NCBI RefSeq assembly: GCF_965363235.1
Contig: NC_134840.1
Coordinates: 59,576,793-59,640,792 of the forward strand
DNA from: Mytilus galloprovincialis
Lineage: Eukaryota > Mollusca > Bivalvia > Mytilida > Mytilidae
DNA length: 64,000 bases
Direction: 5' to 3'
Shown: in pieces, positions 1-64,000 of the stretch
How positions within the stretch are numbered: position 1 is the first letter of the stretch
How the letters are laid out: every line of letters begins with the position of its first letter
The notes under the pieces: generated by a model
Told to the model about the DNA's origin: nothing
The model's database searches: none
What the model saw: the letters and a program-made list of their open reading frames with translations, nothing else
Program-made: the position numbers and the translations under genes

Positions 1-600
1 TTCAACCAAAGCTTTTAAAATTTAAATATGTTGTTACTGACAACTAAATGAAGGTCAAGTTCAATAATGGCGATTTTGACTTATACTGTTCAGGAGTTAT
101 GGGTCTTGAAAGATTGAAAAATGGAGTTTCCAGTCGTGTCCGTGCATTTACGCATGAACTGTTCTACCAAAGCTTCCCAAATTTTAATATATTGTTACTG
201 ATGACAAAATGGAGGTCAAGTTCAATAATGACTATTTTGACTTTTACCGTTCAGGAGTTATGGTTCTTGAAAGATTGAAAAATGGTGTTTCCAGTCGTGT
301 CCGTGCATTTTCTCATAAACCATTCAACCAAAGCTTTTGAAATTTTTATATGTTGTTACTGATGACAAAATAGAGGTCAAGTTCAATAATGACGATTTTG
401 ACTTTTACCGTTCAGGAGTTGTGGTTCTTGAAAGATCGTAAAATGGCGTTTCCATTCACGTTGTTGCATTTACTAATGAACCATTCAATCTAAGCTTTTC
501 AAATTTTTTAGTTGATACTGACTACAAAATGGAGGTCAAATTTGATATTGACGATTTTCACTTTCAGCATTCATCAGTTATGGTTCTTGTGATATTGCCT
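1..600. repeat. 161-bp tandem satellite, at least 3.6 copies, running off the left edge
   Basis: Copies begin at 1, 162, 323 and 484 (marked by ttc[at]acc[a]aagctt), each with the same run of motifs: ggtcaagttcaataatg, gattttgactt, gttcaggagttatgg and cgtgtccgtgcattt. Spacing is exactly 161 bp three times; the last copy is diverged and ends near 590. Small open frames here are by-products of the repeat. Confidence 0.9.
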
Positions 601-874
601 GGACACAAATAAATGTTAATAAATCCGGTTTGCTGTCGTTGTGACAGCCTCTTGTTATTATTTTAAGACGGAAATAATTATACATATAATATTTGAAAAT
701 GTTAATAAAAGTTGCGATTTATCATCATTAATTGATATTCACCAAAGGAATTGAATCTTATGTATATTCTCATACAGCTTTCCTACGAAACCTAAGATTC
801 ACACCATACTATTGCCTCATGATCATAGAATTTATCTAAATCATTAATACTCATTTAACATCGTCTATTTTCAG

Positions 875-1019
875 GTAGTGAAACTGTACTTAATAAGCAG
901 TGCATTGCCAGTATACTAGCCAGTGGATTTCTATGCTTATTTCCAAGACAGTGTAGAGGCCCTAGGAGAAAGCTGAAAGATATAAACTTTACCAATTTTT
1001 TCAAGTATCTTCCAGAATT
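875..1019 (+). CDS. PARG: PARG exon A (first in window), helical accessory part
   Basis: The acceptor is attttcag and the donor gtatgt. It enters with two bases of a split codon and leaves with two. The translation includes [16 protein letters not shown] and later DINFTNFF, matching the PARG segment just before the macrodomain (vertebrate QIACLLANAFFCTFP and DINFNRLF). I found no earlier PARG exon in 1-874, so the upstream coding sequence lies outside. Confidence 0.9.
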
Positions 1020-4000
1020 GTATGTTTTTCAAGTAGTAATTGTTACTTTTGATCTAAGTTCACAAGTATTTCATCTTCTTTATTTGTTGATGATGTTCTG
1101 AAGGAAAAAAGATAAGTACTGGGTTGATTGGCTATAGGTAGAATACAGACCTAATTAAAAAGACTGATATTACATGTTTCCATGATGCAATTATAAGCAA
1201 TATTGAGATAAAACTTGGCATTACCTATGTTAGTAGAATTTATTTTTTATACGCCCGTCTTTTAGATGGGACTTATGGTATACCGTTGTCCGTCCGTCCG
1301 TCATCCACACTTGGGACAATAACTCAAAAACACTTTCACCAATTTCCACGAAACTTAAGTGAATTGTTTATATCTATTGACGTAAGCTCCCTTTCGTTTT
1401 TTTTTAATTTCAGATTTTAAGTTTTGGATTTATGGGGCTTTATTCATATAAAAGGGGGGATTTTCAACACTTCGGACAATAACTCAAAAAGGCTTTCACC
1501 AATGTCCATGAAACTTTGGTGAATTGTTTATATCTATTGATGTAAGCTCCCTTTCAATTTTTATAAATTTCAGATGTTAAGTTGTGGATTAATGGGGCTT
1601 TATTCATAAAACTAGAGGCTCTAAAGAGCCTGTGTCGCTCACCTTGGTCTATGTGAATATTAAACAATGGACACAGATGGATTCATGACAAAATTGTGTT
1701 TTGGTGATGGTGATGTGTTTGTAGATCTTACTTTATTAAACATTCTTGCTGCTTATAATTATCTCTATCTATAACAGTACTTTCTGTGGAAAATGTTATT
1801 GAAAATCTTCAAATTTTAAGAAAATTGTTAAAAATTGACTATGAAGGGCAATAACTCCTTAGGGGGTCAATTGACTATTTTGCTCATACTGACTTATTTT
1901 TAGTTCTTACTTTGCTGTACATTATTGCTGTTCACAGTTTATCTCTATCTATAATAATATTCAAGATAATAACAAAAAAACAGCAAAATTTCCTCAAAAT
2001 TACCAATTCAGGGGCAGCAACCCAACAACCGATTATCCGATTCATCTGAAAATTCCAGGGCAGATAGATCGTGACCATTTTGGTCATGTTGACTTATTTG
2101 TAGTTCTTACTTTGCTGAACATTATTGCTGTTTACAGTTTATCTCTATCTATAATAATATTCAAGATAATACCCAAAACAGCAAAATTTCCTTAAAATTA
2201 CCATTTCAGGGGCAGCAACCCAACAACGGAATGTCCGATTCATCTGAAAATTTCAGGGCAGATAGATCTTGACCTGATGAACAATATTACCCCAGTCAGA
2301 TTTGCTCTAAATGCTTTGGTTTTTGAGTTATAAGCCAAAAACTGCATTTTACCCCTATGTTCTATTTTTAGCCATGGCGGCCATCTTGGTTGGTTTGGCG
2401 GGGCACCGAACACATTTTTAAAACTAGATACCCCAATGATGATTGTGGCCAAGTTTGGTTAAATTTGGCCCAGTAGTTTCAGAGGAGAAGATTTTTGTAA
2501 AAGTTAACGCAGGACGACGACGGACGACGACGACGGACGACGACGACGGACGACGACGACGGACGCCGGACGCCAAGTGATGAGAAAAGCTCACTTGGCC
2601 TTTCGGCCAGGTGAGCTAAAAAGGGGTATTTTTAACACTTCGGACAATAACTCAAAAAGGCTTTCACCAATGTCCATGAAACTTTGGTGAATTGTTTATA
2701 TCTATTGATGTAAGCTCCCTTTCAATTTTTATAAATTTCAGATTTTAAGTTTTGGATTTATGGGGCTTTATTCATAAAAAAAGGGGGATTTTTAACACTT
2801 CGGACAATAACTCAAAAAGGCTTTCACTAATGTCCATGAAACTTTGGTGAATTGTTTATATCTATTGATGTAACAAATAATACTTAATAAAATCTGATGA
2901 AAACATAAAATTTGTAAAATCTTTAGTTCAATTTAAAACATAAAATTTGTAAAATCTTTAGTTCAATTTAAAACATTAAATTTCTTGTAAAAAATAGGTT
3001 CCATGAATGTCATACGTTTGTACTATTATTGAATGGTTGCAAGGATGAAAGCACATTAGCAGTCCCTGAGATACTAACTGTTCCCTGAGGCATATATCAT
3101 TTTATGATAACATTTTTACTATCTAAGCTATGGATAAAAATCAAATACTGTTTTTTGCATATAGGATGATTTACTCTTGTTAAAATTGGTTGCAATTGAA
3201 ATCACAAATGATACCTTAGCATTGCAGCTTTTTTTATAGAGTTCGGTTTCGGTGGAAGGGTTGAGTGCAATAAAAAATGTTATAAAACATAACTAGTCTA
3301 CAATAGCACATAATAAGTGAACAAGTGACAACATGAAAATCCTAACATGTGACCAAATATTCCTTAAATGTTAAAGGGTGTCATTTTATGAAAAAAATAA
3401 GCAAATCAAGTCTCCTAAACATTTATCAATATGATCATCTTGTGAATATTCTAAACAATAAAAAGGTAATAAACATTATCCACCATATTAAGCACCATTT
3501 GAACAACTTTTGCATACATCTTTGTATAATTTAGTATGGATTCCTTACTGTGTTCAACAGAATCTAACTATGAGCAATATACCCCAAGAAAATTACCTTC
3601 TTTCAAACTACTATAAAATTTGGAAAGCAGCCATAGAATTACTAAAACCCATAATCATATATCACTTTCCTTATATTGCATTGAAGACTTCTATGTTATA
3701 TGCCAATGTTAATGATATTTGATTTTTATGCTAAATATTGAAAAGCTGAACTAGGTTTAATCATCAGTGTCTTCTTCACTGTAATCACTGTCCTCATTAT
3801 CAGAAAAATCCTCATTTTCATTCTCAGAAGAGGCCTCCTCATCATCAATGAAATCTTTATCTTCATCATCAATGAAATCCTTATTTTCATCACCTACTTC
3901 CTCATATAGATCATAACTTTCAGTAGAGTCACTTTCACCATCTTCACTTTCCCTGTTATCTTCTTGCTGCTCCTTATTGTCATTGTAGTCTTTTTTTGCC

Positions 4001-7000
4001 ATTTTTATACGCCCGTCGTCAATGAAATCCTTACTTTCATCACCTACTTCCTCATTTAGATCATAACTTTCAGTAGAGTCACTTTCACCATCTTCACTTT
4101 CCCTGTTAACTTCTTGCTGTTCCTCATTGTCATTGTAGTCTTTTTTGCCATTTTTATACACCCGTTGTCTTTCTAACAACGGGCGTATCATGGGCTAAAG
4201 CCCATCCCTTTATTTACAATGTATTGTTCACAAAAATAATTAAAAATGAAAGTTTTGATATTGTATTTTTAAGTCTTATAAGTTACTTTTAAATGCACTC
4301 TATTACATATACAATTTGCAAGGAGTTAATTACAAGAGTTTGAATGTGATATCACTTTCCTTATATTGCATTGAAGACTTCTATGTTATATGCCAATGTT
4401 AATGATATTTGATTTTTATGCTAAATATTGAAAAGCTGAACTAGGTTTAATCATCAGTGTCTTCTTCACTGTAATCACTGTCCTCATTATCAGAAAAATC
4501 CTCATTTTCATTCTCAGAAGAGGCCTCCTCATCATCAATGAAATCTTTATCTTCATCATCAATGAAATCCTTATTTTCATCACCTACTTCCTCATATAGA
4601 TCATAACTTTCAGTAGAGTCACTTTCACCATCTTCACTTTCCCTGTTATCTTCTTGCTGCTCCTTATTGTCATTGTAGTCTTTTTTTGCCATTTTTATAC
4701 GCCCGTCGTCAATGAAATCCTTACTTTCATCACCTACTTCCTCATTTAGATCATAACTTTCAGTAGAGTCACTTTCACCATCTTCACTTTCCCTGTTAAC
4801 TTCTTGCTGTTCCTCATTGTCATTGTAGTCTTTTTTGCCATTTTTATACACCCGTTGTCTTTCTAACAACGGGCGTATCATGGGCTAAAGCCCATCCCTT
4901 TATTTACAATGTATTGTTCACAAAAATAATTAAAAATGAAAGTTTTGATATTGTATTTTTAAGTCTTATAAGTTACTTTTAAATGCACTCTATTACATAT
5001 ACAATTTGCAAGGAGTTAATTACAAGAGTTTGAATGTGATTTGCCTTGCAATGGTAGTAAATGTATATGTATTCGATATTGTAAATTTTTATTTTCAGAT
5101 CATCCCAGCTAGCAAAGTTGAGATGTGTTTTGAATTACTTTGAGAAGGTAGCTGACAGGAGATTTGAAATTCAGGGCAGTGTTACATTTGTTAGACAGGT
5201 AAATAATTATTTCCATTTGTACATGAAGAGAACTTTGTATTTTCAGTATGTGATGATAATATCTTAAAAATGGTTTAATTACTACAATAATGTAATATGT
5301 TATAGTAGTTTTTCTTAAGCTAAAGAAATTTGATGATTTGTCAAACTTTGTAATGTTGTCATGTAATGCTCTGCTAAATAAGTTATACTTATGACTATCT
5401 TCGACAATTTTATCAAGGTAATTCCATGGGATGAGCTACCTTGTATGGACACATGGTTGAACTGTGATGTAGAGTTATGTCCCCTTATAGTTCATCAGGA
5501 TGGTGTTATAGAAGATGCTGGGTGTAGTGCAATAGAGGTGAGGACAATTTCATACAGTTTTAGATAAAACAATATTATAGAGATGAATTGAACTGATGTT
5601 ATATAAAAATGGTAAACAACAGTTCATGTAATTTTGAAGTATATTCAATATATTACCACCAAGAGAGATTCTTTCAAATTTGGTGTTGGTTCAAACAAGT
5701 CCACAAAATACATGTACTACATAGAAAACCAAATACAAACCCTGACAAAAAAAATAAACTGAGGATGAACTCAGGGGCTCTTAAAGCTCCCTTGTGCCAA
5801 ATGTATTACTAGTTGCTCTGATCTTGCAAGAATAAATCTGAAGTCTCATTCAGTGATGTCACAATGAAGGAAAAGAGGATGGGACTGTAGATTGGGGTCA
5901 TCTGTGGCATTGATTACAATCAACCACCTTCAACTTTAACTTTAATAATACCACTTGGAACTTTTAATTGAATAGCAGCAACCATTTATCAAAGAAATTA
6001 TGATAAATGGAATTTCATGAATATTGTATCAACTGTGAGATAGAAACTCCTTATGCATTCTTCATGAATTGTTTTTTTTCTTCTGTACAATAATATATTT
6101 TATTATGTGGCAGGTTGACTTTGCAAACCAGTATATTGGTGGAGGAGTATTATCTAAAGGCCGTGTACAGGTAAACCTATCTTTTAATTGTAGTGTTATA
6201 TTTTACAAACACTATTTCATATTATTAAAAGAGTAGCATGTGTTTAGTATGGACATCATTTTAATTGTAATAATATAACTCAATATGAAGACAGACAAGG
6301 TTCAAATCCATTACTGTTGCATGTAATAGAAACAATCTAGTTATGCATATAAAAGATAAGAGCAATTACTAAAGATATTGGACATTACAAGTTAATACAA
6401 CTGACCACACCAACCACTAATATCTGTCTCTTTAAAAAAAAAAATAGAGGAACAAGACAGTCAAGTATATATGCACAAACTATGGTGGTACTAAATTAGT
6501 TAAAAATGATCACTCAGACACTAGCTTTCACCATTGTCTACCTAGACCATAAGTCATAAAAGTTTAAAAGAAAATAAAAACACTAAAAATCTCCACAGTC
6601 AAGCTATAAATAGGATGACCCCTAACTTGAATATGGAAACAATGATGGCATATAGTTTAATAAGTAGAGTGTATGTTTGCTTTTCTTTTCAAGGTCTTTG
6701 ACATGAGTACCACCTTTAATCAATATTTCTATTATAAATTTTGCTTTTATGTGAACTGTTTGTAAAAGCAACAATTTTTATTCTGACAGAAAATGAAGAT
6801 ATTTTTAGTTTTTGCTAATTTGTAAAAATTTGTGAGCTTTAGTCATTTGTACTTTATAAGATATAGATAAGATATTTTTATTTTCCAAATTAAAGGGCCC
6901 ATTAAGAGCATAACATTAGTTACAACATGACATAAACATTACAGAGTGATTAAAGAAACATAAAATAATAATTCAAATGCATGAGGAAAGAATCAGTGGT

Positions 7001-10000
7001 CAAGGGGAGATAATTTTGATATCTTTTAGAGTATTTAAGTTAACTAATTTTCTGATTTTCTAAGTTGCAGGCCTTTATCAAGGTATGCACATAAAATAGA
7101 TAAAAATCTGCTATCTTCATTAATCATGATCCATGAAAAAAGATCTTTTCTGTTTGAATTATCTAAACTGAGGTATTTTTTGATATAATCAGTCACATCT
7201 CTTCTGAGGTTATTGTAAAGAGGGCATTCCAGAAGAAAGTGCATTTCATTTTCAATACAATTTGAATTACAATATAAACATAACTTCTCATGTCGAGGTA
7301 ATATTTCATATTTACCACATACATTGGTAATTCGTTCATGTCTGCCAGTTTCTATTCTTAAACAGTGATTGCTGAGTCTGTATTTTGTTAACAAATGTTT
7401 TTGTGGGTACTTTAAATCTAAATAATTTTCGTAGTCAAATGACCTTTCAAATGAAAAATAAGTCTCCAATTTGCCTTGATTCTGTAAATAAAAATCTCGC
7501 ATTTTCTCCCAATCATTTTGAAAATTTAATTTGAGCTGTTTTTCTCAGTAAATTTTTATTTAAATTTATTTTTGCCTAAATTTTTACATATATATTTAGG
7601 TCAATACCCAATTTTTCACTGTAGAAAATGATATTAGAGAGCCATGAATTATATGTACTTTATAGGAATATTTTTATTATACATTTTGTTTTTATGTGAA
7701 CTGTTTGTACATTTTAGGAAGAAATACGGTTTTCTGTTTGTCCTGAGTTGTTAACTTCAATGCTATTTATGGAAGTTATGGAGGACAATGAAGCCATTAT
7801 TTTACAAGGTTATGAACAGTTTTCAAGGACAAGTGGATATGCTAGTAGTTTAGAATATGAAGGAGATTTTACAGAGGCAACAATGGTAATTACTTGTTAA
7901 GTACTTGAATGCTTTATATACTGTTGTAAAATTTGTTTTTGTGGCTGACTGGAGAAAATCAGTTGATTTATAACATGTTAATTCAGTCATCACAACTATT
8001 TTGACACATGACAAATCAAAAGCATATATATACAGATTAATTTGATTTTTGTGGTTTTACAGAATCTCAACAGTATATGAACAATAGTGTGCCGCAGTTA
8101 TGATTATATTATATAATGATATGATATAAGTGATTTGAATTGCTTGGGAAATACATTATTAACATTTACTCATCCATGAAGTTCTGGAAGGTATTATATA
8201 GCAATTAATTAAGTCTGCTGCAGGGGTGACCACACCAGGCAAAGTGAGCGACTTTGTCGCTCTAGGTCTCCCCTCTTCGCTCTAAAGAAGCTCCAGGGAG
8301 AAGTTTATGTCGCCCTCGATTTTCAGTAAAATTCCCCAATGTCGCCTCTTGATTTTTGAGAAATTCTCGATCCAAAAGTAAGCGACTGATAAGTATTGAA
8401 ATTCAAAACATATTTTCCCCGAATTCAGAACCGATTTCTTCGCCATAGTATACTCCCACATAAAAATTGCTTGCCCAGGTGTACTATAAGCAATAAACAA
8501 GAAAAATCTCGATTTTGTTTTGTTTATTGTCCGCCATCCTTGTTATTGAAAATTGTAGATGGCGCCCTTTTATCTTTTCAACTTTCATCATTTACCTAAT
8601 CCATATTGATTTACACTATTAATTTTGATTTTCTTATATTTACTGACAAAATGTGATGCTCCATAAAAAATTTCAGATTTCTTTTCAAAAACGGAATATT
8701 ATCAACTGGTATCCACTTGTATTTTATTACGTTCAAAGTTTGTACACTGCCGGGAACCAGCACAATGATTATAAACTACAAAATACAGTCGGTTTTTATT
8801 TGTTCAGGATTTGGTTTTACAGACTGCTACATGTGCTTTGTTTCAGCTAAAGGTCCTTTAAATAGTATTTTAATGACTATTTGCTCATTAATTTGATAAG
8901 GAACGGCACTATTTACTTGCAAAGTCGTATTTTAGGAAAATATAAAGTACAAATTTTTTATGCAGATCGCACCATATTTGTTTTTGATTTACAAGTACCT
9001 ATTCAATTCTGGTTATGAAAAATAACTTTTACTATGTTTATTCTTTTTGTGATTTAGTCATATTGAAACACACTAGTGTTTTTAAATCAACGAAATACAT
9101 TTCCAACGGCAATTTGATTTTGGAAATGGGCATTTTCCGTGATAATACTGCAAACAATTGCAGATGATTTGAAATAACAGAGTTTTACTTTACGTTTTCA
9201 ACACATGACAAACAGTTTTCTTTCTGAATTCCTATTAAATATTATTTTAAGAACAAATATATTTTTTAATCTTAACCTTAGCAATGAAAGACAGTGAAAC
9301 CGTACTTTGACTTTTAATTGATTATTATTTTTGTTTTAAAAGGTTCTTGGACTTGGTTTAATTTTAAAATCTTTGAAATGCAGCATAATTTGATCCATGT
9401 CAAATCTTCAATTCATTCAGACTTACCAGAACAACCATAGCTCTTATGCCATTAACTTATGGTCCTTATGTCATGATATTTTTTGACAATTTGCATATGT
9501 ACACAAGTAAATAAAAAAAAAATTCAGACTACATGCATGGCAAGACAAGGACTCACTACCCTAGCAATTGTCAGGCAAAAATTATTAGAAAAATAACAAA
9601 AAGGTCTAGATTCTTAGAAAATTTTATTCTTAAAAAGTATAAATGCGATCTGTCGATTTTCCCAGAAGTCTCCCTGTTGGGTCTTCACTTCTCCCTGTTT
9701 GATTTGTACATGTACAGGACTGACTGCTCTGTGAACATAAATGAAAACCGCTAGCCATGATAAAAAGTCTGCTCAAATTTGGCTATAAAAGCTTTCAATT
9801 AATTGCATGACAGGTGGGTTTTTTTTTAGAACAAACAGTATTTTGTTTAGACTTTATGGTTATATTATTGTTCAGTAAAAAAAAAAACAGGAGTAAATAG
9901 TTTATTAATGACAATGACATAATAACATGTCTTTGTTACTAAAGTAGTTAAATAATTACAATGACTTTGTTACTACTGTAGTTAAATAATTACAATGACA

Positions 10001-13000
10001 TTGTTACTTTAGAAGTTAAATAATTACAATGACATTGTTACTATAGAAGTTCAATAATTACAATGACTTTGTTACATTAAAAGTTAAATAATGACAATGA
10101 ATTTTCTACTATAGTAATAACATAATTTCATTGACTTTCTTACTAAAGAAATTAAATAATTACAATGACAGTTACTATGGTTGATACCTAAATAATTTCA
10201 ATGACTATGTTGCTATAGAAAATAAGCAATTACAATGCCTATTGTTATAGTAGGTAATTACAATGACTTTGTTGTTAGTATATTTTCCAGCATTGAATGA
10301 TTGTTTTAACAGATTGCCATTTTGATTGTTTCTTATTTCAGGAATTTTATATGCAAAAGAACCAGACTGCCTTAAATTAATGAAGCATTCCTAAAAACAT
10401 GATAAATAATAGTGCAAATAAACATTGAATTGAATATGATGTATGCAATAATGCAAACCGCTCAATTTGTAACTGGAGACAATCCAAGTCATAAATACTG
10501 CTATGAAATATTCTGAACATCAACAAATAAGGGGACATTTGAAGTAGTAATAAATCTAGACCATTATCCCATTAAACAATTATATAAAGGTAACCAAAAA
10601 CACTATGAATTTTGGTTGCTAACATGTTTCTCTTGACATTGTCACATAATTGTTTATATCTACTGATTCTTTTTATACGACCGCAAAAATTTTAATTTTT
10701 CGTCGTATATTGCTATCACGTTGGCGTCGTCGTCTTGCGTCGTCGTCCGAATACTTTTAGTTTTCGCACTCTAACTTTAGTAAAAGTGAATAGAAATCTA
10801 TGAAATTTTAACACAAGGTTTATAACCACAAAAGGAAGGATGGGATTGATTTTGGGAGTTTTGGTCCCAAAATTTTAGGAATTAGGGGCCAAAAAGGGCC
10901 CAAATAAGCATTTTCTTGGTTTTCGCACTATAACTTTAGTTTGAGTAAATAGAAATCTATGAAATTTTGACACAAGGTTTATGACCACAAAAGAAAGGTT
11001 GGGATTGATTTTGGGAGTTTTAGTTCAAACAGTTTAGGAATTAGGGGCCAAAAAAGGGTCCAAATAAGCATTATTCTTGGTTTTCGCACAATAACTTTAG
11101 TATAAGTAAATAGAAATCAATGAAATTTAAACACAAGGTTTATGACCACAAAAGGAAGGTTGGGATTGATTTTGTGAGTTGAGGTCTGAACAGTTTAGGA
11201 ATTAGGGGCCAAAAAGGGGCCCAAGTAAGCATTATTCTTGGTTTTCGCACCATAACTTTAGTATAAGTAAATAGAAATCTTTGAAATTTAAACACAAGGT
11301 TTATGACCATAAAAGGAAGGTTGGGTTTGATTTTGGGAGTTTTGGTCCCAACAGGTTTTTAGGAATAAGGGGCCCAAAGGGTCCAAAATTGAACTTTGTT
11401 TGATTTCATCAAAAATTGAATAATTGGGGTTCTTTGATATGCCGGATCTAACTGTGTATGTAGATTCTTAATTTTTGGTCCCGTTTTCCAATTGGTCTAC
11501 ATTAAGGTCCAAAGGGTCCAAAATTAAACTTAGTTTGATTTTAACAAAAATTGAATCCTTGGGGTTCTTTGATATGCTGAATCTAAAAATGTACTTAGAT
11601 TTTTTATCATTGGCCCAGTTTTCAAGTTGGTCCAAATCGGGGTCCAAAATTAAACTTTGTTTGATTTCATCAAAAATTGAATAATTGGGGTTCTTTGATA
11701 TGCCAAATCTAACTGTGTATGTAGATTCTTAATTTTTAGTCCCGTTTTCAAATTGGTCTACATTAAATACCAAAGGGTCCAAAATTAAACTAAGTTTGAT
11801 TTTAATAAAAATTGAATTCTTTGGCTTTTTTGATATGCTGAATTTAATCATGTACTTAGATTTTTGATTATGGGCCCAGTTTTCAAGTTGGTTCAAATCA
11901 GGATCCAAAATTATTATATTAAGTATTGTGCAATAGCAAGAAATTTTCAATTGCACAGTATTCAGCAATAGCAAGAAATCTTCAATTGCACAGTATTGTG
12001 CAATAGCAAAAAATGTTCAATTGCACAGTATTGTGCAATAGCAAGAAATCTTCAATTGCACAGTATTGTGCAATAGCAAATATTTTCAATTGCACAGTAT
12101 TGGACAATAGCAAGAAATATCTAATTGCACAATATTGTGCAATAGCAAGAAATTTTCAATTGATTGGAGTTATCTTTCTTTGTCCAGAATAGTAGTTGAA
12201 TCAACTTAAATCATTGTTTTATACAATGCACAATGTATATTCACTTTTACTACCAACTGATAAATTAAAACACTCTTTACCATTCAGTGATAACAAGCAC
12301 TTTTTGTTACATTTTAATATTTTATGATGTATTTAAATGAGTAGTTATTGTTGCAAACTCCATTAGAAATTTGAATTGAGATCAGTTTTGAAAAAAGGGA
12401 AAGGGGGATGTGAAAAAAAAATGGTGGGGGGGGGGGTTAATTTTTCTCATTTCAGATTTCATAAATAAAAAGAAAATTTCTTCAAACATTTTTTTGAGAG
12501 GATTAATATTCAACAGCATAGTGATTGCTCAAAGACAAAAAAAATATTTTAAGTTCATTAGACCACATTCATTCTGTGTCCAAAACCTATGCTGTGTCAA
12601 CTATTTATTAAAATTACTCTTTATATTTATAGTATATACATGGCTCATGTAATTTAAAGAAGTGATTCTATTTTATTTTCAGGTGGATGAACATGGCAAT
12701 TTAATGACTACTTTATGTGCAATAGATGCTGTTAGATTTAGAAACAATGCTAAGTGTCAATACTCAGAACAGTATTATCTTAGAGACCTTAACAAGGCAT
12801 TTGTGGGATTCTCAGCTAAAGTAGATAGGGGAACAACTGTATATCCTTGTGAACAGTTGGCTAAGAGAATGTTATCACATGACCGATCAGAAAGTAGGAA
12901 GGAGTCAGCAAGTGAAGAGGAATACATGACAGCTGCTGAGGAGGAATTAGAACAACAGGATGAAACCAATACTGGCAATGGTAATAATAAAAGATGTGGC

Positions 13001-16000
13001 AAAAGAATATAGTATTTTTAGAATGCAATGTACAATGTACTTGTATGAGAAAAGTATATTTTGTTGGTTTGTTAAATTTTAGAATTTTATACAATATATT
13101 TGAGGATGAACTAGTTTAATAAATCTTTTTTTATTGCAATAATGAAAAGGTATAGGCAGTGAAAGATAAAAAGATAAAATGATAAAATGCACAAATGAAT
13201 CTTGATGAACTCTAAGAAAGTAAGCTGGTATATAAAAAAATATACATCTTCTGCCTACCATTTCAATTGAAGTGTATATAAACTTTCAGAATTTATGTCA
13301 AAGTGAGGAGATATGGTAAAATTAGCAATGGGACACTTATCCATTGAAGACTAAAAGGATTACAGCTTGAATAGTTTCACATCTCCAACCTATAGTTGTT
13401 TACAGTCTGATCCTAGTGTCTCTGGTGGTTAATTGTCTCTCTGGAAATCATGCTAGCCCCTCCATTACTTAAATATTCAACACAAGGCAGACCATGCAGT
13501 TGCTTTGTTAATATAGACAGGTTTTCATATAAATCTGATATAATTTTGTGATTTCTGTAAAATAAACATTGATAGTGGTTTCAATGCACCGTACTGGAAT
13601 ATATATGCCACTGAGCAAAAGTTCTATCCATTTGTGAAGTTAGCCCAAAACCATGACATTGGAGTAAAGTGAAATATCATGTGTAAATCTTTTCCTTTAT
13701 GTTTACTTGTATAACTTTAAATGTTATGATACAAAAAAATAGAGAGTATATTAATTATGGTATTAGGAAATTTAAGGGAGAAATACACTTAAGGAATTTA
13801 TTCTTAGATGTGATGTCTACAGCAATTTTGTACATCATTTTAATGTTGAATGTTAATGAAATGTATTTTAAAAAACAATAGAATATTTATGTTTCAGTTC
13901 CATCATCTTTGTTGAACTATGCAGATGGTTTATTGGTAGAAATAATGTCCTCTGCTTTGTTAGAAGCAGGTTCTGAAATGTCAGGGAAAGGCCAAACACA
14001 GCAAGTTCATATAGATACTAAATATTTAGAGGAATCATCATCATCAACTTTGACCAATGAAAAGCCACCACCAGACGATGGCATGGACCATTTAGATGTT
14101 GATTTAAAGGATTGGTACTTGCGTCTGAGACGTAGAAGTTCAAATCTAAGTGATGTAGGCTCTAGACGAAGTAGTTGTAGCACTAGATATAGTTCAGATT
14201 TCAGTTCAGAATTCGAAGAATATTACGAGAATTTTCAGAAACGTGAACAATTATTAGGGAAGCAACACACAATTAAAGAAGAAACATTTCATCCTTTAGT
14301 CGGAGAGTTTGCTGCAAGTTTAGTGTCGTCCATATTGTTTGAGGGTACAACTACTGCTGCCAATGTTTTACAGTCAATGTCCCCTATCATGACTGAATTT
14401 CATAACAATGCACCTTTATCTGTGATAAATAAACCTAAAGCAAGAAAACTTTCAGAAGAGGAATCTTCCGAGAACCCTGAAGAGGGTTCTCAAATTTCCA
14501 TGGTGGCAGCTAGAAAGTTTGCCCATGATTTTATGGATAGAATATTTTGTGATGACTTTTTCAGAGATGAAATAAGACAAGAATTTCATAATTTTTTTTC
14601 AGAATCAAACATTCCAGTATCAACTAGTCAAAATATTTCCAGTATTTCTGGTGCTAAGCATCAATCATGTACCGCTGACTTAGAACGAGAAGAAGCAGAA
14701 AGGCGCTGCCATGAAATGGCAACAAACATAGTGTATGATGTTATGAGTGAGGCAGTATTGAAATATTTAACTGAGGACGATGATAGATTTGACATGAATG
14801 AGGATGACACATTGAACAGATCAGTATCAGAATGTTCTTCATCTCCTTTTGATAGCTATTCCAACCATTCAGAATCTCCTAGTGTTAAACACTTTGGTGA
14901 TTCAGATTTTTTGCAACCCATAAGTAGTATTCATTTGTATGGAGATGAGTCTGTTGAATTGACAGATGATAATTCTGATTCTACTCTGGGTAGTATTCCA
15001 TTATTAACAGTTTCTGCAGATAAAGTTAGCAATAGCATTCTTGTGAAAAATAACATAGAAAGAGTTAAAAGTCCAACTATAGATATAAAAGGCAGGAGAA
15101 AGCACAATACTGATGGCTTTAGTAATAATCAAAGACCCGCTGAAGTCAAAATTGACCAGTATGTGGGCAAAAATCAAAGAAAAGTTAGCTTTTATGCAAG
15201 TTCTCTTTCGAGAGACCTTTTGACAACTGCTTTTGTAGAAGTTCAAAGAAACACAAACGGTGGAAGCTACATTAGACGTAGCAGTGAACCTCTGCAAATG
15301 TCAAATAAAGCAGCTAGACAGTTAAAAGATTCAATAAATGGTAGCGATGGACCAAAGAAAAAGATCAGTAGAACGGATGAAGATATTGCCATTTTAAAAG
15401 CAGAGATTTGTGAAGATGGTCGTAACTCTGTTGATTTCACCAGAAAGTATCGAAGAGAGTCATGTGGTTTCCATGATGAAACTTTATCTAAGTGAGTGAA
15501 TATACTTATATGAGAAATTGGTTATACTATTGAATCATGTAGTGATTTTTATATCTTATTTATAAGTTGATTAACAAATATGAGTGAACAAGCCTGCTGG
15601 TTCTTGATCCTGACTTGTTTAATTATAGGTCTAATGGAAATATGAATAGTTTGTCCCAAGTTTATTTAGGATTTGCAATTGATGTAAGGTTAAAGGACTT
15701 TTGTTTGAATGGAGGCCTATTTTTTTCTTCTTCTTTAAAATGATGAAGTGACTGCACTGTTTTGAACTGTTACTGCTTTCCACTTGAATGAACTTTTTTT
15801 TTAAATTGGAATTTGGAAAACTAATAAAATGATGTTTTTTATAAACAAAAAAGTTTCTTTCTGCTAAATTTTTATAATTTTTATTTTTTATATTTCATGA
15901 AAGTAGAATTAAATTTGACAGCTTTAAACTTATTGGAATTACTTATCTTGCAGATTTGCTGAGGAGCTAATGAAGACAGAATGTAAAATTCCAGAACTTT

Positions 16001-18147
16001 ACCTATTTGATTCTTCAAACAGAAGTACAAGTGGTTCATCTAGTCATTCATGGCGTAGCAGTATAAGTGGTTTTAAAGATGAGACTTTAGCCAAATTTGA
16101 AGAACAGCTACTCTTAGCTCGTAGACCAAAATCAAGGGGAAGTCTAAAAAGAAGGCGATCAGCAAAATCTTCTAAACATTCTAAAAGTAAATCATCAGAG
16201 AGACTTACTGAAAAAAGAGGTAGTAAAAGTTCATTGTACAGCCAACAAGGTCAATCAATAGGTAGTGAAACTTCATTGTATTCCTTATGTTCATCCACAC
16301 CAAGTCCACCCTTGGAAGAGTTATCTAACTTTGCTGAACAATTATCACATAATATAATTGCCGATAGTTTTAAGGTTATGTTTGGTGGAGCAGTGCCAAC
16401 TTGTCAAACTTCCACTTCTAATAAAAATTATAACGTTGACAGCTACGCTGAAAAAATTGCTGCTGAGATATTGTGCCAAGCTTTTTCTGATTTAAAAGAT
16501 AATAATGATTGGATACAAAGACATCAAATCCACGAGAAGGAAAGTGAGGTCCAAGGTGAAGATGACTCACATAGCCAATCAGATGAGTATGCTGATGCAT
16601 TAGATGTTCCATATAGACGACTAGAAGAATTTGCTGATGTACTGGCACTTAATGTATTACAGAGATCTATTAATGTATTTAGACGAGAAAAGGAAAGCAC
16701 AAAAAGGGTAAGTCTATGATAAGTGACATAAGTAAAACATCTGTAAAGCAGCAAATAAAACCAAAAACACCCATGTAAAGGTTAATTTACAGTCTTTAGT
16801 TAAATACAAACATACATATCAATATTGAGAAGACTTGCAATGTGCTCAGTGGTGTGAAAATATAAAAATACAATGACAATAGGTTAATGTGATAACGAAC
16901 TACAGACTTGATAATGGCATAAACTTTTATTCTTTTAACATGTTTATGTAGTCAATTCTGCATAGATTATACAGAAATTATAAAAAAAAACTGTCATCCA
17001 TTTATTAATAGTGAAATCACCTTTTTATACGCTGGTTTACGTGACATATTGTTGATATATATCAGATTGATACAGATTTGGTGTAGATGGGATTTTTTTT
17101 TTTCAATTTTTTTTTTTACGTCTTATATCATGTATATTGAAATCAACATTTGTTAGTTGAGAAACATGAAGCAACGACAAGAAGATCATGGCAACATTGG
17201 CAAGTAAAAGTAATATTGCTATTGATAGTATTATATAAAATAAAATATTCTGAAAATCCAGTGATTGACTAACAATATCTTATTAAAATACTAATAAACA
17301 GAAAAAGCCGACCTTGTGAATTTGTTTTGCAGAGAAATATTGGTAGACCTATTGCTACAGGTAATTGGGGTTGTGGAGCATTTGGTGGTGACCCTCAGTT
17401 GAAAGCTATGCTTCAGTGGATGGCTGCATCGTATGCTGGAGTACCATATGTCATGTATTATACCTTTCATCACGACAAACTCATCAAGGTATGTTGGGAT
17501 ATATTTAAATTTTGGGGATAATGATTTAGGATTCATTGATATGGAACTGCGTTGTGTAATCATAACTTCTTGAATTGCTATTTGAATGATGGTTATGATT
17601 GTAATTTATTTAATTGCAGTTAAAAAAATAAAAACTATTTAGTCCATTTCTTCATTCAAGTGGTGTGTGGAATTATTTTAAAAAGGTGTAGATGTTCGTT
17701 TGGCAGGGTTCATTTGACCTTGATTTCATTTTATGAATCAATATGATAATACATGTATAAAGTTTATGTGATACCTTTATCTTTTGCTCTTTCAACATAA
17801 ATTCAATCATAATCAGTAAAGGAGACAAGATATTTTAGCATGTGCAATCTTGTTAAAGTACTCTACATGATATGACATTAATGATAATACAAAACATTTG
17901 GGGTATTTATGTTCATTCAGCCTCTTTCTTCATATGCATTACAATTTTTGAATTCCTTTTGTAGTTACAAGAAACTGTTGATTCCATTTTATCAAGAGGA
18001 TGGACAGTTTGTAATCTGATGCAGGCTATTAGAAATTACTGTTTAACCACCTACGATATGATGGAACAGTCCAACACAGACCCACCAGATTTATTGAAAG
18101 CTTTGTTATTTCAGGACTTTTTTTCCAAAGATGTGTCATATAACTAA
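875..18147 (+). CDS. PARG: Poly(ADP-ribose) glycohydrolase, 3' ten exons (5' exons outside the window)
   Basis: PARG cleaves the ribose-ribose bonds of poly(ADP-ribose), reversing PARP signalling in nucleus and cytoplasm. Joined exons: 875-1019, 5099-5198, 5418-5537, 6114-6170, 7718-7885, 12683-12980, 13898-15491, 15954-16707, 17333-17488, 17965-18147. All junctions are GT-AG and phases close to one frame of 1190 codons plus TAA. Numbering from the first whole codon (877): helical accessory part 1-121, catalytic signature GGG (130-132) to QEE (140-142), LNKAFVGF near 232-239, then about 840 unusual residues, then [10 protein letters not shown] (1088-1097) and a C-terminal tail ending at 1190. 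The Glu pair matches the catalytic pair of vertebrate PARG. In vertebrate PARG only a short loop joins LNKAYCGF to [10 protein letters not shown], so the long insert is the odd feature. The first exon starts two bases into a codon, so the N-terminus lies upstream. Identity is firm; the expression of the full insert is inferred from phase and open frames. Confidence 0.95.
1611..2617 (+). mobile_element. Hairpin-ended non-autonomous element, GCTCAC family, copy 1 (complete)
   Basis: Starts actagaggctctaaagagcc (small hairpin), ends with the stem-loop cacttggcctttcggccagg inside agctcac...gtgagct, followed by AAAA. Inside are direct repeats of a gtagttcttactttgctgaa unit, the gccatggcggccatcttgg block and a (GACGAC)n tract at 2511-2570. 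It interrupts a tandem unit whose intact neighbours give the empty site. Architecture (core repeats, microsatellite, terminal stem-loop, A-rich target) fits bivalve pearl/Helentron-associated elements; that class is inference. Confidence 0.75.
2505..2575. repeat. (GACGACGGAC)n microsatellite
   Basis: Imperfect GAC/GGAC triplet repeat about 70 bp long, directly upstream of the terminal hairpin of the element at 1611-2617. The same position carries a triplet repeat in the other hairpin-ended families of this window. Confidence 0.9.
3757..4191 (-). pseudogene. Acidic 144-codon open frame, copy 1 (not recognised)
   Basis: Open frame rich in Asp, Glu, Ser and Asn, with an internal repeat: [20 protein letters not shown] and [20 protein letters not shown], each followed by SDSTESYDL and KDFIDD. 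Ends [12 protein letters not shown] then TAA. I do not recognise it. Its start lies in a palindrome-rich repeat end and it has no splice context that I can support, so it may be a captured gene fragment rather than a gene. Being antisense inside a PARG intron also argues for caution. Confidence 0.35.
4447..4881 (-). pseudogene. Acidic 144-codon open frame, copy 2 (identical)
   Basis: Same frame as 3757-4191, duplicated without change by the 690-bp tandem duplication. The identity shows the duplication is recent, or is an assembly effect; it says nothing by itself about function. Confidence 0.35.
5099..5198 (+). CDS. PARG: PARG exon B
   Basis: Flanked by ttttcag and gtaaat. It completes a Leu codon with exon A and encodes [12 protein letters not shown] followed by GSVTFVRQ, the PARG 'YF..V......G.VTF.RQ' segment. 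It leaves in phase 0. Confidence 0.93.
5418..5537 (+). CDS. PARG: PARG exon C
   Basis: Forty codons in phase 0, flanked by atcaag and gtgagg. Encodes [11 protein letters not shown] and later [13 protein letters not shown], the strand and turn leading into the macrodomain core; vertebrate PARG has a comparable 'G.IE..G' segment here. Confidence 0.93.
6114..6170 (+). CDS. PARG: PARG exon D: ADP-ribose-binding GGG of the signature
   Basis: Nineteen codons in phase 0, flanked by gtggcag and gtaaac, encoding [19 protein letters not shown]. This is the diphosphate-binding GGG and the run to the catalytic Gln-Glu-Glu. The intron falls between the Gln and the two Glu residues, so the signature is spliced together from exons D and E. 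Confidence 0.96.
7044..7550 (-). mobile_element. LINE remnant: C-terminal end of a non-LTR retrotransposon reverse transcriptase protein
   Basis: An open frame of 152 codons contains [18 protein letters not shown], then C-x2-C (LCLYCN), then [17 protein letters not shown]. The order 'R.s.h.l.ie.GR ... C..C ...E.HFl..CplY...R' is typical of the region after the RT domain in metazoan LINE proteins. No RT palm motif is present, so only the 3' part survives, antisense in the PARG intron between exons D and E. Confidence 0.7.
7718..7885 (+). CDS. PARG: PARG exon E: catalytic Glu pair
   Basis: Fifty-six codons in phase 0, flanked by attttag and gtaatt. Starts [12 protein letters not shown], where the two Glu are the catalytic pair, and continues through [18 protein letters not shown] and a TSGY motif. 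The vertebrate EQYS tyrosine is Phe here (EQFS). Confidence 0.95.
8225..8590. repeat. Less AT-rich block of unknown nature in PARG intron
   Basis: More GC than its surroundings, with the palindromic motif gagcgactttgtcgctc near 8247 and open frames on both strands (72 codons minus, 67 plus). Looks like a dispersed repeat rather than an exon; no splice signals fit PARG phase. Low certainty. Confidence 0.35.
9915..10280. repeat. 34-35-bp minisatellite, about ten copies
   Basis: Unit built on gttaaataattacaatgac followed by wttgttactwtagaa. Copies start at 9946, 9981, 10015, 10049 and 10083, then degrade to about 10275. Lies in the PARG intron before exon F. Confidence 0.85.
10670..12165. mobile_element. 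Hairpin-ended element, TACGACC family, copy 1
   Basis: Opens with tttttatacgaccgcaaaaa...gtcgtata (terminal hairpin read from its end), then gtcgtcgtc triplets, then four ~160-bp units with ttttcgcac at 10761, 10920, 11081 and 11242. Next come alternating ~120-bp units (ggttctttgatatgc) at 11380-11920 and a 35-bp array to 12165. A reversed copy with the same order of parts is at 51860-52967. Confidence 0.75.
11925..12165. repeat. 35-bp palindromic minisatellite
   Basis: About seven units of tattgtgcaatagcaagaaa plus ttcaattgcacag. Adjacent units create the inverted repeat ATTGCACAGTATTGTGCAAT at each junction, so a single strand of the array can fold into a row of small hairpins. Confidence 0.85.
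12683..12980 (+). CDS. PARG: PARG exon F: end of the macrodomain half, start of the insert
   Basis: Acceptor ttttcag, donor gtaata; 99 codons plus one base. The first 45 codons are macrodomain ([10 protein letters not shown] and [11 protein letters not shown]). The remaining 54 are acidic and disordered ([19 protein letters not shown]) and have no equivalent in vertebrate PARG. Reading through the donor would add only ten codons before a stop at 13010-13012, so intron retention would give a PARG truncated before the GNWGCGAF loop. Confidence 0.92.
13360..13460. repeat. Degenerate fragment of the mussel 'accacatcttctt' dispersed repeat
   Basis: Contains cctatagttgttta and a tctctggtggttaattgtctc stretch matching, with changes, the repeat at 33700-33812. 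Lies in the intron between PARG exons F and G. Confidence 0.4.
13898..15491 (+). CDS. PARG: PARG exon G: long insert with amphipathic-helix repeats and RRxS sites
   Basis: A 1594-bp exon, acceptor gtttcag, donor gtgagt, fully open. Hydrophobic helices stand out from Ser-rich sequence: [17 protein letters not shown] (13918-13968), [16 protein letters not shown] (14299-14346), [17 protein letters not shown] (14512-14562), [20 protein letters not shown] (14710-14769) and [19 protein letters not shown] (15187-15243). Between them lie RRRSS (14131-14145), SRRSS, IRRSS and RRES, matching the PKA R-R-x-S consensus. The helices share alternating hydrophobic pairs every 3-4 residues, as in RII-binding helices of A-kinase anchoring proteins. 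I do not recognise the exon as a named domain; the AKAP comparison is by pattern only. Confidence 0.88.
15954..16707 (+). CDS. PARG: PARG exon H: second insert exon with further helix repeats
   Basis: 251 codons after one base completing a Lys codon; acceptor cttgcag, donor gtaagt. Begins FAEELMKTE, continuing the helix started in exon G. Contains [19 protein letters not shown] (16069-16125), a near copy of the [14 protein letters not shown] made across the G-H junction. Then come a basic stretch [18 protein letters not shown] and three helices: [18 protein letters not shown] (16327-16380), [17 protein letters not shown] (16444-16494) and [17 protein letters not shown] (16630-16680). Confidence 0.88.
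17333..17488 (+). CDS. PARG: PARG exon [11 protein letters not shown] loop
   Basis: Fifty-two codons in phase 0, flanked by ttttgcag and gtatgt. Encodes [19 protein letters not shown], the second invariant PARG block, which covers the ADP-ribose, then [17 protein letters not shown]. The macrodomain fold resumes here after the insert. Confidence 0.96.
17965..18147 (+). CDS. PARG: PARG exon J: C-terminus and stop
   Basis: Acceptor ttttgtag; sixty codons and TAA at 18145-18147. Encodes a helical C-terminal tail ([19 protein letters not shown]) comparable in place to the vertebrate 'MHIFLTERKLTVGDVYKLLLRYY' region. The protein ends FFSKDVSYN. Confidence 0.92.
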   Translation, partial: LQETVDSILSRGWTVCNLMQAIRNYCLTTYDMMEQSNTDPPDLLKALLFQDFFSKDVSYN

Positions 18148-18860
18148 CACTAAAATTGTGATACAAATTCTTTTTATATTTATACTTCAATGTTTTAAAT
18201 ATTTTTACATGGCTGCAGTAAATAGTAAGCTTTACATATTATTGTCAGTACTTCAGGAAGTTAAATTTACTTCCTGCTTATTCTGTTTAATTAAATTTAA
18301 TTTAAAAGAGATTTGCATAATGTTCAGTGTCAAATATTTCATACATATTTAGGTCAAACAACTAAATTACCATTATATGATTACATTTGTGTCAAAAATT
18401 GACAAAGGAATCATAAGTCTTTAAAACATTCTAAGGCAAAGTGCAATTTTATATATGTAAAGCCATATGCAATGAGTTTGTTATATGTATTTTGTTTATA
18501 CAATTACTGAATACATGCTCCATAGGTTATTTTTAAAACTGCACAACATTTGTATTTTAACTATGAAAGATAGTGAAATCATAATAATAAGGGATGCATC
18601 TGATTGACATCTCTTAATGTTATAATATTTATGTCCAAGAGATGTAGAGATGAAAAAATGCTGAAAAATATTCAAAAATGGTCAATTAAACTCAATTTTT
18701 TAAGATATAACATACTGGATATGATCAACAGTTGCATATGGGGGTACATAAACAGACATATTTGTCAGTTGGGACCTTTATTTGAACACTGATGTTTCAA
18801 ATACACATTTTGACCAACATGCTAGTTTATTATGAATAAAATTTGGTTGTTTAGTAAAAC
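18148..18860 (+). other. PARG 3' UTR with poly(A) signal
   Basis: AT-rich sequence after the stop with no further coding. A canonical AATAAA lies at 18835-18840; others occur near 19183 and 19380, so the UTR may be longer. The end point is inferred. Confidence 0.5.
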
Positions 18861-20600
18861 CTGTAACATAATAACATTGTTTATACAAAATTCTCAGAAA
18901 TGATCCTGAATATGTTTAATTGTCATTTGTTCCATGTTTGCATTGTGTTCTGATTCTTTGTAAATATTTTTCGGGTAAATCTATTTCTGTTTGATGTGAT
19001 GCTGTTCTAATCTTATTTTAATTGTCTGTTATTTATACTGTATCTTTTCTTTGGTAATCTGTTATGTAATAGGGAAATGTGTGTTAACACCTGAGCAAAC
19101 ATCCAACCTCATATCTTTTGCAAATTATTTGACCTGACAATTAAACCATCCTGATGCAACTTTCTGCCCTATATTTCAATTTCGCTAATAAATGTGTCAG
19201 TGAACAAAATCCTCAAAGTCACACATAATGAGTTCATAGTAATTTCATAGTAATTTAAATAATTTAATTACCCCTGATTTCTTTCAGAACTCACCATTTG
19301 AACTCATGATATGTAAAGTTAAGGATTTAGTGCTCACATTATTATCGACCTAATTTTTCCTGCTATAACCTATCTTGTAAATAAACTCCTGGGAAATACT
19401 GTGTAGCAATGCCATTGGTATCCATGTTTGAATTAAACATAAATCATAATTTAATTACAACTTTTATTTTATATATATACATCACAATTATAATTTGGCC
19501 CTTGGGGAAACTACTCAGCTAAAAAATTTAATTTTTTGCTCCATGCCTAAACCAAGAGCCTAGCTATGTGCATACTGAAAGTAGCAAAGTATAGACCCCT
19601 GGCTTGACATCACACCAATCCAATTGGAACGATGGTTCAAAATAAATGCATGAGGCTATCAGGAAGCCTATGAGGCTATCATTCCTAGAGGCTATCATGC
19701 CTATGAGGCTATGAGGAAGCCTATAATGAGACAATGAGGAAGCTTATAAGGAGGCTATGAGGAAGCCTAGTAGTGTTGATGTTGAATTGGTGTTGGAATG
19801 AATTTGTATGAAATTTGACAGTTTATCCCCAGAAATTCTTGGGGGATGAGTGAAATTTTTGAAACAACCAGTGATAAAATTTCATAAATGAAATCTATAA
19901 ACCGTGCTGAGATTGATTCCCCTGTCATGGCAATATTGAAGGCGAAAGGAGGGGTCGGTCGGAGGCAAGTTTTTAGCTAAAACACTATTAGAGCCAATAT
20001 TATTCTTATAACTGCTTAATCTGCATTTAAATAAATGAATACTCAAGGCAGCATACACAGGTTTTTAATACACAACTTCTTAATGGGATACTCCTAAGTG
20101 GGAGGAGTTAAAACTGCACCCAGATTAATGTATCAAGAAACAAAGGACAAAGGAAGCCAAATGCCACAAGTGGTCACTAATTAACAAGACATGTATATTT
20201 GTATTGGAACTGATGTAATTAGACCTCCTGCTAAGAACATGTGATAAACTTCACATCTAACTGATTGACATATGATAATAAATCTGTTTCATTTCAACAG
20301 CAAAGAAAATACACATCCTGGGAAAATCCTAAAATAATGACTACTGAGTAATTAAAATCAAACTATGTATAAACCTAACTTATATAACATATAAGTACCT
20401 ATTACTTCAGATTTCCTGTATAAAATATGGTTAACTCCATTTAGTTTGGCCAAAAGGTTTATTAGACTTGCAAGATTTCTGAGGTCATTTTTATAGAAAT
20501 AAAAAGATAAAAGAAAACGCTTTTTCTAAAGGAGAAGTTTTTGAAATGTCTATATCTTTATTTAAGTTTGTGTGTCTGAAAAGGATGATTACTTGGCACA
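18861..20600. other. Intergenic; one short minisatellite
   Basis: No exon-like sequence seen. At 19650-19770 there is an irregular tandem repeat of gaggctatgaggaagcctat. The rest is AT-rich single-copy-looking sequence. Confidence 0.5.
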
Positions 20601-20604
20601 TTAA

Positions 20605-20880
20605 GGTGGTACCAAACATTACAGGGAGATAACTCTAAAAATCAGCTGAATGTTTTAAGCATGTTCTATTGTTATTGAAATAATAAGCATCTCAATGAAC
20701 CAAACCAGTGTTTGTCAAACTGCTGTATTTCCAAAATGAAATTTTTCAAATAAAGAGTGGTTCGAAGTTTTTTTTAACTATTTTTTGTATTTTTGTCAAA
20801 GGTCTAATAAAATATTTTGTCCAAATTTTATGAAAATTGATCAAGCCAAATTAATTTAATTCAAGGTGTTTGGTACCACC
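20605..20880. mobile_element. MITE with TTAA target duplication (piggyBac-type)
   Basis: Termini are inverted repeats GGTGGTACCAAACA (20605) and TGTTTGGTACCACC (ending 20880), each flanked by TTAA at 20601-20604 and 20881-20884. TTAA duplication is the signature of piggyBac transposases; there is no coding capacity inside 276 bp. Confidence 0.75.
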
Positions 20881-21462
20881 TTAAGTCTCTGAACTGTAAA
20901 AATCTGACATACATGTACATTTCATAAATAGTTTTACAACTCCTATTAGATTGTTTAAACTGCTACTACTGGCAGTTGATAAATCAAACTGTTATAAATA
21001 GCTTGCTGCTTTACATAGAGGGTTTGCAGCTGCTTGGGTTAATAATTTTTGTCATACAAATTTTAAACACATGCTGTGCATGTCATTTTAACTGTTTTAC
21101 AATTGTATTCTTCCTCTTAGTATCTGTTATGCACAGATTTGTCAATAGAAATATCAGTACACACATATGTTGGTAAAAGAATATATATGATATATATACA
21201 TACTTTCTAGTCTTAGAAGTATTATCAATTATTGTCTCATTTACAATTAAATGTCCTAAAGGCTATAGATATTCTAAATGACGGTTTCTGCAGTATTACA
21301 AGTTTTTATGCTAGCTTGATACTCGATAAGGAAAATAAACTAGACAATCTATTTTGTACATAGATTTTATATAGATATAAGATGCTATATGTGCTAAAGA
21401 TGGGCCTGTACTATACCTCAATTTATTATATACTCATACTTCTCTATAGATCTTTTTATTTT

Positions 21463-21610
21463 ATATTAATATATAAACATAAGATGTGGTATGATGCATG
21501 GTAATGGGACAACTCTCCACCAGAGATAAAATGACATAGAAGTTTACAACTATAGGTCACTGTATGGACTTCAACAATGAGTAAAATCCATAGTTAGCTA
21601 TAAAAATTGG
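21463..21610 (-). repeat. 'accacatcttctt' dispersed repeat, minus orientation
   Basis: Reads aagatgtggtatgatgcatg, then gggacaactctccaccagag and cttcaacaatgag, the reverse complement of the repeat at 33600-33812. SINE- or LINE-tail-like and widely dispersed in this window. Confidence 0.65.
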
Positions 21611-21801
21611 CCTGAACACCTTACATATTGTTCAGTAATTCACTGTAAGTGATGAGGTTTGGCAAGTTATTATTACATGTTGTTCAAGCATGAGTACATA
21701 TAAATTGTTTTGTCCAATAGGTAATTACATTCTGGTAGCATATCTTTGATAATCTTTATTCAGCTTGTTTAGACTAGAAGTGTGGTAATGAGATTAAGAT
21801 T

Positions 21802-22010
21802 CTATAAATTCAGAAATTAATGCATGTATTAATTATTGCGATTTCGTCATATTAGACTAAACTGCAATTTAAATTTTGCGATAGTGAGAAAAATCCTGAT
21901 TTATTTATTTGAAAAATTTCTTAATGCAAGTTTAAATTATTGTAATTATAACCCTGTAGCATTTTTCGCAATAATAAAAACTTTGCAATAACGACTGAAT
22001 TTACAGTATT
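21802..22010. repeat. MITE-like repeat with ATTATTGC ends, copy 1 (diverged)
   Basis: Left end ctataaattcagaaattaat and right end gcaataacgactgaatttac are loosely inverted, with the aaactgcaatttaaattttg core. A better copy is at 50336-50463. Confidence 0.5.
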
Positions 22011-22420
22011 GTGTAGACTCCTGTCTATAATTAAAATTAACATGTTGACCTCTAGATGTTTGTTAAAAGTTTCAAACTGTTATTGGTTTATCTATTTCTG
22101 TGATTTATACTCCACCTTTTTTTTTATGGTAAGATGTGAATGCTGATCTATCTTATTTAAATGAATTGACATTACATGTTTTGGTGATTATGGTAGTCTA
22201 TTATAATTATTACTATACTTAAAAATAGGATAAATTTTTTTAAAAGTAAGTTATAAAGTAAAAATGCTTGTCCGACAGATCACTAGACTTTAACCTCATT
22301 TTATTTGTTCAGTGATCTGGCATTTTACATTGTAATCATGTAATTTTCTACTGTATGAGTTCAAGGTCAGTTTTTATAAAGCTAATAGTCCATTTGCCAT
22401 TTGATTCTGTTATTACACAC

Positions 22421-22650
22421 TTTTTATACGACCGTATGGTCGTATATTGGTATCACGTTGGCATCGTCGTCTTCCGAAGACATTTGGTTTTCCCACTCTT
22501 ACTTTAGTAAAAGTAAATAAAAATCTATGAAATTTAAACACAAGGTTTATGACCATTCTGTATCAAGCTTAAATGTTGTGTCCTTACTTGCCCCAACTGT
22601 TCAGTGTTTGACCTCTGCAGTCGTATAAAGCTGCACCCTGCAGAGCATCT
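22421..22650. repeat. TACGACC-family short copy
   Basis: Starts tttttatacgaccgtatggt with the terminal hairpin, continues with part of one core unit (cccactcttactttagtaaa) and ends with gacctctgcagtcgtataaa, a second family end. Confidence 0.6.
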
Positions 22651-23914
22651 GGATAAACAAATTACTAACCTTTGTCAATGGCAGACTGATTCTACAATGA
22701 ACAAAATTGGTTTTTGTTAATGCAAAGGTTGATAAGTCAAAAGTGTTGTACCAGCGGTTAAACTAATTTTTGATAAATAACTTCTGGTGACAAAAGTGTT
22801 TAGTTAAACAACAAATTAATGTAATTAAAAGATTTGAAAACCTTACAGATTACTCACATTACGCAAAGATAAATTTGCACTTTCCCCTCGCTCTCCATTG
22901 TCAATAAAAATGTATGTCTCTCATAAGGAAGACAACAAAAAAAGGGATCTCTAATTACAGAGTTAATTACAGTTATTGACAAGTACACTATTGGATGTGG
23001 ATATTTATTACCCTTACAGACTTGATCATGATTATGCAACTGCTAAGACATTTCTGTATGTCAAATCTAGATAGGGGAAAAGTTGTATAACATGTAATTG
23101 AAGACTTGTGTGATCCTTAAGCCATAGTTTTAAACACTGACAGTATTAAATTAATAACAAAGTCACATTAGAATCAAAACTGCACAGCTTATTTACTTTT
23201 AAAATTTGTGTTACTTTAGTGAAAAAAGTGCTTTTAGTATTTAGAGTTTGAAATCTTGATACCATGTTTAATAAAAGCAAGAAATATTTATCGTATCTTC
23301 TTGGAGAAAAAAAAAACACTTTTAACTTAGCAGATTTTTTTCTCATAAATTAGTAAATCAAAATGTTGTAAAGGGTGGTTGCAATGCACATTAAATCAGA
23401 AAACGCTTCAAAGAGTACCAAATATGTATTTCCTTTAATTGATTAGAAGTGACATGCTTCCATGTTCAGGGAAACAAAAGCTGTGATGCTGGCAATAAAT
23501 GTAAAACAATGTATTAATTTCACAGGTTCTCTTTCCAATATGATTAAAAGAGCTGTTAATAAACTAATTCTTAGTATCTGAATAGTTATGTATATTTACT
23601 GGTAAAAACATTTTGTCAATAAATGAAATTAGTATTTTTACAAAAGATTTTTGTTAGATCTATGATTTATTTTATACTCTTTATTGATGTCTTTTTTTTT
23701 CTTGAACAATATTTATATAAATTATTTTTATTTATATGCTATTTTTTTCATTAAATAGTAGCTGAAAATAATCACATATACAGGGTGGCTTGACACTGAT
23801 TGAAAATATATTGTTTGAAAATGAAATCAATGCACTTATGATCAAATAAAATTTTAAAACACCATTGTTATTTTTTTTGGGGGGGAAAATGTACTGCACA
23901 TAAAAATAAGGAAA

Positions 23915-24010
23915 TGTAGTATAATTGCCAATTAGACAACTGTCAAGTAAAGACCAAACAACACAGATGTGAAAAATCACTTGTCATTGATGGGGTCAAC
24001 AATGAGATTA
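23915..24010 (-). repeat. 'accacatcttctt' dispersed repeat fragment
   Basis: Contains aggaaatgtagtataattgc and caattagacaactgtcaagt, a diverged minus-orientation copy. Confidence 0.5.
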
Positions 24011-24504
24011 ACAAATTCTATATACTAGTAAATAATTTAGAAAAAGGAAACCAAAACACCTGCTTTAAGTTACAACAATGAAATGAAAACCAATTATGGC
24101 AACACCAACAAATGACTTCTAATGGAAGCTATACAATCCGTCTTGGGACAGGCACATAAAGGAAGCAGTGATGTTAAATATGTTTGTAAGCTCTCAACCC
24201 TTCTCATAACCTGAGGCAGTGGTATTACAACACAGCATGAAAGCGAGCTGGAAAAGGCTCGACTAATATGCACAAATAAAGAGAAAATTACAACTCTAAG
24301 AGATCTTGCAGGTACTGGAGCCGTTTCAAAGCCTAATTCCCACTATTATGCAAACCATGTTCTATTAGACTCCATATCCTTAAGTGCACCAACAGAGAAA
24401 TTAGTATAAAGACATAAGTAGTATTGAGAAGTCTGTTTATAAGTATGGGCTGATACAAAGATTTTTTGACTTTTTAGCCTGATACCACATCTTCTTATAT
24501 CTAT

Positions 24505-25383
24505 GTACACCTTACAATCAATCTATGCATTTAATATAGTTAACCTGTTGCTTATAGTATCTAAGAAACAACTTAACATTAACCAATGAACCATGAAAAT
24601 GAGGTCAAGCCTGAGGTCAGATGATACCTGCCAGAAATACATATGCAATCTCTATACAACAAAACTAGTTAACAAAATTCTTGATAGTTTAAGAAAAACA
24701 GACCAAAACACAAAAACTTGATACTGAGCAATTAGCATTAAAAATGTAGTCAAGGTCAAATAAAACCTGACACTGATATGAACATCATAAAATATTTCCA
24801 TACACCAAATATAGTAGACATATTTTGCTTATAGTATCTGAGATGTCAGTGGCGGATCCAAAAATTTTCATATGTGGGGGCCCACTGACTGACCTAAGAG
24901 GGGGCCCGCTCAAGTCACGCTTCAATGATTCCCTATATAAGCAACCAAATTTTTTCCCAAAAAGGGGGGGGGGGCCTGGCCCCCCCTCCCCCCCTTATAT
25001 CCGCCTCTGGATGTGGACTTTACCACGAAAACTTAACCTTTTTACTGATCCTTGAAATGAGGTCGAGGTCAAATGAAAACGGTCTGACAGGCATGAGAAC
25101 CTTGCATGGTATGCACATGCTAAATATAGTTATCATACTACTCATAATAAGAAAGATTACAAAAAATCTGAAACTTTTTTCAAGTAGTAACTAAACCATG
25201 AAAATGAGGTCAAGGACATTAGACATGTGACTGACAGAAACTTCGTATCATTATCCAGGACTTCCACTCTCTAAAAAATAAAGCTTTAAAGAAGTTAGCT
25301 AACACCACCGCTGCTGTAGCCGCCGTCAGATTACTATCCCTATGTCGAGCTTTTTGCGATAAAATTCGCAGGCTAGACAAAAA
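24505..25383. mobile_element. Hairpin-ended element, GTGCACACG family, partial copy with nested MITE
   Basis: About 148-bp core units marked by accatgaaaatgaggtcaag, ending with a GCC triplet tract and the gtcgagc...gcaggctagac hairpin followed by AAAA. The 5' end is missing. A GGCGGATCC MITE is inserted at 24848. Confidence 0.65.
24848..25008. mobile_element. GGCGGATCC MITE, copy 1
   Basis: Starts agtggcggatccaaaaattt and ends tatatccgcctct, with a G-run/C-run core. The intact reading of the host unit (gagatatggacttgacc elsewhere) shows it is inserted. Confidence 0.7.
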
Positions 25384-28300
25384 CCACTGATATAAGCATT
25401 GTATGAAGGTGGTGTGTACCTTGAAATGAATCTTTATACCAAATATAGTTGTCCATATAGCACTTACAAACTGTCAATTTATGTAATAATAAACCCTTAA
25501 ACATGAGGTAAAATGGCAGCTGAAAAACCATAAGGCACTTTCATACAGATATGTTTGATAATAAAGCCCCATCGCTAGATTAGTATTCCTATGTTTTGCA
25601 GATGACACAGACAAGCCAATAAATGATTTCATTTTAGCAGTCTTGATCTATTAACAGCATTGGCAGCTAAGCAAATAATCAGCAAGTACAATGATCAATT
25701 CTGTAAGGTAATACTTAAATATAAAAGAGAAGATGTGGTATGATTGCCAATGAGATAACTCTTCACAAGGCTGAGATCAAATGACACAGAAACTAACTAC
25801 TATGGGACACTGTATGGCCTTCAACAATGAGCAAGGCCCAAACTGCAGAGTCAGCTAGTGGTGGGTTTAAACATATCGCAGGTGCCCAATTGTGTCCTAA
25901 CCTGGGAAGATGGTGTAACAGTACAACATATGATTGAAAAGCATATTTATCTTAGGTCTTATTAAAACCAGCAAAGAAGTTTCACCAAAAAATATAAATG
26001 GGCTGCGTCAGATAGAAATCGACCCCATGCAAATAAAAATCAATACATCTGTTAACCTATTCCCGAATCCGGATTGAATAATCGCAACAGAAAGTGTGTA
26101 ACTATCTGAAAAGTGAGTTCTTATACGAACCCTACTAAATAGACCAACACTCAGTTTTCATTTCTCATTTGAATGTTCAAATACCAACCAAATAATACTT
26201 TTTGTACATTTATAAGTGCATTTGCATAAGGTCAATTTCTATCCGACGAAGCTCAAATGATAAATGATGATGATAGACACAAGTTGATGGAAATAGAAAT
26301 TATCTGCATGTGTCATACACTCCACACAAAAACCTCTTCCTCCTTTTACTTGTCATCCAGATTTCATTCAAATAAGACGGCTTTCTAAATAAATTTTATT
26401 TACCAATTAATCATCATGATCTTACATCACGATACAAAATAATCAGATGAAACCAAACACAATCTGCTTCATTCCGTTTGTATAAATATTAAACAAATTG
26501 TTACTACGGTATTGATATGCTTTTGGTCACATTTGTAAATAATTTATCTTTTACAATTAAAAAGAGGAAAAGGATCTGCATCATGGGTTTGGCATCATTA
26601 GCAAAATATTACAATAGAATAAATGACAGTTCTGAGGATTCTTTTCAATTTCCTGGTTGTTTTTATGATAGTGGTTTGAATACTAATTAGGGGGAGATAA
26701 TCCTATTGTAATTTCCAATTACTTCAGTTTTATGATTTAAAATAAAATCATGTCTATTTTTTATAATCATTAAGTAACTAACAAACTCATAAATAAATAA
26801 TAGAATTCGATAAAAAAAAATCCTCAATTTGTCTCAACTTTTAAAAAGGACATTCAAAAACATTACAGTTCTTATACAAAGGAAAATTATGGTTAAAGCT
26901 ACAATATAAAAAAATACATGAATCACATTTTTTGTTTGCACTTCTCAACTTCTTACCTGGGTAATTGACGAAAAACTCCATGTCTTGATCAGCGCAAAAA
27001 TGACTAAATCACCAAGGAAATAGCTAACATTTCATTCCACATTTTAACCCAAAGCTGTTTTAATATAAAGTTTCAACTCCCACCAAATTTCCTAGCATTT
27101 TTTTTTTTTTAAATTGAGAAGTACATTTCCATTCTTATTTTAGGGAACCTAGGGGTTTGGGGGTTAAGTAGCATTTTATTTAATACTTGGATTATTCCAT
27201 TAGGGAATGATATGTAGGCTCATCCATCCACAATTATAAGATTAAATGGACTTTCCCAAAACTTTCAAATAAACTTCAGTCTCTGCCGACATTTTGTATG
27301 ATTTTTTTTTCACTTCTAAAAGGTTCTCCAATCAAAGAATGGACTTTTTCATTTCTTACATCTTATTACTCATATTGAAGGATAGGTCGGTTCCGGTGAT
27401 ATGAACATAGATTTGGTTAGAGCAGATTCTGTGAATTTGCAACCACAAATCTTGTAATTTGGTCAATCTTCAATGACTGCATCAATCGTTAAAGGGTAAA
27501 AAAGAAAATTTATGAATTTAAGAAAGAGTTAAAAGAATTAAATTGTCAGAACTCATTACGAAAGTAGATATTTTCCATGTTAAAGCAAACTCTATTTAGT
27601 TCTCGGCAAGCTCTAACATATTAAGGCCTCGTATAACAAAATTTGACAATAAAAACAAATAAAATCATATAAAAACCACTAAAATTATATAAAAACAGAT
27701 CAAACACAAATCTTGTTATAACAAAACCTTATATTTACTTGAATACTACAAATGTCCAGTGGCAAATATTTCATGCAGAATGAAATTCAGGATGAGAAGA
27801 AATTAACAGTAGGTCCTTAAGATAAGGGAGACGGATTAATATTAGGGAAATACTGTTCCCGAATCCCTTAGTATTATTGTATCACTGTATTTATATGTGT
27901 ATGTCATGTACATGATCTTTTTTAAATAAAATATGTTTAAAGTAATAAGCCATCTTCCGATCCCTGTATCATTTGCAAATCTTGTAAAACTTAGACATGA
28001 CTAGGTTATTTTGAATATTTTATACATCTCTAATAAATAAATCAACATGAAGAAATGGTAAATAGTTCTCTTTGTGTTTCACATCCAGCCTTACTCTTTA
28101 TGAAAAAATTGTGAAATCTTTCAATTTTTCAAAAATAATTTTCTGAAATCCAAAACATATCACATTAAATTGAATAATTAATACTAAATAAAATACTTTA
28201 AACTCCTCCAGACACTTTTATATATGTGTTGTCTCCAAAAAAATCTCAGGAAAAAAAATGCAAGTCTTTGTACAAACTAATTTGAATCTAATTAAACATT

Positions 28301-28666
28301 CTTACCTGTAGATCACAAGATCATAGAGGTAATATATTTTTCACTTGAAATCTACTCACTTCACACAGATTTTTTTTTTCAGATATTAAAGCATTCCCCG
28401 AAAGGGAAAAGTTAATTTATGAACAATAAAACCTAAAAACATGAGGCCCCAAGAACCTGCATAGATTTTATAAACTTTGCATAATATTGTCTAAAGCATG
28501 ATTGTATGTATAACTACTGATATTTGGTACCACCATTGATTTTCCCCTTAGGATATTATTAGTCTTTGTTAAATTTGTACTTTTCAAAAAAATGTGGAGA
28601 ATTTATCTTTGGTTGAACTTTCAAATAAAGAAATACTTGGCATGAGTAAAGTTGTGTCCTATAGAT
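25384..28666. other. Intergenic AT-rich stretch, mostly featureless
   Basis: A minus-orientation 'accacatcttctt' repeat lies at about 25720-25850. Beyond that I see no exon with supported splice sites, no long open frame and no tandem array. Confidence 0.45.
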
Positions 28667-28668
28667 AA

Positions 28669-29760
28669 ACAAGAGTGCACACGCTGAAATGTCTCACCTT
28701 CTATACTAATCATTGATATTATGTTGATAGTCCTAAGTATAAAGCTAAACTTTAATACAACTGTCACAAAAACTTAACATTAACCAAGATAATTAAACAA
28801 AGACCAATGAACCTTGAAAATGAGGTCAAGGTCAGATGAACCATGCCAGACAGACATGTACAGCTAACAATGCTTCTATACAACATATATAGTTGACCTA
28901 TTACTTATAATTTAAGAAAAATAGACCAAAACACAAAAACTTAACACTGTGCAATGAACTGTAAAAATGAGGTCACAGTCAAATAAAACCTGCGCGACTG
29001 ACATAAAGATCATAAAATATTTCCATACACCAAATATAGATGACCTATGGCATATAGTATTAGATAAAAAGACCAAAACTCAAAAACGTAACTTTGACCA
29101 CTGAACCATGAAAATGAGGTCAAGGTCACATGACATCTGCCCGCTAGACAGGTACACCTTACAATCATTCCATACAACAAATATAGTAGACCTATTGCAT
29201 ATAGTATGAGAAAAACAGACCAAAACACAAAAATTTAACTATATATAACCACTGAACCATGAAAATGAGGTCAAGGTCAGATGACACCTGCCAGTTGGAC
29301 ATGTACACCTTACAGTCCTTCCATACACCGAATATACTAGCCCTATTGCTTATAGTATCTGAGATATGGACTTGACCACCAAAACTTAACCTTGTTCACA
29401 GATCCATGAAATGAAGTCGAGGTCAAGTGAAAACTGTCTGACAGACATGAGGACCTTGCAAGGTACGCACATATCAAATATAGTTATCCTATTACTTATA
29501 ATAACAGAGAATTCAACATTACAAAAAATCTGAACTTTTTTTTCAAGTGGTCACTGAACCATGAAAATGAGGTCAAGGACATTGGACATGTGACTGACGG
29601 AAACTTGGTAACATGAGGCATCTATATACAAAGTATGAAGCATCCAGGTCTTCCACCTTCTAAAATATAAAGCTTTTAAGAAGTTAGCTAACGCCGCCGC
29701 CGCCGGATCACTATCCCTATGTCGAGCTTTCTGCAACAAAAGTTGAAGGCTCGACAAAAA
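28669..29760. mobile_element. Hairpin-ended element, GTGCACACG family, complete copy
   Basis: Starts caagagtgcacacgctgaaa, contains about six ~148-bp units with tgaggtcaaggtcag (28821, 28968, 29115, 29266, 29411, 29564), then gccgccgccgcc at about 29693 and the terminal hairpin gtcgagctttctgcaac / gttgaaggctcgac, then AAAAA. No coding capacity. Confidence 0.75.
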
Positions 29761-29799
29761 TCGCATAATGTTTTATCGAATTTAAGAATAAAATGCTCT

Positions 29800-30030
29800 G
29801 CATGGCAAAGCTTGATATGACTGCAGAGGTCGATACCTGAACAGTTGGGGCAAATATGGACACAACATTCAAGCTTGATACAGCTCTGAATTTGGATTTC
29901 GGTTTCAAACCTTGTGTTCAAATTTCATAGAGACCCATTCACTTAGACTCAAGTTATTGTCCGGAAATTAAGTGTTTTCGGATGAGAACGACGACGTGAT
30001 ACCAATATTACGACGATCAAAATAACAAGC
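29800..30030. repeat. TACGACC-family fragment
   Basis: Contains gactgcagaggtcgatacct, caagcttgatacagctctga, a single core unit and gaacgacgacgtgataccaa, a reversed and shortened family copy. Confidence 0.55.
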
Positions 30031-30111
30031 ACTAAGGCTAAGTTTGATTAACCCATCACATTTTAAGTTCACTTTTGTTTTCTTCCTGTGTACAAGCTTT
30101 AGTAACCATGA

Positions 30112-30274
30112 CAGTAGCGGATACGGAAATTTTCATAAGTGGGTGCCCTCTGACTGACCTAAGAGGGAGCCCTCTCCAGTCACGCTTCAGTGATTTCCTA
30201 TATAAGCATCCAAATTTTTTCCCAAAAGGGAGGGGGGCCGGGCCCCCTGGCCCCCCCCCCTAAATCAGCCTCTG
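30112..30274. mobile_element. GGCGGATCC MITE, diverged copy
   Basis: Matches the copy at 24848 through ctgactgacctaagagg and cacgcttcagtgatt; ends are degraded (gtagcggatacgg, aatcagcctctg). Confidence 0.65.
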
Positions 30275-30539
30275 CATGACTGGCGGCATGTAACCACGAG
30301 TTTTCAAAATATTCTATGGAAACACTATGAAAAAAATAATGGTGCTTTGAAATATGTCTATGACACAAACAAAATCCATGCAACGAAATTTAAGATACAT
30401 TTCCTACTACTGTTAAATTCGAGGGAATATTTTTCTGTGACCCTTTTTGTTATGCAACCGGATCTGACGTAGTAAGAGGTGGTGTTTACACCTTACGCCT
30501 TACGAAATGAATAACATACAATAAAAACAAAATTTAATT

Positions 30540-30800
30540 TTAGACTCTTTGGACCTTAATGTGGACCACTTCAAAAATGTGTCATAAAATCAAATATCTG
30601 TATACACAGTTAAATTCAGCATATGAAAGAACTTCAATGATTCAATATTTTAGAAAATCAAACAAATTTTAGTTTTGGACCTTTTAGTAATAGACCCTTA
30701 ATTTGGACCATTTCAAAAACGGGACCAAAATCCAAAATCTAAATGCACGATTAGTTTCAGCATTTTAAAGAACCCTCAGTCTTTCAGACTTTGAATTAAA
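30540..30800. repeat. TACGACC-family inner array fragment
   Basis: Diverged units with ttggaccttaatgtggacca and acacagttaaattcagcata, equivalent to 52130-52210. Confidence 0.55.
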
Positions 30801-30819
30801 CCCCACTGATATGATTTGA

Positions 30820-31035
30820 TTTTTGGTGTTTAACGCCACTTTAAAGGGCCGCATTTAGGCCGCTATTTCATGGCGGCCAGTTTTTATTGGTGGAGGAAGC
30901 CGGAGTGACTTGAAAAAACAACCGACCTTCGATAGGAAAACTGACAATCCTAGCCAATTAAGATTGTAGTCGAGTGCACCCGCACGAGCGGGTTTCGAAC
31001 TCACAACTTCAGGGTTGACTGGTAGTAGCCCCCTA
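30820..31035 (-). mobile_element. tRNA-derived SINE-like element
   Basis: On the minus strand it shows a pol III B-box-like gttgtgagttcgaaacccgc near its head, followed by a body including ccggcttcctccaccaat and ending near gtggcgttaaacac. The layout of tRNA-like head and conserved body fits mollusc SINEs. The A box is unclear. Confidence 0.55.
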
Positions 31036-31166
31036 ATCCAAATTAAAATTTGGCCCCTAATTTCTAAACAGTTACGGTTAATATTACCCCAAAAAATCAA
31101 TCCCAACATTTCTTTTTGGTATGGAATCTGATGGTACACAATCATAAAGACTCAGATCCAGACTTA

Positions 31167-31471
31167 GGCAGCAACCATTTAATTTTCTGGGGTGGGGGGG
31201 GGGGGGGGGGGGGGGGGCTATGGATTTTTTTTCTGGATAAACTTTTTTTTTCGCCTGCGGCGAAAAACAATCTATTTTTTTCGCGACAAGTCGAAAACAA
31301 TTTTTTTCTTTCAATTCTAGCATTACATATAGTGGCAGCTGAGGGGGAAACAAACAATTTTTTTTTCTCAGAATCAAAAACAAATTATTTTTTTCTCCAA
31401 AAACTGGAAACAAACTTTTTTTTCCAAAAAAATCCATAGCCCCCCCCCCAGAAAATCAAATGGTTGCTGCC
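31167..31471. mobile_element. MITE with 26-bp TIRs and TTA duplication
   Basis: Ends ggcagcaaccatttaatttt and aaaatcaaatggttgctgcc are inverted repeats, extended by G-runs (31193-31217) and C-runs. TTA flanks both sides (31164-31166, 31472-31474), as for PIF/Harbinger-type elements. It sits inside a TACGACC-family fragment. Open frames across it are low-complexity artefacts. Confidence 0.75.
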
Positions 31472-31590
31472 TTATACCAAAGTTATTGTCTGGAAACCAG
31501 AACACTGCCACGCAAATCGTCTTTGCTTTTGTTACATGTAATTTCTATGTAAGTCCATCTGATGAGTTAAACATTTTCCAATTATTTTTT

Positions 31591-31960
31591 ACTCATCTGG
31601 GTAACTTTCCAAGTGAGATTTTCTCATCACTCATCCGTCGTCTTCGTTAACTTTTAGAAAAATCTTCTCCTCTGCAACTACCATGTGAGACAACTTTTAC
31701 CATACTTGACCATAATCATAAGGGTATCTAGTTTAAAAAAAATGTATCGGCCTGGAATTTTCAGACGAATGAGACAACCCCATCCCGTTGTTAGGTTGCT
31801 GCCCCGGCTGAAATTGGTTATGTCTTAGGAAATTTGCATTTTTTTGTTTTTATCTTAAAAATTATCAAAAATAGTGGTAAAATGATAACAGCAAGTACGA
31901 CTTGCTAGTATATTACAAATAAGTTAATATGACTAAAATTTCCAATTGTAGCCCTAAGGA
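31591..31960 (-). repeat. GCTCAC-family degenerate copy
   Basis: Reads actcatctgggtaactttcc, aagtgagattttctcatcac, then cttctcctctgcaactacc and caacccc.tcccgttgttagg, a decayed minus copy of the element at 63065-64000. Confidence 0.6.
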
Positions 31961-31994
31961 GAAAGAAACAAAAATGATGAAAAGAACCACATTC

Positions 31995-32260
31995 TGTTTC
32001 TGCCTGTCCCAAGTCAGGAGCCTGTTATTCAGTGATCTTCAGTGGTTGCCGTTTGTTGCTGTGTTACATATTTGTTTTACGTTCATTGTTTTGTACATAA
32101 ACTGGGACGTTAGTTTTTCGTTTGATATTTTTTACATTTGTCATTTCGAAACCTTTTATAGCGGACTATGCAGTACGGGCTTTTCTCATTGTTGAAGGGC
32201 ATACGGTGACCTATAGTTGTTAATTTCTGTGTCATTTGGTCTCTTGAGTACTTGTTTCTA
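31995..32260 (+). repeat. 'accacatcttctt' family body
   Basis: Contains cccaagtcaggagcctgtta, ttgttgaagggcatacggtg and gttaatttctgtgtcatttg, matching 33420-33800. The family resembles the 3' tail of a mussel LINE or a SINE. Confidence 0.6.
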
Positions 32261-33239
32261 TCCATGGGAAGGTCGACTATCCATATATTGTGGAAGCGTT
32301 TACAATGCTTAAAATGCGAAAAACAACAAGTGCATTATATGCTTTCCCATGTTTTAAAAAAGAATGAACAAAACAAAGAATAATTCACAAATTGATCTAG
32401 AATTATATTTAAGAAATAAATTATTGAGGGGGTAAATTGTAACACCAGGAAAGCGTCTATCGCGTGAGTTTTATGTCGGCGTAAATATAAAAAAAAGGAG
32501 ATGAGGATTCTGGAATGAAGTCAGGGCCGGGAAACTGAGAGGTAAATGAATCCATTCTTTGGTGCAAAGCAACACGTTTTGTCATAAAAAAGATAAAAAA
32601 TGCTGACGTGCAATATAGTGTATAAATGTACTGTAATATTGCCACGTGCTCAACACTCGAAACAATTCTGCAGGTTGGATGGGAATAATTGACAGATATG
32701 AGAGGAGTATGCAATTTAAATAATTTAAATTGCATACTCCTAATTTAATTACTGTTCTAACTGGTCAAGCAGTATACTTCATCCATCAATCACTTACTTA
32801 TATCTAATAATTATTTGTTTTGTGCATAGACGATACATTAGAAGCGTTTAACAATAAGAAATAGCGGTTAAACGATATATAACCGACATGTATGTAGCGG
32901 ATAACCGGTATACAATTAGTGGTTTACCGATAAAATTACCTTTTGAACCAAATGTTACACCATAGAAAATAGTATTTAAGCATAATCATTCAAACATTTT
33001 TGAAAATCAACAATCAGTGATTAGTGTAAACCACAAACCTGCCGGATGATGAAGATGCGAAAGAATGTCATCAAAGCTCCCAGAAGGCGATATAGATTTG
33101 GAACACTTCTTTTATATTGGGCCGATGGTAATGTTGTTGTCCAGGACTACACTGGGTTATTAAGTTTGCTAAATAAACGTAGACATTTAATTACATTACT
33201 GGAATCTAGTCGTAGACTTAACAGATCTGTTCCTAGCGT

Positions 33240-33812
33240 ATTTTGTTGTTGGGATGTACAAGTACGCGGTCACGTCCACTTGTATTTTTGTCCATCTGAC
33301 GAGTTAAGCCTGTTTTATCTGGTTTTTAAAGTTTGTTCTTATGTTGTAATGTTATACCACTGTCCCAGGTTATGGGGAGGATTTGGATTCCGCTAACATG
33401 TTTAACCCCGCCACATTATGTATGTGCCTTTCCCAAGTCAGGAGCCTGTTATTCAGTGGTTGTCCGGTGACCTATAGTTGTTAGTGTCTATGTTATTTTG
33501 GTCTTTTGTGGATAGTTGTCTCATTGGCAATCATACCACATCTTCTTTTTTTATATTGTCGTTTGTTTATGTGTTTTTTCGTTTTGTATTTTTTTTTCGT
33601 TCAATTGTTTTTATGTTATAAGGTCGTTAGCTTTTTCGTTTGAATTGTTTTACATTGTATTTTCGGGGCCTTTTATAGCTGACTATGCGATATGGGCTTT
33701 GCTCATTGTTGAAGGCCGTATGATAACATAAAGTTGTTAATTTCTGAGTCATTTTGGTCTCTTGTGGAGAGTTGTCTCAGTGGCAATCATACCACATCTT
33801 CTTTTTCATATT
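33240..33812 (+). repeat. 'accacatcttctt' family, two tandem copies
   Basis: Two copies of the tail are seen: ctcattggcaatcataccac at about 33520 and cagtggcaatcataccacat at about 33778. Upstream is the family's tgtcccaggttatggggagg block. An open frame from 33046 ends inside it and has no independent support. Confidence 0.65.
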
Positions 33813-33984
33813 AATAAACTTCCTATTCCTTAGATGTTATCATTGCAACCATATGGCAATGCAGTACCTATAGTTCCTTTATTCAGAAATTGTCTCTTTC
33901 TTTTCGGTATTAGTACTTAATACTAGTATACAATTTTCCCGGTTTTTTTTTTTGGGTGGAATTCATGATGCTCAATCTTAAGTT

Positions 33985-34065
33985 TTCTTTGTTGTGCTGT
34001 GTACACTGTTGTTTGTTGTGATGTGTATACTGTTGTTTGTTGTGCTGTGTATACTGCTGTTTGTT
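33985..34065. repeat. Short 24-bp-type tandem repeat
   Basis: Three units of ttgtgctgtgtacactgttg followed by tttg, with small changes. Confidence 0.75.
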
Positions 34066-34569
34066 TTAGGTCATTTTTCGCTTTTTGCGATTGCATTGTC
34101 AGTGTGTTTTCGACTTTAAATATCCTTTTTGTAACCCTCGTCACTCTTTTAAAGTAGCATTTTTGTTTATAGTAGCATCAAACATTACTTTAACAGTCAT
34201 CTGCAAATATGCCTTCTAAAATTATGAAAATTATAACAGAACGGGTGCCGGTACGTAGAAACTGACCTGATTTTGTCATTCGGATGACAGAGGTGGTCTC
34301 GTTTCCGTCGGTTTATAAAATTTTTCATTTGTTAAAGTATATGATACTTGAACGCTAAATGCTGGTTTCTGGTAAATATATATGTTCTAGTAATCGATGT
34401 CGTTTACACATATCCACAACATATAAATTTACTGTCCTTTCTTCTACATTGTCATTGTCGTTATAATGTTCAAATTTTAAATACTTCTCAAACCATTTGA
34501 ATAAATCTACAATTAAACAAAAATATAACTTTTATTAAATAAACAAATAAACAAAGAAAATAATTATAT

Positions 34570-34844
34570 TCAATTGTCAAAATCCGCATCAGGTTTGCTA
34601 TGACAACAAAATAGTTGACATAACCACTGTCGAAAGCTCGTGAATCCACTGTTAGGTTTGGATTGAAAATCAACTTCTATATCTATTTCAGATTCCATTG
34701 TTTTACTAGTAATCGTTGAAACATGAATATCTTCCAATAGTGGTGAAAAGAAAGGCCTTAAATGTGGTCTTGGAGTTTCTTCTGTGTCACTTAAACTAAT
34801 ACTGAACCATTCACTGTCTGACGTCCTAGATGTGTCTGGTATAT
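34570..34844 (-). CDS. Unrecognised gene, last exon
   Basis: Two bases plus 90 codons and TGA, acceptor ttctttag. Encodes SEWFSISLSDTEETPRPHLR, then FRQWLCQLFCCHSKPD and ends ADFDN. Confidence 0.78.
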
Positions 34845-37601
34845 CTAAAGAACAAATGGAACTTTATTAACATAGGAACAGTGAAAGCTGAATTTTACTT
34901 ATAGCAAAACGACTGAGGATGCTAAGGTTGAAAACATAACTTGTAAAAACATTTCGTATTGACATTTTCAGTGTTGAATTTATAAAGTTTTTAGTGAAAT
35001 GAAAAATTGAATGACAATTAGTGTTGATATCCTACATGTTGATGTACAATGTACTTATTTATATGAATCGAAAAGCCATCAAGGTTATAAAATGATAACT
35101 TCGATATATTGAACAAGGTGATTTGATATAATGTACCTTCATCCTCTGTATTGTCATCCAATGTCGACAAATCTAACTTTAGTTCTTCTTTTAACATAAG
35201 CTGTTTATCAATGATGTCTTTTGTTGAAGGCTTGCTTCTCTGAAAAGAAGAGTAAATTAAAGTGTTATTAGGTCCTTTTTTGCCAGTCGTGATATAAAAA
35301 ATGGCGAGTTTCTATTTTGAAAGACCACCCCAGTAATTCATAACTTTTTAAGGAATACAATACTTTTATATGCGTTTATCTAATGTTATGTTGACATTTT
35401 GTTTCAGAATGACTTAGGATTGTATACAGCATTTCACCAGTACATGTGAATCAATGCTGTAAAATGTCGTTTCATTTTTTACTGAAATTATTTAATTGAA
35501 TAGCAATATCAATACTATTTACCTTAAATACTTTGTTGACTATCCACTGAAGAGGTCCCTTCTTAGTGGGAACATTTTCACTTATTACAGATCCGTCTAG
35601 TTCTTCTGAAAAACAAAGATATAATGTTCCAAAACTATACACTTGAAAATGTTGAAAAACAAACAAATAGCTTAACCTCATTATTTCAGTATTTTTTTTA
35701 TTGATATGTAATATATGTTTTTGTCCATTTAAGTCAGAAGTACATTACCACTTTAATTTTTGCATTACATTTTTTATTTTCCAATATGTTCAGCAATATT
35801 TACGAAAAGGGAGGGGGGGGGGTGTACATGTTTTGAGTAATCAACTCCTCCAAGTTTTCAACCCAAATCACTGAAACTACACAGGAAGATTGCACATATG
35901 TTTAAGTTGTGTACCTGCTATTGTCGAATTGTTTGAGGATTTTTGCCATGTTTGCAGACTTGTGAACTTAATCATTTTACATTAAAAGGTATGGAAGAAG
36001 GTACAATGCAAGTTTATTTTTATAACTACGATAACAGGGTAACATGAAAACTGTATGTTTAATTTTGGGTTACCACCGAGAACACCTGTTATATTTTTAA
36101 TTTGTTGGAATTTTTTCCTTTCGGGCGAAAAAAAAAGGTAAAATTTTGTACATGTGTGTTCCTGAAACTTTTTCAAATCCCATATTTTCGTACTAGGAGA
36201 TAATGTTTATCTATACTTACTGTTGATCGCTGCATTCTTCATGTCTGTTGTTTGGAAGCTTTGATAACTGTAATGCTGTTCTCTCACAAATGAGTTTATT
36301 CTTTTTTTTTTTACCGGTGAAAGGAAGGGTCCTGGTTGTCTTATCTCTACTCGTTCCTCTTTAAGATGCAGTTCTTGTTGTGAAGTCAAAGCCTTCTTTT
36401 TATTGTCTTTTGGCTGTAAAAAAAAAAAATATATATGAAGATATGAAAATTATGATAGTAAACTTTTGCTATCTATGCACAATATTGAAACAGGTCGTTT
36501 TTTTGATTTTCATTAAACAAGAAAATATAAACTTTATAAGCTCCTGATTGATTAGACAGTTGCTTTTAGGAACGTGTATTGTTTTAAATATTAACACCAA
36601 TACTATATGTTTTTACACAAAGATAAACACAGCTGTACTTATAGTTAAAATGTTACGTTCCTTAAGACCCAATACTCAGACGATCAAGTGGATGAAACAT
36701 GCATTAAAACAAATGTATTTAAATACCTCTTGGGAAACACGCCGCAGTAAGTCAATGTCAGTGGCTGGTTTCCAGAATTCCGCAAATTGTTTCTTAATCT
36801 TTTCTTGTTCTCTTAATATCCTATTTCTCTCCTTTTCTTCTTTGGTTGTTTTTTCTTTGGCATATGCGTCAACAAGTCTATTGTATTCAGCATCTCTGAC
36901 GGATTTGTAAAAAGCAGCACGTTCGTTGTCTTCTGTTATTTCTTTGGTTGAAATAATCTCTTCTTGTTCTCTTACTATCCTATTTCTCTCTTCTTCCTTG
37001 ATCATTTTTTCTTTGGCATATGCGTCAACAAGTTTATTGTATTCAGCATCTCTGACGGATTTGTAAAAGGCAGCGCATTCATCGTCGCCTGTTATTTCTT
37101 CTTCTCTGTTACTCAATGGCATTTCTGTCTCGTTACAATTAACTATCTGTGCAACAGACATAACGTTAGCTTCTATTTCACTGAAAATGAAACCAAGGAA
37201 TATTCAGAACTATGATGCGACGCCGTTCAGGAAAGTTATACCCATTCAATAAAATACATAAATAGTGAAGAGGACAGGTTCAAAGAGAGCAATCAGACAT
37301 ACTGAATGTTATTTTTTTTTTCAGAATTAGAAAAAAAGTATGTCTAACATTTTTAATTAATTGAAGTAATATACATTATTGTAGTGTTAAAATCTTAAAT
37401 GTGGTTATAGACAATATTCAATAGCTCTAACATCTTGAAAAAGGTCAGTCTAGAAAAACAAATTGTTAAAATATAATAGCAGTACGGACATATATCATAG
37501 AAATGGTAGTCAGTACCTACCTGAAAGCAACTTGAAATAACGACACCATTAAAGTACGGATATTCCATTCAAGACTGCTATTATCGGTCTCCATTTCTAC
37601 T
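34570..37601 (-). CDS. Unrecognised six-exon gene, 393 residues, helical repeats and Cys-rich tail
   Basis: Minus-strand exons 37601-37521 (ATG at 37594-37592, seven bases of 5' UTR), 37180-36727, 36413-36221, 35605-35523, 35239-35137 and 34844-34570 (TGA). Every intron is GT-AG and the phases join to 393 codons. The protein starts METDNSSLEWNIRTLMVSLF. Residues about 50-165 hold two near-identical 46-residue units (AAFYKSVRDAEYN[K/R]LVDAYAKEK then EE.RNRI[V/L]REQE), likely a charged coiled coil. Then come basic PVKKKRINSFVREQ, a KGPLQWIVNKVFK segment, an acidic middle and a tail WLCQLFCCHSKPD that could be lipid-modified. No signal peptide or membrane span. I recognise no family; function is unknown. 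AATAAA lies at 34536-34531. Confidence 0.8.
35137..35239 (-). CDS. Unrecognised gene, fifth exon
   Basis: 34 codons plus one base, acceptor cttttcag, donor gtacat. Encodes KDIIDKQLMLKEELKLDLST followed by an acidic run. Confidence 0.78.
35523..35605 (-). CDS. Unrecognised gene, fourth exon
   Basis: Two bases plus 27 codons, acceptor gtttttcag, donor gtaaat. Encodes ELDGSVISENVPTKKGPLQW and IVNKVFK. Confidence 0.78.
36221..36413 (-). CDS. Unrecognised gene, basic exon
   Basis: 64 codons plus one base, acceptor ttttacag, donor gtaagt. Encodes LKEERVEIRQPGPFLSPVKK and HYSYQSFQTTDMKNAA. Confidence 0.8.
36727..37180 (-). CDS. Unrecognised gene, exon with the 46-residue repeat
   Basis: 151 codons after one base; acceptor attttcag, donor gtattt. 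Holds both copies of the AAFYKSVRDAEYN unit; the two DNA copies are still closely similar, so the internal duplication is fairly recent. Confidence 0.82.
37521..37601 (-). CDS. Unrecognised gene, first coding exon
   Basis: Acceptor ttttttcag upstream shows a non-coding exon precedes it. ATG at 37594-37592, 24 codons plus two bases, donor gtaggt. Encodes a possible hydrophobic helix IRTLMVSLFQVAF. Confidence 0.75.
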
Positions 37602-38316
37602 CTGAAAAAAGAAAAGGTAATATTACAGTAAAACTAATTTAAACGTTTATATATATCTATAATACTAAAATTACGAGGTCCAATTTGTCAGCCGTCATCG
37701 GGTAAAAACGACAAATCAAAGAATTCAACTCTATATATAACTAATATAGGACAATGGTGTAGATTAAAAATTACACCACTGCAGACCCTTTTGTTTTCCA
37801 CATAATTAATATTGCCAATAATTAACAAGTTCCGGGTCTAATCCGATACCGATACCAATAGTATATTCACCTGTTAGCTATTACCTTATCTGTACGTTCC
37901 GCATTTGACAGGCGCACCACCAAACGGTGTATTTAGGATTTTGCTATATACACGGGTCATAATCAAAGGGCTGACACTACTAAATTCAATCATTGTCAAA
38001 TTGTTCCCTATTGTAGCTTTATTCAGCAATCAGCAAGACTTTCTAAGATAACTAATATAGGACAATGCTGTTGATTAAAAATACCCTGGATAGCCTGGAC
38101 CTTTTGTTTTCCAAATAATTAATATTTCCAATAATTGATAAGTTCCAGGTCGACGGGTTCAAACAGAAAGATTTGAAAACAGAGAAAACTGTGTATCTTA
38201 TAATCGACATGACTTTATCAGATGACAATACCAATTACTAAAATAAGGCTTATGCATAGTTATATACTTTAATTCAGTCACGGACCCGCGATATCACGGG
38301 TGTGTACTTGTATATA

Positions 38317-39359
38317 TGTAGGACTCAAATCTATGGCGGGTTCCAAATCTATGGCAGATTCCTAATCTATGGCAAATGTGACGTTACAAACGCCAAACAA
38401 CTCAAATCTATGGTAGATTTTTGTTTTCCTCAAATCTATGGCAGATCTTTGAATTGCGTCACAATTAAATAACGCCATATTACATCGTCGCTCCCGGAAA
38501 CGTTGGCGGAACCCTTAGATTTGAACACCATTCCAGATATAGGCATTTCCCTCGACAACAATTTGCAGATAGTCTCAAGGAAGATGTGACCTATTACTAG
38601 TATTCGGAAGGCGGACAAAATATGCTGTACCGGCCAAAGCCCGCGATGAACAACGGCACCGATTTTTTCATCGAGTTTTTTAGAGAAAGGAGTTATAGAA
38701 AACATTTTACTGTCTACGACTGGCAAAGATTATAAAGTGAAAGATAAAAAAAAAAACGGATATCAATTTGATTTTTATCGTCATTCAATAATAAAAAAAG
38801 ATGCATTTTTAATTAACGAAGAAATAAATATTACTTGAAAATTGAAACTGATCATTTCTGTTTTATAAAAAAAAAAACCTTCTTAAGGGACTTACTAGAC
38901 TAGTTGGTTTAATGAATGGGTTAAACAGGTACCGTGCAACGATTAGAAAATGTTTATTTTTACGGGGCACATCATTTCAATCTTGAAGTCTGTATTAAGG
39001 TATATGAATTTATCATTTACGTTTTATTTTTACCATCACGATTTGGTTGACCATTATTGAATGTTTATTTCACAAATGTTTAAAGATATGCTTCCGTTGT
39101 CGTACATGTCCACTTATTTAAGACAAATCATTGGTCGTATAGGTACTGCATTATTTTCCATTTGCTCATTATTCATGTTATTTGCAATAGATTTGGAAAC
39201 CGTGAACATAAATCCGCCATAGATTAGGAAATTACAAAACTTGCCATAGATTAGGATTATAAAAAATCTGCCATAGATTTGGGATGGCATGACGTCACAT
39301 TTGCCATAGATTAGGAATCTGCCATAGATTTGGAACCCACCATAGATTTGAGTCCTACA
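38317..39359. mobile_element. Long-TIR element with AATCTATGGC iterons
   Basis: Ends are 68-bp inverted repeats (38317-38384 and 39292-39359) that I see differing at one base. They start tgtaggactcaaatctatgg. Eleven copies of [AT]AATCTATGGC-like motifs lie in the two arms (five left, six right). The middle (38460-38735) is more GC-rich and carries a 96-codon minus-strand frame including MFSITPFSKKLDEKIGAVVH, not recognised. Flanks are TA-rich, so target duplication is unclear. A Mutator-like class is possible from TIR length. Confidence 0.75.
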
Positions 39360-39391
39360 TATATATATATTGCCTAATTTGTTGTAATTAA

Positions 39392-39414
39392 ATCTCTCTC
39401 TTTCTCTCTCTCTC
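39392..39414. repeat. (CT)n microsatellite
   Basis: Run of ctctctctttctctctctct just outside the long-TIR element. Confidence 0.85.
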
Positions 39415-40565
39415 ACCCCTCATATGTCTTATTTTTTTCAACCGACAAAACACTCAATGTCTGGTTCATTTAATCTATTGCTCGTTCATGCAATATATCT
39501 GGTGTTTTTTTTTTTAATGTGAATAAAAATTTACCAAGTTATTCTCGATTGCTGAATCTCGGACAAATGGTTACATACGTTTGGAATCGTTAAAAAAGCG
39601 TGTACACTGCTGAAGGCAAGTTAACAAACTGGCGACGTTGCCAAAGAAATATCAGAACTATGACGTTTAGACGTCAAGGATCATGTGACATAGTTTCTAA
39701 TGGTCGAGGTTTAACTGTACATGATCTCTGTTTTAATAGTAAATAGCAATTAGTATTATTTTAACAGCAGTGTGCAAGTGTTCCAACAACTTCCATGCAA
39801 AGTTAATTGAACTCTGATAAATTTTGCCATTTTTAAGGTTTATTAGGATTATGTTGCCTCCAACGTATCGCCGTGTTTAAACATCCATGATACATTTGAG
39901 CATAACTGGGGAAGTAAAATTCAGAAAAGCGCTTCGGCCGCACGATTTGTATAAAGTGTTCTTTAAATTTCAACTGGTATTATCTGTGTTACTTGTGTTT
40001 ATTTATTTCATTTGAATTGTATGCACACTACTGCTAGATAAACAGACTGTTTTGAACTAAACTTTATAATTATTTTATATGTTTATGATGCATTTGCAAG
40101 CCAATTGTACACAATTTTACATATATTAATCATAGTTCAATGTAACAGCAAAAAAAAAAAAAACAAAAAAAACCAAGAAAAACAATAACCGAACATAAAT
40201 AAATAAAAAGATAATACTGTAAGCAGCGGTGGAATTGCTTCTATTAGTTTACTTTACTTGACATACAAGAGCCTTTTTTACAAGATTGTTTTATGTAAAT
40301 GATTCTTGCAAACAGCCAATATTGAAATAGTTCAATTATTCTGTAGTATGGCTGTTAATGTGGATGATCAAAATAATATACTGATTTTACTTACGTCAGA
40401 AAAACAAATCAGTTCAAAACTTTGAGTTGTGTAAAATTTAAGTTTGAGAAAAAAGTTTACAGGATATCAAATATATCAATAATTTTTGCTAATTTTGCAT
40501 TGGTTTTCCTTTATTTTTGCTGAGCATAACACCTAAGACAAAAATAAATACAATGTAGTCTTACC

Positions 40566-40700
40566 TTACAATGTGATTCCTACAATCTTCATAAAACTTT
40601 CAAAATTCAACTTTAGATATTCAGGCGTAAAAAGGCGGCAGGCAGATAGATAGCAACGTTCTAATCTGATACAAGGTTGCCAGAGGGGTTTATGACGTTT
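40566..40700 (-). promoter_or_regulatory. Putative 5' non-coding exon and promoter of the unrecognised gene
   Basis: A strong minus-strand donor, ttgtaag|gtaag, lies at the left edge. Upstream (right) are ttgacg/tgacgtt motifs near 40695-40705 and CCAAT boxes (caccaatcag near 40740, attggttgg near 40770). No coding frame. It is 3 kb from the first coding exon, which needs an upstream exon. Inference only. Confidence 0.35.
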
Positions 40701-42454
40701 TGACGTTAGATATCATGTGGGAACGTTTGCGTTACCTGATTGGTGCTGCATGGACTTCAATCGGTCCAACCAATGCGAGTCTTGGTGGATATGGCCGAAT
40801 AGAAGTATTTTCTTTGCCAATGAAACTTAAAAGAAGTTAGAAATATTTTTCGCAAAATTTATCAAAATTCGGTTTGAACCAGTGTAGTTTATTAAAAAGT
40901 AAAATCACAAAAATACTGAACTCAGAGGAAAATCAATTCGGAAAGTCCATAATCACATGGCAAAATCAAAAAACAAAATGCATCAAAAACAAATGGACAA
41001 GAACTGTCATATTCCTGAATTGGTACAGGCATTTTCAAATGTAGAAAATGGTGGATTGAACCTGGTTTTATAGCTAGCTAAACCTCTCACTTGTATGACA
41101 GTCTCATCAAATTCCATTATATTGTCACCGATGCGTGAACAAAACAAACAGACAAAATAGGTAAAAATGTCAAAAAATAGGGGTACAGCAGTCAACATTG
41201 TGTTATCATCTTAATCACTATAAAACAACAAATGTAACAAAGAAGCACAACAGAGTTATACGTAGACCGCTTTGTTGCTTCTCACCTTGAAATCTCCAAT
41301 CTTCAAATGTGTACTGAGGTTTGTTACTTGTATAAGATTATTTTTGTTTACAAATATACTTGATTGATTGATTGTTAGTTGCTTTACGCCGCGGAAGCAC
41401 AAAAAGGCTATATCCCGGCGAGTCACAAATATACTTAATAACTACTAAAATGTTTTACTTTATATCGAATTAAGAACATTTCTGAATTTCATATTCGTGT
41501 TTTTCCGTTATTAGCAATAGCTCAAGGCTTTGAAGATGATTATCTGCATAAACATGAACTTGACACACAATTGAAACAGGGAACACTCAAAGTCATAACG
41601 GTAATGAAATGCACTGATATTTTTTTGATTCGTAACTGTTATGACAGACTGGGGGAAACCTTGCTAAATTATTAGTTGGAATTAGCTTTGACTGACTAGC
41701 GTGCTGTAACGGCGATTACTCTTATGTACCTTGACTAAGTGGTTTTTTTCTCCGTTTTGTTATAACATATGTGTTATTTTGTGAGCTTAGTGGCGTTCTG
41801 GTGAATTTCCAACTGATTTTAGAGTCATTTTTTTCTTTTACATTTAAAACATTTCTAATAGCCAAATCCCATTCCGTGTCAGCTGTTTCAATATATATAT
41901 AATCATGTAAATAAGTATATATTTCGTTGGTATTCGTTTGTTGTTTTTATCTCAAATCAGACCATTGTTTTTTTTCTGGTTTTCTTATTCGAATTGTTTC
42001 GGGGTTTGCCATTCTGGCGCATTTTAAAGCTAGCTACACGGTATGGGTGTCGCTTATTGTTGAAGGCCGACTGTTCTTTCAGTTCTTGTCCGTTTAACTC
42101 TGGTGAATATATCTTTAGTCCAATGGCAATCGTACAATAATTTTCTTTATTTTATTTTTAGACAAAACAAATCTCGAGGTAAAAGAACATTTTGTAGATG
42201 AAAAGCTTTCCAAGCAATTTGTATGGTGCAATCACTTTTACATTATGCAATCATTTTTGAAATACCAGAATATGAATAAGATGAAACCTGCCACTGCACA
42301 CGTAGACGTATGTGACACATAACCATGACACAGCAAAAGAGATGCGAAAGGGACATCTCTGCTGTCATCTGTGAAACGAATTCCAAAGCGGCCAACCACT
42401 ATATACATAATACGTGTCTTCGACTATTGACGATTTAAACTTTTCATTTAAATA

Positions 42455-42665
42455 AACTCATCATAGATACCAGGACTAAATTTAGTATATACGCCAGACG
42501 CGCGTTTCGTCTACAAAAGACTCATCAGTGACGCTCGAATCCAAAAAAGTTAAAAAGGCCAAATAAAGTACGAAGTTGAAGAACATAGAGAACCAAAATT
42601 CCTAAAAGTTTTGCCAAATACAGCTAAGGTAATCTATGCCTGAGGTAGAAAAGCCTTAGTATTTC
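42455..42665. repeat. Mussel dispersed repeat (gccagacgcgcgtttcgtct)
   Basis: Begins aaactcatcatagataccag, contains acgccagacgcgcgtttcgt, actcatcagtgacgctcgaa and gtaatctatgcctgaggtag. I recall this as a frequent Mytilus repeat; it carries no coding sequence. Confidence 0.6.
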
Positions 42666-43000
42666 AAAAAATTCAAAAAATTTTAAACAGTAAATTTATA
42701 AATATAACCATATAAATGATAGCGAGATTGTATATATATCAGTATTTTGGAATAACAAGTTATTCATTCGATGAACACTTATGTCTAGCGAACGAATTTT
42801 TTAATCATTGGTCTTTTATTCGAAAAAAAAAAAAGACAATTAAGCAAAGAGGAGAAGCTTGCATATATTAAAACATGGAAATACAATGTATGTGTCCCTC
42901 TGGCACAGTTGGTGAACACACATGTGTCCCTCATCACCCTAAACACATGTGTTATAATAATAACTAGCCCAATTTTGTGTCAATACAAGAGAGTAAACCA

Positions 43001-43171
43001 GGGGCGGATCCCATCATTTTAAAAGGGGGGGGTTCCGGGGGTGCGCACCCCCCCCTTTATTTTTGCCGATCAATGCATTTGTATCGGGACATATGTTTTG
43101 CACCCCCCCCCCTTTGCCCTGTTTGCCCTGGGTTAGCACCCCCCCTTTCGAAAATTCCTGCATCCGCCCCT
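43001..43171. mobile_element. GGGGCGGATCC MITE, variant with long C/G runs
   Basis: Ends ggggcggatcccatc and tgcatccgcccctg are inverted; core has runs of G and C, and cattcaaatgcattgatcg follows outside. Related copy at 54611-54725. Confidence 0.65.
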
Positions 43172-43589
43172 GCCAACTATATGCTCCCATTCAAATGCAT
43201 TGATCGTAAAAATGGGGATCCGCCAGGCTTTTCTGACCATGATTGAGTTAATGTTGAAAGTATCTAAAATAAATGTTTTACTACAAATATTACAATCAAA
43301 GCACCGATGGTAAAGATTGCTGTAATTTATCAGTGGGAAGACATAATCTATATTTTTAGATTCCTACACCTTGCAAAAGTTATGTAGTTTTCTTGATAAG
43401 TTAAAGATCATTTTGTGCCTTGAATATCTGAGCATATATTGAATAGAATGTTATGATCGATGCACTATATTTTGTGTATCAAAAAAGGTAGTGATCAGCC
43501 TTGGGACATTTAGATATCAAGTCAGTCCCATAAGGTTTTGATTGCATTTCATGCAATCTTTACTTAAAAACTCAACATTATCGATGATC

Positions 43590-44400
43590 GATGACCATAA
43601 GGTTAAGGTCAGATAAACACCTGCAGACATGAACACCTTACAATCATTTCATACAACAAATACAGTTGACCCTTTGCTTATAGATTCAGAGAAACAAATC
43701 AATCTCAGAAACTTATCACTTCCCAAAAAACCATGAAAATGAGGTCAAGGTCAGATGATATATGTACACTTTAAAATCATTACATACACCATGTAAAGTG
43801 TTATGTTAGGTTTTTTTCTTCTGTCCATGACAAGTAACCTCTAGAAGAACCTAAATTTTTCACCTGATAAATATATGAGATTTGAAAATTATGTTTAACA
43901 GTTCTGAAATCGATTACACTTTTTGCAAACTAACACACAGACATGGCTAAAATTCATCTTTTAAGGTAATAACTCTATGTCAATTGACAATCTTAAATTG
44001 GTAAACTTTATTGTACAAATTGTTCCATTGTTGCACTATTTATCTAATGTTTGCCAAAAAAATAAGTAAGAACCATCTTTCAAGAGCAATAACCCCTGTA
44101 AGGGGTCAATTTGAGATTTTGACCATGTTGACTTATTTCTAATTCCTGTTTTATTGAACATGTTTGCTATTTCCAGTTTCTGCATAATTGGGCTAAATAA
44201 TGTTTGATATGGCTTAGGCAATAACTCCTATAAGAGGGCAATTTACTATTTTAGACATGTTGATCTTGTAGATCTTACTTCACTAGACAATTTTCTATCT
44301 GCAATTGTTTCTGCAAAGAAGGGTACACATGATAATTTGTCCCATGTTTCGCTTATTTGTAGATCTTATTACTCTGATCATTTTTACTTTTAAACATTTC
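43590..44400. repeat. Decayed fragments of GTGCACACG and GCTCAC families
   Basis: 43590-43810 has accatgaaaatgaggtcaag and cctgcagacatgaacacctt. 43970-44400 has aggggtcaatttgagatttt and catgttgacttatttctaat. Both are diverged from the fuller copies. Confidence 0.5.
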
Positions 44401-44448
44401 TTTCTCACAGTTATACTTTTTTGGACACATTAACAAACCAGGTGCTCC

Positions 44449-44690
44449 GCAGGGCGCAGCTTTATACGACTGCAGAGGTCTAACCCAGAACAGTTGGGGC
44501 AAGTATGGACAAGAGTAGGCTAATGCCGCTACAAGACAGCAATCGCACCTGCAAAGTGGAAAGGGATTAATATAAGTTGCAAAACTTGTTTCCCAATCCA
44601 CTATAAATAAATATGTTTAAACTAAGTATGGACACAACATTCAAGCTTATACAGCTCTGAATTTGGATTGTGATCACATTTTTTGACATA
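44449..44690. repeat. TACGACC-family short copy
   Basis: Contains gcagctttatacgactgcag, aacagttggggcaagtatgg and acattcaagcttatacagct, as in 29800-30030. Confidence 0.5.
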
Positions 44691-45927
44691 ATAAGAATTT
44701 CTGACAGAAAACAAATGTCAATATCTTACAAAACTATTGTGCAATATTGTGCAATTAAAGATTTCTTCTTCAAACTTTTCAAAAATTTGATTTGGAATTG
44801 GAGAAATTTTTAGGGAAAAAATGAAAACTGCCCCCCCTTTTTTTGCAATTATTCCAAAACCTGATATTTCTTTATACATAATTTACAAGAAGTGTACGGG
44901 AGGTAAATCTGAACATACTCAACATTGTATGTTTATTTTTTTGAATTACCTCCCTTACACTGCTTTTAAAAATTGTCTTAATTGTCCATTGACCAGAAAA
45001 CCCTTGTTTCCCCCCTTTTTTGGCCCTTTTGCCCCTAGTTCTAAACTAGAGGTTCTCAAGAGACGGTGTCGCTCACCTTGGTCTATGTGCATATTAAACA
45101 ATGGACACGAATAAATTCATGACAAATTGTGTTTTGGTGATGGTGATGTGTTTGTAGATCTTACTTTACTGAACATTCTTGTTGCTGCAATTATCTAGAT
45201 CTATAATGAACTTTGCCCAGTAATTACAGTGGAAAATATTTTCTAAAAATTTACAAAAATTTATGAAAATTGTTAAAAATGGACTATAAAGGGCGATAAC
45301 TCCCTAAAGGGTCATTTGAAAATTTTGGTTATGTTGACTTAATTGTAGACCATTGTAGACCCTTCTTTGCTGAACATTATTGCTGTTTACAGTTTATCTC
45401 TATAATAATATTCAAGATAACAACCAAAAACTGCAAAATTTTATTTAAAATTACTATTTTGGGGCAGAAACCCAACAAGGGGTTGTCTGATTTGTCTGAA
45501 AATTTCAGGGCAGATAGATCTTCATCTGGTAAACAATTTTATCCCTTGTCAGATTTGCTCTAAATGCTTTGGTTTCAGAGATATAAGCCAAAATCTACAT
45601 GTCACCCCTATGTACTATTTTTAGCCATGGTGGCCATCTTGGTTGGTTGGCCAGGTCACACCACACATTTTTTAAATTAGATACCCCAATGATGATTGTG
45701 GCCAAGTTTGGTTAAATTTGGCCCAGTAGTTTCAGAGGAGAAGATTTTTTAATAGAATACTAAAATTTTTGAAAATGGTTTAAAATTAACTATAAAGCAC
45801 AATAACTCCTTAAGGGGTCAACTGACAATTTTGGTCATGTTTACTTTTTTATAGATCTTACTTTGCTGAACATTACTGCTGTTTACATTTTATCTCTATC
45901 CATAAAAATATTCAAGATAATAACCAA

Positions 45928-47160
45928 CAAGAGTGCACACGCTGAAATGTCTCGCCTTCTATACTAATCATTGATATTATGTTGATAGTCCTAAGTATAA
46001 AGCTAAGCTTTATAACAACTGTCACATAAACTTAACATTAACCAAGATAATTAAACATACACCAATGAACCTTGAAAATGAGGTCAAGGTCAGATGAACC
46101 ATGCCAGGCAGACATGTACAGCTAACAATGCTTCTATACAACCTATATAGTTGACCTATTACTTATAGTTTTAAGAAAAATAGACCAAAACACAAAAACT
46201 TAACACTGTGCAATGAACCATGAAAATGAGGTCACAGTCAAATAAAACCTTTGCGACTGACATAAAGATCATAACCATATTTCCATACACCAAATATAGT
46301 TGACCTATGGCATATAGTATTAGATAAAAAGACCAAAACTCAAAAACTTAACTTTGACCACTGAACCACAGTGGCGGATCCAGAAATTTTCATAAGTGGG
46401 GGCCCACTGACTGACCTAAGAGGGGGCCTGCTCCAGTCACGCTTCAGTGATTCCCTATATAGGCAACACAATTTTATTCCAAAAAGGGGGGCCTGGGCCC
46501 CCCTCTAAATCCGCCTCTGAACCATGAAAATGAGGTCAAGGTCACATGACATCTGCCCGCTAGACATGTACACCTTACAATCGTTCCATACAACAAATAT
46601 AGCAGACCTATTGCATATAGTATGAGAAAAACAGACCAAAACACAAAAATTTAACTATAAACACTGAACCATGAGGTCAAGGTCAGATGACACCTGCCAG
46701 TTGGACATGTACACCTTACAGTCCTTCCATACACTGAATATACTAGCCCTATTGCTTATAGTATCTGAGATATGGACTTGACCACCAAAACTTAACCTTG
46801 TTCACTGATCCATGAAATGAGGTTGAGGTCAAGTGAAAACTGTCTGAGACATGAGGACCTTGCAAGGTACGCACATATCAAATATAGTTATCCTAATACT
46901 TATAATAAGAGAGAATTCAACATTACAAAACATTTGAACATTTTTTTCAAGTGGTCACTGAACCATGAAAATGAGGTCAAGGACATTGGACATGTGACTG
47001 ACGGAAACTTCGTAACATGAGGCATCTATATACAAAGTATGAAGCATCCAGGTCTTCCACCTTCTAATATATAAAGCTTTTAAGAAGTTAGCTAACACCG
47101 CCGCCGCCAGATCACTATCCCTATGTCGAGCTTTCTGCAACAAAAGTTGCAGGCTCGACA
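45928..47160. mobile_element. GTGCACACG-family element nested in the GCTCAC element
   Basis: From caagagtgcacacgctgaaa to the gtcgagctttctgcaac / gttgcaggctcgac hairpin. The host sequence resumes directly with aaaactgcaaaagtttcctt, so insertion was at an A-run. Core units match 28669-29760 closely. Confidence 0.78.
46369..46519. mobile_element. GGCGGATCC MITE nested at the third level
   Basis: Inserted in a core unit reading ctgaaccatgaaaatgagg elsewhere; tgaacc appears on both sides (46362-46367 and 46517-46522), a probable target duplication. Confidence 0.7.
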
Positions 47161-47371
47161 AAAACTGCAAAAGTTTCCTTAAAATTACTAATTTGGTGGC
47201 AGCAACCCAAGTTTGGTTAAATTTGTCCCAGTAGTTTCAGAGGATAAGATTTTTGTAAAAGTTAACGACAACGGACGCTGACAACGGACGCTGTCAACGG
47301 ACGCCGACGACGACGGACGCAAAGTGATGAGAAAAGCTCACTTGGCCCTTTGGGCCAGGTGAGCTTAAAAT

Positions 47372-47708
47372 GTTGAGTGATAACCACCAAAGTCAATACT
47401 AAACATCCCTTCATGATATGGAAACTAGTGGTATAATTTCAAAGAAATTCATACACTTAATCACAAGTTATTGTTTGAAAACTACAACCTTTTATGGCCC
47501 CTCATTCTTAAACTATTGGGACCATAACCCCCAAAATCAATCCCAACCTTCCTTTAGTGGTATTAAACCTTCTGGTAAAAAATTATAGAGATCCATTTAC
47601 TAAAACAAAAGTTATTGTCCGGAAACAAAATACGTCTTTGGAAGACAACGACTCAGACGACATGACACCATTATACGACACAAAATTTTTTTTGGCAGTC
47701 GTATAAAA
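47372..47708. repeat. TACGACC-family fragment ending in its hairpin
   Basis: A single core unit (ccccaaaatcaatcccaacc-like) ending gacgacatgacaccattata, then ttttggcagtcgtataaaaa. Follows the GCTCAC element by seven bases. Confidence 0.55.
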
Positions 47709-47709
47709 A

Positions 47710-50700
47710 CTTTATCCTGCTCATAATTTTTTATCCTTTAGTTTTTCTATATCTTCTTTAGTTATTGAGATATACAAGTGTCACTTTACCCTTTGTTCTA
47801 ATTTTCAAACATCAGCAATGACTTTTACAGAATCAAATCTTTTGATAATACTTTAAAACTAGATACCCTATGGATGCCAGGCTTCCAAGCATTTGTCTTA
47901 GGTGTCAAGAAAAGTTATAACACAAAGTATTATTTCAATTTTATTTTATTTGACACTCATTCATATATAATCAGTCCTTCATACATCATAACCCTAAAAT
48001 ATCATTTAGAAGCTTAATTTGTGTGACCATTGCCACAATTCATACAATATACTGACAATATAAAAACTCGTATACCATTCACAACTTTATAAAACATAAG
48101 AAAAACAGAGAGATCTTTCAAGACCAACTCTTCAAACAGTATGAAAATGTCCAATTATTTATTCATAATTAATATAAAACAAAAATTAACATTTGTTCAT
48201 GACTTAAAATAACATTTGCTCACTTGTACCAATGTTTCATGAATTTTAAACACCTATCACAACCTGCTTTTGGGAGTTCTAAGAGTAATATTTAAGATTC
48301 CTTTTTCTTATTAATTATCCCTTTATCATTCATGATTAATTCTCTGCTGACTGCTGTAGGATTTGGTAGATTTAAAAACAAAGCATAGAGATACTTTTGT
48401 ATAAATTGAATTCAAATTAATTTCACTAGATAGATTTGTTGGTAGAATATTTTTTTGTCTAATGATTTTATGATGCAGTATAAGCATACAGTTGAAATAT
48501 TCGTGATACCCATTTAAATAATAATAAGCAGTTATGGAAAACATTTTTCGAATTTAGATATATTAAAATAAATGTATCAAAATCAAAGTTAAAATATCCA
48601 AAAGTAAACCTTAAATAAAAGTATATACATTTTTTCTATTCGTAACTGAAAGGAAAAGCAAATGACAGTACTGGACTTTCAACTTATTTTCAAAAATAAA
48701 TTGTAAACCACAATATTTCTGAATGAAATCTCCCCAATTAAAACAGGATTGCTAATGCAAGTAATTATTAAGGTGTTCAGTTTGGATTTTTTTAAATCAC
48801 TATTTTTAATCAATCTACTGTCATTTAACCATTATCCTTAAATTCAGCAGTACAGCATGGCAATAATTTATAAACTGCAATCCTGAGAAGTAGCATTTGT
48901 AAAATAAAAAGAATCAAAATAATTCAGCATAAAAACCTTCCATCTTGGAACACACTTAACTGACAGAATGTACCAACAACACATAAAATTGAAACACACT
49001 AAAACATGCACACATAAAATATGAATTAAGTATAAAATTCAAACATTTAACCAACTCTAGATATATACTAATGTTTAACAATATTTTGAATATATAAATG
49101 ACAAATATATTGAAATATCCTAATATTATTTGTACAGCCAAGGACCTTTAGCTCTAATAACAATGATAACTCATGGAAATTACAAACATCACAATTTCAA
49201 ACAACTAGGCAATAAATCTAACTAAGACAAAAAATGCAAAAGGACTTTTATAGCATTTAGTCCATGAAAACTACACTAAATGTAAAAAGAACAAAAATAA
49301 CATTCTCTCCTTTTAAAAGTTACATGTTTTTGTGTAAACATTTGTAGTGAATATAAATTTCTAACCCATTATTGGAAGTTTAATTATTTTCTATTTTTTT
49401 TCCATTTTTTTTTTAACTAATAGAGCTCATTCATACCTTTACTTGGACAACATATCTTAAAAATTTAAGATTTTATGGTTTTCACATGCGACTGACTGTC
49501 AAGAGGACATTGTTGTCACTTTGGAAGTATAAATGAGCCAGGAAAATAAGATAAATTGGACATATTATACTTAGGTTGGTGGTTTGAAAATATTATTGCT
49601 TGCATGTTTTTGTGGTAAAGTCTGTACACAATAAATGTTAAACATGTAAATAAGTGATCCCTGAGACTGCATTAATAAATGCAAAAATGTTGGTCAAAAA
49701 TAAACAATTCTATTGGTTGAATTAAATTTGAGATATTAATTAAGTTATAAGACCAGATTTTGCTCTTTTGATTTCATTAACTATATCTGACAGAAATTTG
49801 AATTTTCAAATATTTTTTCAGTTAATGATTTGAATGAAAAAATAATTGTTGATCAAATGATTAATTTTTAGATTAACAAATTAGATTTGTTAAAAAATAA
49901 TTTCATGTGAAGACAAACTAGTTGATAATCTATAACTATCTACTATGCCTTACTGCAAAATAACATTACCAATATTCTTGTAAACTATGATGATGGTTTT
50001 GTTTTGCAAATTTGCAAATGAAACACAATTCTGTCATCAGATCTTCATGATGAAAACATGTTTCATTTCAATAAAAAATTGCATATCAATGCTGATCAGT
50101 ACCGGTAAATGATTTACAAGCCTACCATACATTTTATCATCTCAGCTAGGAATAAAATTTGTCTTTTTGGGTCAGCACAATGTCTTTCTACATTCTGTTA
50201 GTCGTGAAGCAACACAATATTTTCAAAAGGATCAAACGTTTAACAATAAAGTAAAAAAAAAAATTCATGTCAATTTCATTCTCCTCTTTAAAAAATTAAA
50301 TTCTAAACAAATATATCTTTAGAATTGAATGATATACTGTAAAGTCAGAAATTATTGCAAGTTTGTCATTTTCGACTAAACTGTGAATTTAATTTTTGCG
50401 ATTATAACCATGTCACATTTTTCTCAATAATAAAAATATTGCAATAATTCATGAATTTACAGTAACAAGAGCATATACATATATATGTAGAGCAAATGAG
50501 ATTCTTTGCATGATTACTAACTTAAAACAGTACACAGTTTAAAAAGGCCTCTTAAGGATAATGACTTAGAGATGCACTGCTAAATTATGTTCTTGGTCAA
50601 ATTGAAAGCAGAAGTATGCTCATAAAATGTCTGATTCTACTTTCAAAGACAAGAATGAGATCATACGAATGAAACAGAAACGATGTATGAAACTGTTTAA

Positions 50701-51345
50701 CATATTTACGTACATGACTTGAATATTCCATGATCATGCAAACATGAAAGGTGTTACCAAACACTATACCCTGATATGCAGCTGATTGTGTTTATAGGTT
50801 TGTATTTTGATTGATAAGTATCTTTTAAGTTACATTCAAGACATGGTAAACAATGAAATCATACATACATACAGGTTAATTGTTCTTGCAGTGACAAAGA
50901 CTATGTGTGCATATGGGATGAAAAACCACAATCAATTTTTTAATCAATCAATCATATATGTTTATCAAGAGTTTCTGAGGAAAAATCCTTACAAAATTTC
51001 TTAATGCAACCTTTTCTCATGTAAAAAAAAACAAAAAAAACCCAAAATTTTGTTGAGTAAAAATTGTACAAGCTAAATATATTTCCTAAAACATGTAAAA
51101 GGTTGGTTTCAAATTTGACTAAAAACTATTTGAGAGATCACAAATGGCTTTGTTAAATTTTAAAATATTTTATATTTTGCTAAAAAGAGTATTACTGATC
51201 GTAAATATGATGGGTGTATAGATGGGTGTATAATATTTTGAAGGTTTAATATACACATAAAACTAAAGCTTATTTGACAAACTTTTCAATAAACCAATGT
51301 TTGTCAATGGTTTTGTTTTCAGATGAGCCAACATCACTTAACATA
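47710..51345. other. AT-rich stretch downstream of AMMECR1, no gene seen
   Basis: No exon-like frame. Contains a small MITE at 50336 and a half-copy of the TTAA MITE end (aaggtgttaccaaacactat) near 50747. Part could be a long AMMECR1 3' UTR, but nothing in the sequence proves it. Confidence 0.4.
50336..50463. mobile_element. Small MITE with ACTGTAAA ends
   Basis: Ends actgtaaagtcagaaattat and aattcatgaatttacagt are inverted repeats of about 25 bp. The core (cattttcgactaaactgtga) matches the diverged copy at 21802-22010. Confidence 0.6.
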
Positions 51346-51480
51346 TTTATTAACTGATGAGAAAGTCATAATTAGATTCGAAATCATGCATACAAGATCT
51401 GGTTTCCTGTATAATGGTTTCTTCAGTGGTCCTTGTGAGAATGAGTTGAGCTACTGGATCCCTGCTGTACAAAGCTATCA

Positions 51481-61161
<9,681 letters not shown>

Positions 61162-61162
61162 A

Positions 61163-61219
61163 TTATCCCAAAAACTCAAACAAACCCTTCGGAACCAAAT
61201 CTTTGAGTAGGTTTTTCAT
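61163..61219 (-). promoter_or_regulatory. Upstream ORF of AMMECR1
   Basis: ATG at 61219-61217, 18 codons, TAA at 61165-61163. One base separates the uORF stop from the AMMECR1 ATG. Whether it lies in the mRNA depends on the transcription start, which I cannot place. Confidence 0.5.
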
Positions 61220-61600
61220 ATCAGATATAGAAAAGATCCGATTTTTTTTTATTTGACTGGTTTAAATTTTATTTTTACTAATTTTACTTTGCTCTTTGGT
61301 TAAAGTCAAACACAAGCTAAATCAGTCGATCCAGTTTTCATTCGAATTATCTAAGCGTTTTTCTTAAAATGTAAGGTAAAGCGTAGAAAACCTACGAAAA
61401 GCAGATGAAGGGGATGACATGAGGCACCAACATTACTAAAGTATGCAAGAAATATTGTTCTATATTAGCACATATTCATATACAATACATAACATACATG
61501 ACACACCCTCAGCAATAGCTAATTGACCTTTGAAACTTTTGCATAATGAACATTTTAAAGTTTATAGGTTATGAATATTATAGGTCAGTTTTGGGCACAA

Positions 61601-61714
61601 GAGTTTGAAATCCTATCAATAAGGGGGTAAAAATATACCAAAGTCGACTATCACAGTAGAGCTTCTCTCGACTTTGGTATATTTTTACCCCCTTATTGAT
61701 AGGATTTCAAACTC
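61601..61714. repeat. Perfect 47-bp inverted repeat with 20-bp loop
   Basis: Left arm 61601-61647 and right arm 61668-61714 are exact reverse complements (gagtttgaaatcctatcaat ... tcga). Loop is ctatcacagtagagcttctc. About 440 bp upstream of AMMECR1. Confidence 0.95.
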
Positions 61715-61967
61715 CTGTGGTTTTGGGGGACCACTGCCACTGGCACTAATAATATATTTTGGCACTGAGCCACTATGCCATTGCCATGAAGGTCAACCAA
61801 TCCTGGCTTTGAGGCGTTCAATGGCATAGGAAACTATTAAAAATTAAAATTGAACTAATTACACCTTGGCAATGGCAGACTAATCACTATTAACCGTATT
61901 GCAATCGACTTATAACACCTAGTCCAAATAATTATGACGTTTAGACTAAATAGCATCAAGAGACAAG

Positions 61968-62592
61968 CGGTACCACGATTTCCCGAGAAATACGAGAAAA
62001 ACGTAATATCCCGAAAACAAGATGATATATCCCAAGAAAAAGATTTTCTATGGTGTTATGTTACTTTTTATAGTGGTTTACTACTTTTGACAATATGAAA
62101 GAATACTACTTATCGATATTACTCGTTTTTATTCAATAAAAATGCAATTTCAGCTTTGTTAAACATCATTCGATTAACTACGTCTCTTCGAGCATTGTAT
62201 ATTTCGGGAGTCAGTCGGACGCGAAATCTAGACCGCTGCAAAACGGACATGAATACAATTGCAACTCCCCTCGAAAGGCTAGCTCCATTAAAAGTATTTA
62301 AGTCCTTTTCGAAAGCAGTCTCATCAAATTGTAAATTACTGCAATCGTTTGAGCCAATTTGACATATGACAACATGAGGCGCGTAATGTACAAATAGGAC
62401 TGATTCAATTTCAGTAATCAACCTTTTGATAGTAGCTCCCGGATAGCCATAAACCTTAGTCGTTGTATGCTGTTACATTAATTGAAGCAAAAAAACACCT
62501 TGAACACCAATAAAAATCTTTTTCTCGGGATATATCATCTTGTTTTCGGGATATTACCTTTTTCTCGTATTTCTCGGGAAATCGTGGTATCC
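61968..62592. mobile_element. Mutator-like element with 9-bp duplication, carrying a gene fragment
   Basis: TIRs of about 80 bp: left ggtaccacgatttcccgaga, right end tctcgggaaatcgtggtatc. AGAGACAAG flanks both sides (61959-61967, 62593-62601). The arms contain repeated atatcccgaa/gatatatccc motifs. The centre is a minus-strand hydrolase-like frame, not a transposase. Confidence 0.82.
62119..62465 (-). pseudogene. SGNH/GDSL-hydrolase-like fragment captured in the element
   Basis: Frame reads VYGYPGATIKRLI, then HYAPHVVICQIGSNDCSNL and later YNARRDVVNRMM. 'G.pGat...l...PdvvilqiGsND' is the first half of SGNH hydrolase domains (block III contains G-x-N-D). The catalytic Ser block and the last Asp-x-x-His block are not visible, so it is a partial copy. 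Confidence 0.55.
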
Positions 62593-62601
62593 AGAGACAA
62601 G

Positions 62602-63064
62602 ACACTCTGCAACCCTTGAAAATACAAATCCGCACCATTGTTGGTCTTCAGAAACTTTGTGACCAAAACAAATTGCTTCTGTTTTTTTCTCTCTATTTTC
62701 AAGTCATCATATTAAAATTAAGATTGCTGAGTTCACTAATAATACATGTACAACAACAAAAGCTAAAATCATGAAAATTTAACTTGACCTGCATTTAGTC
62801 ACAGGAAACAACATATCTAAATTTGAAGAAAAAAAATTCTGATCGTTTTCATGTAAATGTCAAATGAATGAATATTATGTAACATATCCTCATGTCAGGT
62901 TTATTGTAAAAAAATGCTATTTTAAAGTCATAATAAACGAGTGACCAGTGAAAAATAAAGTTATTCCAATTCTTGAATCAATGCATACAAACATCATAAA
63001 ACTAAGTCTTCTATGCACGATTTTATCATTTTTTTCGCATAAATTTCGTATAATCGTCATTTTT
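62602..63064. other. AT-rich spacer, nothing recognised
   Basis: No repeat family, exon or palindrome noticed in this stretch. Confidence 0.5.
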
Positions 63065-64000
63065 AGCTCACCTGGCCCGAAGGGCCAAGTGAGCTTTTCC
63101 CATCACTTTGCGTCCGTCGTCGTCGTCTGTCGTCCGTCGTCTGTCGTCCGTCGTCGTTAACTTTTACAAAAATCTTCTCCTCTGAAACTACTAATCCAAA
63201 TTGAACCAAACTTGGCCACAATCATCATTGGGGTATCTAGTTTAAAAAATGTGTGGCGTGACCCGGTCAACCAACCAAGATGGCCGCCACGGCTAAAAAT
63301 AGAACATAGGGGTAAAATGCAGTTTTTGGCTTATAACTCAAAAGCCAAAGCATTTAGAGGAAATTTGACGGGGGTAAAAATGTTTATCAGGTCAAGATCT
63401 ATCTGCCCTGAAATTTTCAGATGAATCGGTCAACCCGTTGTTGGGTTGCTGCCCCTGAATTGGTAATTTTGAGGAAATTTTGCTGTTTTTGGTTATTATC
63501 TTGAATATTATTATAGATAGAGATAAACTGTAAACAGCAATAATGTTCGGCAAAGTTAGATTTACAAATAAGTCAACATGATTGAAATGGTCAATTGACC
63601 CCTTTAGGAGTTATTGCCCTTTATAGTCAATTTTTAACCATTTTTCATAAATCTAAGTAATCTTTTACAAAAATCTTCTCCTCTGAAACTACAGGGCCAA
63701 ATTAATCCAAACTTGGCCACAATCATCTTTGGGGTATCTAGTTAAAAAAATGTGTGGCGTGACCCAGTCAACCAACCAAGATGGCCGCCACGGCTAAAAA
63801 TAGAACATAGGGGTAAAATGCAGTTTTTGGCTTATAAATCAAAAACCAAAGCATTTAGAGGAAATCTGACGTGGTGTAAAAATGTTCATCAGGTCAAGAT
63901 CTATCTGCCCTGAAATTTTCAGATGAACCGGTCAACCTGTTGTTGGGTTGCTGCCCCTGAATTGGTAATTTTGAGGAAATTTTGCTGTTTTTGGTTATTA
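63065..64000 (-). mobile_element. GCTCAC-family element, minus copy, cut by the window edge
   Basis: Hairpin end agctcacctggcccgaaggg / ccaagtgagct at 63065, then (cgtcgtc)n at 63113-63160, then two ~530-bp units each with cttctcctctgaaactac, gatggccgccacggctaaaa and gttgttgggttgctgcccct. The two units are closely similar, so this is the youngest-looking copy here. Confidence 0.75.

What the first reader, a model, noticed from the sequence alone, without database searches (positions are those of the whole stretch)
12818..17344. PARG catalytic domain split by a ~840-residue insert
Seen: exons F-H keep one open frame between LNKAFVGF and [10 protein letters not shown], with 54 codons in F, 530 in G and 251 in H plus split codons. 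Known: in vertebrate PARG these two blocks are joined by a short loop next to the active site. Inference: a scaffold domain has been built into an enzyme loop, so PAR degradation may be tied to another pathway.
Basis: partly seen in the sequence, partly recalled or inferred. Interest (0 to 1): 0.8.

Follow-up and report, generated by a model that had tools for sequence, protein, structure and literature searches.

The report
PARG enzyme wrapped around PKA scaffold
A mussel gene encodes a poly(ADP-ribose)-degrading enzyme whose catalytic domain is interrupted by a very long segment resembling protein-kinase-A anchoring proteins, an arrangement kept in many invertebrates that looks like the intact form from which vertebrate scaffold proteins such as SPHKAP decayed.

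Summary

The insert resembles SPHKAP/AKAP11-type scaffolds: a phospho-FFAT (VAP/ER) motif just after the N-half, then repeated PKA-anchoring-like helices. The C-half matches SPHKAP and AKAP4 strongly; SPHKAP's N-terminus is colinear with the macrodomain N-half plus FFAT junction. A 2024 paper noted the C-half homology but called the N-part lost; in SPHKAP it appears decayed instead.

Best reading: an ancient ER-tethered, PKA-anchoring PARG whose vertebrate descendants kept the scaffold and lost the active site. PKA binding, VAP binding and catalysis are inferred. AKAP11 was not obtained, AKAP4's N-half signal is weak, the SPHKAP structure model failed, and the tree does not cleanly separate insert-bearing from canonical PARGs.

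The parts
875..1019 (+). Exon B0: part of the PARG helical domain (PARG_cat_N region); the gene's 5' end lies before the window
   Evidence: tblastn of P0002 residues 121-168; borders worked out from the sequence printed; PARG_cat_N in P0002 84-201
5099..5198 (+). Exon B: end of the PARG helical domain
   Evidence: tblastn of P0002 171-203, 82% identity; borders
5418..5537 (+). Exon C: start of PARG macrodomain
   Evidence: 97.6% identical to P0002 202-243; frame and splice sites
6114..6170 (+). Exon [20 protein letters not shown], first part of the catalytic signature GGG-X7-QEE
7718..7885 (+). Exon E: starts with EE of the catalytic signature; macrodomain core
   Evidence: PARG_cat_C 51-105, E 2.3e-18
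12683..12980 (+). Exon F: end of macrodomain N-half (LNKAFVGF ends 12811), then the first 56 whole codons of the insert
   Evidence: PARG_cat_C 106-156
12920..12940 (+). Phospho-FFAT-like motif EYMTAAE (putative VAP binding)
   Evidence: same place as SPHKAP DFLTASE; strict pattern in the first 60 insert residues of 23 of 40 rows vs 1 of 542 other insert windows
13898..15491 (+). Exon G: insert, 530 whole codons
   Evidence: relatives
14128..14238 (+). Conserved insert block [34 protein letters not shown]
   Evidence: A1 consensus; its [17 protein letters not shown] part is shared with insect/shrimp inserts (hhalign 44.1 vs max 18.5 of 60 shuffles)
13918..13959 (+). AKAP-like amphipathic helix [14 protein letters not shown]
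   Evidence: pattern match
14308..14349 (+). AKAP-like helix [14 protein letters not shown]
   Evidence: pattern match
14716..14757 (+). AKAP-like helix [14 protein letters not shown]
   Evidence: pattern match
15193..15234 (+). AKAP-like helix [14 protein letters not shown]
   Evidence: pattern match
15954..16707 (+). Exon H: insert, 251 whole codons
16330..16371 (+). AKAP-like helix [14 protein letters not shown]
   Evidence: pattern match
16444..16485 (+). AKAP-like helix [14 protein letters not shown]
   Evidence: pattern match
16630..16671 (+). AKAP-like helix [14 protein letters not shown] just before the C-half
   Evidence: pattern match
17333..17488 (+). Exon I: a few residues of insert end, then macrodomain C-half beginning [13 protein letters not shown]
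   Evidence: PARG_cat_C 161-205, E 3.3e-19; AKAP_110 608-630, E 0.25, under its cut-off
17965..18147 (+). Exon J: C-terminal tail, stop at 18145-18147
   Evidence: homologous tail in SPHKAP and AKAP4

Best explanation
The gene encodes a second, ancient kind of PARG. A normal-looking PARG catalytic domain (helical part plus macrodomain) is split at the NKAxxGF / ATGNWGCG loop by a long flexible scaffold. Directly after the macrodomain N-half comes a phospho-FFAT motif that should dock the protein on VAP at the ER when phosphorylated; then come several amphipathic helices that should bind PKA regulatory subunits; then the chain returns and completes the macrodomain. In the molluscs (all rows but a broken Lottia model), nemertean, Lingula, six of eight echinoderm rows and amphioxus the GGG..QEE signature is intact, so the protein probably removes or binds poly(ADP-ribose) where PKA is anchored at ER contacts. 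In vertebrates the same protein lost the helical domain and the catalytic loops but kept both macrodomain ends, the FFAT motif and anchoring helices, giving SPHKAP, and by published C-half homology AKAP11, AKAP3 and AKAP4. Arthropods lost the signature separately. Shown here: gene structure, split domain, distribution, motif integrity, predicted fold of an urchin relative, homology of C-half and (for SPHKAP) N-half. Inferred: VAP binding, PKA binding, catalysis, direction of evolution.
Against: No binding or enzyme assay exists here. The helix pattern was written after seeing the mussel and SPHKAP helices, and finds none in AKAP4 and in 5 of 5 arthropod rows. A profile from canonical PARGs alone (4 rows) does not see SPHKAP's N-terminus (14.0; 25 of 60 shuffles reach it), and the SPHKAP signal without the NKA helix and FFAT is modest (29.9 vs max 28.3 of 60). 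AKAP4's N-half is weak: hhalign 24.3 vs max 21.2 of 200 shuffles, 0 of 79 rows by hmmsearch at E<=0.05. The SPHKAP model had mean pLDDT 38.7 and no macrodomain among the 50 rows shown. Insert-to-insert similarity with SPHKAP is low-probability (18%, score 42.2 vs max 24.0 of 30 shuffles) and could be convergent helices. AKAP11 was not retrieved. The tree has four canonical PARGs and no outgroup; drawn at the midpoint it nests the canonical PARGs beside Holothuria and urchins (86/86, 88/89), so it does not show insert-bearing rows to be one clade.
Confidence: 0.8

Rival explanations
1. Exons G-H belong to another gene or a retained element and are spliced around in real transcripts, giving an ordinary mussel PARG.
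For: No transcript of this very gene was examined; the insert is carried mostly by two exons.
Against: F ends in phase 1 and I begins in phase 0, so skipping G and H would shift the frame. Relatives with the insert in one frame sit on contigs of about transcript length (P0002 6487 nt, P0011 4385 nt, P0016 5985 nt, P0018 4649 nt, P0165 4423 nt). The insert is found at one site across bilaterians, with a block shared with insects and shrimp.
Confidence: 0.03
2. The insert is a disordered expansion without PKA or VAP function; the AKAP resemblance is convergence of amphipathic helices, and only the C-terminal domain is shared with SPHKAP.
For: Insert-to-insert similarity with SPHKAP is low-probability; arthropod inserts lack the helix pattern; the helix pattern is post hoc; without the junction the N-half signal is modest.
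Against: The FFAT junction and colinear N-half link SPHKAP to this family outside the C-half; helix matches recur in amphioxus (8-9) and mollusc rows (3-8), above their shuffles.
Confidence: 0.15
3. The insert-bearing PARG is a pseudoenzyme that only binds ADP-ribose chains, the insert blocking catalysis, and acts as a PAR-reading PKA scaffold.
For: The signature is lost in four insects and a shrimp and altered in two starfish; SPHKAP lost it; the 2024 paper suggests PAR binding for the human C-halves.
Against: GGG-X7-QEE and TGNWGCG (SGNWGCG in one Haliotis) are kept together in 32 of 40 rows, which suggests selection on catalysis.
Confidence: 0.3

Closest known systems
Poly(ADP-ribose) glycohydrolase, PARG (Pfam PF20811 + PF05028)
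   Same: Helical domain in relatives, macrodomain, GGG-X7-[15 protein letters not shown]; sequence matches in the PDB are all PARGs and the urchin model's best structural matches are human and mouse PARG
   Different: 847-residue insert in the macrodomain where the four canonical PARGs in hand have 14-41 residues and two solved PARGs have 10
SPHKAP (A-kinase anchor protein, SPHK1 interactor)
   Same: C-half and tail, colinear degenerate N-half, NKAxxGF-like helix (EINKFLIGLE), phospho-FFAT DFLTASE, FA/YAxxLAxx-type helices
   Different: No PARG_cat_N hit, no GGG..QEE or TGNWGCG; longer and divergent scaffold
AKAP11 (AKAP220)
   Same: Published: C-half homologous to PARG (PMC11377751, passages); N-terminal FFAT-like DFVTA-E (PMC3261905, passages)
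   Different: Sequence not obtained here; N-half not tested
AKAP4 / AKAP3 (AKAP_110, PF05716)
   Same: C-half (hhalign P 8.7e-15 for AKAP4); weak colinear N-half
   Different: N-half signal marginal; AKAP4's RII-binding helix (PF10522) does not fit the pattern used here; AKAP3 not examined

Membership tests
PARG (PF05028/PF20811) | Macrodomain PARG_cat_C above curated cut-off | tested here: met
   E 2.3e-73, 246.6 bits vs cut-off 26.3, in two stretches
PARG (PF05028/PF20811) | Helical PARG_cat_N domain | tested here: met
   Exons B0 and B match P0002 121-203, within or at the edge of its PARG_cat_N 84-201, E 6e-23; the first part lies before the window and was not seen
PARG (PF05028/PF20811) | Catalytic signature GGG-X(6-8)-QEE | tested here: met
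   [13 protein letters not shown]; 32 of 40 rows intact. That this is the signature is recalled; the three canonical rows show the same spacing
PARG (PF05028/PF20811) | Both halves form one PARG fold | tested here: met
PARG (PF05028/PF20811) | PAR hydrolase activity | not testable with these tools
   Needs enzyme assay
SPHKAP/AKAP11-type AKAP | C-terminal AKAP_110 / PARG-like half | tested here: met
   hhalign P 1.8e-18 to SPHKAP, 8.7e-15 to AKAP4. With PF05716 itself no insert-bearing row scanned reached the cut-off of 25 bits: mussel exon I E 0.25, Lingula 5.9e-4, urchin 0.0042, shrimp 0.0099
SPHKAP/AKAP11-type AKAP | N-terminal region colinear with SPHKAP | tested here: met
   51.5 vs max 21.7 in 200 shuffles; 120 of 120 SPHKAP rows by hmmsearch
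SPHKAP/AKAP11-type AKAP | (Phospho-)FFAT motif near the N-terminal half | tested here: met
   EYMTAAE in mussel; first 60 insert residues of 32 of 40 rows by the broad pattern, 23 of 40 by the strict one
SPHKAP/AKAP11-type AKAP | PKA R-subunit binding helices | tested here: inconclusive
   Seven pattern matches in mussel vs shuffled mean 0.11, pattern post hoc; no RII_binding_1 hit and SmAKAP E 0.033 under cut-off
SPHKAP/AKAP11-type AKAP | Measured binding to PKA and VAP | not testable with these tools
   Needs binding assay

The most novel reading that the evidence does not exclude
The AKAP11/SPHKAP/AKAP3/AKAP4 family are decayed PARG enzymes: an active, ER-tethered PAR hydrolase that carried PKA inside its own catalytic domain existed in the bilaterian ancestor and survives in molluscs, echinoderms and amphioxus, so that PAR turnover and cAMP signalling were physically one protein; in vertebrates the two protein ends still assemble a non-catalytic macrodomain around the PKA scaffold and may still sense ADP-ribose.
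Probability: 0.45. Interest if true: 0.9.

Novelty: new variant of a known kind. Interest (0 to 1): 0.8.

Why it matters
It gives an origin for a medically studied scaffold family (AKAP11 is called a high-confidence bipolar-disorder risk gene in PMC13303681, abstract start in the search listing) and questions, for SPHKAP, the published statement that the PARG N-terminal portion was lost. It predicts that N- and C-termini of these AKAPs assemble one macrodomain, which would make N-terminal and truncating variants interpretable, and it offers living animals in which PAR degradation and PKA anchoring may be one molecule.

Tried and rejected
Rejected: separate gene or artefact for exons G-H (see rivals). 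A first translation used the wrong frame and a Pfam call came back as an error for a wrong frame; done correctly. Pfam on the whole spliced protein gave, besides PARG_cat_C, only SmAKAP E 0.033 and RBD-FIP E 0.15, both under cut-off. NCBIfam gave nothing useful. The SPHKAP structure job gave a poor model; its strand/helix order in 61-186 resembles the macrodomain N-half, but VIA-align showed no PARG or macrodomain among its 50 rows, so I do not count it as support. hhalign of inserts against SPHKAP's middle gave mostly helix-repeat matches. AKAP4 N-half by hmmsearch: 0 of 79. AKAP11: one search listed the best 120 of 400 hits and none was named AKAP11; the other 280 were not seen, so AKAP11 rests on papers. 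One search likewise listed 120 of 373. Paper searches for prior notice. Of the papers listed, I opened PMC11377751, PMC10460453, PMC12696101 and PMC3261905 (passages only); PMC11377751 joins these AKAPs with PARG and its text has no 'invertebrate'. Other co-mentioning papers (PMC10053595, PMC8688507, PMC9576445, PMC5656619) were seen as listings only; one search listed 10 of 190. Any statement that the architecture is unpublished is limited to those searches of an open-access library.

Rows dropped: the 40-row table is mussel plus 39 relatives; left out were P0001 (begins after GGG..QEE), P0007, P0019, P0022, P0025, P0027, P0028, P0030, P0033 (junction, signature or C-half missing in the model or not found by the pattern) and P0036, P0038 (not insert-bearing of this kind). 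P0023 was kept though its N-part is a broken model. P0036 was left out of the tree (no junction match). P0246 slipped into the vertebrate set and was removed. The FFAT pattern misses, in the first 60 insert residues, Mya, Dreissena, Lingula and the five arthropods; the broad pattern also occurs in 32 of 542 other insert windows.

Full report
What is in the window. The gene runs on the + strand and ends at 18147; its 5' end lies before the window. Eight exons C-J (5418-18147) read through 3330 nt in one frame; the seven introns between them have GT-AG borders. Two further coding exons lie upstream at 875-1019 and 5099-5198. The window is most likely Mytilus: a protein named Mytilus galloprovincialis is 95% identical over most of the insert and C-terminus.

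PARG identity. PARG_cat_C matches the spliced protein with E 2.3e-73 in two stretches. The solved chains matched are PARGs; in the two alignments shown they have 10 residues where the mussel protein jumps from about residue 158 to 1004. The signature reads [20 protein letters not shown], then [18 protein letters not shown] and YYTFH, aligned with fish, butterfly and wasp canonical PARG.

It is an old architecture. A search with the insert and C-terminus listed 40 proteins, five of them PARGs without this insert; a third search added echinoderms, Lingula, amphioxus and a cricket. In the 40-row table (mussel plus 39 relatives) insert lengths run from 344 (Anabrus) to 1542 (amphioxus), and GGG plus QEE are intact in 32. 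The eight exceptions are a broken Lottia model, two starfish (GGS, GRG), three Lepidoptera, Penaeus and Anabrus. Four canonical PARGs have gaps of 14, 14, 16 and 41. A tree of the two macrodomain halves (29 rows, insert excluded) puts the four canonical PARGs, from fish, insects and an unnamed source, on one side of a branch (94/90). That fits two PARG kinds, but the root is not fixed and the midpoint drawing nests the canonical group beside Holothuria and urchins (86/86, 88/89), so the tree alone does not show one clade of insert-bearing PARGs. Insect and shrimp inserts share the [17 protein letters not shown] block with the others (hhalign 44.1 vs max 18.5 of 60 shuffles), which argues for one origin of the insert.

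What the insert is. First, a phospho-FFAT-like motif begins 19-46 residues after NKAxxGF in 32 of 40 rows: EYMTAAE in mussel, EYFTASE in Pinctada, DFETASE in urchins, DFHTAFG in amphioxus. The broad pattern occurs in the first 60 insert residues of 32 of 40 rows (shuffled mean 1.27, max 6; 32 of 542 other windows), the strict one in 23 of 40 (shuffled mean 0.11, max 2; 1 of 542 other windows). In SPHKAP mutating F212 or T214 of this motif abolished co-localization with VAPs, and a DFLTASE mutant lost its ER localization (PMC10460453 and PMC12696101, passages); a DFVTA-E motif is reported in AKAP220, i.e. AKAP11 (PMC3261905, passages). Second, helices of the form FAxxLAxxILxxAF recur: seven in mussel against a shuffled mean of 0.11; 31 of 40 rows exceed all 200 of their shuffles, 4 rows have one or two matches that some shuffles reach, and 5 arthropods have none. 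A gorilla SPHKAP has three, a gorilla AKAP4 none. The pattern was written from mussel and SPHKAP helices, so it measures recurrence, not PKA binding.

Link to vertebrate AKAPs. [quoted passage not shown] My C-half comparison agrees: hhalign P 1.8e-18 (SPHKAP) and 8.7e-15 (AKAP4); blastp of single mollusc and SPHKAP sequences reaches E 3.6e-15 in a 7-protein set. But SPHKAP's N-terminus (about 30-250) aligns colinearly with the macrodomain N-half, the NKAxxGF helix and the FFAT motif: 49.9 with 17 family rows (SPHKAP windows that do not overlap this region at most 22.1, reversed 20.1, 60 shuffles at most 22.0) and 51.5 with 30 family rows (200 shuffles at most 21.7). hmmsearch with the same profile hits 120 of 120 SPHKAP rows at E<=1e-3, with the macrodomain N-half alone 64 of 120, and 0 of 120 reversed in both cases; these 120 are the listed part of 373 hits and close relatives of each other. 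Much of the signal comes from the junction (47.0 vs 17.8 in 60 shuffles); the macrodomain part without it is modest (29.9 vs 28.3), and a canonical-only profile does not find it (14.0, 25 of 60 shuffles reach it). For AKAP4 the alignment is colinear but marginal (24.3 vs 21.2 in 200 shuffles; 0 of 79 by hmmsearch). In SPHKAP neither GGG..QEE nor TGNWGCG is present.

How it most likely works. The macrodomain ends clamp the base of a long tether; the FFAT motif near that base docks the protein on VAP when phosphorylated, the helices load PKA, and the macrodomain binds or trims poly(ADP-ribose) nearby. Everything after 'long tether' is inference by homology. The direction, intact invertebrate form first and vertebrate decay later, is inferred from the wide distribution of the intact form, including amphioxus, and from loss of catalytic motifs in SPHKAP and arthropods.

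Limits. No binding or activity data; AKAP11 and AKAP3 sequences not in hand; SPHKAP fold prediction failed; loop distance to the active site not measured; presence of canonical PARG in molluscs unknown. That the 'lgn' contigs are transcripts is inferred from their length.

Noticed in passing
window 3726-4194 and 4416-4884: The same 145-residue minus-strand frame occurs twice, 690 bases apart, with identical translation, each holding the same 150-base tandem repeat; recent duplication or assembly doubling.
   Followed up: no
window 7044-7544, minus strand: 166-codon frame inside intron D-E that looks like the end of a LINE-type retroelement (recalled look); Pfam gave only a weak unrelated hit, E 0.08.
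   Followed up: partly
window 9913-12162: Much of intron E-F here is made of tandem arrays (periods 34, 161, 135, 35).
   Followed up: no
window 62119-62472, minus strand: Open frame with weak GDSL/SGNH lipase similarity (PF13472 E 1.2e-4, below cut-off).
   Followed up: partly
protein P0036: 930-aa protein from a source without a name with both an ADP-ribosyl-glycohydrolase (PF03747) and PARG domains in the precomputed list, a possible two-enzyme fusion.
   Followed up: no
protein P0041, Acipenser sinensis: Sturgeon SPHKAP model repeats the stretch that starts its C-terminal domain three times in tandem; likely gene-model or assembly duplication.
   Followed up: no
amphioxus P0173/P0178: Besides DFHTAFG these have a near-canonical second FFAT (EYFDAVE/EYFDAME) further on, recalling the two FFAT-like motifs reported for AKAP220 (PMC3261905, passages).
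   Followed up: partly
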